A stretch of DNA of 64,000 nt from Rhodospirillaceae bacterium (GTDB lineage Bacteria > Pseudomonadota > Alphaproteobacteria > UBA6615): positions 1-64,000 of the forward strand of contig JABIVD010000022.1 in assembly GCA_018667335.1 (NCBI GenBank). The letters are read 5' to 3'. This document shows positions 1-64,000 of this stretch, piece after piece. Within the stretch, counting starts at the first letter, position 1. Every line of letters starts with the position of its first letter. The notes beneath the pieces were generated by a model. That model had not been told where the DNA came from, made no database searches, and saw nothing but the letters and a program-made list of their open reading frames with translations. Both the position numbers and the translations under genes were made by a program.

Positions 1-1
1 C

Positions 2-724
2 TATACCGACGTGGATGGGGTCTACACCTCCGATCCACGAATCGTGACGCGTGCCCGCAAGCTGAGTAAGGTCACCTATGAGGAGATGCTCGAAATGGCA
101 TCCCTCGGTGCGAAGGTCCTGCAGACCCGCTCGGTTGAGCTAGCGATGAACCACAGGGTTCCGGTTCAAGTTCTCTCATCATTCGACGAAGCCGTCGGCA
201 GCGAGCGACCGGGGACCCTGGTCGTGGACGAGGAAGATATTGTGGAGCACGAAATTGTAAGCGGTGTGACCTACAGCCGCGACGAAGCAAAGATCACGCT
301 GGTCCAGGTCTCGGACCGGCCGGGCGTGGCGGCGGCCATCTTCGGGCCGCTGGCCGACGCGAACGTCAATGTAGACATGATTGTGCAGAACGTCTCGGAA
401 GATGGCGCCAGCACCGACATGACGTTTACGGTGACGCGCGGCGATCTGGACCGCGCGCTCGAAATCCTCAACGCCCGCAAGGAAGAACTCGGTTTCACGA
501 CGCTGGTGCCGGACGCCGACGTGGTGAAGGTCTCGGTGGTCGGCGTTGGGATGCGCAGCCATGCCGGTGTCGCCCAGCGGATGTTCTCGGCGCTCGCCGA
601 ACGCGGAATTAATATTCAGGTGATTTCCACATCGGAGATCAAGATCAGCGTGCTGATCGCCGAGGAATTCACGGAGCTCGCCCTGCGAGCACTGCACACC
701 GCCTACGGGCTCGACGCCGCATAG
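2..724 (+). CDS. lysC: Aspartate kinase, C-terminal part (5' end outside window)
   Basis: Phosphorylates L-aspartate, the first step to lysine, threonine, methionine and diaminopimelate. The reading frame is already open at the window edge. It begins in the end of the kinase domain with YTDVDGVYTSDPRIV, a segment typical of bacterial aspartokinases. Two ACT regulatory domains follow: one starts near ITLVQVSDRPGVAAAIFGPL, the other near VKVSVVGVGMRSHAGVAQ. The second carries the usual end of the chain (INIQVISTSEIKISVLI). Only about 240 of the roughly 400 residues are present. ptsP follows 82 bases downstream on the same strand, a neighbour pair common in Alphaproteobacteria. Confidence 0.96.
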   Translation, partial: YTDVDGVYTSDPRIVTRARKLSKVTYEEMLEMASLGAKVLQTRSVELAMNHRVPVQVLSSFDEAVGSERPGTLVVDEEDIVEHEIVSGVTYSRDEAKITLVQVSDRPGVAAAIFGPLADANVNVDMIVQNVSEDGASTDMTFTVTRGDLDRALEILNARKEELGFTTLVPDADVVKVSVVGVGMRSHAGVAQRMFSALAERGINIQVISTSEIKISVLIAEEFTELALRALHTAYGLDAA

Positions 725-806
725 AGATCGAGATGTTTCCCAGCTTCGCCCAGTCCGAGCACGGTCGAAGCCGCGCTTCGGCGACGGCGCAGCGGGCGGT
801 GCGGAT

Positions 807-3116
807 ATGAAGCCGCCGGTAACACCCGGCAGCGGACCGGGAAATGCGCCGGGTGTATCCGCAGGATGGGCAGGTTCGCGCCGCCTGTTGCGCCAACTGC
901 GCGATATCATGGCGGGGCCGGATTCAGCCCAGGCACGGCTCGACCAGATCGCCACCCTGATCGCCCGCGAACTCGTCGCCGAAGTGTGCTCGATCTATGT
1001 GCGCCGCGCCGGCGACGTGCTCGAATTGTTCGCGACCGAGGGCCTGCGTCCCGATGCCGTGCGCAACACTCGCCTTTTGGTCGGTGAGGGGCTGGTGGGT
1101 TTCGTCGCCGCACAGGCGATGCCGGTCGCGCTTGCCGATGCCCAGAGCCATCCCTTGTTTGCCTACCGGCCCGAAACCGGTGAGGAACTCTATTCGTCGT
1201 TAATGGGTGTGCCGGTGCTGCGGGGCGGCCGCGTGCTCGGCGTCCTGGTCGTGCAAAACCGGACCCAGCGCAGCTACACCGACGAAGAGGTGGAAACGCT
1301 GGAAACGACGGCGATGGTCCTCGCCGAACTGATCACCGGTGCCGACATATTGAGCCTCGATGAGGCGCGCTACGACGCTGTCACCGAAGCCTTGCCCCAG
1401 CGCCTTGAGGGCCTGGCGCTGAGCCCGGGCCTGACGATCGGCACCGCCATCGTGCAACACCAGCGGGTCACCATCGAGCGGATGTTCAGTGAGGATCCCG
1501 TGTCCGAGGAACAGCGCGTTCGTGATGCGCTCGCCGGCATGCATGGGCAACTGGACGCGGCGCTGGAGCGGCCGGAGTTTGCCGGAACCGGCGAACATCG
1601 CGATGTTCTGGAAACCTTCCGGATGTTTGCCGAGGACCGGGGGTGGCTGCGCCGGATCAACGAAGCGATCCGCTCGGGCCTGACCGCCGAGGCCGCGGTG
1701 CAGCGGGTTCAGGACGAAACGCGCGTTCGAATGGGGAAGGTCACGGACAGCTTTCTGCGGGAGCGTTTGCTCGATTTCGAAGAGCTGACCGACCGCCTGC
1801 TGCGACAGCTCGTCGATGGGGGCCTGGAAGAGGAATTTCAGCTGCCTGCTGACGCGGTGCTGGTCGCACGCACGCTGGGCCCCGCCGAATTGCTGAACTA
1901 TGCGCCGGAGAACCTGAAGGCGGTGATCCTCGAAGAAGGCTCGGCCACCGCCCATGCGACGATTGTTGCGCGTGCTCTCGGCGTGTCGTTGGTTGGGCGG
2001 CTTGAAGGCCTGCTCTCGCGCATTGAAACGGGCGATGCCGTACTGGTCGATGGCGAGAACGGGGTGGCCTACCTGCGGCCGGGCGACGAAGTGCGGTCGA
2101 ATTTCGAGATGGCGGTGGAAGCGCGAAGCGCGCGTCTGCAGTCCTATCGCGTTCTGCGCGACATGGCCTCGGAGACCCGCGACGGGGTGCCCGTATCACT
2201 TCTGCTGAACGCCGGGCTGCTCGCCGACATGAACCATCTGGACGAAACCGGGGCCGAGGGGGTCGGCCTCTATCGCACGGAAATTCCGTTCATGATGCGT
2301 GCGACCTACCCGGATGTCGCGGCGCAGACCGAGTTCTATGCCCGGGTACTTGATGCGGCGAACGGCCGGCCCGTCACATTTCGCACTCTCGATATCGGTG
2401 GCGACAAGGCCTTGCCCTATTTGCACAACGTTGCCGAGGAAAACCCCGCGATGGGTTGGCGCGCGACACGGATCGCGCTTGATCGACCGGCGATGCTGCG
2501 GCACCAGTTGCGCGCGCTGATTATGGCGAGTGCCGGACGCGACCTGGCGGTGATGTTTCCGATGATTGCGCAAGTCTCGGAGTTTGAGGCCGCCAAGCGG
2601 TTGCTGGATATCGAGCTTGCCCGCGCATCTCAGCGCGGCGAGCCGGTGCCCGAGACGATCCGGTCGGGGGTCATGCTCGAAGTCCCTGCGCTCGCGATGC
2701 AGTTCGAAAATCTGCTGCCCATGGTCGATTTCCTGTCGGTCGGCAGCAACGATCTGGTGCAGTTTTTGTTTGCGTCGGATCGTGGAAATCCGAGGTTGGA
2801 GGGTCGTTACGACGCATTGTCACCGGCGGTGCTGAACTTCCTCAAGGGAATTGTCGAGGAATGCGATACCCGCGCGGTCGACCTGACGGTTTGCGGTGAA
2901 ATGGCGGGTGACCCTGTCGCGGCGATGGCGCTGATCGGGATCGGTTATCGGCGGCTATCCATGTCGCCGGCGAACATCGGGCCGGTGAAGGCGATGATCC
3001 GTTCGATGGCCGTGAACGGCATGGTGGAGTATCTCGAAGGCCTGCTGCACGCACCACACCCAAGTATTCGCAGGCATCTGCGCGGGTTCGCGCGAGATCA
3101 CGGGGTTGAAGTCTAA
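807..3116 (+). CDS. ptsP: Phosphoenolpyruvate-protein phosphotransferase of the nitrogen PTS (EI-Ntr)
   Basis: Enzyme I of the nitrogen-related phosphotransferase system. It moves phosphate from PEP to NPr and on to EIIA-Ntr, a regulatory relay rather than a sugar importer. The 769 residues start with a GAF sensor domain (about 40-180), which separates EI-Ntr from sugar EI. The phospho-His domain follows, with the active histidine in GSATAHATIVARALG (His about 383). The PEP-binding TIM barrel comes last: GVGLYRTEIPFM, RTLDIGGDKALPYL, VGSNDLVQFLFASDRGNP, and CGEMAGDP with the catalytic Cys. Length is normal. The ATG at 807 is the first start that leaves the whole GAF domain. NPr and EIIA are not in the window. 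Confidence 0.96.
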   Translation: MKPPVTPGSGPGNAPGVSAGWAGSRRLLRQLRDIMAGPDSAQARLDQIATLIARELVAEVCSIYVRRAGDVLELFATEGLRPDAVRNTRLLVGEGLVGFVAAQAMPVALADAQSHPLFAYRPETGEELYSSLMGVPVLRGGRVLGVLVVQNRTQRSYTDEEVETLETTAMVLAELITGADILSLDEARYDAVTEALPQRLEGLALSPGLTIGTAIVQHQRVTIERMFSEDPVSEEQRVRDALAGMHGQLDAALERPEFAGTGEHRDVLETFRMFAEDRGWLRRINEAIRSGLTAEAAVQRVQDETRVRMGKVTDSFLRERLLDFEELTDRLLRQLVDGGLEEEFQLPADAVLVARTLGPAELLNYAPENLKAVILEEGSATAHATIVARALGVSLVGRLEGLLSRIETGDAVLVDGENGVAYLRPGDEVRSNFEMAVEARSARLQSYRVLRDMASETRDGVPVSLLLNAGLLADMNHLDETGAEGVGLYRTEIPFMMRATYPDVAAQTEFYARVLDAANGRPVTFRTLDIGGDKALPYLHNVAEENPAMGWRATRIALDRPAMLRHQLRALIMASAGRDLAVMFPMIAQVSEFEAAKRLLDIELARASQRGEPVPETIRSGVMLEVPALAMQFENLLPMVDFLSVGSNDLVQFLFASDRGNPRLEGRYDALSPAVLNFLKGIVEECDTRAVDLTVCGEMAGDPVAAMALIGIGYRRLSMSPANIGPVKAMIRSMAVNGMVEYLEGLLHAPHPSIRRHLRGFARDHGVEV

Positions 3117-3289
3117 ATCGTTGCGGCAAGGACTCGCATTTGATACTAAGTCGATGCACAGACGTAAATTGCGTTTGATTATGGTGACTTAGGTTGCAGT
3201 TCGCGTTTTGGAGACTTGGACCTGGCATCTGACAGGAACTGGTTTTTGCGGCTTGCGGAATATTCCGAACGTCGTTGTCTGGGGACTCG

Positions 3290-4768
3290 ATGGTACGTTT
3301 AAATCCACGCTCGTTCCGCGTCCTGAATCAGGATGGCGCGTCGAACATGATGCACCCGGTTGAGGGCGCGGATCATGTTGGTGCGTTCCTGCGTGAGGCG
3401 CGTGAGACAACCGGCCGCACGGTGGCTGATGTTGCAGAGAATCTACGCATCCGCCGCGTCTATCTCGAAGCCATCGAAGACGGCCGGTTCGACGAGTTGC
3501 CGGGTGCGACCTATGCCGTCGGCTTCGTGCGGTCTTATGCGGCTTTCCTGCGCCTTGATGCCCCCACCCTGGTTACGCGCTTCAAGGAAGAGGCAAGCGG
3601 CATTCAGGCGCCCCAGGAGCTTGAATTCCCCACGCCGGTGCCCGAGGGTCGTTTTCCCGGGGGCTTGCTGGTAACAGTTTGCCTGCTCCTCGGTGCCGCT
3701 GCATTCGGCGGCTGGTACTGGTTCCAAAGCCAAAACAGTATCGAGGTTGTGCGGGTGCCTGCGCCACCCGGGGATACACAGCCAAATCCCGCAGCGAATG
3801 CGGTGCCGCAGCCGAACACTTCGAGTGATGCGCCGGCAGCTGTCGCGGCTGCTTCTGTCCCCGCCGCGGCGCCTGTTGCGGCCCTCGCAGCGCCCAAAGA
3901 CGCTACCGACGATACAGAATCCGTGACGATGGCTGCGGTCCCGACAATTTCGGCGCCTGATGATGCTGCAGCTGTCCCGGATGAACCCGAGGTTCCGCTG
4001 GTCCCGCCTTCTTATCTGCAGCCGCAGGGGGATCCGCTCGCATCCATGGTCGATGTGCCGCTACTCGACCAGACATCTGCCGACGCGCCGCCGGTCGCCG
4101 ATACGCCGCGCGACATCGTTGAGGTCGTCGAAACACCGGCTCCCGATGTGTCCGGGGATACGACGGCCACGGAACAAGCGCTGTCCGAGACGACACCCGC
4201 CGAGACGACACCCGCCGAGACAATGCTAGCGGAGACAACAGCAGCCGAGGCAACAGCGGGCGATACGCCTGTAGCGGATACGCCCCCGGCGGAAGCTGCG
4301 GCAGCAACCACGGCAGTAACCTCGGCAGTAACCACGGCGGTACCCGAGGCGGTCGCGGAGGTCGCAGTGGCCTCACCGCCGCCGCCTGTATTCTCGTCTG
4401 AGCCAGCTATTATCGCGCTCCCTGACACCGTCGAAACAAATGCACCATTGACCGCGCCGGATCGGGAGGGCCGTACTTTCGGTGCGAGAAATGCTGCCGC
4501 CCGGATCATTCTGCGCGCCGAGGAAAACACGTGGGTTCAGGTTCGCGACAGGGAAGAGAATGTTGTGCTGACCCAGATGCTTCAGGTGGGCGACAGGTAT
4601 CTCGTGCCCAACCGCGACGGGCTGCGGCTGATGACGGGAAATGCGGGGGGGCTCGGTATTTCCGTCGATGGTGACGCGGTCCCGGCGATCGGCGAACGCG
4701 GTGAAAGCCGTCGTGATGTTCGTTTGGACGCTGATCTCCTTAAGGCCGGAACTGCGGTCGTCCGGTGA
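3290..4768 (+). CDS. rodZ: RodZ-like protein: helix-turn-helix, one membrane segment, DUF4115
   Basis: RodZ links MreB filaments to the cell-wall elongation machinery. Residues about 28-100 form a cytoplasmic Xre/HTH_25 domain (VGAFLREARETTGRTVADVA). One membrane segment lies at about 123-145 (GGLLVTVCLLLGAAAFGGWY). A long Ala/Pro/Thr-rich periplasmic linker follows, with near-repeats of AETTP. The C-terminal DUF4115 domain lies at about 400-480 (AEENTWVQVRDREENVV). The order rodZ-ispG-hisS is also known from E. coli. I chose the ATG at 3290 because GGGGA lies just ahead of it; an in-frame TTG at 3275 is the alternative. The linker is longer than in many RodZ proteins. Confidence 0.85.
   Translation: MVRLNPRSFRVLNQDGASNMMHPVEGADHVGAFLREARETTGRTVADVAENLRIRRVYLEAIEDGRFDELPGATYAVGFVRSYAAFLRLDAPTLVTRFKEEASGIQAPQELEFPTPVPEGRFPGGLLVTVCLLLGAAAFGGWYWFQSQNSIEVVRVPAPPGDTQPNPAANAVPQPNTSSDAPAAVAAASVPAAAPVAALAAPKDATDDTESVTMAAVPTISAPDDAAAVPDEPEVPLVPPSYLQPQGDPLASMVDVPLLDQTSADAPPVADTPRDIVEVVETPAPDVSGDTTATEQALSETTPAETTPAETMLAETTAAEATAGDTPVADTPPAEAAAATTAVTSAVTTAVPEAVAEVAVASPPPPVFSSEPAIIALPDTVETNAPLTAPDREGRTFGARNAAARIILRAEENTWVQVRDREENVVLTQMLQVGDRYLVPNRDGLRLMTGNAGGLGISVDGDAVPAIGERGESRRDVRLDADLLKAGTAVVR
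4186..4215 (+). repeat. Perfect 15-bp tandem duplication inside the RodZ linker
   Basis: Two exact adjacent copies of CGAGACGACACCCGC are followed by degenerate copies up to about 4260. They encode the AETTP-type repeats of the periplasmic linker. The in-frame 15-base unit lets the linker change length without a frameshift. Confidence 0.8.
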
Positions 4769-4873
4769 CCTCCGCGGTGCCTGAGTGCAGTTGATATTTG
4801 ACCCGACGGCGCGCATGTTACGGCAGATTTTCACGGTCATATTTTGGCGTCGAATCCGAAGGTTGAAACAAGT

Positions 4874-6016
4874 ATGAGCGTCCGTCCCTATCGCGACATC
4901 GAACGGCGAAAAAGCCGTCAGATCATGGTCGGCGACGTCCCCGTGGGCGGCGATGCGCCGATCACTGTTCAGTCGATGACCAACACCCTGACCACCGACG
5001 TGGCCGGCACGATCGAGCAGATTCGTGCTCTCGAAGTGGCGGGCGCGGACATCGTGCGTGTGTCATGTCCCGATGAGGAAAGTACAGCAGCGCTGCGCCA
5101 GATCATCCCGGAAGTGACGGTCCCGATCGTCGCGGACATCCACTTCCACTATCGCCGTGCCATCGAGGCGGCCGAAGCGGGCGCTGCCTGTCTGCGATTA
5201 AACCCCGGCAACATTGGCTCGCGCGAGCGTGTGCGCGAGGTTGTACATGCGGCGCGCGACAACAATTGTTCCATGCGTATCGGCGTCAATGGCGGCAGTC
5301 TAGAGAAAGAGCTGCTCGAAAAATATGGCGAGCCCTGCCCGGAAGCACTGATCGAAAGCGCGTTGAACTCCGTCCGTCTGCTCGAAGACGAGGATTTCCG
5401 CGAGTTCAAGATTTCGGTGAAGGCGTCGGACGTTTTCCTCGCGGTCGCGGCCTATATGGGCCTCGCCGAGGCCTGTGATTATCCGCTGCATATCGGCATC
5501 ACCGAGGCGGGCGGGTTGCGATCGGGCACGGTCAAATCCTCGGTCGGGCTCGGCATGCTGCTCTGGTCGGGGATCGGCGACACGGTGCGGGTGTCGTTGT
5601 CGACCGACCCGGTCGAAGAGGTGAAGGTCGGGTTCGATCTGCTCAAGTCCCTGGGGCTGCGCCACCGGGGCGTGAACGTGATTTCCTGTCCGTCCTGCGC
5701 GCGCCAGCAATATGACGTGATCGAGACGGTGAAGGTGCTGGAAGAGCGCCTTTCGCACATCACCACGCCGATGACGGTGTCGGTGATCGGTTGCGTGGTG
5801 AACGGGCCCGGTGAGGCGACGATGACAGATATCGGTTTCACCGGCGGCGGACGCGGTACGCACCAGGTGTATATCGGCGGCCAGCCTCATCATCGTCTGC
5901 AGGACGAGGACATCGTCGACCATCTGGTTGGCCTCGTGGAAGCCAAGGCGGCCGAGATCGATGCGGCTGAAGCCGCTGAAGCAGACGACGCCGCCCTGTC
6001 GTCCGCGGCCGAATAA
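4874..6016 (+). CDS. ispG: 4-hydroxy-3-methylbut-2-enyl diphosphate synthase
   Basis: Iron-sulfur enzyme of the MEP isoprenoid pathway. It converts methylerythritol cyclodiphosphate to HMBPP. The N-terminal TIM barrel has [14 protein letters not shown] and [17 protein letters not shown]. The C-terminal [4Fe-4S] domain keeps all expected ligands: two Cys in [14 protein letters not shown], one in [10 protein letters not shown], plus its conserved Glu. I start at the ATG at 4874 ([12 protein letters not shown]), where homologues begin; an in-frame TTG at 4844 would add ten residues. The last 25 residues are an Ala/Glu-rich tail outside the fold. hisS follows after 24 bases. Confidence 0.96.
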
Positions 6017-6040
6017 ACCCGATACGTCTCGAGAAAAACC

Positions 6041-7285
6041 GTGGCCAAACTCCAGCCAGTGCGCGGAACACATGACCTCATCGGTGACGATGCGCGCGCG
6101 CATCTCGCCATCGTCGAGGCCGCGCGTGAGATTGCCGACCGGTACGGCTACGGCCCGATGTCGACGCCGATTTTCGAGTTCACCGATGTGTTCCAGCGCA
6201 CCCTTGGCGACACGTCCGACATTGTCACCAAGGAGATGTACACCTTCGAGGACAAGGGCGGTGACAGCCTGACCCTGCGGCCGGAAGGTACGGCGGGGAT
6301 CGCACGGGCGGTGATCTCGGGCGGGTTGCGCAACGAACTGCCGCTGAAGTGTTTCTACACCGGTCCGATGTTTCGCCATGAGCGCCCGCAGAAGGGCCGC
6401 CTGCGACAGTTCCATCAGATCGGCGTGGAACTGATCGGGGTCGCCGAGCCGTCTGGTGACGTCGAGGCCATTGCGCTGGGCGCCGACATCCTGGATGCGC
6501 TCGGCATTCTGTCGGAGACGACGCTTGAGCTGAATACGCTGGGTGATGGCGAGAGCCGCGCGCGCTATCGCGACGCGCTGGTCGTGTATTTTACCGCGCA
6601 TATCGACAAGCTGTCCGACTATAGCCGCGAGCGTCTGCAGCGCAATCCGTTGCGGATTCTCGATTCCAAGAATGCCGATGATCGCGCGGTGATCACTGAT
6701 GCGCCGGTGTTCGACGATTATTTGAGCGACGATGCGCGCACATTCTTCGATGCAGTCCGGTCGGGTCTCGACACGATCGGGATCGCCTATACGCTCAACC
6801 CCAGGCTCGTGCGTGGCCTCGATTATTACAGCCACACCGCCTTCGAGTTCACGACCGAGGCCCTCGGGGCCCAGGGGACCGTGCTTGCGGGCGGGCGGTA
6901 TGACGGCCTGATCGAGACCATGGGTGGCCCCGCCACCCCGGGTGTCGGCTGGGCCGCGGGTGTCGAGCGGTTGGCGATGATGCTCGGAGAAACCGCACCC
7001 GCCACGCGTCCCATCGCGCTGGTGGGGATGGGCGAGGACGGCGAACGCGAAACCGTCCGGCTCGCGCACGAACTGCGCCGCGCCGGGCTTGCGATCGAGC
7101 TGCTCTACAAGGGCGGCATGAAACGCGGCCTGAAACGTGCGGACCGGATCAACGCCGCGGCGGCGATCCTGATCGGCGACGATGAGCTGGCCAAGGGGTC
7201 GGTGACCGTGCGCAATCTGGACAGCGGCGAGCAGGCCGACGTGGCCATCGCCGATCTGACCGACCACCTCGCCGCCTACCGTTAG
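6041..7285 (+). CDS. hisS: Histidyl-tRNA synthetase
   Basis: Class II aminoacyl-tRNA synthetase that charges tRNA-His. Visible signatures: KLQPVRGTHDL at the N-terminus, motif 2 (MFRHERPQKGRLRQFHQ), the histidine-A motif LVRGLDYYSHTAFEF, and motif 3 (GVGWAAGVERLAMM). The anticodon-binding domain occupies the last 90 or so residues. At 414 residues it has the usual bacterial length. The start is GTG at 6041, which gives the standard N-terminus. hemA follows after 12 bases, so ispG-hisS-hemA-prfA-prmC look like one transcript. Confidence 0.97.
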   Translation: MAKLQPVRGTHDLIGDDARAHLAIVEAAREIADRYGYGPMSTPIFEFTDVFQRTLGDTSDIVTKEMYTFEDKGGDSLTLRPEGTAGIARAVISGGLRNELPLKCFYTGPMFRHERPQKGRLRQFHQIGVELIGVAEPSGDVEAIALGADILDALGILSETTLELNTLGDGESRARYRDALVVYFTAHIDKLSDYSRERLQRNPLRILDSKNADDRAVITDAPVFDDYLSDDARTFFDAVRSGLDTIGIAYTLNPRLVRGLDYYSHTAFEFTTEALGAQGTVLAGGRYDGLIETMGGPATPGVGWAAGVERLAMMLGETAPATRPIALVGMGEDGERETVRLAHELRRAGLAIELLYKGGMKRGLKRADRINAAAAILIGDDELAKGSVTVRNLDSGEQADVAIADLTDHLAAYR

Positions 7286-7297
7286 CGACGCATAGAT

Positions 7298-8620
7298 ATG
7301 GCCCACCGTCCTGAACATGGGGCGGCGCCGGCCGACTATGTTGTCGTTGGCGCCAGCCACAAGACCAGCAGTGCCGCCTTGCGGGATCGATTGTTTATCG
7401 AGGACGCGGAGGCGCCCGCCGTGCTCGCCGCGCTGCAGCAGGGCGGATTTGATCAGGCGCTGGTGATCTCGACCTGCGATCGGGTCGAGTTCCATGGCGC
7501 GGCGACGGACTCTGATCGTGCTGTCAGTGCGGCAAGAGAGATATTGGGCCGGCGCGCGGACGGTGCAGCAGACGAGCTTTTTGACCTCAGGGGAATAGAG
7601 GCGGCGCGGCATGTGTTCGCGGTGGCGGCGAGCCTCGAGAGTGTCGTCGTGGGTGAATCCGACGTCCTCGGGCAGCTCAAATCCGCCCATGCCCGGGCGC
7701 GCGACGCGGGCGGCGTCGGCAGCGAACTCGAAAGCCTGATGCAGCACGCCTATGGGGCGGCCAAGGATGTCCGCGCGAACACGGCCATCGCCGAAGGGCC
7801 GGTATCCCTGGCGACGGCGGCCGTGCAGGCGGCGCGCAACCTGTTCGGCAGCCTGGATGACGTCTCGGCACTGCTCATCGGCCCGGCCGAGATGGGCATG
7901 CTGATGCTCGATCAGTTCCGGAATGGCGGCCTGCGGCGGGTCACCGTCGCGGCGGGCAACGCATCGCGCGGGCAGGCGTTGGCACGCATCGTCGAGGGTC
8001 ACAGCGTGACGTATGACGATCTTCCGGCGGCACTTGTCGGCGCGGACCTCGTGATCTGCGCAGCGGGGCTCGGGCGGCCGATGATCACGGCCGCCATGCT
8101 GCAGGACGCGCTGCGGGCGCGACGGCGCAAGCCGATCTTCGTGCTCGACGTGGCCATTCCCAATGATGTCGATCCGGAGATCGCCAGCCTGGAGGATGCA
8201 TTCCTGTACGACCTCGACCATCTGGAATCGATTTCGCGATCCAATCGCGAATCACGCGATGCGGCGATGGCCGAAGCGGGGCAGACCATCGAACGGCACA
8301 TCACAATGTTCCAGGCCGCACGGGCCGAACGCGATGCCGTGCCGGACGTGGCGGATCTGCGGGCGCATTTCGAAGCGGTTCGGGTCGAGGTTCTGGCAGA
8401 CAACCCCCAAGATGATGCCAACGAGATCACGCGGCGGCTGATCAATCGGCTGTTGCACGTGCCGTCCCAGACATTGCGTGCCGTGGCGCGCAACGCGGGC
8501 GGGGACAATCCCATGTCCGATGCGGCCCGGAACATGTTCGGGCTCGGCCCGGATACACAAGCGAAACAAGACCAACCGAAAACGGACGGCATTGCGCCGG
8601 CCGGGAGTGAAGACGAATGA
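7298..8620 (+). CDS. hemA: Glutamyl-tRNA reductase (C5 tetrapyrrole pathway)
   Basis: Reduces Glu-tRNA to glutamate-1-semialdehyde, the entry to haem by the C5 route. Family marks are [16 protein letters not shown] near the N-terminus, the catalytic Cys in ISTCDRVEF (STCNR in E. coli), the conserved His in [27 protein letters not shown], and the dimerisation helix near the end ([15 protein letters not shown]). The nucleotide-binding loop reads LLIGPAEMG where E. coli has LLVGAGETI, so the glycine-rich turn is altered. The order hemA-prfA-prmC matches gammaproteobacteria. Most Alphaproteobacteria instead use 5-aminolevulinate synthase, so this gene is unusual here. The stop overlaps prfA by four bases. 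Confidence 0.88.
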
Positions 8621-9705
8621 GCCTGGATGACAAACTAGATCGGGTGGTTGACCGCCACAGCCAACTCTCCGACCTGCTGGCGGCCACCGACGGCAGCGAT
8701 CCGCAGGAATATGTCAGGCTCTCGAAGGAGTATTCGGAGCTGGGCCAGGTGGTCGAGAAAGTGCTGGCGCTCCGCGGTGCGATCGAGGAGATCGTCGGCC
8801 TCGAGGAGATCATCGCGGATGGTGAGGCGGATGCGGAGATGAAGGAACTGGCCCAGCTCGAAATCGGCGAGCTGCGTGATCGTGTGCCCGCGTTCGAACA
8901 GTCGCTCAAGCTGATGCTGTTGCCGAAGGACGAGGCGGACACGAAGAATGCGATCCTCGAAATTCGCGCCGGGACCGGCGGCGATGAGGCCGCGCTGTTC
9001 GCCGGGAGCCTGTTCCGGATGTATCAGCGCTACGCCGAGACCAAGGGCTGGAAGGTCGAAGTGATGGATTCCAGCGCTACCGGCATCGGCGGTTACAAGG
9101 AAGTCGTCGCGAGCATCAGCGGCCAGGATGTGTTCTCGCGTCTGAAATACGAATCCGGTGTACACCGGGTGCAGCGGGTGCCCGAAACCGAGAGCAGCGG
9201 TCGCATTCACACATCGGCGGCGACTGTCGCGGTGCTCCCCGAAGCCGAGGAAGTCGATATCGACATCGCCGAGAATGAATTGCGGGTGGACACCTACCGC
9301 GCGTCCGGCCCGGGTGGGCAGTCGGTCAACACGACCGACAGCGCGGTTCGGATCACTCATATCCCGACCGGAATCGTGGTCACCCAGCAGGATGAAAAAT
9401 CTCAGCACAAGAACCGCGCCAAGGCGATGCGGGTTCTGCGCGCGCGATTGTATGAGCATGAGCGCCAGTTGATTGATTCAGAGCGCGCCGCGGCACGGCG
9501 CAGCCAGGTGGGTTCGGGCGACCGGTCCGAACGCATCCGCACTTATAATTTTCCCCAGGGCCGGGTAACCGATCACCGGATCAACCTGACCCTTCATAAG
9601 CTCGACCGTATTCTCGATGGGGAGGCGCTGGACGAATTGATCGATGCTCTGACCACCGAGGACCAGGCCGCCCAACTCGCCGAGGATGACAGCCCAGATG
9701 CCTGA
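8617..9705 (+). CDS. prfA: Peptide chain release factor 1
   Basis: Recognises UAA and UAG and triggers peptide release. The GGQ motif lies in [18 protein letters not shown], and the standard [16 protein letters not shown] segment precedes it. The 362-residue length is normal. Its ATG overlaps the hemA stop (ATGA), which implies translational coupling. prmC, which methylates the GGQ glutamine, begins inside its last codons. RF1 reads UAG, so it would be the competitor for any readthrough at the amber codon of the kinase at 24900. Confidence 0.97.
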
Positions 9706-10570
9706 GATGATATCGAACACGATCGCCACGACCCTGGCTGATGCCGTCGGGCGATTGCGCGATGTCGGCGCCGACAGCCCCGAACTCGACGCACGGGTGC
9801 TGCTGCGCCAGGCAACGGGGCGCGATGATGCCTGGCTGATTGCCAACCCCGATGCCGAGGTTGATGCGACGGCAATGGGTGGCTTTGCGGAGTTACTTGA
9901 GCGCCGTGAACGCCGTGAGCCCGTCTCCCAGATCGTCGGTGCGCGTGAATTCTGGTCGCGGACCTTTCGCGTGACGCCGGACGTCCTGACGCCGCGTCCC
10001 GACACAGAGACCCTGATCGAGACGGTTTTGTCGCGGATCAAGGATCGCGATGCGCCGCTGCGTATTCTGGACCTGGGTACCGGCAGCGGATGTATCCTGC
10101 TGACCCTGCTCGCGGAATGCCCCAATGCGACAGGGTTGGGCGTCGATGCATCCCCGGCCGCCCTTGAGGTGGCCGCGGCCAACGCCGAGGCGCTGGGCTT
10201 GTCCGGGCGTGCCGAATGGCAGGAGGCGGACTGGTGTGAGGGGGTCGAGGGGCCGTTCGACGTGATCGTTTCCAACCCGCCCTACATCGCGGGCTATGAG
10301 CTTCAGCATCTGGAACCCGAGGTTCGTGATTACGAGCCGAACCTGGCGTTGAATGGCGGTGCGGACGGGCTGGCGGCCTACCGGCGCATCATCCCGTCAC
10401 TGAAACGTCTTGGCACCGGGCAGTCGGTGATCGCGATGGAGGTGGGGATGGGACAGGCGCGCGGCGTCGCCGCACTGGGCCGCGTTGCAGGACTGCAGAT
10501 TGCCGATACCGATCAGGATATCGCGCGCCGGGTTCGGGTCATCACCCTCGAACCGACGTCGAAGAGTTAA
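9686..10570 (+). CDS. prmC: Release-factor glutamine N5-methyltransferase
   Basis: Methylates the glutamine of the GGQ motif of RF1 and RF2. Class I methyltransferase with the SAM site [16 protein letters not shown] and the catalytic NPPY motif ([15 protein letters not shown]). RPDTETLIE precedes the SAM site as in all PrmC. Start choice: the ATG at 9686 overlaps prfA by 20 bases, but an in-frame ATG at 9707 lies one base after the prfA stop and gives a protein seven residues shorter. Either is coupled to prfA. Confidence 0.95.
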
Positions 10571-10814
10571 CGGCGCGCAGAAAGTTCTTGGAAAACAAAA
10601 CCGAGCCGCCTAGGGTGCCCCGGTCAGATACGCCTTACACGCCTCTTGCGATCACAATCCGTTAGGCTTTGGCGATAATCTGAACTCCCGGATCCGAACT
10701 TGAAATGACCTCTCGCGGTCGAGCGGTCGTTTTCGGAAAGCGTGCGATCCATTTGGACTGCGCCAGATTGGACGGGAGTTGGGCCGTAATCAGTAACTCT
10801 GATCGACGGAAGCA

Positions 10815-11531
10815 ATGCGACCAAATACGAATAACAACAACAGGCGGGCACGGGGCCGCGGCGGACGCAAGTCCGGCAACACCCGAAACCAGACATATGA
10901 CAGCAACGGCCCCGGCGCACGCGTGCGCGGAAATCCGTCGCAGATCTATGAGAAGTATCAGCAACTGGCCCGCGATGCGGGGTCTGCCGGTGATCGCGTG
11001 GGAGCTGAAAATTATCTTCAGCACGCCGAGCATTACTATCGGTTGATGGCTGCTGCCGCCGCCAAGAACGAACAGCGTAGCGGTTCGGAAGAGGGCTCCC
11101 GGGACGAGGGATCTCGCGACGAAGGATCTCGGAACGAGGGATCCCGCGACGAAGGATCTCGGAACGAGGGGTCTCGCGACGAAGGATCTCGGAACGAGGG
11201 ATCTCGCGACGAAGGGTCTCGAAATGAGGACCGGCGTGATTCGGGAAATGGTCATGGCTCCTTCGTCGAGGACCTGCAGGCTGACGATTCCGCGGATGCG
11301 GACGGCAATGCTGCGGATGACGAGACACGCGCCGAACCGGCCGATGATGGTGGCGCGAAACCGAACGGCCGGAAGCGCCGCTCACGCCGATCCAACGGAC
11401 GCAACGCCGATAGTGGTAAGGACGCCGCTGCGGACAAAGCTGCGGACAAATCTGGCGACGATACCGCGAGCTCGGATGACGGCCGTGATGATGATGGCCG
11501 TGATGATGACGGCGAGGCCGTGACGGCCTAA
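10815..11531 (+). CDS. DUF4167 domain protein with a tandem EGSR(D/N) repeat
   Basis: Alphaproteobacterial protein of unknown function. The N-terminal 80 or so residues are the DUF4167 domain: a basic, Asn/Arg/Gly-rich start (MRPNTNNNNRRARGRGG) that suggests nucleic-acid binding, then SQIYEKYQQLARDA and AENYLQHAEHYYRLMAA. After it come nine five-residue units EGSRD/EGSRN, then an acidic, low-complexity tail (DDGRDDDGRDDDGEAV). The position between prmC and clpB is conserved in the class. The domain call is firm. The function is unknown; RNA or ribosome association is only a guess from composition. Confidence 0.85.
   Translation: MRPNTNNNNRRARGRGGRKSGNTRNQTYDSNGPGARVRGNPSQIYEKYQQLARDAGSAGDRVGAENYLQHAEHYYRLMAAAAAKNEQRSGSEEGSRDEGSRDEGSRNEGSRDEGSRNEGSRDEGSRNEGSRDEGSRNEDRRDSGNGHGSFVEDLQADDSADADGNAADDETRAEPADDGGAKPNGRKRRSRRSNGRNADSGKDAAADKAADKSGDDTASSDDGRDDDGRDDDGEAVTA
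11091..11225 (+). repeat. Nine 15-bp in-frame tandem units in the DUF4167 gene
   Basis: Nine consecutive 15-base units encode EGSR followed by Asp or Asn. From the third unit Asn and Asp alternate, giving a 30-base higher-order period. Units differ mainly at third positions, such as GAGGGATCTCGCGAC and GAAGGATCTCGGAAC. A changed copy number would alter length without breaking the frame. Confidence 0.9.
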
Positions 11532-11540
11532 CGTTTCGTA

Positions 11541-11559
11541 TCGACCGTTCGCCGGTCGA
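11541..11559. terminator. Hairpin between convergent DUF4167 and MOSC genes
   Basis: Perfect seven-base stem TCGACCG / CGGTCGA with a five-base loop, between the two converging stop codons. There is no T-run on either side, so it may act only as a weak or processing stem. Confidence 0.4.
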
Positions 11560-11562
11560 CCG

Positions 11563-12321
11563 TCAAATCGGAAAGATTTGGTCCCCCGGGCGAATTTCGC
11601 CGGGATCAACGACGCGCGCATACACGCCCAAATCGCTATGACCCCATCCCTTCTGCAGGGCTCGGGGCAGGTTCAGGTCGCGCGCCGCCGTGTCCGGATT
11701 GACGTTTGTCGCCGCGCATCGCCGGGTGCGCTTGTTTACCTCGACGACGGCGCTGCCAATCCGGAGTTTTTGATCCAGCCAGTCGAACTCGCTCCACGCC
11801 GGCGCATCCCCGAAATAGATATTTCCTCGAAACCGCCGCGCATCGACGTCGGCGCCGATCTTCAGCCCCAGGGCGGCGACGCTTTCGAGGTTGATGAGCG
11901 AAACGACCTTTGCGTCGAGATCGGAGAAACTGTGGTCGCCTGCTTCGAGCAATGTTGGTGGACCGTCGATTTCATCGGCGAGAAATTCGGCAAAGTAAGT
12001 TTCCACTTCGGCGCGGCCGTCGCTGTTTGAGAGGTCGGCCGTGAGGACAGTCTTCGTGCCCAGCCGCAGGGTGAGTTCGTCCGTGGCGTCGTCAAAAATG
12101 GCATCCAGTTCCGCCAGCCTTTCGTCGCGGACAAGCGCCAGAAAGTTGGTTTTCGGCATCCAGACGGGATTATCGGTGTTGAACGCAAACCCGGGGCGGC
12201 CGAGCGCAAACCGGCGGTCTCCCTGGATTGTCTGCCCTTCTTCGAGCGCCGCATGAGGCAAAACCCGGCCGGACAGGCCCTTAACCGGGTAGCTACGAAT
12301 TTCTGAGATACTGGCGTTCAT
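11563..12321 (-). CDS. MOSC domain protein (MOSC_N plus MOSC)
   Basis: MOSC proteins are related to the C-terminal domain of molybdenum-cofactor sulfurase and are thought to carry or transfer sulfur on a Cys. This one has the MOSC_N beta-barrel (ISEIRSYPVKGLSGR) and the MOSC core with RCAATNVNPDTAARD, including the conserved Cys, then GVYARVVDPGEIRPGD. At 252 residues it resembles YcbX/mARC-like MOSC proteins but lacks the ferredoxin domain of YcbX. I chose the ATG at 12321 because homology starts there; the open frame upstream runs across the clpB promoter. It is divergent from clpB. The substrate is unknown. Confidence 0.88.
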   Translation of the reverse strand: MNASISEIRSYPVKGLSGRVLPHAALEEGQTIQGDRRFALGRPGFAFNTDNPVWMPKTNFLALVRDERLAELDAIFDDATDELTLRLGTKTVLTADLSNSDGRAEVETYFAEFLADEIDGPPTLLEAGDHSFSDLDAKVVSLINLESVAALGLKIGADVDARRFRGNIYFGDAPAWSEFDWLDQKLRIGSAVVEVNKRTRRCAATNVNPDTAARDLNLPRALQKGWGHSDLGVYARVVDPGEIRPGDQIFPI

Positions 12322-12370
12322 AGGTTTGCGTTTCCTGCGAAAAAAGGCGCCCCTGGATCGGGACGTGGGT

Positions 12371-12398
12371 CTTGTGTTGCGTCGTGGCAACACCATAT
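12371..12398 (+). promoter_or_regulatory. Candidate heat-shock (RpoH) promoter of clpB with an internal palindrome
   Basis: CTTG at 12371-12374 and CCATAT at 12393-12398 are separated by 18 bases, matching the alphaproteobacterial RpoH pattern CTTG-N17/18-CYTAT. The spacer contains a perfect seven-base inverted repeat, GTGTTGC (12374-12380) and GCAACAC (12387-12393), with six bases between. The expected transcript start near 12405 gives a leader of about 120 bases. Confidence 0.6.
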
Positions 12399-12524
12399 TT
12401 CAAGGACGCGGATTGGCTCGTGCATCGACATGGCGGGCCGCCAGCGTGTCCTTGTGGCGAATGCCGAAACCGGGTTCGCCGTCCATGCCTGCCTCATACG
12501 AGGGGGTCGTTCGAGGAGAAGAAC

Positions 12525-15125
12525 ATGAACTTCGAGAAATATACCGAGCGCGCACGCGGATTCGTCCAGGTCGCCCAGGATCTGGCGCAGCGCAGTGCGC
12601 ATCAGCAACTGGTGCCGGAGCATCTGTTGAAGGCCCTGCTCGATGACGAGGAGGGGCTCTGTGCGAACCTCATGCGGGCGGCCGGTGGTGATCCCATTGG
12701 CGCGGAGCAAGCTGTTGAACTTGCGCTTGGAAAGCTCCCCAAGGTTGAGGGCGACGGCGCCGGGCAGCTCTACGTGTCTCAGGAGTCCAGCCGGGTCCTG
12801 AATTCCGCCGAGGACGTCGCCGACAAGGCCGGTGATAGCTTCGTGACCGTTGAGCGATTGCTGCTTGCGATTGCGCTCGCGACCGGATCCGGTGCTGCAA
12901 AAATTCTTGCCGATGCGGACATCACACCTCAGTCATTGAATGCTGCGATCAACGAATTGCGCAAGGGTCGGACCGCCGACAGCGCCACGGCGGAGAACGC
13001 CTATGAGGCGCTTTCGAAATACACGCGCGACCTGACCGAGGCGGCCCGCGACGGAAAACTCGATCCCGTGATCGGGCGGGACGAGGAAATCCGCAGGACG
13101 ATTCAGGTCCTGGCACGGCGTACGAAGAACAACCCTGTCCTGATCGGTGAGCCAGGTGTCGGCAAGACGGCCATCGTGGAAGGGCTCGCCTTGCGTATCA
13201 TCAATGGTGATGTCCCGGAGAGCCTGCGTGAAAAACGGCTCCTCTCTCTTGATATGGGTTCGTTGATCGCCGGCGCGAAGTTCCGCGGCGAGTTCGAGGA
13301 ACGCCTGAAGTCGGTCCTCGAGGAGGTCAGCTCGGCGGCGGGCGAGATCGTGCTGTTCATCGACGAAATGCACACCATCGTCGGGGCGGGCGCGGCCGAA
13401 GGCTCAATGGACGCCTCCAACATGCTCAAGCCGGCGCTGGCGCGCGGCGAATTGCATTGTGTGGGCGCGACCACGCTCGACGAGTATCGCAAGCATGTGG
13501 AGAAGGACGCTGCCCTGGCGCGGCGGTTCCAGCCTGTTTTCGTGTCCGAGCCCACCGTGGCCGACACGATTTCGATTCTGCGCGGCCTCAAGGAAAAGTA
13601 TGAGCTGCACCACGGCGTGCGGATCACGGATTCGGCGCTGGTGTCTGCCGCGACACTTTCCAATCGCTACATCGCCGATCGGTTTCTGCCCGACAAGGCG
13701 ATCGACCTTGTCGACGAGGCCGCATCGCGGCTGCGCATGGAGGTGGATTCCAAGCCCGAGGAGATCGACGAGCTCGACCGGCGCATCATCCAGCTGAAAA
13801 TCGAGCGGGAGGCGCTGAAGAAGGAAAGCGACAGCGCGTCAGCGGACCGGCTCGTAGTGCTCGAAGAGGAGCTCGGCGGTCTTGAGGCCAAGTCTGCCGA
13901 TCTGACCTCTATCTGGCAGGCGGGGAAAGAAAAGCTCGCCGGGACCCAGAAGATCAAGGAACGGCTCGATGCCGCGCGGCTTGAGCTTGAACAGGCCCAG
14001 CGCATGGGCAATCTGGAGCGCGCGGGCGAGTTGGCCTATGGGCTGATTCCGGATCTCGAGAAGGCGGTCACCGATGCCGACGAGGCACCGGATGGAACTA
14101 TGCTCGACGAGGAGGTGACAGATTCTCACATCGCCGGCGTCGTATCCCGCTGGACCGGCGTACCCGTGGACAAGATGCTCGAGGGTGAGCGCGAGAAACT
14201 GCTGGAGATGGAGACGGTTCTCGGCGGCCGCGTGATCGGCCAGAGCGAGGCGATCGGCGCGATCTCGAACGCAGTGCGCCGGGCGCGTGCGGGGCTGCAG
14301 GACCCGAACCAGCCAATCGGCTCGTTCCTGTTCCTTGGGCCCACGGGCGTCGGCAAGACCGAGCTGACGAAGGCGCTCGCGCAGTTCATGTTCGATGACG
14401 AACACGCGATGGTTCGCGTCGATATGTCCGAATATATGGAAAAGCATGCGGTGGCCCGTCTCATCGGGGCGCCGCCGGGATATGTCGGTTATGAAGAGGG
14501 CGGCGCGCTGACCGAGGCGGTCCGGCGGCGGCCCTATCAGGTCATCCTGTTTGACGAGGTCGAGAAGGCCCATCCGGACGTCTTCAACGTATTGTTGCAG
14601 GTGCTGGACGATGGTCGTTTGACCGACGGTCAGGGCCGCACGGTCGATTTCACGAACACGCTGATCATCCTGACGTCGAATCTCGGAAGCGAGCATCTCG
14701 CGAACCAGCCTGATGGCGAGGATAGCGATGCCGTGCGTGGCGCGGTGATGGACGTCGTGCGCACTGCGTTCCGGCCGGAGTTCCTCAACCGCCTGGACGA
14801 GGTTTTGCTGTTCCATCGCCTCACGCGCGAGCAAATGTCCGGAATCGTGGACATCCAGCTGACGCATCTGCGGCGCCTGCTCGAGGATCGTAAGGTCATA
14901 TTGGAGCTGGACGCTGCCGCGACCACCTGGCTGGCGAATGCCGGTTATGACCCGGTCTACGGCGCGCGGCCGCTCAAGCGGGTCATTCAGCGGCATCTTC
15001 AGAATCCGCTCGCGACGATGCTGCTCGAGGGCACTGTTGTCGACGGCGACACGGTTGGCGTTGGAGCCGGGCCGGACGGCCTGATCATCAATGGCGAGAC
15101 GGTACATGCCGCGGCGGCTGAATAA
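12525..15125 (+). CDS. clpB: ATP-dependent disaggregase ClpB
   Basis: Hsp100 hexamer that works with DnaK to pull proteins out of aggregates. In order: Clp N-domain ([18 protein letters not shown]), NBD1 with Walker [16 protein letters not shown], the coiled-coil M domain (about 410-520; [17 protein letters not shown]) that separates ClpB from ClpA/ClpC, NBD2 with Walker [15 protein letters not shown], and a C-terminal domain with [19 protein letters not shown]. 866 residues is the usual length. The ATG at 12525 has GAGGAGAA just upstream. The promoter at 12371-12398 fits heat-shock control. Confidence 0.97.
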
Positions 15126-15444
15126 AATGCAGATTGTCGGGGAATAAACCGACTACTCACCTGTTGATGATGTGCCTAGGCAAGTAGGCGGTCGGGTGAC
15201 CGTGTGCAGGGTGGCTCCGGGAGACCGGAAATACCCCGCGTGCGCGGTCATCCGGCGATTCTTGTGATCGAGCTCTTGGGTCGGGCGGGAACCTGATCCC
15301 CACGTTCCTTGCCAAATGGCGCAATAGCTTGCCGAACTTGCCGGTGAATACCCCCGAAAGGTGGCGGACAGTGATATCCCTCAACTTCACCGTCCGCCGC
15401 CGCTTTCGTGTGCGAGTGTTGTATAATGTGGGGGGAGATTAGGT
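15126..15444. other. 319-base intergenic region between clpB and the ECF sigma gene
   Basis: No convincing gene. GTCGG/CCGAC at 15136-15153 could be a weak stem after clpB but has no T-run. A longer imperfect stem is possible between GGTGACCG and CGGTCATC (about 15195-15250). Just ahead of the sigma gene, TATAAT at 15422-15427 is a perfect minus-10 box, but its minus-35 is poor and it sits only 18 bases from the ATG; GGGGGGAG there is the ribosome site. Short open frames in the region lack coding character. Confidence 0.5.
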
Positions 15445-15960
15445 ATGCCGCGCCGTTCGTTCGAGCTCATGGAGACGCATATACCCAGCCTGCGCCGTTA
15501 TGCGCTGGTGCTGTTGCGGCATGACGAGCCGCTTGCGGATGATCTGGTGCAGGACTGCCTCGAACGGGCGATGAGCCGTTGGCACCTGTGGCGCCGGCCC
15601 GGAAATTTACGCGGCTGGTTGTTCACGATCCTGCACAACATCTACGTCAACGATGTGGCGCGGGCTGTGGCACGACCGGATGTCGTCGAGATTCAGGATT
15701 ACTTTCCGGCGATGGCCGTTCCGCCGAACCAGGCGGACCGCATTCGGCTTCGCGAAGTGACCGCGGCCATCCAGGAATTGCCCGACACGCAACGCCAGAC
15801 CCTGTTGCTGGTGACGATGGAAGGCTTCAGTTACGACGAAACGGCGGATATCACGGGGGTTCCGATCGGAACGGTGATGTCACGCCTGTCGCGTGCGCGC
15901 GAAAAGGTGCGGGCGGCGAGTTGGGGGGAAACACGAGAGAATGGACGGAGAATAACGTGA
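15445..15960 (+). CDS. ECF RNA polymerase sigma factor
   Basis: Extracytoplasmic-function sigma factor of 171 residues. Region 2 occupies about 15-75 (YALVLLRHDEPLADDLVQDC and WLFTILHNIYVNDVAR). Region 4 occupies about 110-160, with the helix-turn-helix FSYDETADITGVPIGTVMSR. It begins at ATG 15445 after GGGGGGAG. Its stop overlaps the GTG of the next gene by four bases, as expected for a sigma/anti-sigma pair. Its target promoters and inducing signal cannot be read from the sequence. Confidence 0.92.
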   Translation: MPRRSFELMETHIPSLRRYALVLLRHDEPLADDLVQDCLERAMSRWHLWRRPGNLRGWLFTILHNIYVNDVARAVARPDVVEIQDYFPAMAVPPNQADRIRLREVTAAIQELPDTQRQTLLLVTMEGFSYDETADITGVPIGTVMSRLSRAREKVRAASWGETRENGRRIT

Positions 15961-16724
15961 GTGATCTTCCCGAAATTCCCACCGAGGATGAAATTCAGGC
16001 GCTGGTCGACGGCCGTCTGGACCCGGCTCGCCGTGCCGAGGTGGAGGCCTGGTTGTCGGAGAATCCGGATGAGGCGGCGCGGGTCGCCGAGCTGCGAGAC
16101 ATCTCCGGTGCCGTCGAACAGGTCTATGGCCATCTGCTTGAACGGCCGATCCCGGCACGGTTCCAGAATGCTGCTGCGCCCTCGATGGCCCGCAGTCCGG
16201 TCTGGCGCGTGGCGGCCATGATCGTGCTTGTCGCCATGGGTGCGGCCGGTGGCTGGTTCGCGAATGATGCGGTGGGGCCGGGCGGCGACCCGAACGTCAA
16301 TCTGGCGCGCGGCGCGGTCAAGGCGCATCAGATGTATGCACGCGAGGTGCGTCATGCGGTCGAAGTACCGGCGAGCGAAGAGGCGCATCTCGTGGCCTGG
16401 CTCTCGAAGCGCCTGGACGCGCCGTTGCGGGCGCCCAATCTGGACGTGCAGGGTTATCGGCTGGTCGGAGGCCGCCTGTTGCCTGCCTCTGATTCCGGGC
16501 CCGCAGCCCAGTTCATGTATGAAGCGGAATCCGGCGAACGACTGACGCTGTATGTTGAGCAAAACCTGACCGGCGGCGAGACGGCCTTCCGATTTACGGA
16601 ATATGACGATGTGTCGGCCTTCTGGTGGAAGGACGGGCCTTTGGCCTATGTGTTGATCGGGCGTGGTGGGCGCGACAGCCTGCTGACATTGGCGCGGGCG
16701 ACCTATCAGGAACTCAATCCGTAA
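15957..16724 (+). CDS. Membrane anti-sigma factor for the preceding ECF sigma
   Basis: 255 residues from a GTG that overlaps the sigma stop (GTGA). The N-terminal 60 or so residues are a short helical domain (TEDEIQALVDGRLDPARRAE), like the cytoplasmic domain of anti-sigma factors. One membrane segment follows at about 83-102 (WRVAAMIVLVAMGAAGGWF), then a periplasmic domain of about 150 residues (VEVPASEEAHLVAWLSKRL). There is no Cys in the protein, so it is not a zinc-binding ZAS anti-sigma. Its 3' end overlaps the convergent M23 gene by 11 bases. The role follows from layout and domain pattern. Confidence 0.8.
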   Translation: MSDLPEIPTEDEIQALVDGRLDPARRAEVEAWLSENPDEAARVAELRDISGAVEQVYGHLLERPIPARFQNAAAPSMARSPVWRVAAMIVLVAMGAAGGWFANDAVGPGGDPNVNLARGAVKAHQMYAREVRHAVEVPASEEAHLVAWLSKRLDAPLRAPNLDVQGYRLVGGRLLPASDSGPAAQFMYEAESGERLTLYVEQNLTGGETAFRFTEYDDVSAFWWKDGPLAYVLIGRGGRDSLLTLARATYQELNP

Positions 16725-18069
16725 GCTGTTTTTCGCTTCCGGCGGCGACCTGTTCGGGCCCTGCGAGCGATGCGAAGCGGGCATCCACCGTTTCACGCAG
16801 GCTCTGGAATGCCGCGAGGCGATCGCCTTTGAGTTTCTCTCCGCTCGGGAGCTTCAGCCCCAGCGGGTTGATCTGTTTGCCGTCGCGGTGAATTTCATAG
16901 TGCAGATGGGCCCCCGTAGAGCGCCCTGTCGAACCCACATATCCAATCACCTGTCCCTGGCGCACGCGCTTGCCCGAATTCACACCGCGTGCGTATCCGT
17001 TGAGATGGGCATAGGCGGTGGAGTAGGTGCCATTGTGGCGGATCCGAATGTATTTGCCGTAGCCACCGTTGATTTTCGCCATCTCGACGGTGCCGTCGCC
17101 GGCAGCGTAGATCGGCGTACCCGTGGGGGCGGCGAAGTCGACACCCGCATGCAGACGGGTGTAGCCGAGGATCGGGTGCTTGCGGTTGCCGAAGCGTGAT
17201 GACAGGCGTGCGCCGTCGAGCGGCGTCTTCATCAGTGCCTTGCGGACGCTCTCGCCCTTTTCGTTGAAATAGTCGACCGTCCCCTTCGATGTTTCGAATT
17301 GATAGAAGGGAAGCGCCGTGCCGCGCAGCGTGAGCTTGGCATAGTGAATATCACCATTGTTCACGACGACATCGTCCTGGTTGCGCTGCCGTTCGAACAT
17401 GACCTCGAATGCATCGCCGTTCCAGATGTCGCGCTGGAAGTCGACATCAAAGCTATAGATGCGGATCAACTCGATCAGAACCGAGATCGGAATGCCGGCA
17501 TTGCGCCCGTTCACGAAGAGGCTCGAATCAATCGCACCCGAGACCCGGACGAATTCGGTCGTGAGGGGCAGTTCGATCTCCCGGGCTATGAAATCGTCAT
17601 CTTCCGCGCGCTCGACCTCGACTTCCCGGTCATAGGTCACGGGCAGGCGCAGGGACGAGAGTTCATAGTTGAGCGCGTCGGAGACATTCTCCACAGCAAT
17701 GTCGAGGACCGGGCCGAGGGTGATTTGCAATTCGTCCCCAACGCGCAGATCGCGACGCGGATCGTAGACGCCCTTGAGCGATTGGATTGCGGTGTGCGCT
17801 TCGGCGCGTTCCGCGCCGGCCTTGATGAGCACATCCATGAGGTTGTCGCCGTTCTCGATCTCCACGGTCTGCACAAGCGGCTGGGGAGGTTCCGGTGCCT
17901 TGACGAGGGCCGGAATGGGCGGCGGCGTGGCCGCGGCGGCGGATGTAGAGACCTGAGGTGCGGAGTCTGTTCCGATGACGGAACCGGCCAGAAATGCGCC
18001 GAGCGGCAGCACGACCACAGCGGCGGCGATCGCGAACAGTCCAGGTTTTTTACGCGGGTCGAACCTCAA
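16714..18069 (-). CDS. M23 family zinc metallopeptidase (peptidoglycan endopeptidase-like)
   Basis: Probable cell-wall hydrolase or hydrolase activator facing the periplasm. The basic start and hydrophobic stretch at about 10-32 (LFAIAAAVVVLPLGAFLAGS) anchor it in the membrane or act as a signal. A LysM/OapA-like segment follows at about 70-120 (ENGDNLMDVLIKAG). The M23 domain at about 285-410 keeps the zinc ligands: His307 and Asp311 in HAGVDF and His390 in HLHYE; His388 is present too. It is therefore likely to be active. It lies 150 bases after the MATE gene on the same strand and probably has its own promoter. Confidence 0.93.
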   Translation of the reverse strand: MRFDPRKKPGLFAIAAAVVVLPLGAFLAGSVIGTDSAPQVSTSAAAATPPPIPALVKAPEPPQPLVQTVEIENGDNLMDVLIKAGAERAEAHTAIQSLKGVYDPRRDLRVGDELQITLGPVLDIAVENVSDALNYELSSLRLPVTYDREVEVERAEDDDFIAREIELPLTTEFVRVSGAIDSSLFVNGRNAGIPISVLIELIRIYSFDVDFQRDIWNGDAFEVMFERQRNQDDVVVNNGDIHYAKLTLRGTALPFYQFETSKGTVDYFNEKGESVRKALMKTPLDGARLSSRFGNRKHPILGYTRLHAGVDFAAPTGTPIYAAGDGTVEMAKINGGYGKYIRIRHNGTYSTAYAHLNGYARGVNSGKRVRQGQVIGYVGSTGRSTGAHLHYEIHRDGKQINPLGLKLPSGEKLKGDRLAAFQSLRETVDARFASLAGPEQVAAGSEKQLTD

Positions 18070-18135
18070 GCGTCGAATCCTTCACCCGAATCAAATATCG
18101 GCAAATCACTGAAACGACACGCCGACGTCACGGCA

Positions 18136-18164
18136 AGATGACGAAGAGCCACGGTTCGTGTCAA
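18136..18164 (-). promoter_or_regulatory. Possible promoter for the M23 peptidase
   Basis: On the minus strand a perfect TTGACA (18164-18159) is followed after 17 bases by TCATCT (18141-18136), a weak minus-10. It lies about 70 bases ahead of the peptidase ATG. Confidence 0.4.
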
Positions 18165-18218
18165 CAATCGATCGATGGGTTTTGGTAAAATTTTTGTAAC
18201 AGTATCAGGCGTTTGCCA

Positions 18219-19571
18219 CTATTCCGCCACCATTCGCTCCACCCGCGGATAGAACAGCGCGAGCGTCAGCGCGCGCAGCACCATGAACAGCATGACGGAT
18301 GCCCACAGGCCGTGATTGCCCAAGTATGTGGGCAGGGTGAACACGGCAACCGTGTACAGCACCACGGAAACGAGCATGGCGTTGCGCATCTCGCCCGCAC
18401 GTGTGGCGCCGATGAATATGCCGTCGAGCTGATACGACCACACGGACAACAGCGGCGACAGCGCCATCCACGGCAGGAAGCTGCCGGCGAATTCACGCAA
18501 GGGTTCGATGTCGGTCAGGAGCGCCAGCAGGTATGCACCGAAGATGGCATAGACCAGCGCGTAGGCGACCGCCACGCCGGCAGCCATAAGTGTGGCCGCG
18601 ATGACCGTGTCGCGCAGGAGGCGGCGATTTCGGGCACCCACGGCCTCGCCGACGAGGGCCGATGTGGCGTGCGCGAAGCCGTCGAGGCCGTGGGCCAGGA
18701 AGGACTGAAAGTTCATCAACAGGGCGTTGGCGGCGAGTACGTTGGTGCCCATCCGCGCACCCGACCAGGTCAGGAGCGACCAGGCGAAGATCATCGCCAG
18801 GGTGCGAATGAAGATGTCGCGGCTGACCCGGAACAGTTTGGTGAGTTCCGCGAGGTCGAAAATTCGCGCCCGGTCCCAGATCCCGTCGATGCGCCGCAGC
18901 CGGAACACGATCCACGCCAGGCCCAGAATCGCACCCGTGTACTGGGCCAGCGCTGTGGCCAGTGCGACACCCTCGATCCCCCAACCCAGGTCGACAACGA
19001 ACCAGATATCGAGCGCGGCGTTCAGGCCGTTGATGACGACCTGGATCAGCAGTGCGGCGCGCGCGAACTGCATGCCCAGCATCCAGCCCAGGATTGCGTA
19101 GTTGGCGAGCGTCGCCGGGGCACCCCAGATACGGGTGTCGAAATAACCCTGCGCGAGGCGCTCCACATCCGGTGCCGCATCGAGTATCTGCAGCGCGCCG
19201 AGGCGTAACGGATGCTGCAGGACGAGAAGAACCAGGGCGGCCACGAGACCAATCACGAGCGCGCGTGCGAGCACGGCGCGAATTTCATCGCCGTCGCCAC
19301 GCCCGTGCGCCTGGGCGACGAACCCGGTCGTGCCCATACGCAGGAAGCCGAAGCCCCAGTAGAGGAAGGAGAAGATCATGGCGCCGATCGCCACACCGCC
19401 GATATAGGCCGGATCGGGCAGATGGCCCATCACGGCCGTGTCCACCGCGCCGAGCATGGGCACGGTCAGGTTCGACAGGATCGTCGGCCAGGAAAGATGC
19501 CAGATGCGGTCGTACGGCCCTCGCCGCAGGCGACCGGCAAGCCCGGTTGGAGCGGGCTCGGACGCCGTCAT
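18219..19571 (-). CDS. MATE family efflux transporter (DinF-like)
   Basis: Cation-coupled multidrug or metabolite exporter with about 12 membrane helices in 450 residues. MATE marks are IWHLSWPTILSNLTVPMLGA at the start, a typical TAVMGHLPDPAYIGGVAIGA segment, and GFVAQAHGRGDGDEIRAVLAR. The second half repeats the pattern (LLMNFQSFLAHGLDGFAHAT, ALVGEAVGARNRRLLRD). The sequence is closest to the DinF branch. Its start lies 27 bases after the gamma-glutamyltransferase stop, so the two may share a transcript. The substrate is unknown. Confidence 0.92.
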   Translation of the reverse strand: MTASEPAPTGLAGRLRRGPYDRIWHLSWPTILSNLTVPMLGAVDTAVMGHLPDPAYIGGVAIGAMIFSFLYWGFGFLRMGTTGFVAQAHGRGDGDEIRAVLARALVIGLVAALVLLVLQHPLRLGALQILDAAPDVERLAQGYFDTRIWGAPATLANYAILGWMLGMQFARAALLIQVVINGLNAALDIWFVVDLGWGIEGVALATALAQYTGAILGLAWIVFRLRRIDGIWDRARIFDLAELTKLFRVSRDIFIRTLAMIFAWSLLTWSGARMGTNVLAANALLMNFQSFLAHGLDGFAHATSALVGEAVGARNRRLLRDTVIAATLMAAGVAVAYALVYAIFGAYLLALLTDIEPLREFAGSFLPWMALSPLLSVWSYQLDGIFIGATRAGEMRNAMLVSVVLYTVAVFTLPTYLGNHGLWASVMLFMVLRALTLALFYPRVERMVAE

Positions 19572-19598
19572 CGATGGTGCATCGGGCGCGTGGCCCGG

Positions 19599-21422
19599 TT
19601 ATCGGCCAACGGCGTAGGCTTCCTGAAAACGCGGATGAGCCGCGCCTTTCAGAAACCAGCCATGTTCGCCGCGGGCCCGGCCGACGGCCGTCATTCGGCC
19701 CGACGCCCAGTCGCCGACCACTGTCATCCGATGGCCGCGTTCGCGCATGGTCGCGATGACGTCGTCCGCGTAGCGGCCCTCGGCTTTCACCTCTCCGGGC
19801 TGGAAGGTGCGCGGATAGAAGCTCGAAGGCAGATGGTCGGTGTGGAAGTTGGGGGCATCGATGGCTGCCTGCAGGTCATAACCATGGTGGATGTGGCGCA
19901 GGAACATGCTCAGCGCCCACTGGTCCTGGGCGTCGCCGCCCGGCGTGCCGAATGCCAACGACGGCGCTCCATCGCGCATCGCCAGTGTCGGGCTGAGTGT
20001 GGTGCGGGGGCGTATGCCCGGCTGCAGGGTTGTCGCGTAGCCTTCCTGCAACCAGAACATCTGGGCGCGGGTACCAAGGCAGAAGCCGAGCGACGGGATG
20101 GTCGGCGAGGATTGCAGCCAGCCGCCGCTGGGCATGCAGGCCACCATGTTGCCGTCCCGGTCGACGGTGTCGCAATGGACCGTGTCGCCATTCGAGCTGC
20201 TGGGCGCGGCGTTGGGCTCCCCGATGCCGGCCTGTGCCGCGTTGGGTTCTCCGGCACCCGGCGCGGATGCCGCGGCGGCGTGGGGGTCGAAGATCGTGAA
20301 CTCGGCAAGTGCCGGGTTGCGGCCATCGGGCGCGCCCGGCTGGAACTCCAGCGAGGCTTCGTCGCCGACCATCGCGCGTCGCGCGTCATTGTAGGCGGCA
20401 GACAAAAGTGTCTCGAGCGGCACGTCGTTGACCGCGGGATCGCCGTACCAGGCCTCGCGGTCGGCGAGCGCCAGCTTCGCGCACTCCACCTGGGTGTGCA
20501 TGAATTCGGCCCCCAGCGGATCCATGGATGCGATGTCGTAGCCCTTCAGCAGGGCCAGCTGCTGGAGGAAGACGGGCCCCTGGCTCCACACACCGGGCTT
20601 GCACACGGTGTAGCCCGCATAGTCGTAGGTGGCCGGCGCCTCGACCGTGGCACGCCAGCGCGCCATATCGTCGCCGGTCAGCAGGCCGCCATGGGCCTCG
20701 CCGGTCGAATCCAGCCATTCCGTGTTGCGGCAGAAATTGTCGATCTCTTCGGCGATGAAGCCTTCGTAGAAGACGCGCCGTGCGGCCTCGATCGTGTCCT
20801 CGCGGTCGCCGCCGCCGGCCTCGGCCTCGTCGAGCAGCCGTTGATAGGTCTCGCCGACCACCGGCGTGCGGTGCATGCTGCCGACCTTCGGGGCCGCGCC
20901 ATTGACCAGCCAGGTCTCGGCCGACGTAGGCCAGGCGGTGCGGAACAGCTCTTCGACGCCGCCGATGATCGAGTTCATCATCGGGACCACGGCGTAACCG
21001 TCGCGGGCATAGGCGATCGCGGGCTCGAGCACATCGCGCAGGGATAGCCGGCCATAGTCACGCAGCATCAGCATCCAGGCGCCGAAGGCGCCGGGCACGC
21101 AGGGCGCCAGCAGGCCGGTGCCGGGCACCAGGTCCAGGCCGAGGTTGCGGTAGGTGTCGATGCTGGCCGCGGCCGGTGAGACGCCCTGACCGCAGATCAC
21201 CTCGACCTTGCCGGTGCGTGCGTCGTGCAGAACGATCGGCAGGTCCCCGCCGGGGCCGTTCTGATAGGGGTGGACAATTTGCAATGCGAGCCCGGTTGCC
21301 ACGGCGGCGTCGAACGCATTCCCGCCGATCTCGAACATGCGCCAGCCCGCCATCGTCGCCAGATAATGGGTCGAGGCGACCATGCCGTAGGTGCCACGGA
21401 TTTCAGGTCGTGTGGTAAACAT
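19599..21422 (-). CDS. Gamma-glutamyltransferase family protein (Ntn hydrolase), cytoplasmic
   Basis: Members cleave gamma-glutamyl bonds after self-cleavage at a Thr. The large-subunit part has GGNAFDAAVATGLALQIVHP and NGPGGDLPIVLHD. The likely processing and catalytic threonine is Thr414 in GDTVHCDTVDRDGNMVA, which aligns with TTHYSVVD of E. coli Ggt. The small subunit has SSPTIPSLGFCLGTRAQMFW and GTPGGDAQDQW. No signal peptide is visible, so it probably acts in the cytoplasm. A low-complexity insert with two GEPNAA copies lies just before the cleavage site. The ATG at 21422 follows GGAG; the frame stays open far upstream, but that part overlaps dgcN and is not coding. Divergent from dgcN-dgcA. 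Confidence 0.9.
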   Translation of the reverse strand: MFTTRPEIRGTYGMVASTHYLATMAGWRMFEIGGNAFDAAVATGLALQIVHPYQNGPGGDLPIVLHDARTGKVEVICGQGVSPAAASIDTYRNLGLDLVPGTGLLAPCVPGAFGAWMLMLRDYGRLSLRDVLEPAIAYARDGYAVVPMMNSIIGGVEELFRTAWPTSAETWLVNGAAPKVGSMHRTPVVGETYQRLLDEAEAGGGDREDTIEAARRVFYEGFIAEEIDNFCRNTEWLDSTGEAHGGLLTGDDMARWRATVEAPATYDYAGYTVCKPGVWSQGPVFLQQLALLKGYDIASMDPLGAEFMHTQVECAKLALADREAWYGDPAVNDVPLETLLSAAYNDARRAMVGDEASLEFQPGAPDGRNPALAEFTIFDPHAAAASAPGAGEPNAAQAGIGEPNAAPSSSNGDTVHCDTVDRDGNMVACMPSGGWLQSSPTIPSLGFCLGTRAQMFWLQEGYATTLQPGIRPRTTLSPTLAMRDGAPSLAFGTPGGDAQDQWALSMFLRHIHHGYDLQAAIDAPNFHTDHLPSSFYPRTFQPGEVKAEGRYADDVIATMRERGHRMTVVGDWASGRMTAVGRARGEHGWFLKGAAHPRFQEAYAVGR

Positions 21423-21530
21423 GGGGGGAGTTCTCCGCGCCGGGTCCAGTGCGGACAATAACGCTCCGCCGGCGCGTGCAGCAACCGCACGTAGGAGAAC
21501 AGCGGGCGGATCAAAGGGGAGACAAGGGTT

Positions 21531-22538
21531 TTGCAGATCGAACACCCATATCTGATGTTTCTTGGCGATGCGGCTGACCAGTTGGCCGCGAAAACCGCCC
21601 AGGGGATTGTGCATTGGCGCCGCGACTGGTGCCTTGGCCAGTTGCGCCTCGAGAACTGCAACGCCGACCTCGGCCTGCCCGACATGACGATCGAGGAGGC
21701 CGCTGCGGCCGGGGTGCGCACCCTGGTGATCGGGGTGGCCAACCGGGGCGGTGTCATCGGCGCGACCTGGGTTTCGACTATCCTCGCCGCGATCGAGGCC
21801 GGCATGGATGTCGCCTCGGGCCTGCATGCACGGATTGCCGATATCCCCGACGTCGCTGCCGCTGCTGCGGCAAACGGCGCGCAACTGTTCGATGTGCGCC
21901 ATCCCACACAGACCTTCGACGTGGGCACGGGTGCGCGCCGGTCCGGCAAGCGCCTGCTCGCAGTGGGGACGGATTGTTCGGTCGGCAAGATGTACACAGC
22001 CCTGGCGGTGGATGCGGAGCTGCGCCAGCGGCGCGTCGATTGCGATTTTCGCGCGACCGGCCAGACGGGAATTTTCATCGCCGGGTCCGGTGTCTCGGTG
22101 GACGCCGTTGTGTCGGACTTCATTTCGGGCGCGACCGAGTGGCTCGCGCCGGCCAATACGGATGATCACTGGGATCTGGTGGAGGGGCAGGGCTCGCTGT
22201 TTCATCCCTCCTATGCCGGGGTGACGATGGGCTTGGTTCATGGTGCCCAGCCCGACGCGCTGGTGTTGTGCCACGAGCCGACCCGGACCCACATGCGCGG
22301 CCTGCCGCACCAGGCTTTGCCGGACATCGGCGCCTGTATCGACGGGCATCTGGCGGCTGCTCGGCTGACCAATCCCGATGCGGTCTGCGTTGGGATTGCG
22401 GTCAACACCTCGGTCATGGACGGCGATGACGCGCGGGGTGATCTGCTGCGCAGCCTATCGGATCAATTCGAAATTCCCGCGCTCGACCCGGTCCGTGACG
22501 GCGTCGCGCCGATCGCGGATCGGCTGATGCAGCTCTAG
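21531..22538 (+). CDS. dgcN: D-glutamate N-acetyltransferase-like protein (DUF1611)
   Basis: DUF1611 proteins of the DgcN type acetylate D-glutamate. The partner DgcA racemises N-acetyl-D-glutamate, and this opens D-Glu to catabolism. The 335 residues have the family start (YLMFLGDAADQLAAKTAQGI), an LPDMTIEEAAAAGVRTLVIG block, and a P-loop-like GTDCSVGKMYTALAV. GQTGIFIAGSGVSVDAVVSD and VEGQGSLFHPSYAGVTMGL also fit. The TTG at 21531 after AAAGGGGAGA gives the expected N-terminus; no ATG fits upstream. dgcA starts four bases after the stop. Assignment rests on family plus pairing with dgcA. Confidence 0.85.
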   Translation: MQIEHPYLMFLGDAADQLAAKTAQGIVHWRRDWCLGQLRLENCNADLGLPDMTIEEAAAAGVRTLVIGVANRGGVIGATWVSTILAAIEAGMDVASGLHARIADIPDVAAAAAANGAQLFDVRHPTQTFDVGTGARRSGKRLLAVGTDCSVGKMYTALAVDAELRQRRVDCDFRATGQTGIFIAGSGVSVDAVVSDFISGATEWLAPANTDDHWDLVEGQGSLFHPSYAGVTMGLVHGAQPDALVLCHEPTRTHMRGLPHQALPDIGACIDGHLAAARLTNPDAVCVGIAVNTSVMDGDDARGDLLRSLSDQFEIPALDPVRDGVAPIADRLMQL

Positions 22539-22542
22539 CGCC

Positions 22543-23523
22543 ATGCTCGAACTGGACGCGCAGATCGAGACGTTTGCATTGCGACGGCATTTCACCATCT
22601 CGCGCGGCACCAAGACCGAAACGATCGTGGTGGTCGCCACCGTGAATGATGGGGACGTGGAGGGACGCGGCGAATGTGGCCCGAACGCGCGCTATGACGA
22701 GACACCGGAAAGTGTCGTCGGAGACATTCTGGCGATGGTGCCCGCGCTTCGCGGCGGCATGACACGGGCCGCGTTGCAGGATGCGATGGCCCCGGGCGCA
22801 GCGCGCAACGCAATCGATTGCGCGCTTTGGGACCACGAAGCCAGGGCGACGGGGACGCCGGCATGGGCGCTTGCGGGTCAGGCGGTGCTCAACCCGATCG
22901 TCACCGCATTTACACTGAGCGCCGACGGACCGGATGAAATGTCACGCGAAGCGGCGGCCAATTCCGACCGCCCGTTGCTCAAGCTGAAATTGACCGGTGG
23001 AGATGATCTCGCGCGGGTCCGGGCCGTGCGATCCGCAGCGCCCGACGCGCGCCTGATTGTGGATGCCAACGAGGCCTGGGAAGTCGCGACCTACCGGTCT
23101 TCCGTGCCCGCGTTTGTGGCGCTCGGTGTCGAGCTGATCGAACAGCCGTTTCCGGCTGGCGACGACGCGGCGCTCGCTGCGTTGGAGCGTCCGATCCCCG
23201 TCTGCGCGGATGAGGCCTTTCGCGACCGCACGAGCCTGCCCGGTCTGCGGGAGAAGTATGATTTCGTGAACATCAAGCTGGACAAGACGGGCGGGCTGAC
23301 CGAGGCGCTTGCCACGTCTGCTGCAGCGCGCGCGGCCGGGTTCGGCGTGATGGTCGGTTGCATGGTGGGCACCAGCCTGGGCATGGCGCCGGCCATGCTC
23401 GTGGCGCAGGGGGCGGATTTCGTGGATCTCGATGGCCCGCTGCTCTTGGCCCGGGATCGTGCGCCGGGCCTCACGATCGACGGCAGCACACTGTCATTGC
23501 CGTCCGCAGGATTGTGGGGCTGA
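22543..23523 (+). CDS. dgcA: N-acetyl-D-glutamate racemase / dipeptide-epimerase-like enolase-superfamily enzyme
   Basis: Enolase-superfamily protein of 326 residues. It has the catalytic lysine motif LLKLKLTGGD, metal ligands in IVDANEAW, ELIEQPFP and VCADEAF, and the second catalytic lysine in VNIKLDKTGGL. Alone it would be called an L-Ala-D/L-Glu epimerase. The four-base spacing to a DUF1611 gene makes the DgcA role (racemising N-acetyl-D-Glu) more likely. Both substrates come from peptidoglycan turnover or D-amino-acid uptake, which fits the divergent gamma-glutamyltransferase and nearby M23 peptidase. Confidence 0.87.
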   Translation: MLELDAQIETFALRRHFTISRGTKTETIVVVATVNDGDVEGRGECGPNARYDETPESVVGDILAMVPALRGGMTRAALQDAMAPGAARNAIDCALWDHEARATGTPAWALAGQAVLNPIVTAFTLSADGPDEMSREAAANSDRPLLKLKLTGGDDLARVRAVRSAAPDARLIVDANEAWEVATYRSSVPAFVALGVELIEQPFPAGDDAALAALERPIPVCADEAFRDRTSLPGLREKYDFVNIKLDKTGGLTEALATSAAARAAGFGVMVGCMVGTSLGMAPAMLVAQGADFVDLDGPLLLARDRAPGLTIDGSTLSLPSAGLWG

Positions 23524-23597
23524 CTTGCCCAAGTCATTGTTCTTCAATAGTTTGTTGTCTGTCGGCGCTCTCGCCCGCATCGCCTGACGAGCTACGC

Positions 23598-24902
23598 ATG
23601 TCAGTATCGCAATACCGGGATTCACAAACGCCGAATCCGGATACGGAACATCCGTACGCCGAGCGTCTGACGCGTGCGCAGATGATCGCGCTGACGCGGC
23701 AATCCCGGCTCAGCAATATCGTGCCACCGATCAACAGCATCATTCTCGGTATCCTGTTGTGGGGAAATGTGCCGACCACGGCGCTGATCGTCTGGGTGGC
23801 CCTGGTCTGGGCATCGTCGGCGCTGCGGTGGCCAGTTTATCGGAGGTTCGATGCGAGGGTGGCCCTCGGGCGAGGTTATGAACTTCATTGGTGGAAGATC
23901 TGGGTCGGCGTGCATTTTGCCGCCGGTGTGGCCTGGGGGATCGGTTCGATCATCCTGTTCACTCAGGATAATTTTCTGATCCAGGCCTATCTCGTGATTT
24001 TTGTGTTGGGGATGGGCGCCGGGGCCACGGCAAGCTTCGCACCCTTCTTCCCGGCCCTTGTGGCCTACCTCGTACCGCTGACGGTGCCGATCGCCGCGAT
24101 CCTTGTCGTCCAGGAAAACACCGAAAGCACGGTCCTGGGCGTGTCGGGGTTCGTGTTTCTGGTCGCCCTCGTTTTCCTCGGACGCGCCGCCAACCGAGGC
24201 TTCTCGGAAAGCTTCAGGCTGGGTGTCGAGAACGAGAGTTTGTCCCGCGGACTGGAGCTGACCCAGTTTCGCCTTGAAGGAGCGCTCGACAGCATGTCCG
24301 AGGCGTTCGGATTGTTCGATCCCGACGACAATCTGATCGATATGAATGACAAGTTTCGCCAGTTCATTCCCCGGCAGGAACCTGATTCCACGCAACCGAT
24401 CACCTATGATCGATTCATCCGAAATCTGGCGGAGAGTGGCCGGGTCCAGGACGTCGCCGGGCGCTCGGAATCATGGATCGAGGAGTTAGTGCAGCTTCGT
24501 GAGGCGGGCAGCATGCCCATCGAAATTGTGATGGTGGACGGCACCTGGCTATTGCTGAACGACGAGCCGACCGACAATGGCGGCACCGTGACGACCCTGT
24601 CCGACATAACGGACATGAAGCGCAATCAAGTTGAATTGTCTGAAAGCGAACAGCGGTTTCGAGATTTCACCAGTGCCGCCTCGGATTGGGTGTGGGAACT
24701 CGATGCCGATGCCAGGTTTGTTCATATCGGCGGCCGTTATTCCGAAGTGTCGGGTCAGACGGAAGACAAATTGCTCGGGCGCAGGTTTCTCGACATGCCG
24801 TCGGAGGGTTCGCAAGAGGAATGGACTCGTCTGGTGGCGGGGATGGACGCGCGTCAGCCATTCCGCAATGTTCAGATGCAGCGCTCGCGCCAAACCGGCT
24901 AG
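23598..24902 (+). CDS. Multi-PAS sensor histidine kinase, N-terminal part, ended by an in-frame amber codon
   Basis: Membrane and first sensory part of a sensor kinase. About six membrane segments lie in residues 40-220 (IVPPINSIILGILLWG, LVIFVLGMGAGATASF, VSGFVFLVALVFLGRAA). PAS 1 follows (GALDSMSEAFGLFDPDDNLI), then most of PAS 2 (SEQRFRDFTSAASDWVWEL). Translation stops at TAG 24900-24902 in the middle of PAS 2, after RSRQTG. The same frame then continues without a break and completes the PAS fold (NYHFLLNGRPVFGALGQF). I chose the ATG at 23598. As it stands this product has no kinase domain. It is best read as the first half of one broken or recoded gene running to 26975. Confidence 0.8.
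   Translation: MSVSQYRDSQTPNPDTEHPYAERLTRAQMIALTRQSRLSNIVPPINSIILGILLWGNVPTTALIVWVALVWASSALRWPVYRRFDARVALGRGYELHWWKIWVGVHFAAGVAWGIGSIILFTQDNFLIQAYLVIFVLGMGAGATASFAPFFPALVAYLVPLTVPIAAILVVQENTESTVLGVSGFVFLVALVFLGRAANRGFSESFRLGVENESLSRGLELTQFRLEGALDSMSEAFGLFDPDDNLIDMNDKFRQFIPRQEPDSTQPITYDRFIRNLAESGRVQDVAGRSESWIEELVQLREAGSMPIEIVMVDGTWLLLNDEPTDNGGTVTTLSDITDMKRNQVELSESEQRFRDFTSAASDWVWELDADARFVHIGGRYSEVSGQTEDKLLGRRFLDMPSEGSQEEWTRLVAGMDARQPFRNVQMQRSRQTG
24900..24902 (+). other. Internal in-frame TAG splitting a histidine kinase gene
   Basis: The codon lies in the same frame as the two flanking open frames, with 31 sense codons between it and the next usable start. PAS homology runs straight across it. 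A single G-to-A change (TGG to TAG) would explain it, since an aromatic residue is common at this PAS position. Confidence 0.85.
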
Positions 24903-24995
24903 AACTACCACTTTCTGCTCAATGGCCGCCCGGTCTTTGGGGCTTTAGGTCAGTTTCTCGGCTACCGCGGCACCGGTACGGACATTACGGCCACG

Positions 24996-26975
24996 GTGCT
25001 GGCGGAAGAGCGGGCCCGGAAAGCGCAATCGCGTCTGTTCGATGCGATCGAATCAATTCCCGCCGGGCTCGTTCTGTTTGATGAGATGGGACGGCTGACC
25101 CTCTGGAACTCGCGGGCGCCGGAATATTTCCCCGGTGCGAGTTCGCGCATCGTTGCCGGCAGCACATTCGAGAACCTGATGCGCGGTTCTGCCGAGAACG
25201 GTGCTGTTGCAGATATCGGCGACCAGGCCGAGGAATGGATCGCGAGCCAGGCCGCCTGGTTCGAAAACCTCAACGAACGACGGGAAATGCATTTTTCGGA
25301 CGGTCGCCACGTTCAGCTTCTCGGTCGTGGAACATCCGACGGCGGCACTGTGTGTGTGATGACCGACATCACCGATATCCGGATGGGTCAGGAAGAGCTG
25401 GCGGAAAAGACGACGCTGCTACAGGCCACTCTTGAGGGTATGGGCGAGGGCCTGATCGTGCTCGATGCAGATCTTTGCGCCGTCCTGGCGAACACCCGTT
25501 TGGACCGTCTGGCTGTGTTCGGGGGTAGCCAGGACCTGGTCGGGCGGCCATTCCGCGAAATTCTTGAGTCGATTGGCGCGGATATTGGCCAGACCACGGA
25601 TGCGCCGGGCAATGTGGAGTCGGACAAGTCACTCAGTGAACGGCTCGCGGATGGGCTGCCGTTTCAATTCGAAATCGCCCGAACAGGCCGCCAGATCATG
25701 TTGGTGCGCGCCGACCCACTGGCGAATGGCGGCTGGGTTTGCGTGTTCACCGACATTACCGCCGAGCGGCGTGCAGTGGCGGCGTTGGCGGAAAGCGAGG
25801 ATCGCTATCGCCGGTTGATCGAGGCTTCACCGGATATGATTGCGGTCCAGGCGCAGGGCCGGATTTCCTTTGTAAACATTGCTGGTGCTCACCTGCTGGG
25901 CGCGGCGAGCGCCGACGAACTGGTCGGCCGCAGGGTGCTCGACTTTGTCCATCCCGACGATCATGAGGCGGTCCGCGGCTCGAAGCCTGTGCCTGGTTTC
26001 CACAACGACATGGAAGTTCACGAGTTCCGGGGACGGCGTGTCGATGGCTCCGTCTTTGAGGGTGAAGCAACCGGAATCGAGTTCGCCTATCAGGGTGAGC
26101 CCGCGGTGCTCGTGATCATTCGAGATATCAGCGACCGCAAGTTTGCGCAGGCCCAGCTGATCCAGACATCGAAATTGGCCCTGCTCGGCGAGATGGCCGC
26201 CAGCATGGCCCATGAGCTCAACCAGCCCCTGAACATAATCCGCATGGCGGCGGATGCCAGCCTCATCCTGATGGAAGAAGACAAGGCTGACATCGAGAAT
26301 CATCGCGAGGAGTTTGATCGCATCTCGAAGCAGAGCGAGCGTATGGCCGACATCATCAATCACATGCGGGTGTTCAGCCGGCAGGAAGATGGGTCTACAG
26401 GCAGCTTCAATCCGATTGAATGCGTGGATGCTGCCGCGTCAATGGTCCGCGAACAATATCGCCTTGATGGGATCGAAGTTCGCACCGTCCTTCCCAAGGT
26501 TGCGCCCCGGATCTCCGGTCAGCCCATCCGCCTGGAACAGGTTGTGCTGAACCTTCTCGCCAATGCGCGTGACGCTGTCTTCAGCCAAAAGGAGATGCTT
26601 GTGGATGGTGCGGGCGACCGGTCACGAATAGAAGGTGGTTTGATTGAAGTTTCCGCATTCGTCGCCAATGACCAGAATGATCCAGAGTCCCGCGAACGCC
26701 TTGAGGAATTGGTCATCAACGTCTCCGACAATGGCGGCGGCATACCCGAGGAAGATTTGAATCAGGTCTTCGAACCTTTCTTCACGACCAAGCGGGCCGG
26801 GCAGGGCACCGGTCTTGGTCTGGCGATTGGGTTCAGCATTATTTCTGCTATGGGCGGAACGATCTCTGTCGCCAATGGCGCGCGGGGCGCCGTTTTCGAA
26901 ATTCGGTTGCCCGTGGCTGAACCGGCGGCGGCGACGGAGCCGGAGATCCCACAAGATTCAGCGGCAGACCGTTAA
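24996..26975 (+). CDS. Multi-PAS sensor histidine kinase, C-terminal part (kinase core)
   Basis: Continuation, in the same frame, of the gene at 23598. It holds PAS 3 (RLFDAIESIPAGLVLFDEMG), PAS 4 (TLEGMGEGLIVLDADL) and PAS 5 (YRRLIEASPDMIAVQAQGRI). HisKA comes next with the phospho-accepting His in MAASMAHELNQPLNI. The ATPase domain has the N box QVVLNLLANARDAV, the G1 box VSDNGGGIPEEDL, and the G2 box GQGTGLGLAIGFSI. All kinase motifs are intact. The GTG at 24996 is the first possible start after the amber codon and has no ribosome site, so separate translation is doubtful. Two response regulators follow. Confidence 0.8.
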   Translation: MLAEERARKAQSRLFDAIESIPAGLVLFDEMGRLTLWNSRAPEYFPGASSRIVAGSTFENLMRGSAENGAVADIGDQAEEWIASQAAWFENLNERREMHFSDGRHVQLLGRGTSDGGTVCVMTDITDIRMGQEELAEKTTLLQATLEGMGEGLIVLDADLCAVLANTRLDRLAVFGGSQDLVGRPFREILESIGADIGQTTDAPGNVESDKSLSERLADGLPFQFEIARTGRQIMLVRADPLANGGWVCVFTDITAERRAVAALAESEDRYRRLIEASPDMIAVQAQGRISFVNIAGAHLLGAASADELVGRRVLDFVHPDDHEAVRGSKPVPGFHNDMEVHEFRGRRVDGSVFEGEATGIEFAYQGEPAVLVIIRDISDRKFAQAQLIQTSKLALLGEMAASMAHELNQPLNIIRMAADASLILMEEDKADIENHREEFDRISKQSERMADIINHMRVFSRQEDGSTGSFNPIECVDAAASMVREQYRLDGIEVRTVLPKVAPRISGQPIRLEQVVLNLLANARDAVFSQKEMLVDGAGDRSRIEGGLIEVSAFVANDQNDPESRERLEELVINVSDNGGGIPEEDLNQVFEPFFTTKRAGQGTGLGLAIGFSIISAMGGTISVANGARGAVFEIRLPVAEPAAATEPEIPQDSAADR

Positions 26976-26993
26976 CACGCGGCGGAAATTGAG

Positions 26994-27353
26994 ATGGCAA
27001 GCATTCTAATTGTCGACGATGAACCGGAAGCGACCGCCACATTGGCGAAATTTCTCGAAACACGTGGCTATAAAACAGAGACCGCGGCGAATGGTTCGGA
27101 GGCGCTCGAGCTGGTTCGCGCAATGCAGTACGATGTGGTGATGATGGATCTGCGCATGCCGGGCATGGATGGCGCAGATTTTCTTGCGTGCGTGCGGCTG
27201 GAGCAGCCGCAACTTCCGATCGTGGTTATGACGGGGCATACCAATCTCGGTGGTCAGGACGAAGTCTGGGCTCGCGCCGGCGTCAAGGCGGTGATGCTTA
27301 AACCGTTGAATTTAAGAGAAGTTTCTGAAATGGTTTATGAGCTTCTGGCCTGA
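26994..27353 (+). CDS. Single-domain response regulator
   Basis: 119-residue receiver with no output domain. The acidic pocket is ILIVDDEPEA, the phospho-acceptor Asp52 lies in MMDLRMPGMDG, Thr in VVMTGHTN, and Lys in VMLKPLNL. It begins 18 bases after the kinase stop and is presumably its direct partner. It probably acts by protein contact or as an intermediate in a phosphorelay with the next receiver. Confidence 0.92.
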   Translation: MASILIVDDEPEATATLAKFLETRGYKTETAANGSEALELVRAMQYDVVMMDLRMPGMDGADFLACVRLEQPQLPIVVMTGHTNLGGQDEVWARAGVKAVMLKPLNLREVSEMVYELLA

Positions 27354-27473
27354 ATCACGCAATTTCTGAACATTTGGCTCAAGTATGATATTTATGCACG
27401 CCGCTGATCGATTGGCATATGCTAGTTAGCCTACGGTATGACCGCGTGTATTCGAAGGATTGGATACCAATAA

Positions 27474-27884
27474 ATGGCAGGTATTGCAGCCACAACCCCC
27501 TCGGGTGACAGCCGCCAGCGGCCGCTGGTGATGATCGTCGACGACGATCGCGAACAGGCCGAGCAGATCGCGACCTTCCTTTCGCGGTTCGGGATTTCTG
27601 TCACTCAGGAAGACAACGGCTTCGCTGCGGTGAACACGATGCGCCGGGATAGACCCGCGGTGGTGATCATGGACGTGCGCATGCCGGGCCTGGACGGAAT
27701 TAAGGCGGCCCAACTCGCGGCCAACCTTGATTACAAGCCGAAGATTATTCTGATGTCGGGTTACGCGGATCAGGTGAAGCGGGCGACCGAAGAAGGTCTT
27801 GATGTCTTCGCGGTTGTTGACAAGCCTTTGCCGCTCCGTGTTTTGGTGCGGTTCGTTCAGAACGCCCTGAACGACCAGGAATAA
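27474..27884 (+). CDS. Second single-domain response regulator
   Basis: 136-residue receiver with a 17-residue polar N-terminal extension. Pocket VMIVDDDREQ, phospho-acceptor Asp67 in VIMDVRMPGLDG, Ser in ILMSGYAD and Lys in VVDKPLPL. It is 120 bases after the first regulator and may have its own promoter. Its stop is three bases from the stop of the convergent Mla-operon lipoprotein. It differs clearly from the first receiver, so it is not a recent copy. Confidence 0.9.
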   Translation: MAGIAATTPSGDSRQRPLVMIVDDDREQAEQIATFLSRFGISVTQEDNGFAAVNTMRRDRPAVVIMDVRMPGLDGIKAAQLAANLDYKPKIILMSGYADQVKRATEEGLDVFAVVDKPLPLRVLVRFVQNALNDQE

Positions 27885-27887
27885 GGC

Positions 27888-28571
27888 CTAGCCGCGCGCC
27901 GCCTGCCCGGACCTGAGTGTCCAGGTCACCAACTCCTTTAAAACTTTACCCAATGCATCGTCGAAAGCCTCGACGATATCCTCAAGCGTGTCTGCCTTCG
28001 CGGTGATTCGGCGGGTGAATCGCTGGGACCCAATGATGGTTCGCTGCGGCATCTGGACGAGTTTGGCGTTGAGACGCACATGCGCATCCGGCGGGCCATC
28101 CCCCGAATACTCGGTCTGGAATTCCCGCAGATCCAGCTTCAGGATGAAATCCGAACGTAGGCCGAGGGATTCTCGTCCGACGGCAATGATGCGGTTGGAA
28201 TTCTCAAACGATTCGACGGCGAGGGTATGGACCATCGCCGGTGCCCGGTCCGTCCAATTGGCGCGTGCGTAATATTCAAGCTCTACCGCGCGACGCTGGA
28301 GCGGGATACGTGTCGTGCTCAGCCCGGTCGGCGAGATCGGTTCCTCGATAACCAGCTGCCAGTCGACAGTCGGCAGATCCGTGTCGAACGTGCTTTTGGG
28401 CGAGAGACGAAACAGCCGCGGCGGCGGGCCCTGGCCGGGCAGGAGCTCTCCGACGCCGCAGCCTGACAGTGCGGATGCGAGCGAAAGCGCACCGATGCCT
28501 CGAAGGAAGACACGCCGGGGCGCGCGATTTTGAGTGTCGCGCATGGGGTTCAGGTTATCTTGCTGTTTCAT
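27888..28571 (-). CDS. ABC-type transport auxiliary lipoprotein (PqiC/LptE-like family)
   Basis: Outer-membrane-directed lipoprotein, last gene of the Mla-type operon. The N-terminal signal has a twin-Arg-like RRVFLRG, a hydrophobic stretch, and a lipobox ending in ALSGC. The rest fits the ABC_trans_aux domain (WQLVIEEPISPTGLSTTRIP and RNA-free beta-rich core to QRFTRRITAKADTLEDIVEAF). In PqiABC and related MCE systems such lipoproteins receive the lipid tunnel at the outer membrane. The start at 28571 overlaps mlaD by 17 bases; an internal ATG at 28544, just after the mlaD stop, gives a shorter signal peptide and is also plausible. Confidence 0.85.
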   Translation of the reverse strand: MKQQDNLNPMRDTQNRAPRRVFLRGIGALSLASALSGCGVGELLPGQGPPPRLFRLSPKSTFDTDLPTVDWQLVIEEPISPTGLSTTRIPLQRRAVELEYYARANWTDRAPAMVHTLAVESFENSNRIIAVGRESLGLRSDFILKLDLREFQTEYSGDGPPDAHVRLNAKLVQMPQRTIIGSQRFTRRITAKADTLEDIVEAFDDALGKVLKELVTWTLRSGQAARG

Positions 28572-29553
28572 AGCCCTGCTGCTGGTTGCCGAACAGGAAG
28601 CGGGCCGGGTCGCGCTCGACCTGCGTGGTCACACGGTCGAGGCCGTCAATCAAGGCCCGCGCCTCGGTCAGGAAGCTGGTCAATTCATACAGGCCGTCAC
28701 CTGTGAAATCACGCAACGATGGCCGATTCTCTTCGATCACCGCGTTCATTTCGCTCGTCATCGTGGTGATCGAGTTCGATGTTCGCCGCAGATCCACGAT
28801 CAATGCGGCAAGGTCGGGCTGACTTGCGTCCACCGTGCTGGTCACGCTGTCGGCGGCGTTGCCGACCGACGCAAGCGTTGCGCCGGCGCGCTCCGACAGG
28901 GCCACCATCGTGTTGCTGGCCTCGCGAAGGTTTGTCATCGTTCCCGACGCTTCACTCAGCAACAGCTCGATGTCGCCGGTTCGTGCCGCGAGCGCACCGG
29001 TGAGAGCCGCGGCATTGGCCAGGGTCTGGGCGAAGGCATCCTGATTTTCCGCGTTTAACAGCGTCGCCGCGCGTGCGACGAGGGTCTGCAGGCCCGTTAA
29101 CAGTTCCGGTGCACCTTCCAGGAATTGTTCCAGTGCCGAGGCCCGGGATGCGATCACCGCGTTCTTCGATCCCGGCTTTGGCAACAACGGTGCGGCGCCT
29201 TGGGTGCCTCCGGACAGCTGGATTGAGACGCCGCCGGTAATCCCCTGGAGTTGCATGCTCGCAACCGTATCCTCGAGGATCGGTGTTTGCGCGGGCACCT
29301 CTACGGTGACTTTCACCTGCTCCACATTGTTGGGATCAATCTTGATTCCGATCACTTCCCCGACGGGAATGCCGTTCAGTTCGACCGTCGCCCCGGTCTT
29401 TAACCCGCTGACCGAGCCCGGGAAATCAATGTCGTAACGGGAGAATTGCTGGTCGAACTGAAATTTCGCCAACCACAGGATGAACACGACCGTGCCGGCG
29501 ACAATAAGGAGCACAAAGCTTCCGACCAGGAGATAATTAGCACGCGTTTCCAT
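28555..29553 (-). CDS. mlaD: MlaD/MCE-family lipid-transport protein
   Basis: Periplasmic lipid-binding subunit tied to an ABC transporter. One N-terminal membrane helix (YLLVGSFVLLIVAGTVVFIL) precedes one MCE domain at about 39-117 (FPGSVSGLKTGATVELNGIP, LQGITGGVSIQLSGG). A long helical tail follows (about 140-310), rich in Ala and Thr. At 332 residues it is longer than E. coli MlaD (about 180) and closer to the long-tail MCE proteins that form periplasm-spanning needles. It starts three bases after the ATPase stop. Confidence 0.9.
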   Translation of the reverse strand: METRANYLLVGSFVLLIVAGTVVFILWLAKFQFDQQFSRYDIDFPGSVSGLKTGATVELNGIPVGEVIGIKIDPNNVEQVKVTVEVPAQTPILEDTVASMQLQGITGGVSIQLSGGTQGAAPLLPKPGSKNAVIASRASALEQFLEGAPELLTGLQTLVARAATLLNAENQDAFAQTLANAAALTGALAARTGDIELLLSEASGTMTNLREASNTMVALSERAGATLASVGNAADSVTSTVDASQPDLAALIVDLRRTSNSITTMTSEMNAVIEENRPSLRDFTGDGLYELTSFLTEARALIDGLDRVTTQVERDPARFLFGNQQQGYETAR

Positions 29554-29556
29554 CGC

Positions 29557-30357
29557 TTAACCTTGTTCCGCTTGATTGGGTGCGGCCATTGCCGCGCGGG
29601 CGCGCGGTCCGTGGAAATAGTCTTGCAGCCAGGGATGATCGTCCGCCATCAAATTCTGCATTGTGCCAACGCGAATGCGTTTGTCGAGTAGCACGGCAAT
29701 GCGGTCGCAGATCGCGTTCAGACTGTCGAGATCATGGGTGATCATAACGACTGTAAGTCCCAGTGCGTCCCGCAGCTCGCCGATCAGTTCGTCGAAGCGT
29801 GCAGCACCGATGGGATCGAGGCCCGCAGTGGGCTCATCCAGGAACAGAATTTCCGGATCGAGCGCCAGCGCGCGGGCAAGCCCGGCACGTTTGCGCATAC
29901 CGCCGGACAATTCCGAGGGGTATTTGTTCGCGGCATCGAGTGGTAGGCCAACCAGATTGATCTTCACATCTGCAATCTCGCTCCGAAGCTCGGGCGACAG
30001 GGAGGTGTGTTCGGCGAGCGGGACCTCGATGTTCTGCGCCACCGTCAGGGAACTGAACAAGGCGCCGTCCTGAAACAGGACACCGACGCGGCGCTGGACG
30101 GCGCGTCGTTCCTCGTCCGTGGCGCCGGTGACCTCCTGGTCGAATATTTCGATTTGCCCTGCCGCCGGCGCGTTCAGGCCGAGAATGGTGCGCAGGAGAA
30201 CAGACTTGCCGGTCCCCGAACCACCTACAATGCCCATGACCTCGCCGCGCGCGACATCGAGGTCGAGCCCGTCATGGATGACGTTGGCGCCGAACTGCGT
30301 GCGCAGGTCACGGATACGGATCACGGCCGTAGGGTCGAATTCCGGTGTAACCGACAC
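29557..30357 (-). CDS. mlaF: ABC transporter ATP-binding protein of the Mla type
   Basis: Energises lipid transport by the MCE complex. Walker A GGSGTGKSVLLRTILGL, signature LSGGMRKRAGLARAL, Walker B EILFLDEPTAGLDP, H-loop VVMITHDLDSL. The phrase GGMRKR(A/V)GLARA is typical of MlaF/Mkl ATPases. It lies three bases after the permease stop and three bases before mlaD, so the order is permease, ATPase, MCE protein, lipoprotein. Confidence 0.93.
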   Translation of the reverse strand: MSVTPEFDPTAVIRIRDLRTQFGANVIHDGLDLDVARGEVMGIVGGSGTGKSVLLRTILGLNAPAAGQIEIFDQEVTGATDEERRAVQRRVGVLFQDGALFSSLTVAQNIEVPLAEHTSLSPELRSEIADVKINLVGLPLDAANKYPSELSGGMRKRAGLARALALDPEILFLDEPTAGLDPIGAARFDELIGELRDALGLTVVMITHDLDSLNAICDRIAVLLDKRIRVGTMQNLMADDHPWLQDYFHGPRARAAMAAPNQAEQG

Positions 30358-30360
30358 GCG

Positions 30361-31512
30361 CTAGACCCCCAGAATGGCGAAGAGGATTGAGAACATTGCA
30401 TCGAGCACGATCACCAGGAAGATCGCCTCGACGACGGCGCGGGTTGTCATGCGACCGACGGATTCCGCGCTACCGGACACCCGCATGCCCTCGTAACACC
30501 CGACCAGGCCGATGATGAAGCCGAACACCGGCGCCTTGATCAAGCCGATCCAGAACGTCCAGAGCGTGACTGCGCCGCTCAACTGCCGCACAAACTGAAA
30601 GAACGTCATGTCGAGGACGACGGTCGCCATGATGGCGCCGCCGAGAAGGCCCATGAGGTTGGCATAGAAGGTCAGCAACGGCAGGCAGATGACCAGCGCC
30701 CAAAGGCGCGGCAGCACCAGGATCTGCATCGGATCGAGGCCGATCGTGCGCATGGCATCGACCTCCTCGCGGACTTTCATCGTCCCGATCTGCGCGGTGA
30801 ACGCACTGCCCGACCGGCCCGCCAGAATGATGGCCGTCAGGAGGACGCCCATTTCGCGCAACACGCCCTGGGCCACGATGTTCACGGTGAATATTTCGGC
30901 GCCGAACTTGGTGAGCTGTTCGGCTCCCTGGAACGCGAGCACGATGCCGATCAGGAACGAGATCAATCCGACGATCGGCAGTGCGTTGAGGCCCGCCTGT
31001 TCGATGTGGTGGACCAGGGATGTGAATCGAATGCGGCCTGGGCGGACGATGGAATCCCCGAGCACGATGACGGAATGGCCAAGAAAATTGATCAGGTCCC
31101 GCGCTTCCACGGCGGCGTCGACTGTTGCCTTCCCAACCCGCTCGGTCATGGCGACGAAGGCGTTGGTCGGCTCCGGGGGTTCCGGGCAGTGGGCATCATT
31201 GGCGCGAACTGTCGTCAGCAGCCGCGCGTAGGCGGGGGCGGCGGTCCGGCATTCGACCGCGACGTCGCGAGCCAGGAGAGCGAGCTCGGTGCGATGGATC
31301 AGCCATGCGCCGGCCGTGTCGAGGCCGGATACATCGCCGATTTCGATAATCGCGTTGCCCTGTGAGGGAAGTTCGAGCGCGCGGAGTTTTCCATCCACGG
31401 CGCTGATCTGTTGTGTGATCCAGGCGCCGTCGAGCCTTAGCATCCATCCGTCTTCGGTGGACGCTGTCGTGAAATCAGCTTCGCTGAATGTGTCGTCGGC
31501 GAGCGCGGTCAT
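30361..31512 (-). CDS. mlaE: MlaE-type ABC permease with an N-terminal STAS domain
   Basis: Membrane subunit of the lipid transporter. The first 100 or so residues form a STAS-like domain (NAIIEIGDVSGLDTAGAWLI). In enterobacteria this is a separate protein, MlaB. The MlaE domain follows with five or six helices and the family blocks GVLREMGVLLTAIILAGRSG and AFTAQIGTMKVREEVDAMRT. I chose the ATG at 31512; the frame stays open to a TTG at 31572, with no better ribosome site. No MlaC or MlaA gene is next to the operon. Confidence 0.9.
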   Translation of the reverse strand: MTALADDTFSEADFTTASTEDGWMLRLDGAWITQQISAVDGKLRALELPSQGNAIIEIGDVSGLDTAGAWLIHRTELALLARDVAVECRTAAPAYARLLTTVRANDAHCPEPPEPTNAFVAMTERVGKATVDAAVEARDLINFLGHSVIVLGDSIVRPGRIRFTSLVHHIEQAGLNALPIVGLISFLIGIVLAFQGAEQLTKFGAEIFTVNIVAQGVLREMGVLLTAIILAGRSGSAFTAQIGTMKVREEVDAMRTIGLDPMQILVLPRLWALVICLPLLTFYANLMGLLGGAIMATVVLDMTFFQFVRQLSGAVTLWTFWIGLIKAPVFGFIIGLVGCYEGMRVSGSAESVGRMTTRAVVEAIFLVIVLDAMFSILFAILGV

Positions 31513-31611
31513 CGTGCCGTTCTGTTCCTCGATGGACACTGCACCATGCCATGCGGCGTGCGCGCCGTCCAAGACAGCAGCTCTCGGAGATGAACAGCGT
31601 CATACGCCTGG

Positions 31612-32289
31612 CTAGCGCGCGGCGGCGAGCTGGGCCTGCCGTTCTTCGCGCCAGCGCGCGCGTTGGGCCAGATGGGCGGCGATCACAGCCTGTCGATGGG
31701 CTTCGGCCGAATCCTGTCGGGCCGCGTTCCAGGCCAGCGCGACCTTCTCGTGATAGGGGCGGTTGTATTTTGCGTTGCTGGAATGATAACGCCGGATCGC
31801 CTCACCCCAGGAGCTGTGCGCCTTGAACAGACCGTTCAGAAAACTCGCCGCATAGGCTGCGTTTGCCGCCGGATCGAATGCGGTTTCCATATCTTCGAAT
31901 GCATCTGGGTGATGGTGCAGATTGATCTGCATGCAGCCCACGTCGATATTGCGGATGCCGCGGGCCTGCAGGTTTCGGACATGGTCGATGGCCTCGGCCT
32001 TGGTCGGAAAGAATCGCCCGTCCGGTCCGTTCGTGACGGTCCAGGGCCAGGCAGAAATTGCCTCCCGGCCGGCGTCCCATCGTCCGGATTCCGTTTGGGA
32101 AATCGCTGTCAGGAGGGCGGTCGGCAGGCGGTGGGTTTGTTCGGCCTCGAGAATTGCGCTGGCACAAAGGTTGTGCGTTTCCAATGCATTAGCAGAGTTT
32201 GGCGCGAGGATCGATCCCAGGCCGAAGAGAATCCAGGTGAGAGTTGCCGGCAGGAAAGCGCGTCGGAGGTGGTGAAATGGATTCTGCAT
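31612..32289 (-). CDS. Secreted lytic transglycosylase (SLT domain)
   Basis: Probable peptidoglycan-cleaving enzyme. From the ATG at 32289 there is a clear signal peptide ending in PNSANA. The SLT domain follows, with the catalytic Glu in LLTAISQTESGRW and IDVGCMQINLHHH, a standard SLT block, then AYAASFLNGLFKAHSSW. The C-terminal 40 residues are an Ala/Arg/Gln-rich helix. An upstream in-frame start at 32349 would bury the signal peptide, so I reject it. It lies about 40 bases downstream of a window-unique region holding a small-RNA candidate on the other strand. Confidence 0.88.
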   Translation of the reverse strand: MQNPFHHLRRAFLPATLTWILFGLGSILAPNSANALETHNLCASAILEAEQTHRLPTALLTAISQTESGRWDAGREAISAWPWTVTNGPDGRFFPTKAEAIDHVRNLQARGIRNIDVGCMQINLHHHPDAFEDMETAFDPAANAAYAASFLNGLFKAHSSWGEAIRRYHSSNAKYNRPYHEKVALAWNAARQDSAEAHRQAVIAAHLAQRARWREERQAQLAAAR

Positions 32290-32446
32290 CGTGCCAGACA
32301 CATCGCAAACGCCGTGCCAGATGTGACGGAAAGACCGGTTGTCGCACATCTATGCTGCGGCGCATGATAATCGCGAAATAATGTTTCAATGAGCTTCGTT
32401 ATACGTAGAGTTTTCTTTTAATTTCCGCGGGATGGCCCCGGGCGTC

Positions 32447-32476
32447 TTGTTTTTGCGTTTGCGAGAATAATATATT
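32447..32476 (+). promoter_or_regulatory. Promoter of a probable small RNA
   Basis: TTGTTT at 32447-32452, an 18-base spacer, then TATATT at 32471-32476. The expected start of transcription is about 32483. No protein gene follows before the terminator at 32532. Confidence 0.55.
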
Positions 32477-32482
32477 GCATTG

Positions 32483-32560
32483 CGGCATCGTACTGCGGTG
32501 TCGCTGTAAAGCGTTTCCTCCCTATGACTTCGGGCCGTGGTTTCCACGGCCCTTTTTTTT
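32483..32560 (+). ncRNA. Probable small regulatory RNA, about 78 nt
   Basis: The segment has a promoter in front and a very strong intrinsic terminator behind, with no start codon that could use it. The 5' part can fold GCGGCA with TGTCGC (one G-U pair). An unpaired stretch follows with TTTCCTCCCTATG, whose CCTCC is complementary to Shine-Dalgarno sequences. The terminator stem and eight T residues end it, which also suits Hfq binding. CCUCC-bearing small RNAs are known in Alphaproteobacteria, but I cannot name a family. The exact 5' end is inferred. Confidence 0.6.
32532..32560 (+). terminator. Strong intrinsic terminator on the plus strand
   Basis: Perfect nine-base stem GGGCCGTGG / CCACGGCCC, three-base loop, then eight T. 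The T-run is on the plus strand only, so it does not serve the acetyltransferase gene that ends at 32572 on the minus strand. Confidence 0.92.
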
Positions 32561-32571
32561 GCCCTCCGCGC

Positions 32572-33141
32572 CTAATTCGATCCCCCGCCGGAATCATGAG
32601 GGGGTGCGGTGGCGCCGGCCCCAAGCGCCCGCTGCATGCGCACGCTGTCGACCCAACGGCCGAACTTGAACCCGACGGCCGGCATGGTACCGACCGTTTC
32701 AAATCCGAGATGTGTGTGAAGGCCGACCGAACCCTGGTTCGCGCTATCTCCGATCACCGCGATCATCTGCCGATACCCCGCCGCCGTGCACCTTTTGATG
32801 ACATCGCTCAGCAAGGCCCGGCCCAGCCCGCGCCGCAGCGCGTCGTCCGCGATGTAGACCGAATCCTCGACGGTGTAGCGATAGGCGGACCGTTCGCGAA
32901 ACGGGCTGGCATAGGCGTATCCGCCAATTCGGCCATCACTTTCGGCAACGATATAAGGCAGGTTGTGCGCCTGAATGACAGCCATGCGCTGCGCCATCTC
33001 CGCGGCATCCGGCGGCACTTCCTCGAACGAGGCGAGCCCGGTCAGGACATGCGTGGCGTAAATCGCCTGAATGGCGGGCGCGTCATTCGCGCATGCATCG
33101 CGCAGCCTGAATGCGCCTGCCTGAACGGGGGCCGTTTCCAA
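32572..33141 (-). CDS. GNAT N-acetyltransferase, phosphinothricin/methionine-sulfone acetyltransferase-like
   Basis: 189-residue GNAT enzyme. Family features: LRDACANDAPAIQAIYATHV, the beta-4 block SVYIADDALRRGLGRALLSD with the acetyl-CoA loop RRGLGRAL, and HTHLGFETVGTMPAVGFKFG, typical of the Pat/Bar/MddA group. Members acetylate glutamate analogues or toxic methionine derivatives. The start is eight bases after the N-formylglutamate amidohydrolase stop, so the two share a transcript. The true substrate cannot be read from sequence. Confidence 0.9.
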   Translation of the reverse strand: METAPVQAGAFRLRDACANDAPAIQAIYATHVLTGLASFEEVPPDAAEMAQRMAVIQAHNLPYIVAESDGRIGGYAYASPFRERSAYRYTVEDSVYIADDALRRGLGRALLSDVIKRCTAAGYRQMIAVIGDSANQGSVGLHTHLGFETVGTMPAVGFKFGRWVDSVRMQRALGAGATAPPHDSGGGSN

Positions 33142-33149
33142 TGTCCGTC

Positions 33150-34034
33150 TCAGGCGGCGAGAGCTGCGGTTTCAAGCGCGGCCAGGCGCGCCGCCAGCAG
33201 GCTCATATTCTCGGCGACCTTCGCGAGGCCTTCGGTGCGCTCGATCGTCGTCTCGTCCATGTAGAGCGCGCGATTGATTTCGATCTGGAGGGCATGCACG
33301 CCGACTTCGGGGCGGCCATAATTGCGGGTGATAAAGCCGCCCGAATAGGGCGCGTTGCGCACGACCGTGTAGCCCATCTCACGCAAGGTGTCCTCGACCA
33401 GGCCTGTCAGGGACCGGTTGCAGGCCCGGCCATGCGCATCGCCGAGGATGAAATCCACCTGGCGGCGGCGTCCGGCATCATTCTCCATGGGGCCCCCGAT
33501 GGACGGCATCGAATGGCAGTCGATGAGTATGCAGGTGCCGAATGCCGTGCGGGTCTGCGTGATCAGGTCTTCCAACGCTTCATGGTAGGGCTGGTAACAA
33601 CGTTCGATACGTTCGCGCGCCTCGGCGAAGGAGAGCTTGCACGAGTAAATTTCCGCGCCATTGGCAACCACGCGTGCGATCGTGCCGAGCCCCGCCGCCA
33701 CGCGCGGTGAGCGCTTGTTGACGAACGCCGGCAGCGCCTCGATGAACATCGCCGGATCGAGCTCATAGGGTTCGCGGTTTGGGTCCACGAAGGCGCGGGG
33801 GAACAACGCCTTCAACAGCGGCGCGCCATGATGCGGCACCCGAGCGAACAACTCGTCGACAAACGAATCTTCCGAACGTCGGATGGCATGCGCATCGAGT
33901 TTGGACGCTGCGAGGAAGGCGTCGGGATAGGCCCGTCCGCTATGGGGCGATGAGAAGACCAGCGGTACACGCTGTTCAGCGGGCGCGAGAATCTCAATCG
34001 CGGCGTCGGAATCGTTGACGGTTTCGCGGTCCAT
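33150..34034 (-). CDS. N-formylglutamate amidohydrolase family protein
   Basis: Zinc hydrolase family that splits N-formyl-L-glutamate (last step of one histidine-degradation route) or related N-acyl amino acids. Motifs: PLVFSSPHSGRAYPDAFLAA, RAFVDPNREPYELDP, LIDCHSMPSIGG, and YGRPEVGVHALQIEINR. Length of 294 residues is normal. It is divergent from cpdR, an arrangement seen in many Alphaproteobacteria. No hut genes lie nearby, so a pure histidine role is not supported here. Confidence 0.92.
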   Translation of the reverse strand: MDRETVNDSDAAIEILAPAEQRVPLVFSSPHSGRAYPDAFLAASKLDAHAIRRSEDSFVDELFARVPHHGAPLLKALFPRAFVDPNREPYELDPAMFIEALPAFVNKRSPRVAAGLGTIARVVANGAEIYSCKLSFAEARERIERCYQPYHEALEDLITQTRTAFGTCILIDCHSMPSIGGPMENDAGRRRQVDFILGDAHGRACNRSLTGLVEDTLREMGYTVVRNAPYSGGFITRNYGRPEVGVHALQIEINRALYMDETTIERTEGLAKVAENMSLLAARLAALETAALAA

Positions 34035-34230
34035 AACATCTCTGATGTAGCGAAATGCGGCCTGACTGTCACCCTTGACACGAATAGCTGTTTCGACGTG
34101 AACACCGGGAACGGGCTGGCGTCGGCGTGCTCGATTTTATTTACCCTTTTGAAACCCGTTGAGGGTAGCCTCAGGCACCCCTCGCTGACTGCGCGGGCCT
34201 TGCGTTATATGCCTGAAGGACATGTATTTC

Positions 34231-34596
34231 ATGGCGCGAATTCTGCTCGCCGAGGACGATCAATCGATGCGTGAGTTTCTGACCCGCGCGCTCGAACGCA
34301 GTGGGCACGAGGTCACCGCTGTGGCGGATGGATTGTCCGCGCTGGACGCGGTCTCGGAGCGTGCCTACGACCTTCTGATCGCAGACATTGTGATGCCCGG
34401 GATCGACGGCATCGAGGTTTCGCGTCAGGCAAGCAAGGTGAATGCTGACCTGAAGGTTCTGTTCATCACCGGTTTTGCGGCCGTGGCCATGAGTGCGCGC
34501 GAGGAGATGGGCGATACCAAGGTCCTGTCCAAGCCGTTCCACCTGCGCGAGCTCGTCGATAATGTGGATGCGATCCTCGAACAAGAGGTCGCCTAA
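34231..34596 (+). CDS. cpdR: Cell-cycle response regulator CpdR
   Basis: Single-domain receiver that, unphosphorylated, primes the ClpXP protease for cell-cycle substrates; the CckA-ChpT relay phosphorylates it. It has MARILLAEDDQSMREFL, phospho-acceptor Asp52 in IADIVMPGIDGIEV, LFITGFAAVAMSA and VLSKPFHLREL, all CpdR-like. I chose the ATG at 34231 since its spacing from AAGGA is ten bases and homologues begin with MARILLAED; the ATG at 34222 is only one base from AAGGA. It confirms an alphaproteobacterial host. Confidence 0.9.
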   Translation: MARILLAEDDQSMREFLTRALERSGHEVTAVADGLSALDAVSERAYDLLIADIVMPGIDGIEVSRQASKVNADLKVLFITGFAAVAMSAREEMGDTKVLSKPFHLRELVDNVDAILEQEVA

Positions 34597-34653
34597 AAGC
34601 GCTCTATGTCCGTATAGTGCCCGGAACATACTGACAGCAGAGTTGGGGCTCCC

Positions 34654-34995
34654 GTGTCGAACACCGCAGAAACAACAGCCGAAATTGCCTACACACCCGA
34701 TGCCGATGACCGCACAGCGGAGCTGAGCGAAATCGTGCATGAGGACGACCGTTCCCGGGTCATCAAATACACCCTCAAGCCCGGTGAACAGACCGGTTGG
34801 CACACCCATGAGCTCGATTACGTGGTGATCTACCTCACCGCAGGCGAGCTCACATCGCACTTTGCCGACGGCACCACGAAGGTGTTCAGCTACGAACCTG
34901 GCAAGGCCGGATCCTATTCCGCGCCCGTGGAGCACAACGCGGTCAACACCGGCAGCACGGATGTCGTCGGTTACGAGATCGAGTACAAACGGTAA
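34654..34995 (+). CDS. Small cupin-domain protein
   Basis: 113 residues forming one cupin barrel. The first cupin motif is visible in TLKPGEQTGWHTHELDYVVI (metal-binding His pair and a downstream acidic residue), the second in GSYSAPVEHNAVNTG. Start is GTG at 34654. Small single-cupin proteins are often dioxygenase-like, isomerases or sensors; none of these can be chosen here. It is 57 bases downstream of cpdR. Confidence 0.82.
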   Translation: MSNTAETTAEIAYTPDADDRTAELSEIVHEDDRSRVIKYTLKPGEQTGWHTHELDYVVIYLTAGELTSHFADGTTKVFSYEPGKAGSYSAPVEHNAVNTGSTDVVGYEIEYKR

Positions 34996-35119
34996 CGCTT
35001 GTCAATTTGGCTGCTGCGCCTCTTGCCATTGGCCGGGGTGCGGTGTATCACCCGCCCCTGTCGTGGACGGAAGACCGGAGACGGGCTGCCGCCGACGACG
35101 CTGAAACCCGTATCAGGTG

Positions 35120-35194
35120 GGGCGCGTAGCTCAGCGGGAGAGCACTGTGTTGACATCGCAGGGGTCGCTGGTTCAATCCCAGCCGTGCCCACCA
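35120..35194 (+). tRNA. tRNA-Val(GAC)
   Basis: Full cloverleaf with encoded CCA. Acceptor GGGCGCG pairs with CGTGCCC (one G-U); D stem GCTC/GAGC; anticodon stem CTGTG/CGCAG with GAC at 35152-35154; T stem GCTGG/CCAGC with loop TTCAATC. Discriminator A at 35191, then CCA. Confidence 0.96.
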
Positions 35195-35210
35195 TTTTCC
35201 TCTTGTTGAG

Positions 35211-35231
35211 CTTGGCCGACGCGCGGCCAAG
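35211..35231 (+). terminator. Hairpin after tRNA-Val
   Basis: Perfect eight-base inverted repeat CTTGGCCG / CGGCCAAG with a five-base loop, 17 bases after the tRNA CCA. No T-run follows, so it may be a processing or weak termination signal. Confidence 0.4.
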
Positions 35232-35328
35232 GCGCTGATGCCGGACGCCCGGCGGATCATGTCCGGCCATCCCGTTGGGCGCCGCAATAGGGTGCCGCGA
35301 TGACCGCGACCGTAAAGAAGATCTATCC

Positions 35329-36483
35329 ATGCACCTGATGGTCGTCCTGGAAGACCGAATTTCCGAATGGGACGCCAAGGGCGAGATCCTGGACGGCTAT
35401 TTCAATCCCGCCGGGGCCTTCGATAGCGTGACGGTCCTTGGTCTGGTGGATGACCGGCCGGACGAAGCGACGATCGCGCGTCTATGCGCTCCGGCACGCC
35501 ACCGCTACTTGAATGCCGGCATCGACCGTCGGGAATTGATGTTTGCGACGTTCGGGCTGCGCCCGGGCCGGCTTGCGTCATGGTTGGGGCGTCTCACCGG
35601 AGACGTGGCGTCGGATCCGCCCGACATTGTGCGGGCCTATGGCGACGGCCTTGCGGCGGTCGCGGCCGCCGTGATTGGCCGCGCGGCTCAAATACCCTAT
35701 GCCGTGAGCATTCACACGACCCCCGATCCACAGATCCAGTCGCGATATCTCGGCGCGCGGGACCGCCTGTGGCGACGTCTTCTGGAACCATCGGTCCATC
35801 GGGCGCTGCGCGACGCGGGTGCGGTCATGGCGGTATACGCGCCAATACGTGATTATCTTCCGGCCGACATCGCGGAGAAGGCAGTCGTGGTGCCCAATGT
35901 GGTTGGAATCGGCGCACGGGAGACCGTTGGCCCATCGGGCAGCGGACCGATGCAGGCACTTTGGCTGGGTCGTCAGATGCCTGGCCGCGACCCCCGGCCG
36001 ATCATTGCGGCGCTGAACGTGACGCCGAATGTCGAATTAACGCTCGTCGGCGATGGCCTGCTTCATGATGCCGCGCGTCGCATGGTCGAAGACACCGGGC
36101 TGGAGCGCCGGACCACATTCATTCGGGCCATAGAAAATCGCGAACTGTGCGCGAAGTTGCCGGCTTACGACGTGTTGGTCGTGAACAGCGCCTTCCGGGA
36201 AATGCCCAAAACCGTCATGGAAGCCACATTGTCCGGCCTGCCGGTCATCGTTAATCGCTTGCCTGCAGCGGAGTCGCCGGAATATTCAAACTTGCCGGTT
36301 TTGTTCGTGGACGCAGACTCCGGTTCCTATGCGTCGGCGCTGCGGGATTTGGAGAGCAATTCGCGGAAACGGATCACGCTCGCCCGGGCAACGCAGGATG
36401 CGGCATGGCAATTGTGGGATCCGGACAAAGTCGCTACGCAAACGGCGGACATATTGCGCGCGCTCGTAACGGGCGCGCATTGA
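35329..36483 (+). CDS. Glycosyltransferase (GT4-like), polysaccharide locus
   Basis: 384-residue GT-B-fold sugar transferase. The C-terminal nucleotide-sugar domain has MQALWLGRQMPGRDPRPIIA, VELTLVGDGLLHDAARRM, and the acceptor/donor-binding region PKTVMEATLSGLPVIVN. No signal or membrane segment is seen. I start at the ATG at 35329, seven to eight bases after AAAGAAG. wecB follows after 24 bases on the same strand. It is likely to add a sugar to the surface polysaccharide made by this locus; donor and acceptor are unknown. Confidence 0.85.
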   Translation: MHLMVVLEDRISEWDAKGEILDGYFNPAGAFDSVTVLGLVDDRPDEATIARLCAPARHRYLNAGIDRRELMFATFGLRPGRLASWLGRLTGDVASDPPDIVRAYGDGLAAVAAAVIGRAAQIPYAVSIHTTPDPQIQSRYLGARDRLWRRLLEPSVHRALRDAGAVMAVYAPIRDYLPADIAEKAVVVPNVVGIGARETVGPSGSGPMQALWLGRQMPGRDPRPIIAALNVTPNVELTLVGDGLLHDAARRMVEDTGLERRTTFIRAIENRELCAKLPAYDVLVVNSAFREMPKTVMEATLSGLPVIVNRLPAAESPEYSNLPVLFVDADSGSYASALRDLESNSRKRITLARATQDAAWQLWDPDKVATQTADILRALVTGAH

Positions 36484-36507
36484 GGTTTCGATGACCGAGG
36501 ATGTTGC

Positions 36508-37635
36508 ATGTCGGGTTTGGTGATTTTCGGGACCAGACCCGAGGCGATCAAGCTTGCGCCGATGGTCGCGAATATTCGCGGCGCACAACCCGCCATCGAT
36601 ATTGGCGTTGTGTGCACCGGCCAGCATGCCGAGATCATGACGCAGACGTTGAACGCGCTCGATCTCGTGGTCGATGAGAACTTGAATCTCATGCAGCGCG
36701 ACCAGACCCCGATGGAGGTGGTCGAGCGCACCATCGTCAGCCTGACGGAACGATACGCCAGCGAACGTCCGGACTGGGTTTTGGTGCAGGGCGATACGGC
36801 GACGGCGTTTGCCGGCGCGCTCTTCGGGTATCTCGGGGAGAGCACCGTTATTCACCTTGAGGCCGGCCTGCGCACGCACGATATCCACGAGCCGTGGCCG
36901 GAGGAGGGCTTCCGGCAGGAAATCGCGCGCCTGGCAGGCCTTCATCTGGCGCCCTATCCATGCGCGCGCGAGAATCTGCTGAATGAGGGCATCGAGCCGG
37001 ACAGCATCCAGGTCATCGGGAACAGTGGCCTCGACAGCCAGGACGGGATGCTGGCGCAGATCGCGGACGACGATACGGCATGGCTGCCGAACGGGGACTT
37101 CGTGCTGGTCACATTGCACCGGCGTGAAAATCTCGGGGAGCGCCTCGAGGCAACATGTCGTGAACTTATTTCCACTCTGGATGCATATCCCGATCTTCAA
37201 ATTCTCTGGCCGGTCCATCCCAACCCCAAGGTTCGGAGCACTGCCTTCGAGTTCTTCGGTGACCGGAAGGACCGGGTAATGTTGAGTGAGCCATTGGATT
37301 ATCCGAAGTTTCTCCATGCACAGCGGGCCGCAAAATTTGTGGTGTCGGATTCCGGTGGGGTCCAGGAAGAGGCCGCCTCTCTCGGAACCCGGGTCGCGAT
37401 TGTGCGAGAAAAAACCGAACGACCCGACGCTGTGGATCTCGGGCTGACGCGTATCGTCGGCGCAGATGCGACGGGTCTCGTCGACGCGGTGAATGATTTC
37501 ATGGCGACGCCGGTCGATCCGGTCTCTGTGGCGAAATGGCGTGCGTTACAAGGCAACGGGAACGCCGGCGCGGCAGCAGCGACAGCGCTGCTGAATAAGA
37601 TCGAGGCTGATCAGGCGGTCCGCCAACGGGCCTGA
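36508..37635 (+). CDS. wecB: UDP-N-acetylglucosamine 2-epimerase (non-hydrolysing)
   Basis: Interconverts UDP-GlcNAc and UDP-ManNAc, a precursor for ManNAc-containing surface glycans. Motifs: LVIFGTRPEAIKLAPMV, VLVQGDTATAFAGALFGY, VIHLEAGLRTHDIHEPWPEE, VIGNSGLDSQDGMLAQ and SDSGGVQEEAASLG. 375 residues is normal. The family usually has PFPEE where this one has PWPEE. No ManNAc dehydrogenase (wecC) is visible, so ManNAc itself may be the sugar used. Its 3' end overlaps the convergent flippase gene by 25 bases. Confidence 0.93.
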   Translation: MSGLVIFGTRPEAIKLAPMVANIRGAQPAIDIGVVCTGQHAEIMTQTLNALDLVVDENLNLMQRDQTPMEVVERTIVSLTERYASERPDWVLVQGDTATAFAGALFGYLGESTVIHLEAGLRTHDIHEPWPEEGFRQEIARLAGLHLAPYPCARENLLNEGIEPDSIQVIGNSGLDSQDGMLAQIADDDTAWLPNGDFVLVTLHRRENLGERLEATCRELISTLDAYPDLQILWPVHPNPKVRSTAFEFFGDRKDRVMLSEPLDYPKFLHAQRAAKFVVSDSGGVQEEAASLGTRVAIVREKTERPDAVDLGLTRIVGADATGLVDAVNDFMATPVDPVSVAKWRALQGNGNAGAAAATALLNKIEADQAVRQRA

Positions 37636-39074
37636 AGAAATGCCGTGATCCCGCTCGCTGCCAGATAGCTGACGAGGAACGCCCCCGCGAAATGCCACGG
37701 TTGCAGGCCCGAGGGGTTCACCGCCAGATACATCAAAGCAAGCACGCCGATCCCTGCTGCGAGGGCGATGGCCGAACGCTGCGTTACACGCGGCGGCAGC
37801 AGTTGTGGTCCCAGTCCTTGCTGGCCGGCCTTCAACACCACGGATAGGGCGAAGCCCATACGTGCCGCCGCCACGGAAATCGCGGTGCCGAGCAGGCCGA
37901 TCTCCGGCAGGAGGATCACGATACCCGCGACCGCGACGATGCCCCACGCCAGCGATGTCCACATCAGGAAAACTGCCTTGCCGGTGATGTACAGATAATA
38001 CTCCCACGGCGTGGCGGATTGATTCACAAACACGGCCAGGACGAGGACGCTCATCGTCGTCGGCGAGATGCGGAAAGTTTCGCCCACGGCGAGAGTGAGA
38101 ATTTGCGCACCGAGGATGGCGAGCAAGACGGCGAGCGGTGTGCCCCAGGCAATGAAGTTTCCGAATAGCCGATGGGTCACTGCAAGTGCATCCGCTGGCG
38201 CATTGTTGGCCATGGCGCGGGCCATGCGCGGATAGAGCAGCCACCAATAGGGTGCCCCCCAGGACGCGAGAATCGCGATCAGTGTCTGAGCGGCGACATA
38301 GCGCCCCACCGTGTCGGCACCGGCCAGGCTGCCGACCAGGACGCGATCGACGAGCCCCATGAGAGCCTCGCCCAGGCCGGCGATCATAAATGGAATGCCC
38401 AGGGCGAGGGCCGACCGGATGCCGGACAAGGGGAGTATCGCGAACTGAGCCGGGCGAATGCGCTGCGACAGCACAAAATCCGCGCCGGCGCACAGGAAGA
38501 AGGCAAATTTGATCGCCGCTATGATCGAGATCGCGGCAACGGGTGTCAGGCCATCGAGGGCTGCCAGAACGACAACAGCCAAAAGAGAAGCCGCGGATTC
38601 GGCGATTTGAAGCAGTGTCGCAGACCGGACTCTGTGACGCGCGCGCAACGCCTCGAACAGCAGTGACTGCCAAGCCGCGATGGGGAGCAAAACCGCTGCC
38701 GTGCGAACCAGTGCGGGAGCCGCCGGGTGGTCGGAGAAATGGATCGCGATCGAGTTGGCTGCGGTCCACATGATGATGGCGAGGATCAATGAGACGACTG
38801 ACGCGATCACGAAGGCCGTGGCGACCGGGGCCGCGATATCTTCCGTCGCGCTGGCGCCCGCGATTTGACGGATGACCGCAAAGCCAAGGCCGAGCAGGAC
38901 TATCGGGACGAGCACCGCAACCAGTGCCTGGGTCTGCGAATAGCCACCAAATCCGTCTGCAGCCAGCCACCGCGCCAACAGGACCGCCATGACGAGTGCG
39001 GCTCCCTTGGTCATCCCCTCGGCCATGAATCGCAGCATGAGATCGCCGTCGATCCGGTGCCGTCCGATCATCAT
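37611..39074 (-). CDS. Polysaccharide flippase (Wzx/MATE-like)
   Basis: Integral membrane protein of 487 residues with about 12-14 helices. It resembles lipid-linked-oligosaccharide flippases of the polysaccharide biosynthesis family (ALVMAVLLARWLAADGFGGY at the start, GLVDRVLVGSLAGADTVGRY mid-protein). It moves the repeat unit across the inner membrane before polymerisation or ligation. The ATG at 39074 lies one base after the methyltransferase stop; a TTG at 39104 would add ten residues. Last gene of the minus-strand polysaccharide operon. Confidence 0.88.
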   Translation of the reverse strand: MMIGRHRIDGDLMLRFMAEGMTKGAALVMAVLLARWLAADGFGGYSQTQALVAVLVPIVLLGLGFAVIRQIAGASATEDIAAPVATAFVIASVVSLILAIIMWTAANSIAIHFSDHPAAPALVRTAAVLLPIAAWQSLLFEALRARHRVRSATLLQIAESAASLLAVVVLAALDGLTPVAAISIIAAIKFAFFLCAGADFVLSQRIRPAQFAILPLSGIRSALALGIPFMIAGLGEALMGLVDRVLVGSLAGADTVGRYVAAQTLIAILASWGAPYWWLLYPRMARAMANNAPADALAVTHRLFGNFIAWGTPLAVLLAILGAQILTLAVGETFRISPTTMSVLVLAVFVNQSATPWEYYLYITGKAVFLMWTSLAWGIVAVAGIVILLPEIGLLGTAISVAAARMGFALSVVLKAGQQGLGPQLLPPRVTQRSAIALAAGIGVLALMYLAVNPSGLQPWHFAGAFLVSYLAASGITAFLQARWRTA

Positions 39075-39075
39075 G

Positions 39076-39822
39076 TCAGGACATCCCGCCGTCTCGACGG
39101 GCAACGATGTACCAGCGTTCCGCCAAACCGGGCAGGCGGCGGGAGACGGCGGCGTCCCACCCGGGGTTTGTCTCGCTGCCTCGGGTTCGTTTGATCAATC
39201 CCGGGAGCCGCTGCAATCCCGGTGCAAGCAAGAATTGGGAGAGCACGCCATGGGCTTCCATCGAAATGATCTCCAGCCCATTTTGTTCGAGGAACCTGCG
39301 CGCCTGCTTTGCGGAATGGCCGAAGACACCGTTGAATCCGCGCCGGCGATAGTAGCGACGCCAATATTTTATCGCGAGCGATCGGGACCCTGCGATATCG
39401 ACGATCAAAGTGCCACCGGGCCGCAACAATCCCGCCATCTCGGCAAGTGAGGCCTCCTGATCCCGCGGCGACAGCAACAGCAATGTCGAAAAACAATAGA
39501 TGAGATCGAAGCTGGTTTCGGTCAGCGGCAATCGGGGCAGGGCGGCCGCGCAGGGCAGAACTGTGCCGTCGAGATCACGCGCGTCGGCGCGTTGGACGAG
39601 CCGCGCGAGCATCTGCTCGCTCGGGTCGACGGCGACCACGTCCAGCCGCCTGGCGATCTCGAGAGCATGGCGACCGTTGGCGGAACCAATGTCGGCCACG
39701 ATGCCGGTCTCTGGCGCATGGGTATCGATCAGAGTCCATTTCCGGGTCTGGATATAATCCGCCCCGATGTGGGTCGGATATTCCGCCGCCTCGCGATCGA
39801 AATGCGCCGCGATGTCCCTCAC
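39076..39822 (-). CDS. Class I SAM-dependent methyltransferase
   Basis: 248 residues with the SAM-binding motif I GIVADIGSANGRHALEIA, acidic VVAVDPSEQM, and post-motif LIYCFSTLLLLSPRD (Methyltransf_11 type). The C-terminal half is basic (KYWRRYYRRRGFNG). In a polysaccharide operon the usual role is methylating a sugar or a lipid-linked intermediate. The GTG start overlaps the preceding stop by four bases (GTGA). Confidence 0.87.
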   Translation of the reverse strand: MRDIAAHFDREAAEYPTHIGADYIQTRKWTLIDTHAPETGIVADIGSANGRHALEIARRLDVVAVDPSEQMLARLVQRADARDLDGTVLPCAAALPRLPLTETSFDLIYCFSTLLLLSPRDQEASLAEMAGLLRPGGTLIVDIAGSRSLAIKYWRRYYRRRGFNGVFGHSAKQARRFLEQNGLEIISMEAHGVLSQFLLAPGLQRLPGLIKRTRGSETNPGWDAAVSRRLPGLAERWYIVARRDGGMS

Positions 39823-40898
39823 GCATCCCCCATGTCGTCGCTCCGGCGCGCCGATCTGAAAAGCTCCAGCAGGGCGGCGATCATCGGCCGGGGTGTCAGT
39901 GTGCCGCGATAGTAGGGCGCGAGCTCGCCGCCAAACCCCTTCTTGAAATCACTGATGCGGCGTCGTTTTCCGGCAGGCGCGCCGGGGAAGGCCTCGCCAC
40001 ATTCGTATCCGGCGAGATCCCGCGCTGCGAACGCCTTGATCGCGTGCCACTGGACCAGATCATTTGCACCGCTTGTCAGGGCCGTCTCGTCGCTGGCCAC
40101 GACCCAATAGAGGGCATTGTTTTTGTAGACCGCAAAGATATGGATCGCGATCGTTCGGCCGTCCGGTGCGACAGCGCAAAACCCCGTCGCCAGGCCGCAC
40201 GCCAAGAAATTATCGAATATGGCGTCAAAATAGGCCGCCGGCTTGGCCGGCAGGCCATTGCGCAACGAGGCGCCCTGATGAAGACGCAGGAAGTCTGCCC
40301 GGTCTTCCGGCACGACATCGCGGACGGTGAACCCGCCACGCTCGGCCTTGTTGACAGTTTTGCGAACACGATGCTCGAGATTGCGCCAAAGCTCGTCCTC
40401 GCTGCGTTCCGCAAGGTCGAGAATCCAGCTCTGGGTCGAGGCGTCGGCACAGCCGAGCAAGGCAAGCGGATTGACACCGGTGACCCCGGCGTCCCGTCGG
40501 GCCGGCGCGAGGGGCGCCATGGCCAGCTCGACCCGATGCGCGCCTTCGCTTTTCGCGAGACTCAGCAGGCCGGCGCGCACATCGCGTTCGGTGTGGGTGC
40601 GTTGGCGTGGAGACAGCGCCGGTGAATAGGCGGGCCCGCCGGTGGATTCCAGCCGGCAGGTCAGTCGCTGTGCCGGCCAGCGGCCCAGGACGCGGCGCAT
40701 GGGGATCAGCGCGACGGGCTGGTTCGTCGTTGGGTCCAGAAGTGCGAAGCTGACGTCTGTGGTGTTCGGCCAGGTGGCATAAGCTTCGATGGCTTCCCAG
40801 CGATGCCAGATCCAGGCGTCAGGAAACAGGTCCGCTGACCGGTTCCATTCTTCGATTCCGGTGTCCGGACGCGAGACAAGATTTAAGTTTGAACCCAC
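39819..40898 (-). CDS. FemAB/GNAT-like acyltransferase of the polysaccharide operon
   Basis: 359 residues. The C-terminal two thirds resemble the FemAB-related GNAT fold: RVRKTVNKAERGGFTVRDV, a long helix-strand core, GLATGFCAVAPDGRTIAIHI, and GANDLVQWHAIKAFAARDLA near the end. FemAB-like proteins use aminoacyl-tRNA or acyl donors to attach amino acids or acyl groups; in exopolysaccharide loci they may decorate the sugar. GTG at 40898 follows GAGAGGG at good spacing; the frame stays open far upstream, into the O-antigen ligase gene, but that part is antisense-like and rejected. Confidence 0.78.
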   Translation of the reverse strand: MGSNLNLVSRPDTGIEEWNRSADLFPDAWIWHRWEAIEAYATWPNTTDVSFALLDPTTNQPVALIPMRRVLGRWPAQRLTCRLESTGGPAYSPALSPRQRTHTERDVRAGLLSLAKSEGAHRVELAMAPLAPARRDAGVTGVNPLALLGCADASTQSWILDLAERSEDELWRNLEHRVRKTVNKAERGGFTVRDVVPEDRADFLRLHQGASLRNGLPAKPAAYFDAIFDNFLACGLATGFCAVAPDGRTIAIHIFAVYKNNALYWVVASDETALTSGANDLVQWHAIKAFAARDLAGYECGEAFPGAPAGKRRRISDFKKGFGGELAPYYRGTLTPRPMIAALLELFRSARRSDDMGDA

Positions 40899-40921
40899 GA
40901 TCAACCCTCTCGTGGAAATAC

Positions 40922-42235
40922 TTACTCGCTTGTTCGCGGTCCCGCCAACCCGGCACTGGCGCCGAGGAGGTAGACGAAGACGAAGTGGGCCCAATGATAG
41001 CGAAATACCGAGCTGTCCACTGTCTGATGAACGAACAGCGCGATGAGCAACGAGATAACAGCGATTTCGGTGGCTGTGATATCCCGGCCTCGGCTCGTGG
41101 TTCTGAAAACCGGATGGAACCAGCAGGCAAGAACCAGGACCATCCCGACGACCCCGGTTTCGAGGAGCATCGATAAAGGGACGGAATGTGCAGCAGTCTC
41201 GAGATCGAGGGGGCCGTATACCGCCTCCTGGGTCAAACCAAAGCCCACCCCCGACGTCCAGACATCGCCAATAAACTGCATGGCTATGAGCCACACATGG
41301 GCGCGCTCGCGGAGTTCAAGGACCTCGTTGGTCCCGGGGTCGGGAGACGCGCCCGTGATCCAGGTTGTTGCATACAACGCCAATGCGAGGCCGATGACGA
41401 TGATCGCGCAGGCACGCGTCGCTCCAAGGCGGTCGGTCCGCAGAAGAACAACGATGAATATGCCGGTCAGTGCCATGGCAATCGCAGCCCGGGACACCGA
41501 TGCGAAGACCAGCATGGCAACAACGCCCACAGTCAGGATGATCGCGGCCCCAAGTAAGTTTCGTCGGGGTTTGACGATGGCGCAAAGTGAAATGAGGGCG
41601 ATGGCGGCGAACAGCCCCATGCTGTTGGGGTTTGATGTCAAACCGGAGAACCGGGGAATGTAGATCCTGTGGTCCATAAATTGGTATGGCCGCCCGCCTT
41701 GCGCGGTTCCAATTGTCCATCCGTCCAGATCGATTAGAAGACGACCAAGTGCCGTTACGCCCCCGGTGTCCAGGTTGTGGAAAACCAACACGATCACCGT
41801 GAAGGCCGTAGAGGTGAGCGCGATGACGACCACCAGCGCAGTGAACCAGAGAAATGTCTGCTGCGGTCGCGGGTCGCGCGCGGCCAGCGCACACAATAGA
41901 ATCCCGGGTGCGAATACGAGCAGCCAGCGCCGCAGGCCGGTGATGGGGTCGTCCGCCCACAACAGGGTCACGGCTGCCCAGCCCGCGATCAGTATCAATG
42001 GGACAACACCGCGAAAATTCACGAAAAGGCGGGTGCGCAGGAGCAATGCCGCGCCGCCAAGCGCGATGAGTTGAAGCCCCAGTACCATTGTTGGCGGTGG
42101 TGATACGAAGCCCTCGGAATTGTAGTAGCCGAGGAACCCGACCAGGCTAACCAGCAAGGCGAACCAGGTTAACCCGCGAGCCCAGATATCAAGTCTGGTC
42201 TCACGCCGGTTTTCATCATCATATGACATCGTCAC
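40922..42235 (-). CDS. O-antigen ligase / polymerase family membrane protein
   Basis: 437 residues with about 11-12 helices and the Wzy_C/O-antigen-ligase pattern. Features include a large periplasmic loop in the second half (TSGVGFGLTQEAVYGPLDLE then AAHSVPLSMLLETGVVG), where the conserved His of the family lies, and SGLTSNPNSMGLFAAIALI. It either polymerises repeat units (Wzy) or ligates them to lipid A core (WaaL); sequence alone cannot decide. The GTG start overlaps the upstream glycosyltransferase stop (GTGA). Confidence 0.87.
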   Translation of the reverse strand: MTMSYDDENRRETRLDIWARGLTWFALLVSLVGFLGYYNSEGFVSPPPTMVLGLQLIALGGAALLLRTRLFVNFRGVVPLILIAGWAAVTLLWADDPITGLRRWLLVFAPGILLCALAARDPRPQQTFLWFTALVVVIALTSTAFTVIVLVFHNLDTGGVTALGRLLIDLDGWTIGTAQGGRPYQFMDHRIYIPRFSGLTSNPNSMGLFAAIALISLCAIVKPRRNLLGAAIILTVGVVAMLVFASVSRAAIAMALTGIFIVVLLRTDRLGATRACAIIVIGLALALYATTWITGASPDPGTNEVLELRERAHVWLIAMQFIGDVWTSGVGFGLTQEAVYGPLDLETAAHSVPLSMLLETGVVGMVLVLACWFHPVFRTTSRGRDITATEIAVISLLIALFVHQTVDSSVFRYHWAHFVFVYLLGASAGLAGPRTSE

Positions 42236-43467
42236 GCCGGACCGGCGTTTGACGCGATCACCTGGTCCAGAATGTCGCGGAAGCGGCGACCGATCCGGTC
42301 TATCGCGTACGCGTCCCGCGCCGCATCCGATTCTTCTGCCTTTGTCGCGTTGACGCCCTGGATGGCATCGACCATTGCGGCGGCGACTTCGGACGGATCG
42401 TCGGGGCTGACCGACCAGCCTCCGATACGATCGATCAGGTCTTTCGTGGGGCCTTCCGGTGTGATTGCGAAGATCGGGCGCTGGGTGCCCAGATAGTCAA
42501 CAATCTTCGATGTCAGAAATATTGAGCGCGAGGCCATCGGTGCGTCGCTGATCACCAGCAGGTCGAAATTTTTCATGCGGGCGAGCGCGTCGGTATGGGG
42601 GAGGACGCCGCTATGCGAGACATGTTTTGTCGCGCCGGGGTAGTTGGCGAGTTCACGTTTGAAGGCCTCGCCACCCAGTCCGAAGACCTCGAGCGTGAAC
42701 TCAGGTGACGCTGCATTGCCTGCAACATGCTCGACCGCATCGAGGATCAGCCGCGGTGTTCTCGGGCCGTAAAACGTCCCGAACATGCCGAGCCGGATTG
42801 TCTTCGATGCCGGTGTGGCGGTTTGTTCGCCATAGAGCGTCTGGTCGAATCCGTGGGGTATGATGTGGCTCTTTTCTGCGATCGCAATACCCGAGTTCAG
42901 CGCCGCGAAATGGTCCCGCATGTCTGCGGTGGGAAAGACCAGCGCGTCGGCCTCACGCAAGACCCGGCGTTCCAGATTGCGGCTCCACGATGACATCAGC
43001 GGAACCTGGCGTTCATAGGTGCCGCCCGACCACGGGTCCGAAAAACAGGCAACCCAGGGCAGGTCGGGATGACGCCGCTTCAGGCGGCGTCCCGCAGCGT
43101 GGACGGAATGATATTGTGAACGCGTCACCAGGCAATCATATCCGTCGGGTTGCATGGCCTCCGCACGGGCCGTGGTCGCGCGTGAAAGCATGAGATACCG
43201 ATCAGGCCGTATGGGCAGGCGCGATATTTTCCCCAGCAACCGAAACAGCCCACCGTCGATCCGCTCAATGCGTCCGAAACGGGATTCGACATACGCGTCG
43301 AGACTGTGATCGGCGGGTTGTGCGAACAGATGCGGTGATGCGGTCACGACATCGACCTCGGCCGCCGGAATGGCGGACATGGTCTTGGATGACACGAATG
43401 CCTCGGGGCTGGCGACCGGCGGAAAACAATAGCCGAGACACAGGATGCGCATTCTGGAGTCAGCCAT
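42232..43467 (-). CDS. Glycosyltransferase (GT4-like)
   Basis: 411-residue GT-B-fold transferase. N-terminal MRILCLGYCFPPVASPEAFV, with the typical glycine/proline-rich donor-side turn; PWVACFSDPWSGGTYE; C-terminal domain IRLGMFGTFYGPRTPRLI, FGLGGEAFKREL, and VDYLGTQRPIFAITPEGPTK. This architecture is common in glycosyltransferases of surface-polysaccharide clusters. ATG at 43467 overlaps the deacetylase stop by eight bases. Confidence 0.87.
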   Translation of the reverse strand: MADSRMRILCLGYCFPPVASPEAFVSSKTMSAIPAAEVDVVTASPHLFAQPADHSLDAYVESRFGRIERIDGGLFRLLGKISRLPIRPDRYLMLSRATTARAEAMQPDGYDCLVTRSQYHSVHAAGRRLKRRHPDLPWVACFSDPWSGGTYERQVPLMSSWSRNLERRVLREADALVFPTADMRDHFAALNSGIAIAEKSHIIPHGFDQTLYGEQTATPASKTIRLGMFGTFYGPRTPRLILDAVEHVAGNAASPEFTLEVFGLGGEAFKRELANYPGATKHVSHSGVLPHTDALARMKNFDLLVISDAPMASRSIFLTSKIVDYLGTQRPIFAITPEGPTKDLIDRIGGWSVSPDDPSEVAAAMVDAIQGVNATKAEESDAARDAYAIDRIGRRFRDILDQVIASNAGPA

Positions 43468-44347
43468 GCCGGGCCTCGCCAAGCAGCGATGCGAAGTCTC
43501 CGGCGGAGTAAGGTGCAAAGCGCGTAAGCATTGCGAGAACATCTTCGTCGGCCGCGACGTCGGCCGGGTCCAGATAGATGTTGAGCAGTCCCGGTTGATC
43601 CGCCTCCATCGATGCCAGATAGGCCCGCAATTCGTCGAGCAGGCGACGCGATGTGCCGTCGCCGCCGCGTATCAATCCCCAGCTGTCGAGTATCTGTCCC
43701 GGTTCGCTAAGGCATCCGCTCACGGGAAATTCGATGATACCCGCACGCGTAAAGAAAGGCCCGTACCGCAAGCCGAACAGAGGCCGGGTGGAGCTTGAGT
43801 AGCGATACCCGAGTTCGGACAGGAACTGCCAGAGCGCGACCAGATCGCGGGGGCTCTCGAAACTCGCGAAATGCGGGGTTCGAAATCCATTGGGGCGTTG
43901 GTCGAGAATGTCACCAATTGCCTCGTCGCCCCGACGAATGTCGTCTTGCCAGTCCGCCCTGGACACCGCGCCATAGAAATATGTTGAGGCCACGTCGCCG
44001 GAGGCAGGGTCGATCTCGGCATGGCGGCGAAAGCCATGGTTGAGGAACACGGCCCCATCCTGAGCAATTGCGCGGTAGTCGTCGGCTGACGCGGCCAGCA
44101 CTTCGCCGGCGACCGCATACAGGGGCGACAGGCCGCCCGACCGGAGCCTTGCATGCATCGCGCCGACCACGGCGCTGTCGGCATCGGTGTCGCAATCGAA
44201 GGACAGAATGAAGTGAGGCTGTCGCAAGCCCGCCCGCCGCGCGAGCGCAACGCTGCGCGTCACGGCCCGTTGCGGGCGCCACCGACTATAGGCCCAGGCC
44301 CAGGCGAGCCCGGGATCGCGCGCGGCCTTAGCGAGCTTGTCGATCAT
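43460..44347 (-). CDS. Polysaccharide deacetylase-family protein
   Basis: 295 residues of the NodB/polysaccharide-deacetylase (CE4-like) fold. FILSFDCDTDADS carries the metal-binding Asp pair at the start of the fold, VFLNHGFRRHAEIDP the His region, and NGFRTPHFASFESPRD the second conserved block. First gene of the minus-strand polysaccharide operon. It could remove acetyl groups from GlcNAc/ManNAc sugars, which fits wecB in the same locus. I chose the ATG at 44347; homology does not extend further upstream. Confidence 0.83.
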   Translation of the reverse strand: MIDKLAKAARDPGLAWAWAYSRWRPQRAVTRSVALARRAGLRQPHFILSFDCDTDADSAVVGAMHARLRSGGLSPLYAVAGEVLAASADDYRAIAQDGAVFLNHGFRRHAEIDPASGDVASTYFYGAVSRADWQDDIRRGDEAIGDILDQRPNGFRTPHFASFESPRDLVALWQFLSELGYRYSSSTRPLFGLRYGPFFTRAGIIEFPVSGCLSEPGQILDSWGLIRGGDGTSRRLLDELRAYLASMEADQPGLLNIYLDPADVAADEDVLAMLTRFAPYSAGDFASLLGEARHG

Positions 44348-44600
44348 GGGCAATCGGGCTGTGGGAGACGCAAAATTCAGACATTGGTGCACCTGGGCTC
44401 TTCGCGATGGAATTCCGCCATCGTGGACAGCCAGTGTTGTTGGTAGATCGTCGAACGGATTGTACGTGATTCTGGTGCAGTACCGGGATGTTCGTCGATC
44501 GACGGTAAGCGCGCATTCGTGGACTCCCTCATATTCAGCGCCATAGACTGTCGTTTGCGCGTGGCGGCACGGGTGGGTGACACAAAAGGGGGGTTGCACG

Positions 44601-45464
44601 ATGACGGATAGCGCAGATGACGTATCAGGGGCGGCCGGGGTTACGGCGGCACTCAACTATCTGATCGACACAAGCGAGACGCCGGTGTTCCGGCAAACCA
44701 CGGCAGCCACCGACACTGTCAGCGTGAGCGGCGCGCGCGAGCCGCGCATGGTTGCGATTCGAAATGCCCGCCCGTTGGCTGAGGGTTTGTCTCTGGATAT
44801 CGAGGGATTCGCTTTCGCCGAGCAGGTCACGAAAGTGGCCGACTTCAATGACGATGCGCAGTTGGCATCCGTCTATACGCCGGAAATCGAAAAGCTGGTG
44901 GCCAGGATCGCTGGGGCCAGCGAGGCCGTGGTGTTCGACCACACCCGGCGTTCGACCGACCCATCGCACCGGGAGAAATATGGCTCGCGCGATCCCGTTC
45001 CGGCACCCCATAGCGATTACGACGATGCCTCCGCCAGACAGCGAATGCGTGACAAGTTCGGTGATGCGGCAGACGAACGCCTGAGGGGGCGGTTCGCAAT
45101 CGTGAACGTCTGGCGCTCGATGTCCGGTCCGATCGAGCAGTGGCCGCTGACCATTTGCGATTCGCGCACCATCGATGACGATTTTCTGATCTCGACCCGT
45201 CGTGAGGCGCCTATCCGTCCGGAGCCGTCCTTCGAATATGCCCGTCCGAGTGCCACGCGCCACGCCGCCTATGATCCCAACCATCGCTGGTACTACTTCC
45301 CGCACATGACGCGGGACGAAGTCCTGCTGTTCAAGAACTACGACACGCTCACTGACGGCACGGCGCGCTTTGCGCTGCACTCCGCCTTCGAGGATCCCGA
45401 TACGCCGGCAGACCCAGCGCAGCGCGAGACCATCGAGACGCGCGCCTTCGTGTTCTTCGACTAG
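44601..45464 (+). CDS. CmcJ/NvfI family putative oxidoreductase
   Basis: 287 residues matching the CmcJ/NvfI group, non-canonical Fe(II)/2-oxoglutarate-type enzymes first known from cephamycin and fungal meroterpenoid pathways. Seen here: VVFDHTRRS, PAPHSDYDDASARQRMRDKF with the conserved His-x-Asp pair, FAIVNVWRSMSGPIEQWPL, and PHMTRDEVLLFKNYDT near the end, followed by HSAFEDP. I chose the ATG at 44601 with AGGGGGG eight bases ahead. Next to an enoyl-CoA hydratase; the substrate is unknown. Confidence 0.85.
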   Translation: MTDSADDVSGAAGVTAALNYLIDTSETPVFRQTTAATDTVSVSGAREPRMVAIRNARPLAEGLSLDIEGFAFAEQVTKVADFNDDAQLASVYTPEIEKLVARIAGASEAVVFDHTRRSTDPSHREKYGSRDPVPAPHSDYDDASARQRMRDKFGDAADERLRGRFAIVNVWRSMSGPIEQWPLTICDSRTIDDDFLISTRREAPIRPEPSFEYARPSATRHAAYDPNHRWYYFPHMTRDEVLLFKNYDTLTDGTARFALHSAFEDPDTPADPAQRETIETRAFVFFD

Positions 45465-45490
45465 AACTGCCCGCGACCAGGAGAACAGAC

Positions 45491-46261
45491 ATGTCCGATC
45501 CCGTCGTAACCGTCGAGGAGGCCGGCGGTGGCACGCTGATTGTGCGCCTGAACCGGCCGCACAAACGCAATGCGTTGTCGTCGGAGCTGAAGCGTGAGCT
45601 CGCCGCAACGGCGCGCATGCTGGCCGAACGAACCGACATCGGCGCGATCATCCTGACCGGGGCGGGCGGCGCCTTCTGCGCGGGCAACGATCTCTCCGAA
45701 CCGGACTCGTTCGCGCAAGACCTTCCGCTGGCCGAGGCCCGCCGCCACATCCGCCTCGGCCTGGAGATGTGCCGGGCCTGGGAGGCGCTGCCCCAGCTGA
45801 CGATCGCGGCGGTGGACCGGTTCGCGATCGGCGGCGGCATTTCGCTCGCCCTGTCTTGCGACTTCCGTATTCTCCAGACAGGCGCCTGGCTGCGCGCGCC
45901 CGAGGTGGAACTCGGCATCACCTATTCCTGGGGCACGTTGCCCCGACTTGTGCGCCTCGTCGGGCCGGCGCGCGCGAAACTGATCGCGGGGCTGTGTCGT
46001 CGGGTCGAGGCCGCGACGGCGCTCGACTGGGGTCTATGTGAAGAGGTGAGTGACGATACGATGGCGGCGGCACTGGCGATGGCGGCGGAGATCACCGCCA
46101 AGCCGCGCGTGGCCCAGCAGATGGTCAAGGAATCCGTGAACCGCCTGTTCGCGGGGCCGGACACCGCGACCCTGGAGCAGGATCAGGTGTTACTCAATAT
46201 GACCGATCCGGATGCCCAGGCCCGACAGAGTGAGGTTTTGGGTCGCTTGCGTGGTGATTGA
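45491..46261 (+). CDS. Enoyl-CoA hydratase/isomerase family protein
   Basis: Crotonase-fold enzyme of 256 residues. It has RLNRPHKRNALSSELKREL, the oxyanion-hole segment AFCAGNDLSE, and AIGGGISLALSCDFRI, the second oxyanion motif. In these enzymes one or two Glu near the second motif decide the reaction; APEVELGIT is present, matching the catalytic region. Substrate unknown. It starts 26 bases after the CmcJ-like gene, so the pair is probably co-transcribed. Confidence 0.93.
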   Translation: MSDPVVTVEEAGGGTLIVRLNRPHKRNALSSELKRELAATARMLAERTDIGAIILTGAGGAFCAGNDLSEPDSFAQDLPLAEARRHIRLGLEMCRAWEALPQLTIAAVDRFAIGGGISLALSCDFRILQTGAWLRAPEVELGITYSWGTLPRLVRLVGPARAKLIAGLCRRVEAATALDWGLCEEVSDDTMAAALAMAAEITAKPRVAQQMVKESVNRLFAGPDTATLEQDQVLLNMTDPDAQARQSEVLGRLRGD

Positions 46262-46298
46262 AGCCGGTACCCGGCCCGCGGGCGCGCGCGCTCGCATC

Positions 46299-47291
46299 AT
46301 GCGGCATACCGTCCGCGGCATCTCAATTCTGCTTGCCGGTTTTCTGGTGGCCGCGCTCGCATTGACGTCGGCTTCTGCACAGGAGCGCACACCGCGCTAC
46401 GCCATCTATTACAACTCCAACGCGAGCCCGCCGGAGGCCCTGATCGGGACGCCGTATACCCATGTGATCCTGTCGTTCATCACCGTCGCGCCCGGTGTGT
46501 CGGACCCCAGTGTGCCGGACAAGGGGCCTGTCTCAGTGGTCGTACCCGGCAAGCTCGCGCCCGCGCTGGCGGTGATCGGCCGCTTGCAGGCGGAAGGCAA
46601 GCGCGTGCTGATTTCGTTCGGCGGTGGGGACATGCAACTCGTCGACTACACGGGGCTCGTCGGCCGCGAGGAGGCGCTCGCCGATGCCATCGCGGCCTTT
46701 GTGTCCGTGCATGGTTTCGACGGTGTCGACATTGATTTCGAAGTGAGTGCGGCGCTTCACAGCCGACGGCGACCCGGCGTGCTCGACGGTCGGCGTTTTC
46801 TCATCGACCTGACCGCGGCCTTGCATAAACGGCTGCCGGCGGAAGCGCTCATCAGCCACGCCCCGCAAGCGCCATATCTGGACCCGGCCTGGCATGGCGG
46901 CCCGTATCTCGATGTGTTGCGCGCCGTTGGCGATGCGATCGATTGGATAACGGTCCAGTACTACAACAACCCGGCCTACGAGACCCCGGTGGCGAGGCGG
47001 ATCGTCGGGCAGCCTCCACGACCGTTCGCGACGTCCTACGCCAGTATCGCGAATTCATTCTGGTCGTCCGAGAAGACGCTCGTCGGCCTTCCCGTTTATC
47101 GCGAAGACGCGTCCAGCGGGCATCTGCCGCCGCAAAGAGTCGTGTCCGAGGTCGTCTGTCCGTTGCGCGATCGATACGGCCGGAGGTTCGGCGGGCTGAC
47201 GGGCTGGCAGTTCTCGACTCTGACGCAGGATCATCGTTTCTGGAACAATCGGATGTCGGATGTCGGGTGCCGTGACCGGTTCGGCTTGTGA
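46299..47291 (+). CDS. Secreted glycoside hydrolase family 18-like protein (chitinase-like)
   Basis: 330 residues with a signal peptide (GISILLAGFLVAALALTSAS, cleaved after SASA). The GH18 barrel follows: RVLISFGGGD on the third strand and the complete catalytic motif DGVDIDFE (Asp141, Asp144, Asp146, Glu148). WITVQYYNNPAYE is the sixth-strand region with the conserved Tyr. All catalytic residues are present, so it may cleave chitin or other GlcNAc-containing glycans. No chitin-binding domain is seen. It starts 37 bases after the enoyl-CoA hydratase stop. Confidence 0.87.
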   Translation: MRHTVRGISILLAGFLVAALALTSASAQERTPRYAIYYNSNASPPEALIGTPYTHVILSFITVAPGVSDPSVPDKGPVSVVVPGKLAPALAVIGRLQAEGKRVLISFGGGDMQLVDYTGLVGREEALADAIAAFVSVHGFDGVDIDFEVSAALHSRRRPGVLDGRRFLIDLTAALHKRLPAEALISHAPQAPYLDPAWHGGPYLDVLRAVGDAIDWITVQYYNNPAYETPVARRIVGQPPRPFATSYASIANSFWSSEKTLVGLPVYREDASSGHLPPQRVVSEVVCPLRDRYGRRFGGLTGWQFSTLTQDHRFWNNRMSDVGCRDRFGL

Positions 47292-47401
47292 AGGATGATT
47301 TCGGGATAAGTCCGGACAACATCCACTTCCCTCCGTCTCACAAATCCGTTACACAAAAAGAAAAAAATGCCAGTTTCTTAACTTTAAGGGAGAGGAATTC
47401 G

Positions 47402-48517
47402 ATGAAATTCCAACGCAAAACAATGTGGGCGGGTGCCGTATCGGCTATCGCTCTTCTCGCAGCCGGTTCGGTTGCACAGGCTGACGGCCACCTCAATGCA
47501 CAGGAAAAGGCGCTTATCGCCGGTGCGAAGGCTGAGGGTGCTGTCACCATCATCAACCCGTTGTTCAGCGACCGTACGTCGCAGCGCATGGGTGCGGCAT
47601 TCAAGAAGCGTTATGGCCTCGGCGACGACTTCAAGTTCGCCAGCCTGCGTAAGGGCACAGGCGCCACGGTGGCCCAGGTTCGTCAGGAAATTCTGGCGGA
47701 CAAGTTCACCGTCGACATGATCCTGGTCTCGGCTCCGGGTTTCTTCGACCAGGCCGCCAAGCGCGGCGCGTTCGCCGAGCTCGATTCGGGCTACTGGGGT
47801 GATTTCTCCAAGACCATGGAGAACGCCGGTCAGTATTCCAACTACCCGCTCGTCGTGACGCCGCTGGCGTACACGTTCCAGCCGGTCTGGAATGCATCCT
47901 GCCCGGGCATGGAGAACTTCAACGTCACGTCCTATAAGGACGCCATTGCGGCGGGTCTGTCGGGCAAGACGATCTCCTCCGACATCACCAAGTCGTTCAC
48001 CTATTCGAACACTGTGGTGGCGCTGGGTGAGGCGGGTGCCGTCGATTTCGACGAATTCTGGCCGGAACTCAAGAAGACCGACCCCATCGTCGAGTTCCGC
48101 ACTGAGCCGAAGATGCAGATGGTCATCTCTTGCCAGCGTCCGTTCGACATGTGGAACCTCTCGGGCCGCGTGTATCAGAACGTGCTGAAGTCGCCGGATC
48201 TTGCTGCCAAGCTCAAGATCGGTTCCTTCTCCGAAGGCCAGGTCCTGCTGGGCAACCAGATGGCCGTGCTGAAGGGTGCCCCGCATCCGAACGCCGGCAA
48301 GCTGCTCGCCGAGTTCCTGATGTCCAAGGAAGGCTCCGACATCTTCGTCGAGGGTGAGGCGATCTACTCGCTGCGTGACGGCTACACGCCGCCGGCAGCA
48401 ACCGCGCCGTACCTTCTTGATCTGAGCACAGTGAAGCTGATCGGTCTGAAAGACTGGGTCGCGGCACAGGGCGAGTTCAAGAAAGTTCGCGGTCTGTGGC
48501 AGGAGAACTTCCGCTAG
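47402..48517 (+). CDS. ABC transporter substrate-binding protein (ferric-type family)
   Basis: 371-residue periplasmic binding protein. A signal peptide covers about 1-27 (WAGAVSAIALLAAGSVAQAD). The mature part belongs to the SBP_bac_1/6 class used by FbpA-like and 2-aminoethylphosphonate- or carboxylate-binding proteins (EGAVTIINPLFSDRTSQRMG, ADKFTVDMILVSAPGFFDQA). I see no adjacent Tyr-Tyr pair such as FbpA uses to hold iron, so an organic ligand is more likely. ATG at 47402 after GGGAGAGGA. A strong hairpin follows the stop, before the permease. Confidence 0.87.
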   Translation: MKFQRKTMWAGAVSAIALLAAGSVAQADGHLNAQEKALIAGAKAEGAVTIINPLFSDRTSQRMGAAFKKRYGLGDDFKFASLRKGTGATVAQVRQEILADKFTVDMILVSAPGFFDQAAKRGAFAELDSGYWGDFSKTMENAGQYSNYPLVVTPLAYTFQPVWNASCPGMENFNVTSYKDAIAAGLSGKTISSDITKSFTYSNTVVALGEAGAVDFDEFWPELKKTDPIVEFRTEPKMQMVISCQRPFDMWNLSGRVYQNVLKSPDLAAKLKIGSFSEGQVLLGNQMAVLKGAPHPNAGKLLAEFLMSKEGSDIFVEGEAIYSLRDGYTPPAATAPYLLDLSTVKLIGLKDWVAAQGEFKKVRGLWQENFR

Positions 48518-48537
48518 GCCATAAGGTCTGACGGTGT

Positions 48538-48568
48538 CGCGGGGTCCGGATCAAATCCGGGCCCCGCG
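48538..48568 (+). terminator. Strong hairpin between binding-protein and permease genes
   Basis: A 14-base-pair stem with one G-T pair, three-base loop (CAA), starting CGCGGGG and ending CCCCGCG, followed by ATTACTTTTCTT. It sits after the binding-protein stop. Such stems between these genes usually act as partial terminators or protect the upstream mRNA, giving more binding protein than permease. Confidence 0.6.
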
Positions 48569-48656
48569 ATTACTTTTCTTCTGAAATTCAGCCTTTTCCA
48601 GTCGCGCGCGGATTTTGTCGTGTGACTCCATAATTATTTGATCCGGTGGAACTGCG

Positions 48657-50408
48657 ATGACCGCGGAAACCCTCTCACCCACACGTGAGCGTTCGCCACT
48701 CAACAACCGCCTGCGCGCCATGATGACGCAGGAAAATCTGATCACGTTTGTCGTGGCGATTATTGTTGCAGGCGCGGTGATCGTGCCGCTGGCGGTTTTG
48801 TTTGTCTCCAGCTTCAAGGTGCTCGACCCGTTGGGTTGGGACACGACGTGGGGCTTCGGCAACTATGTCGAGATCGTGACCGACCGGATCATCCCGAAGG
48901 CGTTTCTCAACACGCTGATAATTTCTTCCGGCTCGACGGTGCTGGCGACTTTCCTCGGTGTGTCACTGGCCTGGATCAACGCCCGGACCAACTGCCCGGG
49001 CCGTGATTATCTTGAGCCCTACAACCTGATTCCGTTCTTCCTCTCGCCGTTCATTGGCGCAATTGCCTGGCACAATCTGGGTGAGCCCCAGACCGGGCTG
49101 CTCAACAACTGGGCGCGCCAAATCTTCGGTATCGAGGGTGCGATCATCAATGTCGACAATATCTGGGGCGTGATCTGGGTCACGGGTATTTTCTTTGCGC
49201 CCCTTGTCTATCTCTTCGTGGTCGGCTCGTTGCGACGCATGGATCCATCGCTGGAAGACAGCGCGCGGACAACTGGCGCCGGCCTCGTGCGCACGACCAT
49301 GACCGTCACCCTGCCGCTGGTCATGCCGGGCATTCTGTCCGGCGCGATCATCGTGTTCGTGACCAGCGCCGGTGAGTTCGGCGTGCCGTTCAAGCTGTCG
49401 GCACCCTATGGCTGGGAAACCCTGACGACGCAGATCTTCTCGAAGGCGGTCGGCGATGACGCCAACCACTTCCTGGGCGCGGCCATGAGCATGGCGCTGG
49501 GCGTCATCACCGTGTTCCTGATCTGGGTGCAGCAGCGCTACATCGCGCCGCGCTCCTTCACGACCGTGACCGGCAAGGGCTTCCGCCCGAACGTGCTCGA
49601 TCTCGGCCGGTGGCGCTGGTTGGCCTTCGCCTACAACCTGATGTTCATCGCCGTAGCGGTGGTCCTGCCGATTGTCTGCCTGATCATCGTCAGCCTGCAT
49701 CCGGTGTGGACCGGCAAAATTGTGTGGGCGGATCTCACGACGATCAACTATGTGAAGACCCTGTTCTGGTGGCGTCCCGACGCGATTGCGGCGGCGACCA
49801 ACGGCATCGCCAATTCGCTGATCCTGGCCTTCGGCGGCGCATCGATCGCCATGGTGATGGCGCTGGTCATCTCCTACATGATCCATCGCACCAAGGGCTT
49901 CGGCGTGCGGATGCTCGACTTCCTGTCAGTGGTGCCGATCGGCTTCCCGGGCATCGTGCTCGCGATGGGCGTGCTGGTGACCTACATCCAGACGCCGATC
50001 TACGCGACCTTGTGGATCTTGATGCTGGCCTACATCACGCGGTTCTTCCCCTATGGGCAGCGCAACATCTCGTCGATCATGCTGGCGATCTCCGAGGAGC
50101 TCGATCAGTCGTCGCGGATGGCGGGGGCGTCCTGGTTCACCACCCTGTGGCGGATCACGATACCGCTGCTTAAACCGGGGCTGTTCGCGGGCTGGATTTT
50201 GCTGTTCATCATCTTCCTGCGTGAACTGTCTATCTCGATCATTCTGTTCACCACGGGCACCGAGACCCTCTCGGTCGGCGTCTACTATCTGACGAACTTC
50301 GAGAACGAGCCGCTCACCGCGGCCCTGTCGATGGCACAGACGGTGCTGCTGCTGATCGCAATTTACGCATTCCGCCGGTTCGCCGGTCGCGAAGCCCTGA
50401 CGGCCTAG
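48657..50408 (+). CDS. Fused two-domain ABC permease (FbpB-like)
   Basis: 583 residues with two repeated permease domains of about six helices each. Each has the binding-protein-dependent EAA-type loop (first MDPSLEDSARTTGAGLVRTT, second ISEELDQSSRMAGASWFTTL). This fused layout is typical of the ferric/thiamine/phosphonate branch of ABC importers. It is followed by two ATPase genes in the same operon. Confidence 0.92.
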   Translation: MTAETLSPTRERSPLNNRLRAMMTQENLITFVVAIIVAGAVIVPLAVLFVSSFKVLDPLGWDTTWGFGNYVEIVTDRIIPKAFLNTLIISSGSTVLATFLGVSLAWINARTNCPGRDYLEPYNLIPFFLSPFIGAIAWHNLGEPQTGLLNNWARQIFGIEGAIINVDNIWGVIWVTGIFFAPLVYLFVVGSLRRMDPSLEDSARTTGAGLVRTTMTVTLPLVMPGILSGAIIVFVTSAGEFGVPFKLSAPYGWETLTTQIFSKAVGDDANHFLGAAMSMALGVITVFLIWVQQRYIAPRSFTTVTGKGFRPNVLDLGRWRWLAFAYNLMFIAVAVVLPIVCLIIVSLHPVWTGKIVWADLTTINYVKTLFWWRPDAIAAATNGIANSLILAFGGASIAMVMALVISYMIHRTKGFGVRMLDFLSVVPIGFPGIVLAMGVLVTYIQTPIYATLWILMLAYITRFFPYGQRNISSIMLAISEELDQSSRMAGASWFTTLWRITIPLLKPGLFAGWILLFIIFLRELSISIILFTTGTETLSVGVYYLTNFENEPLTAALSMAQTVLLLIAIYAFRRFAGREALTA

Positions 50409-50423
50409 GCGGAGGAGTTAGTT

Positions 50424-51530
50424 ATGACCACCGAGACAATTGACGCCTATCTGCAGGTCGACAACCTCGTCAAATATTTCGGCAACGACAAGGCCGTGGA
50501 CGACATCTCCTTCGGCATTCCGGAGGGGGCGTTCCTCACACTTTTGGGGCCGTCGGGCTGTGGCAAGACCACCACCCTGATGAGCGTTGCCGGGCTGCAT
50601 TCCATCGATGGGGGCCGCATCAAGGTCGGGGACACCGTGTTCACGTCGCCCAAGGAAGGCCTGTTTCTGCCGCCGGAGAAGCGCGACATCGGCATGGTCT
50701 TCCAGAGTTACGCGATCTGGCCGCACATGACCGTGGCTGAGAATGTCGCCTATCCCCTGGAAATTCGGAAGATGCAGCAATCCGAGATCGACGACCGGGT
50801 GTCCGAAGTCCTCAAGCTGGTAGGGCTGACGGACGAGACGGACAAGTTGGCGACCAACCTGTCGGGCGGCCAGCAGCAGCGCGCCTCGCTGGCCCGTGCC
50901 ATCGTCTCGAATCCGCGGCTGTTGTTGTTCGATGAGCCTTTGTCGAACCTCGATCTCAAGCTGCGCGAGCAGATGCGCGTCGAGCTCAAGCGAATCCAGA
51001 ACGAAGTCGGCATCACCGCGATCTATGTGACCCATGATCAGGCCGAAGCGCTGGTGATGAGCGATGAAATCATCGTTATGAGCAAGGGCAAGATCGAGCA
51101 GCGTGGCGGGCCCCTCGAGATCTACTCACGGCCGGTCAACGAGTATGTCAGTAACTTCATCGGCGTCGCCAACCTGCTCAAGGGCAAGGTGATCGAGGTC
51201 AACGAGCCAGGTCAGGGCGTGTTCGAACTCGCGCAGGGCGGCAAGAAGGTAAAGATGCCCTGCCTGCTCAGCCCCGGCATCTCCGCCGGCGAGGATGCGG
51301 TGCTGTCCGTTCGTCCCGAGAATGTCCACGCGGTCCGCGAGAAGGACGATTCCACGAGCCTCGAGGGTGAAGTTACCTTCGCGATCTTCCTCGGCAGCCA
51401 TGTGGATTGCCGGGTGCAGTGGGGCGACTTCGAGTGGAAGGTCATCGCCCATCCGCGTACCAAGCTGAAGGCCGGTGAAAAGGTCTATCTGTCATTTGAT
51501 CCCGAGCACACGCTGGCGGTGCAACCATGA
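50424..51530 (+). CDS. ABC transporter ATP-binding protein, first of two
   Basis: 368 residues. Walker A GPSGCGKTTTLMSVAGL, Q-loop IGMVFQSYAIWPHM, signature [15 protein letters not shown], Walker B LLLFDEPLSNLD, H-loop YVTHDQAEALV. The C-terminal 120 residues form a TOBE-like regulatory domain (AGEDAVLSVRPENVHAV). The two domains are those of the MalK/FbpC/PotA group. It is 15 bases after the permease and overlaps the next ATPase by four bases. Confidence 0.94.
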   Translation: MTTETIDAYLQVDNLVKYFGNDKAVDDISFGIPEGAFLTLLGPSGCGKTTTLMSVAGLHSIDGGRIKVGDTVFTSPKEGLFLPPEKRDIGMVFQSYAIWPHMTVAENVAYPLEIRKMQQSEIDDRVSEVLKLVGLTDETDKLATNLSGGQQQRASLARAIVSNPRLLLFDEPLSNLDLKLREQMRVELKRIQNEVGITAIYVTHDQAEALVMSDEIIVMSKGKIEQRGGPLEIYSRPVNEYVSNFIGVANLLKGKVIEVNEPGQGVFELAQGGKKVKMPCLLSPGISAGEDAVLSVRPENVHAVREKDDSTSLEGEVTFAIFLGSHVDCRVQWGDFEWKVIAHPRTKLKAGEKVYLSFDPEHTLAVQP

Positions 51531-52654
51531 GCATGAATACCGATAGGATGGACTCGAAAGTATCCATCAGTCACCTTTTCAAGAGCTACGGCGCGGAAGC
51601 TGCGGTCAAGGACTTCAACCTGGAGGTCGCGCAGGGTGAATTCGTCACCCTTCTGGGCCCGTCGGGCTGCGGCAAGACAACCACCCTGCGCTGCGTCGCC
51701 GGGCTCGAGCGGCCGGAGGCCGGCGAGATCCGGATCGGCACCGAGACCGTGGTCGCACCGGAGAAGGACATCTTCCTGTATCCGGAGCACCGCAACATCG
51801 GCATGGTGTTCCAGAGCTATGCGGTCTGGCCGCATATGACCGTGTTCGACAATGTGGCCTATGGGCTGCGCGTGCGTCGTGCGTCGAGCTCCGAGATCAA
51901 GACCCGGACCATGAAGGCGCTGGAACTCGTCGGCCTCGATCAGCAGGCCGACCGGTTCGCCACGAAGCTTTCGGGCGGTCAGCGCCAGCGCGTCGCGCTC
52001 GCACGAGCGATCGTCTACGAACCCGAGGTCATCCTGTTCGATGAGCCGCTCTCGAACCTAGATGCCAAGCTGCGTGAGCAGATGCGCGACGAGATCGTGC
52101 GCCTGCAGAAGGAAGTCGGGATCACCTCGATCTTCGTCACCCATGATCAGTCCGAGGCGCTCGTGATGAGCGATCGTGTCGTGGTGATGGACAAGGCGGT
52201 GATCCAGCAGATCGGCGACCCGCAGGATATCTATGCGAACCCGGTCAATTCCTTCGTCGCCAACTTCATCGGTGTGACGAGCCTGCTCGAAGGCACGCTT
52301 TCCGGTCGCGATGGCGAGGTCTGTAATGTGGAAGTGCCCGGCGTCAACGGTCACGACACACTCCACATCCAGGCCGTAGGTGGGGCGGGCGCACAGCCCG
52401 GCGACAAGCTGTTCCTCAGCCTGCGCCCGGAAGACATCACGCTGCATCTGGACAAGCCCGAGGGCACCGGTCACGGCAATGTCGTCGAGGGCAATGTCAT
52501 CGACACGATCTATCTGGGTAGCTTCCTCGAAGGCCGCGTCCGGGTCGGCCAGCATGAGATCGGCATTCAAATCGATCATTACGAGAATCTGACCCCCGGC
52601 CAGAGCGTGTATCTCTCGTTCCAGCCCGAACATGGTCTCTGTCTGACCGACTAG
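51527..52654 (+). CDS. ABC transporter ATP-binding protein, second of two
   Basis: 375 residues of the same MalK/FbpC type. Walker A GPSGCGKTTTLRCVAGL, Q-loop IGMVFQSYAVWPHM, signature LSGGQRQRVALARAI, Walker B VILFDEPLSNLDAKL, H-loop FVTHDQSEALV, TOBE-like end (PGDKLFLSLRPEDITL). Catalytic motifs are intact in both copies, so this is not a decayed duplicate. The two may form a heterodimer with the fused permease. Its ATG overlaps the previous stop. Confidence 0.94.
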   Translation: MSMNTDRMDSKVSISHLFKSYGAEAAVKDFNLEVAQGEFVTLLGPSGCGKTTTLRCVAGLERPEAGEIRIGTETVVAPEKDIFLYPEHRNIGMVFQSYAVWPHMTVFDNVAYGLRVRRASSSEIKTRTMKALELVGLDQQADRFATKLSGGQRQRVALARAIVYEPEVILFDEPLSNLDAKLREQMRDEIVRLQKEVGITSIFVTHDQSEALVMSDRVVVMDKAVIQQIGDPQDIYANPVNSFVANFIGVTSLLEGTLSGRDGEVCNVEVPGVNGHDTLHIQAVGGAGAQPGDKLFLSLRPEDITLHLDKPEGTGHGNVVEGNVIDTIYLGSFLEGRVRVGQHEIGIQIDHYENLTPGQSVYLSFQPEHGLCLTD

Positions 52655-52665
52655 GAACCTTTGTC

Positions 52666-53607
52666 ATGAGTATGCGTATTCTTGTGTTCGGCGCCGGCGG
52701 TGTCGGCGCCTATTTCGGTGGCCGTCTGGCTGAGGCCGGCTGTGACGTGACCTTCCTCGTGCGCCCGCATCGCCAGGCGCAGCTCGCCGAGCGTGGTTTG
52801 GTCGTGCACAGCGATTTCTTCGATGACTTCTCGGTCCCGGTGAACACCGTGACCGCCGAGCAGATGTCGGGCGAATACGACCTGATCCTCCTGGCCTGCA
52901 AGGCCTATGATCTCGGCGCGGCGATGGATGTCATCGCGCCCGCCGTCGGTGGGCAAACCACAATTCTGCCGCTGCTGAACGGCATGAAACAGGTCGATCT
53001 GCTGCAGGCGCGGTTCGGCGACGACAAGGTGCTCGGCGGGACCTGTTACATCGGTGCCAGGCGCGATCCGGAAAATGGCGACATCACCCATTTCGGGGAT
53101 TTCCACCGCATTGCCTATGGCGAGATGGCGGGCGGAATGTCGGCGCGGGTTGAAGCCTTCGCAGCGCTCAACGATACGGTCAAGTTCGACATCGATCCGA
53201 GCCCTGATGTCTCGCAGGTGATGTGGGACAAGTTCGCGATGCTGTGCGCCATGTCGTCGGTCAACACGATCAGCCGCGGCACGGTGGGAGAGATCCTCGA
53301 CACGCCATCGGGCGCAGCGTTCCTGGCTGCCGCACTCGCCGAATGTCGCGACACGGCCGATGCGCTGGGCCACACGGTGACCGACAAGACCATCGCGACC
53401 TATGAGAAGATGTTCTCGACCCAGGGCTCGAAATTCGCCTCGTCGATGCTGCGCGACGTGCTGGCCGGAAACCGGTCGGAGGGTGATCACATTATCGGCG
53501 ACATGGTGGATCGCGCCGAGGCCGCCGGGCTGCACACCCCGATCCTGCTGGCCGCACGCGCCGGCCTGGCCGTGCACGAAAAGAACGTCGCCGAGGCCGC
53601 GTCCTAG
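52666..53607 (+). CDS. Ketopantoate reductase family NAD(P)H oxidoreductase
   Basis: 313 residues of the ApbA/PanE fold. N-terminal Rossmann motif VFGAGGVGAYFGGRLAEAG; LILLACKAYDLGAAMDVI, with the Lys used in catalysis; GGTCYIGARRDP; C-terminal helical domain MWDKFAMLCAMSSVNTISRG. It lies 11 bases after the ATPase gene in a transporter operon and away from pan genes. I therefore do not call it panE: it more likely reduces or oxidises a 2-oxo/2-hydroxy acid brought in by the transporter. Confidence 0.88.
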   Translation: MSMRILVFGAGGVGAYFGGRLAEAGCDVTFLVRPHRQAQLAERGLVVHSDFFDDFSVPVNTVTAEQMSGEYDLILLACKAYDLGAAMDVIAPAVGGQTTILPLLNGMKQVDLLQARFGDDKVLGGTCYIGARRDPENGDITHFGDFHRIAYGEMAGGMSARVEAFAALNDTVKFDIDPSPDVSQVMWDKFAMLCAMSSVNTISRGTVGEILDTPSGAAFLAAALAECRDTADALGHTVTDKTIATYEKMFSTQGSKFASSMLRDVLAGNRSEGDHIIGDMVDRAEAAGLHTPILLAARAGLAVHEKNVAEAAS

Positions 53608-53636
53608 GCACTGCCACCCAATTCAGGAGACACCCG

Positions 53637-54176
53637 ATGGACATCAACAATCTTTCGGTTACGGAAATGAATGCCTTCGTGGCGCGGTTTTCCGATCTCA
53701 CGGGTTCCGACGAGGCGTTCGTCGACAGCCGTCTCCCGGGGCATAAGCGCTTCAAGATCAACATCGTCGGCATGGGCGTGGTCGAGGCCACCGACAAGCC
53801 GGAGCTCGCCCCGAATATTCCGCTCCCTGCCAAGGGTTTCAACCTCGGCATGATCCAGGCCGAAACCGGCAACGGCGCCGCCCTGCATTCCCACGAGACC
53901 GAAGAAGTCTTCATGCCCCTGATCGGGCCGTGGGAGGTCTATTGGTCGACCGACGAAGGGGACAAGTCGATCACGCTGGAGCCGTTTGATTCGATCAGCG
54001 TGCCCATGGGGGTCTATCGCGGCTTCCGCCATGTCGGGGAGGGCACCGGGACGCTCCTGACGATCATCGGCGGCCCGGAGGCCGGTCGGGTCGAATGGCA
54101 TCCCACCATCACCGACGCCGCCTCCGAGACCGGACTCGCACGCGATGCTGCGGGTGAGTTGAAGGTCTCGGCATGA
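53637..54176 (+). CDS. Cupin-domain protein of the transporter operon
   Basis: 179 residues with one cupin barrel. GNGAALHSHETEEVFMPLIG is the first metal-binding cupin motif (His, His, Glu), followed by the second motif around FDSISVPMGVYRGFRHVG. The first 60 residues have no clear domain. Such cupins can be dioxygenases, isomerases or sugar-lactone-like enzymes. The ATG overlaps nothing upstream but its stop overlaps the SDR gene by four bases. Confidence 0.88.
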   Translation: MDINNLSVTEMNAFVARFSDLTGSDEAFVDSRLPGHKRFKINIVGMGVVEATDKPELAPNIPLPAKGFNLGMIQAETGNGAALHSHETEEVFMPLIGPWEVYWSTDEGDKSITLEPFDSISVPMGVYRGFRHVGEGTGTLLTIIGGPEAGRVEWHPTITDAASETGLARDAAGELKVSA

Positions 54177-54910
54177 GCAAGGCGCTGGTCACCGGTGCAT
54201 CCACCGGCCTGGGGCGCGAGATCGCACTCACCCTGGCACGCGCCGGCTATGACGTGGCGCTGGCGGATCGTGAGATCGGGCTCCTCGACGAGGTGATGAA
54301 CCACCCGGACCTGTCCGGCGTGACAGCGATACCCGTCGAAATCGAACTCCTGTCCGAAGCCAGCATCCGCGAGGGCGTCGCGGGCGCGATTGACGGCCTC
54401 GGCGGGCTCGACACGTTGGTCAACAATGCCGGCCGCACGCTGCTTCAGAAGGTGGTGGATGTCACATGGGACGAGTGGGACTCGGTCATGGGCATCAATC
54501 TCAAGGGTGGCTATTTCGCGGCTGCGCGGCTGGCCGAACACTGCATTGGCGAGGGAAAAGCCGGGTCGGTGATCAATATCGCATCCACCCATGGCCTGAC
54601 TGGACTGGCGGGGCGCTCGGTCTATGGGATCTCGAAGGGTGGCCTGATCCAGATGGCGCGTATGCTGGCCATCGAATGGGCCGAGGCAGGCATCCGGGTG
54701 AATGTCGTCGCACCGGGGACCGTGTTGACGGAATCCCGCCAGAAACTCCTGGAAGACCCCGACTTACGTGCCCGCATGCAAGCCCGCATCCCGACCGGGC
54801 AATTCCCGCAGGCACAGGAAATCGCCGACGCCGTGCTATTTCTCGCGAGCGCCGGCCCATCGCTCACGGGCCAGGTTATTGCCGTCGATGGCGGGCTGAC
54901 CGCCGAATAG
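54173..54910 (+). CDS. Short-chain dehydrogenase/reductase (SDR)
   Basis: 245 residues. NAD(P) site VTGASTGLGREIALTLA, NNAG motif in LVNNAGRTLLQKVV, catalytic Ser in INIASTHGL and the YxxxK pair in SVYGISKGG. C-terminal ESRQKLLEDPDLRARMQARI fits the substrate-binding lid. Position: last gene of the operon that starts with the ABC transporter. Its stop faces the cyclase-family gene 12 bases away. Confidence 0.93.
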   Translation: MSKALVTGASTGLGREIALTLARAGYDVALADREIGLLDEVMNHPDLSGVTAIPVEIELLSEASIREGVAGAIDGLGGLDTLVNNAGRTLLQKVVDVTWDEWDSVMGINLKGGYFAAARLAEHCIGEGKAGSVINIASTHGLTGLAGRSVYGISKGGLIQMARMLAIEWAEAGIRVNVVAPGTVLTESRQKLLEDPDLRARMQARIPTGQFPQAQEIADAVLFLASAGPSLTGQVIAVDGGLTAE

Positions 54911-54922
54911 GACTATTCGTTG

Positions 54923-55618
54923 CTATTTTTCGCCCAACACGGCGACCGCGCGGATGGGGCTGCCCGTCCCGCCGCGAATCTTTAGCGGAAATCCGATAAA
55001 CCGGAAACGGCCCTTGCCGACGACCTTGTCGAGGTTGGTGAGCCCTTCCATATGGGTGAAGCCCATATCCCTGCACACCAGATGCACCTCGAAATTGTCC
55101 TTGCCCGGGCGACCAGGGCTCACAGCCTCGACCCCGAACATGACGATCCCCTTGGCACCCAGCCATTCGGCGGACTCCTTGGTCAGGCCCGGGAAATCCG
55201 TGAGGAATTCCGGGGTGCCGAAGGTGCGGTCGTAGTGGGCCATGTAGAGGAACACCGTATCGCGCGGCTGGATTTCCACGCCGGCTGCCTTCTCGGCGGC
55301 CTCGAGCTCTTCCACGGTAATTCGGCTCTTGAGTTCCTTATGCGACAGGTCGAGGCAGACGGCCTCGGTGTAGAAATCCTCAAGCGGCATCTGGTCGACC
55401 GACAGCGCATTCGGGTCGGCGTCGAAATGCACCGGGGCGTCCACATGGCTGCCGGTGTGCTCGCCGAAGGACATGAACTTCGACGCGATCGAGAACCGGA
55501 CCCCCTCGGCCACGCGTTCGGTCTCATGGGTGTTCCAGTCGGTGATCACCGCGGGCGGATGGTTTGCCAGCGTCGGACACTTGTGGAAAATTTCGCCGCT
55601 TAGGTCGATCAGTTGCAT
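54923..55618 (-). CDS. Cyclase family protein (kynurenine formamidase-like hydrolase)
   Basis: 231 residues of the cyclase superfamily, metal-dependent hydrolases that include bacterial kynurenine formamidase and isatin hydrolase. The metal motif HxxxHxDxPxHF is complete in GEHTGSHVDAPVHFDADPN. Also typical are MAHYDRTFGTPEFLTDFPGL and GVEAVSPGRPGKDNFEVHL. No signal peptide. It faces the SDR operon and may act on the same substrate family. The exact reaction is unknown. Confidence 0.9.
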   Translation of the reverse strand: MQLIDLSGEIFHKCPTLANHPPAVITDWNTHETERVAEGVRFSIASKFMSFGEHTGSHVDAPVHFDADPNALSVDQMPLEDFYTEAVCLDLSHKELKSRITVEELEAAEKAAGVEIQPRDTVFLYMAHYDRTFGTPEFLTDFPGLTKESAEWLGAKGIVMFGVEAVSPGRPGKDNFEVHLVCRDMGFTHMEGLTNLDKVVGKGRFRFIGFPLKIRGGTGSPIRAVAVLGEK

Positions 55619-55670
55619 GTGTAGTTACTCCCCCAAATAAGCCGCCGGTGTTTATCCGTTACGGGTGAAA

Positions 55671-56114
55671 TCAGTTTTCGTTTTCGTAGGATTCGACGCC
55701 GCCGAGATCGGACAGATCCTCCTCGCGGCCGCGCAGTTCGATGGTGTTGCGATCGGGATCGCGCAGGAAGACGGAAACATGGCCGCCGCGCCCGAATTTT
55801 ACGGGCCCTTGCGTGATCTCGATGTTGTTTTCGTTTAGCAAGCGAATGCACCCGGCGATGGTGTCGACCCGGAACGCCACATGGGTGAACCCCGGATATT
55901 TTGTGTCCACATCCATCAGGATGTTGTCGCCGCCATTGTCGTCGCTGGCGTTGAACACGAGGTTGAGCTCGACCCCGTCATCGTTCTCGACTACGGCCAC
56001 GGGGTCGTTGTCTGCCTTGTGGATCACCTTGAAGCCGAACAGCTCGTAGAACGCCATGGCGCGGTCCAGGTCCGCGACACGGATGCCGATATGATCGATG
56101 GTTTCGATTTTCAT
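55671..56114 (-). CDS. VOC family protein (glyoxalase/dioxygenase fold)
   Basis: 147 residues with two beta-alpha-beta-beta-beta modules. Metal-site regions are IDHIGIRVADLDRAMAFYE (first His), GFTHVAFRVDTIAG (second His) and DPDRNTIELRG (Glu). It resembles lactoylglutathione-lyase-like and extradiol-like VOC proteins. It lies 52 bases upstream of the cyclase gene on the same strand, so both probably share a transcript in the catabolic island. Confidence 0.9.
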   Translation of the reverse strand: MKIETIDHIGIRVADLDRAMAFYELFGFKVIHKADNDPVAVVENDDGVELNLVFNASDDNGGDNILMDVDTKYPGFTHVAFRVDTIAGCIRLLNENNIEITQGPVKFGRGGHVSVFLRDPDRNTIELRGREEDLSDLGGVESYENEN

Positions 56115-56216
56115 GCTGTGCGGTCTCCGGTTTGTCTTGGGTTCTGATTGTAGTCGCGTGGTCCCGGCAGGCCAATGACCGCATAGCCGCGTTGTATTGG
56201 CCGGGTCCGTTCGGGG

Positions 56217-57143
56217 CTAGGCAAACACCGCCAGCATCGCCGGCACCGTGAACACCGCGAGCAATGTCTGGGTCGTCAGGATGCCCGCCATCAGCTCATG
56301 ATCGCCGCCCATCTGACGGGCCAGCACGTAGGACGTGATCGCGGTGGGCTGGCTGTGGAACAGCACCAGCATGGCCAACACCGAGGCCTCGAGGCCGAGC
56401 AGCGTCCCGAGCCCGACGGCGACCGCCGGCAGGATCAGGAGCTTGCCGAGACTGGCGACGAATATTCCGGGCAGATGCACGCCGACCGAGGCCAGGCGCA
56501 GTCCGGCACCCGCCGTCAGCAGCGCCAACGGCAGTCCCGCGGCGGCCAGCAGGGCGAAAGTGGAATCCACGATCTGCGGCACCGGCACCGTGGTCAGATT
56601 CACGGCGATCCCGACCAACGTGGCGACGATGAACGGGTTGGTGGCGAGCCGTTTGAACAGGGCGCCGAGATCGGCCTGCCCGTCGCGGCCCCAGCGGGCC
56701 AGTACCAGCACGGCGAAGATATTGGCGGTCACCGTGAAGAAGGCAACGGCGATGATTACCAGTGCGGCCCCGTCCGCCGGCAAAAGCACAGGTGCTGCGG
56801 CCAGCGTGATGAAGAAGTTGGCCCGGATCGAACCCTGGAACACGGACGTGAAACCGGCGTCGCCCTCCACCAGGATTCTGGAGAGCAGCGGGCGCAGCGC
56901 CAACAGGGCCAGGGCGACAATGACAACCGCGCCCAGCAACGCGATGACCATGCGCGAGAAGGGCAGGGAGGCGAGGTCGGCGTTGTACAAATCGTGGATG
57001 ACCAACGCCGGGATCAGCACGAAGTAGGCCAGTTTCTCGGCCGGCCGCCACATGGTCTCGTCGCGCAGCCAAAGCGCCTTCAGGGCCCAGCCGATGGCGA
57101 TGAGCAGGAAGATAGGCGCAAGCGCGAGAAAGGTTTCAAGCAT
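56217..57143 (-). CDS. AEC family transporter (auxin-efflux-carrier type)
   Basis: 308 residues, ten predicted membrane helices. Family features: LAPIFLLIAIGWALKALWL at the start; the conserved proline-containing break of helix 4/5 near SIRANFFITLAAAPVLLPAD; end region LEASVLAMLVLFHSQPTAIT. AEC proteins move organic acids such as malonate or malate, or auxin-like compounds. It lies 38 bases after aapP, on the same strand; whether they share a transcript is not known. Confidence 0.88.
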   Translation of the reverse strand: MLETFLALAPIFLLIAIGWALKALWLRDETMWRPAEKLAYFVLIPALVIHDLYNADLASLPFSRMVIALLGAVVIVALALLALRPLLSRILVEGDAGFTSVFQGSIRANFFITLAAAPVLLPADGAALVIIAVAFFTVTANIFAVLVLARWGRDGQADLGALFKRLATNPFIVATLVGIAVNLTTVPVPQIVDSTFALLAAAGLPLALLTAGAGLRLASVGVHLPGIFVASLGKLLILPAVAVGLGTLLGLEASVLAMLVLFHSQPTAITSYVLARQMGGDHELMAGILTTQTLLAVFTVPAMLAVFA

Positions 57144-57181
57144 GATTCAGCCGATGGTGCCGGGTCGGGCTGACGCGGGCG

Positions 57182-57949
<768 letters not shown>

Positions 57950-57961
57950 GGATATCTCCCG

Positions 57962-59068
57962 TCAGCGACGGTCGGTGTCGAGTTTGCGTTCCAGGCGCAT
58001 CGAATATCGCGACATGGAGAAGCAAACGGCGAAGAAGAAGAGGGCGACGACGACATAGGTCTCGGATGACAGGCCGAGCCAGTCGGGGTTGGAAACCATG
58101 GCATTGGCGATGCCGAGGATGTCGAACAGGCCGATCACGATCACCAGGGTGGTGTCCTTGAAAAGGCCGATGAAGGTGTTGACGATGCCGGGGATCGAGA
58201 TCTTCAGCGCCTGGGGCAGAATAATCAGGCGCATCGACTTCCAGTAACTCAGTCCCATGGCCTGGGCGGCTTCATACTGTCCCTGGGGAATGGCCTGCAG
58301 GCCGCCACGGATGACTTCGGCCATATAGGCCGACGCGAAGGCCGTCACCATCACGATCACGCGGATCACCGAATCCAGCGCCACGTCGGGCGGCAGGAAG
58401 ATCGGCAGGATGATGTTCGAAACGAACAGCAGGGTGATCAGGGGCACGCCGCGCACGACCTCGATGAAGATGATCGAGAACCAGCGGATCAGGGGCAGAC
58501 GGGACTGGCGGCCCAGGGCGAGCACGATGCCGACGGGCAGGGACAAGACGATGCCGGCCAGGCCGACCACGAGGTTGAGGCTGAAACCACCGAGCTTGTC
58601 CGTGCTCACCGGCTCCAGGAAGAAACCGCCGACCAGCAGGTATGAGACGATGAACGGGTAGGCGACGGAGAACCAGCGCAGGTAGCGCTCGCCCGGGACA
58701 TTGTCCATCAACCAGGGTGCGAGTGCGGGAAACAGCAGGAAGAAGGCGAGATTGACCCGCCAGGTCTCGGCCTGCGGGTAGAAGCCATAGAGGAACTGCC
58801 CCATCCGCTGATCGAGCCAGGCCCAGCACGCACCATGGCCGTCGCAGGCAAAGCGGTCATCGCCGACGAGTTGCCCCGAAAATATCGCCCAGTCGATGAA
58901 GGACGGGATCGAGAGCCAGAGAACATAGATCGCGAGCAGGGTCAGGATTGTGTTGGGTATGTTCGAGAACAGGTTCGCGCGCAGCCAGCCGACCAGGCCG
59001 CGGCTGCTCACCGGCGCGGCGCGCTGCGCGATCATGTCGTCTTTGGTGCGGAAGAAGGAATCCGACAT
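57962..59068 (-). CDS. aapM: General L-amino-acid ABC transporter, permease AapM
   Basis: 368 residues, longer than normal amino-acid permeases because of an N-terminal extension with two helices and a large loop (about 30-140), as in AapM. The permease core has the EAA-type motif QYEAAQAMGLSYWKSMRLII and LPQALKISIPGIVNTFI. Start: the ATG at 59068 shares a base with the aapQ stop (TGATG); a GTG at 59071 is the other option. Role: membrane channel with AapQ. Confidence 0.93.
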   Translation of the reverse strand: MSDSFFRTKDDMIAQRAAPVSSRGLVGWLRANLFSNIPNTILTLLAIYVLWLSIPSFIDWAIFSGQLVGDDRFACDGHGACWAWLDQRMGQFLYGFYPQAETWRVNLAFFLLFPALAPWLMDNVPGERYLRWFSVAYPFIVSYLLVGGFFLEPVSTDKLGGFSLNLVVGLAGIVLSLPVGIVLALGRQSRLPLIRWFSIIFIEVVRGVPLITLLFVSNIILPIFLPPDVALDSVIRVIVMVTAFASAYMAEVIRGGLQAIPQGQYEAAQAMGLSYWKSMRLIILPQALKISIPGIVNTFIGLFKDTTLVIVIGLFDILGIANAMVSNPDWLGLSSETYVVVALFFFAVCFSMSRYSMRLERKLDTDRR

Positions 59069-60258
59069 CACCGCTCCACCAGGCGAATGCGCTTGTTGTA
59101 CCAGTTCATAAAGGCCGAGGTGGCGAGGCTCAGGCTCAGATAGACCACCATCCAGATGGCGACCACTTCGAGCGAGCGCCCGGCCTGGTTAAGAATCGAG
59201 CCGCCAATCGAAACCAGATCCTGAAATCCGATCACGATGGCCAGGGACGAGTTCTTGGTCAGGTTGAGATACTGGCTGGTGAGCGGCGGAATAATCACAC
59301 GCAGCGCCTGCGGCAGGATGATCTTGCGCATCGTCAGGTTGGGGCGCAGGCCCAGCGCGAACGCGGCCTCGCTCTGCCCACGCGTGACCGAGAGGATGCC
59401 CGATCGCACGATCTCCGAGATGAAGGCCCCGGTGTAGGTCGATAGGGCAAACCACAGCGCGATCAGTTCCGGCGTGATGTTGATGCCGCCGCTGAAGTTA
59501 AACCGGGTGCGATGGGGGATGTCCCAGTCGAGGGGTTGGCCCAGTGCCAGATAGACCAGCACCGGGAAAACGACAATCAGGCCGAGGCCGCACCAGCCCG
59601 CAGGGAATGTCTGCCCGGTTTGCTCCTGGCGCTTGCGGGCCCAGCGGCTGACGAAGAAGGCTGCGATCACGCCGAGGACAAGGGCGACGAAGACCCATCC
59701 GATTCCGGGTTCCAGGATGGGGCCGGGTATCCGGATGCCGCGATTGTTCAGGAACGCGGCGTCGCCGATAGACAGGCTGTCGCGAACCTTCGGGAGGCCC
59801 GTGAAGAGCGCCCACCAGAAAATGATCTGGAGCAGCACCGGCACGTTGCGAGTGAATTCCACGTAGGACGTCACGAGCCGGCTGACCAGCCAGTTGTCAG
59901 AAAGGCGTAGCACGCCGGCCGTGAAGCCGATGACGGTGGCCGTCACAATCCCCGCGGCCGAGACCATCAGCGTGTTCAGGAGGCCGACCAGAAGCGCGCG
60001 CGCAAATGATGACTGCGAGTTGTACTCGATCAGGGGTTGGTTGATGTCGAAGAAGGCGGGGTCCGAGAGGAACCCGAAACCGGATGCGAGCCCGGCGCGT
60101 TGCATGTTGTCGATGGTGTTCGAGGCGATGTAGGCGATGAAACCCAGGACGCTGACCAGGACAAGCACCTGAAGCAGGATGCCGCGACCGCGTTCGTCAC
60201 GCCACAGGCGCAGCAGGCTGAAACGGCCGGAAATTTCGTTCGCGTTCAGGTCTGCCAA
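59068..60258 (-). CDS. aapQ: General L-amino-acid ABC transporter, permease AapQ
   Basis: 396 residues. A large extra loop splits the usual polar-amino-acid permease domain, which is typical of AapQ. Core motifs are YVEFTRNVPVLLQIIFWWA, SEAAFALGLRPNLTMRKIIL and LPQALRVIIPPLTSQYLNL. The start appears to be TTG at 60258 (MADLNANEISGRFS); I found no in-frame ATG nearby. It is separated from aapJ by an intrinsic terminator, which probably keeps permease levels below those of the binding protein. Confidence 0.92.
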   Translation of the reverse strand: MADLNANEISGRFSLLRLWRDERGRGILLQVLVLVSVLGFIAYIASNTIDNMQRAGLASGFGFLSDPAFFDINQPLIEYNSQSSFARALLVGLLNTLMVSAAGIVTATVIGFTAGVLRLSDNWLVSRLVTSYVEFTRNVPVLLQIIFWWALFTGLPKVRDSLSIGDAAFLNNRGIRIPGPILEPGIGWVFVALVLGVIAAFFVSRWARKRQEQTGQTFPAGWCGLGLIVVFPVLVYLALGQPLDWDIPHRTRFNFSGGINITPELIALWFALSTYTGAFISEIVRSGILSVTRGQSEAAFALGLRPNLTMRKIILPQALRVIIPPLTSQYLNLTKNSSLAIVIGFQDLVSIGGSILNQAGRSLEVVAIWMVVYLSLSLATSAFMNWYNKRIRLVER

Positions 60259-60286
60259 AATGGATGGCCGCTCTGCATTGGGTGGG

Positions 60287-60324
60287 AAAAAACGAAGGCC
60301 CGCGGAGGATGATCTCCGCGGGCC
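60287..60324 (-). terminator. Intrinsic terminator between aapJ and aapQ
   Basis: On the minus strand, a perfect 11-base stem GGCCCGCGGAG / CTCCGCGGGCC with a short loop is followed by TTCG and six T. It lies 12 bases after the aapJ stop, inside the aap operon. Partial termination here would give excess AapJ. Confidence 0.85.
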
Positions 60325-60336
60325 TGTCGAATTTAC

Positions 60337-61368
60337 CTACCGCATCGGCGGGGCGTAGAGGATGCCGCCGTCGCTCCAGAGCGCGTTCAGGCCGCGCTCA
60401 AGGGCGAGAGCAGTGTCCGGTCCGAGGTAACGCTCGAAAATCTCGCTGTAGTTGCCTTCAGCCTTGATGGCGTTCACGGCCCAGTCCTTGGACAGGCCCA
60501 GCTGTTCAGCCAGCGAGCCTTCGGATCCGAGCATCCGGTTGATTTCCGGATTGTCGGAACCCTTCGCCAGTGCATCGACATTGGCCGAGGTGACGCCGAG
60601 CTCTTCGGCATTGATCAGCGCATTCAGGGTCCAGCGTGCGATGTCGGCCCACTGGTCGTCACCATGACGCACGAGCGGTCCGAGCGGCTCTTTGGAAATG
60701 ATCTCCGGGAAGATCATGTGCGCCTTCGGGTTGGGGAAGGTCGAGCGCGTGGCCGCGAGGCCCGAGGCATCTGTCGTGTAGGCGTCGCAACGCTCGGCCT
60801 CATAGGCCTTGCGGGCTTCCTCGTTGGTCTCGATCGGCACAGGCTCATATTCAATTTTGTTGACCCGGAAGAAGTCGGCCAGGTTGAGCTGGGTCGTGGT
60901 GCCGGTCTGGATGCAGATCGAGGCGCCATCGAGCTCATTGAGCTTCTTTGCGCCGAGCGCGGTGCGACCGATAAAACCCTGTCCGTCATAATAATTGACG
61001 CCGACGAACGTGAACTTCAGGTCGACATCGCGCGAGAAGGTCCATGTGGTGTTGCGCGACAGGACATCGATCTCGCCCGAGGTCAGGGCCGGGAAACGGT
61101 TCTTGCCCGTCAGGTTGACGAATTTGACCTTGTCGCCATCGCCGAGCACAGCGCCGGCAAGTGCGCGGCAGTAGGCCACGTCGAAGCCGGTCCAGTTGCC
61201 CTTGTCATCGGTGAACGCAAAGCCGGGAAGGCCTGTGTTGATACCGCATTTGAGCTCTCCGGCGGCACGGACATCGTCCAGCGTCGCCGCGTGTGCGGTG
61301 TTTGCATTGCTGCCGATTGCCATGAGGCCGGCGACAGCAACAACGCCTGTCAGTAGTTTCGCTTTCAT
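60337..61368 (-). CDS. aapJ: General L-amino-acid ABC transporter, substrate-binding protein AapJ
   Basis: 343 residues. Signal peptide covers about 1-27 (LTGVVAVAGLMAIGSNANTA). Mature part is an SBP_bac_3 fold with the AapJ-like blocks GELKCGINTGLPGFAFTDD, GNWTGFDVAYCRALAGAVLG, VLSRNTTWTFSRD and ANVDALAKGSDNPEINRMLG. Start: ATG at 61368, six bases after GGGAGA. First gene of aapJQMP; it is divergent from the phosphatase-like lipoprotein, with a 160-base shared upstream region. Confidence 0.95.
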   Translation of the reverse strand: MKAKLLTGVVAVAGLMAIGSNANTAHAATLDDVRAAGELKCGINTGLPGFAFTDDKGNWTGFDVAYCRALAGAVLGDGDKVKFVNLTGKNRFPALTSGEIDVLSRNTTWTFSRDVDLKFTFVGVNYYDGQGFIGRTALGAKKLNELDGASICIQTGTTTQLNLADFFRVNKIEYEPVPIETNEEARKAYEAERCDAYTTDASGLAATRSTFPNPKAHMIFPEIISKEPLGPLVRHGDDQWADIARWTLNALINAEELGVTSANVDALAKGSDNPEINRMLGSEGSLAEQLGLSKDWAVNAIKAEGNYSEIFERYLGPDTALALERGLNALWSDGGILYAPPMR

Positions 61369-61528
61369 CTTGATTCTCCCTGGTTGGTGTCCGCTGTTGG
61401 GTTTTTCCCAAATGCGCGGTTCGCTCTTTCTTTTTATCTGCCTTGATCTTGCCTGTATCGGGAGCCACCCGACAACAGGGTTATCAAATAAATTGATCTC
61501 CTCCATTCGTCGGAGGCACACTCCCGGA

Positions 61529-62509
61529 ATGCCTGTTTTTCCAGCATTTGTGCAGGGTCCATGGTCTCAGCGTGTGGCCGCAGTCGCGATGTGTCTTGGA
61601 TTGGTTGCCTGTGCGTCACCCCCGCACAACCCCGCGCCCCCCGCCACGAATGTTTCAGGTCCCGTCACGGTCGTGGCGTTTGGTGACATGCCGTACCGCA
61701 CGGCGGATCTTCCGGCCTACGAGGCGTTGCTCCGTGCGATCAGCGCAGAGGCGCCGGATGTCTCCATCAACGTGGGCGACATCAAGGGGGGCGGGCCATG
61801 CGACGAGGCGGTCTATCTGCGCCATCGCAGCCAGATGAACAGCGTGGAAGGACCGCTGGTCTACACCCCTGGTGACAATGAGTGGACGGACTGCCATCGG
61901 TCGGGCTGGGGCGACTACGACCCGCGCGAACGCCTGGCGGTGCTGCGAGAGATGTTCTTTGCAAACCCGGTCAGCCTCGGTCGCGACCCGATTGCACTCG
62001 AGCGCCAGTCTGATGTCTCTCCGGCGCCGAGCGCGCTGGTCGAGAATGCGCGCTGGCGGATCGGTGGCGTGATGTTCGCGACCGCCCATGTGGTGGGCTC
62101 GAACAACGGACGCCGGTCGGGCGACGCCGCGGCGATCGCGGAGTATGAAAGCCGTGATGCGGCTAACAGAGAATGGATCAAGGAACTGTTCGAGTTGGCG
62201 GCGTCCGAACGGTCGACTGCAGTGGTCCTGGCATTCCAGGCCGACCCCTATCTGCTCTTCGGGGTGGGTGGGGGCTTCCATGCGACCGTGGCCGCGATCA
62301 CCGAGGGGGCAATCGCATTCGGCGGCCCTGTGCTCGTGATCCATGGCGACGGCCATGTCTTCACCGTCGACACCCCGTTTCAGGATTCCTTCGGCAATCA
62401 ATTGGAAAAAGTGTGGCGGGTCGAGGTGCCCGGTGCGCTCGATATACGCGCGGTCCGGATCCGGATCGATCCTGGCGCATCGAGAATCTTCGATGTTGTG
62501 ACCTTCTAG
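61529..62509 (+). CDS. Metallophosphatase-like lipoprotein
   Basis: 326 residues. The signal has a lipobox (LGLVACAS), so it should be lipid-anchored outside the inner membrane. The calcineurin-like fold keeps VVAFGDMPYR (metal ligand Asp), SINVGDIKGGG, TPGDNEWTDCHRS with the conserved GDNE-like block, ATAHVVGSNNG and VIHGDGHVF with the terminal GxH ligand. A secreted phosphatase is thus likely; whether it acts on nucleotides, phosphate esters or lipids is unknown. ATG at 61529 has CGGAGG 12 bases ahead. Confidence 0.87.
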   Translation: MPVFPAFVQGPWSQRVAAVAMCLGLVACASPPHNPAPPATNVSGPVTVVAFGDMPYRTADLPAYEALLRAISAEAPDVSINVGDIKGGGPCDEAVYLRHRSQMNSVEGPLVYTPGDNEWTDCHRSGWGDYDPRERLAVLREMFFANPVSLGRDPIALERQSDVSPAPSALVENARWRIGGVMFATAHVVGSNNGRRSGDAAAIAEYESRDAANREWIKELFELAASERSTAVVLAFQADPYLLFGVGGGFHATVAAITEGAIAFGGPVLVIHGDGHVFTVDTPFQDSFGNQLEKVWRVEVPGALDIRAVRIRIDPGASRIFDVVTF

Positions 62510-62567
62510 TTCGGCCATTTGGCCAGCGCGATCGTATGGCTGGCGCGTCCGTCTGGGTCGATTGAGG

Positions 62568-63545
62568 CTAGTTGACCCGCGGCTTCTTGAGGAAGTCTGC
62601 GCGTGCTGCGCTTTCAACCCGCACCGACACCACCTGGCTGTCGCGGTGCAGGGTCAGCGGTACCATCACCCCGGCATCGCCCAGCGACCAGATCTTGCGG
62701 AACAGGGTCGAGAGGCCCGAAATTTCCTCGCCATCGACGCCGAGCACCATGTCGCCCGGCTCGACCCCTGCGCGCATGGCGGGGCCGCCTTCGGCGATGC
62801 CCGCGACGACGAGATGGTTTTCCGCCTCCGCGGTCGTCATCCCGAGCCATGGCCGCGCGGCCCGACTTCGGCCGCCGGAATCCTTGATTTCCTGGAGAAT
62901 GGGCTTCAGCAGGTCGATCGGCACGATCATGTTGCCGTCGATCTCGTCATCGTCGCCGGCGGCCTGCTGGATATACAGCGATCCGATCCCGGCGAGATGG
63001 CCAAGCTGGTCGATCACGGCCGCACCGCTCCAGCGCGGATGGGCCGGCACGGTAAAGATGGCGCTGTCGAGGACATATTCCCACGATCCGGCAAACTCGC
63101 GCACCGAGATCACCTGGGTGTTGATGGCCGCCTCGCGGCCGCCCTGTCCTGCCACGATCAGCGAGTCTCCGGTGGAGATCGCCGCGGACTCGCCCAGCGG
63201 CATCGTCGGCAGGTTCAGCACGCCCAGCGCCTGCACCAGCCCGAAACCGGTTTCCTGATCGTAGCCGACGACATGGGCGGCATGGGCGCCGCCATGGTTG
63301 TCGATGAGCCAGACATCCTCGGCTTCGGTCACCAGGTAGCCGATCGTCAGGACCATGCCATCGTCGCTGATGACCACACCCTGGCCCTCCCGCTCGGTGC
63401 CGAGGATGGGCGCCGTGAAGGCGTCTTCGGGCACGCGCGACTGAAGGGACACGACCGAGGAGAGCGTGCGCTCAAGGTCGAATGAGACTTCGTCAGGGCT
63501 CGGATGTCGTCCGAGGTTCAGGTTCCAAGGGTGCGATTCACTCAC
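62568..63545 (-). CDS. HtrA/trypsin-like protein with PDZ, catalytic His and Asp missing
   Basis: 325 residues: trypsin-like domain at about 25-205, PDZ domain at about 210-300 (GIAEGGPAMRAGVEPGDMVL). In HtrA proteases the triad sits in TNxHV, TDLA and GNSGGP. Here the first reads LTIGYLVTEA (His replaced by Tyr70) and the second QETGFGL (Asp replaced by Gly100). The third still has Ser173 in RWSGAAVI. It is therefore probably not an active protease. No signal peptide is visible. Possible roles are binding or scaffolding. Confidence 0.82.
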   Translation of the reverse strand: MSESHPWNLNLGRHPSPDEVSFDLERTLSSVVSLQSRVPEDAFTAPILGTEREGQGVVISDDGMVLTIGYLVTEAEDVWLIDNHGGAHAAHVVGYDQETGFGLVQALGVLNLPTMPLGESAAISTGDSLIVAGQGGREAAINTQVISVREFAGSWEYVLDSAIFTVPAHPRWSGAAVIDQLGHLAGIGSLYIQQAAGDDDEIDGNMIVPIDLLKPILQEIKDSGGRSRAARPWLGMTTAEAENHLVVAGIAEGGPAMRAGVEPGDMVLGVDGEEISGLSTLFRKIWSLGDAGVMVPLTLHRDSQVVSVRVESAARADFLKKPRVN

Positions 63546-63682
63546 GCCTTGCGCTCCGATTGCTGAGGCTTGCGCGATATAGCGCAGGGGACAGCTGCTG
63601 GTGTTAGTGACCTTCCGCCCCGGCCGTCAAGTATCAGGGCAACGCGTTCGATTCGGAATGTCACGCATTCTCGGTGGGTATC

Positions 63683-63705
63683 GTGCGATTTCATGATTAT
63701 CGCAC
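63683..63705. promoter_or_regulatory. Operator-like palindrome ahead of the AhpD/CMD-family gene
   Basis: Perfect seven-base inverted repeat GTGCGAT / ATCGCAC with nine bases between. It lies about 60 bases upstream of the minus-10 box at 63767 and in the divergent region between the HtrA-like gene and the AhpD/CMD-family gene. Confidence 0.5.
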
Positions 63706-63723
63706 AATCTGGTGTTAGGGGGA

Positions 63724-63759
63724 TGCGCGCTTATTCGTCGCTGCGCGCTTTTTCGTGGC
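63724..63759 (+). repeat. Two 18-bp direct repeats next to a promoter
   Basis: TGCGCGCTTATTCGTCGC and TGCGCGCTTTTTCGTGGC are adjacent and agree at 16 of 18 positions. They end eight bases before the perfect minus-10 TATAAT at 63767-63772. Confidence 0.65.
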
Positions 63760-63766
63760 TGCACTC

Positions 63767-63772
63767 TATAAT
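63767..63772 (+). promoter_or_regulatory. Minus-10 box of the AhpD/CMD-family gene
   Basis: Perfect TATAAT, 37 bases before the ATG at 63810. The minus-35 area at about 63744-63749 has a poor match to TTGACA, so an activator at the nearby direct repeats is plausible. Confidence 0.5.
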
Positions 63773-63809
63773 TGTAGGCACGCGCAACGACCACGAGGGA
63801 ATTCCTGCC

Positions 63810-64000
63810 ATGAGCGCCCAGCCCGACCATATCCATGCCATCGACCTGCGAATTCCCGACGCGGAGGAGCTCGACGAGGATCTGCGGAAATACTTCGCCG
63901 TCTGCCAGGACAAGCTCGGCATGGTGCCGAACGTCCTGCAGAGCTATGCGGTGGTGCCGGAGCGCCTGCGCGCCTTCGTCGCCATGTACAACGAGCTGAT
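63810..64000 (+). CDS. Peroxidase-related AhpD/carboxymuconolactone-decarboxylase family protein (3' end outside window)
   Basis: First 63 residues only. MSAQPDHIHAIDLRIPDAEE and KYFAVCQDKLGMVPNVLQSY match the N-terminus of peroxidase-related AhpD/CMD-fold proteins (TIGR01926-like). The CxxC active site would lie beyond the window. ATG at 63810 with CGAGGGA nine bases ahead. The promoter region carries two direct repeats and a palindrome. Confidence 0.75.
   Translation, partial: MSAQPDHIHAIDLRIPDAEELDEDLRKYFAVCQDKLGMVPNVLQSYAVVPERLRAFVAMYNEL

Follow-up and report, generated by a model that had tools for sequence, protein, structure and literature searches.

The sensor histidine kinase frame at 23598-26975 (+ strand) runs for 1125 codons plus its stop, and has a single internal stop, the TAG at 24900-24902. 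This raises the question of whether the gene has recently been inactivated, whether the stop is an error in the sequence, whether the codon is read through or recoded, or whether two genes are in fact encoded here. The window that we analysed is a stretch of 64,000 nucleotides (contig C62, positions 1-64000) from a draft genome of 62 contigs, 3.55 Mb and 96% completeness. The kinase locus itself has the following parts:

23598-24902, + strand: sensor histidine kinase gene, 5' part (434 residues); membrane region, PAS_7 and the first part of PAS 2; homologues extend beyond its end
24900-24902, + strand: amber codon TAG, codon 435; the relatives' residues at this column are Q, G, E, N, E and E
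24903-26975, + strand: sensor histidine kinase gene, 3' part (690 residues); the rest of PAS 2, more PAS domains, HisKA and HATPase_c; its own start is unconvincing

Upstream of the TAG, Pfam searches revealed a PAS_7 domain at residues 230-344 and, at residues 360-414, the first half of a PAS_4 domain. Downstream of it we observed PAS_7, PAS, HisKA and HATPase_c, every one exceeding the curated cut-offs; HisKA scored 48.6 bits (cut-off 26.9) and HATPase_c 75.7 bits (cut-off 26.4). The H box in HisKA and the N and G boxes in HATPase_c were intact in the translation of the 3' part. The original prediction of a frame open apart from one TAG, with homology on both sides and with intact PAS, HisKA and ATPase motifs around the stop, was thus confirmed (by the translation, Pfam, the readable boxes and the relatives). 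The sensor and kinase domains are not in one translated frame; the TAG stands between them. A predicted structure of the PAS 2 region had a mean pLDDT of 44, too poor for use.

The original prediction had also proposed an alignment to close relatives, and this showed an uninterrupted kinase frame in G005 and G006 (other species of the same genus, 80% and 78% amino acid identity) and in G022 (a species of another genus, 60%). These orthologues are single frames of 1115-1120 residues. Since the homologues cross the position of the stop in one uninterrupted frame, the two halves form one gene rather than a chance arrangement, and the amber codon must be a change in the lineage of this genome. The codons at the stop column in six relatives were CAG (Gln), GGG (Gly), GAG (Glu), AAT (Asn), GAG (Glu) and GAA (Glu). 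The column is therefore variable, and TAG was present in none of the relatives compared. A recent TGG-to-TAG mutation had been suggested; a recent mutation is indeed the best fit, but a TGG ancestor is unsupported, as the relatives carry Q, G, E or N. No other close copy of the kinase gene was found in the same genome (the best other match was 38% identical). A second genome of the same species was not found either: a viral contig search gave no relative, and a scan of genome contigs gave other species. In G011, which belongs to another genus, the HATPase linker of the kinase orthologue (G011:C2:1413956-1419326) is frameshifted at a point that lies between the N box and the G1 box. This may be an independent breakage, and loss of this kinase gene may recur.

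The genes on either side of the kinase were as follows:

21531-22538, + strand: DUF1611 gene (DgcN-like), intact (PF07755/PF17396)
22543-23523, + strand: mandelate racemase/dipeptide-epimerase-like gene (DgcA-like), intact (PF13378/PF02746)
26994-27353, + strand: single-domain response regulator 1, intact (PF00072); orthologues adjacent in G005 and G006
27474-27884, + strand: single-domain response regulator 2, intact (PF00072); 95% identical to G005/G006

The order DgcN-DgcA-kinase-receiver-receiver is common to this genome, G005 and G006. As the original prediction had noted, two response regulators still follow the kinase, and both are intact. Each has a ribosome site of its own (-5.0 and -7.0 kcal/mol), and they may therefore act with other kinases. 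Further along the window, about 9.5 kb at 35100-44600 have no counterpart in G006 (about 1 kb there); this segment begins beside a tRNA-Val(GAC) gene (35120-35191) and looks like an inserted island.

We further estimated the selection on the two halves of the kinase with a codon model of four species and a separate rate for the branch of this genome; synonymous sites were near saturation, and the values are rough. Upstream of the TAG, omega was 0.106 on this branch vs 0.134 on the others. Downstream, it was 0.085 vs 0.050 elsewhere, and this difference was not significant (2dlnL 3.19). The likelihood profile of the downstream omega gave an approximate 95% range of 0.05-0.16, and omega=1 was rejected (2dlnL 16). 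If a constrained rate of 0.05 is assumed, the upper limit of 0.16 leaves room, by our arithmetic, for neutral evolution over no more than roughly one tenth of this branch. For most of the branch, purifying selection on the sequence after the stop has been strong. Hence the 3' half was functional until recently or still is; either the stop is young or tolerated, or the assembly created it.

These observations suggested that the gene probably carries a recent loss-of-function nonsense allele, an ordinary one that is neither recoded nor switchable. A gene for a membrane-bound multi-PAS sensor histidine kinase would recently have gained an amber mutation in PAS 2. Translation would end at residue 434, and the product would keep the membrane region and PAS 1 but have an incomplete PAS 2. 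As this predicted product has neither the phosphoacceptor nor the ATPase domain, it could not phosphorylate the two adjacent receivers. The 3' part, lacking a start of its own, would be a relic too young to have decayed. We infer that the change sits in the organism's own DNA rather than in its assembly, and that readthrough can be neglected. Two limits apply to the nonsense-allele reading: it comes from one genome of the species, and the downstream omega is not significantly above that of the other branches.

We then considered whether the stop could stem from faulty sequencing or assembly, or from a minority allele in the consensus of a draft that is probably metagenome-assembled, with an intact gene in the organism. 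In favour of this, the genome is in 62 contigs and is the only one available for its species, the relatives with titled records are metagenome-assembled genomes, and the constraint downstream of the stop is intact. To place the stop against its background, G006 proteins were compared with contigs C62, C11 and C10 of this genome (564 kb), covering about 106,000 codons in 301 orthologous genes. The flagged stops were for the most part shadow frames or extensions at the upstream end, and such stops in high-identity genes were set aside once the identity before and after them had been compared. Only the kinase and msrP (methionine sulfoxide reductase catalytic subunit), two of the 301 genes, had a genuine internal stop flanked by high identity on either side, and both stops were TAG. 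The msrP TAG (G000:C62:73345-73347) lies about 48 kb from the kinase stop on the same contig; it removes the last 50 or so residues, and the codon is TGG (Trp) in 5/5 other genus members. Both stops fall on C62 (2 of its 72 genes vs 0 of 229 elsewhere; hypergeometric p ~0.06), which also favours an error. However, there were just two such stops in about 106,000 codons, and the genuine genes of the contigs sampled showed no clear frameshift, which indicates that the consensus is generally clean. An error is less likely than a real nonsense allele, but is the next best reading. In the reverse control, no genuine internal stop was seen in G006 among the high-identity cases inspected. As a load for 301 genes, two internal stops are modest and unremarkable. 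That both are TAG is probably not very surprising, since TGG and CAG, each one step from TAG, are common codons in a genome of this kind. On the minus strand at G000:C62:81623, a gene ends (TAG) 12 codons before the end of its G006 orthologue, and 10 of the 12 following residues match.

Functional readthrough, in which near-cognate tRNAs decode the amber codon and yield some full-length kinase in a lowered and possibly regulated amount, would explain the purifying selection on both sides of the TAG. At such a variable column (Q/G/E/N) any inserted residue would probably be tolerated, and the position is compatible with low-level readthrough. It has also been argued that bacteria often read through in-frame stops (PMC7918605). 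The stop is, however, conserved in no relative, and the second TAG, that of msrP, replaces an invariant Trp, as random mutation predicts. We also examined how the genome uses TAG. It ends 113 of 292 sampled orthologous genes (39%), vs 133 of 298 (45%) in G006, and is a main terminator here. Release factor 1 reads UAG and UAA, and its gene is intact in the window:

8617-9702, + strand: prfA, peptide chain release factor 1, intact; TIGR00019, 513 bits (cut-off 423), no internal stop

We searched for the amber suppressor tRNA that the original prediction had raised. No CTA anticodon was present among 41 tRNA matches (39 ARAGORN calls and two others, irregular or cut, that were inspected by eye), in a draft tRNA set that is incomplete (tRNA-Tyr, for example, is missing), nor did any true tRNA emerge when the genome was searched by pattern for arms with a CTA anticodon. 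Together with the terminal use of TAG and the intact release factor 1, this makes suppression by a dedicated tRNA very unlikely. At G000:C46:86682 the TCTA plus T-loop pattern matched not a CTA tRNA but a tRNA-Arg(TCT)-like sequence of which the 3' half is present without the 5' half, as at the attachment site of an integrated element. At G000:C19:486-562 we observed a tRNA-Val(CAC)-like sequence in whose D arm about 20 bases seem to have been inserted, and which has no ARAGORN call. With the stop unconserved, release factor 1 intact, TAG in general use as a terminator and no suppressor tRNA found, functional readthrough is unlikely. Rather improbable, too, is that the amber codon is a tolerated stop with low readthrough, where little full-length kinase is made, two-component signalling is tuned down by termination and the gene is kept.

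A genuine split into two proteins, a PAS protein in the membrane and a soluble PAS-kinase with its own start, would require a start in the 3' part. The original prediction that this part has no ribosome site held for the codons right after the TAG, where the sites are weak (-1.5 to -3.2 kcal/mol). The strongest internal site-like sequence (-8.2 kcal/mol) precedes the GTG at 25458, and none of the internal starts carries a convincing site. This site, together with the whole domains kept in both halves, favours a split. Against it, the cut falls inside PAS 2, GTG 25458 lies inside another PAS domain, and none of the relatives examined has two separately started genes at this point. A scan for sigma-70 promoters found none inside the kinase gene. 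We consider a genuine split very improbable. The suggestion that the pathway is switchable found no support, as no short repeat or inverted repeat was present at the stop, and phase switching by repeats was rejected. Finally, amber recoding or a dedicated suppressor tRNA, although both genuine internal stops are TAG and tRNA-Tyr is among the tRNAs not found in the draft, is excluded in practice by the terminal use of TAG, the intact release factor 1 and the absence of a CTA anticodon from the tRNA matches, and the two TAGs replace different residues (a variable polar one and Trp).

The nonsense-allele reading has some simple implications. Should the stop be genuine, one sensory input is gone from the species, or from the population sampled, and both adjacent receiver genes are still intact; on a small scale, this would be a two-component pathway in the course of being lost. 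The stop says nothing new about the genetic code. Automatic annotation would report two proteins at this locus.

When we compared the locus with known systems, we observed that it resembles amber-recoded genes (pyrrolysine or amber-suppressor tRNA systems) in having an in-frame TAG within a conserved frame, but differs from them in its release factor, tRNAs and terminators, as described above. It is closer to the membrane-bound multi-PAS sensor histidine kinases, with PAS_7/PAS repeats, intact HisKA and HATPase_c boxes and receivers encoded alongside. The best full-model resemblances in NCBIfam were to AtoS, CckA, FixL and NahK/ErcS', all far under the curated cut-offs. Unlike the named multi-PAS kinases, it is claimed by no curated family, its PAS 2 is interrupted and it lacks a receiver domain. 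Stops within bacterial reading frames are widespread and mostly short-lived (Belinky et al. 2021, PMC7918605). Those cases were required to be present in at least two genomes as a guard against sequencing errors, whereas the kinase stop is seen in one. It nevertheless shares with such nonsense-interrupted genes and young pseudogenes the single in-frame stop, the homology and purifying selection on either side, the relatives without the stop and the low genome-wide frequency, and in these respects the kinase stop fits the picture drawn by Belinky et al. (PMC7918605).
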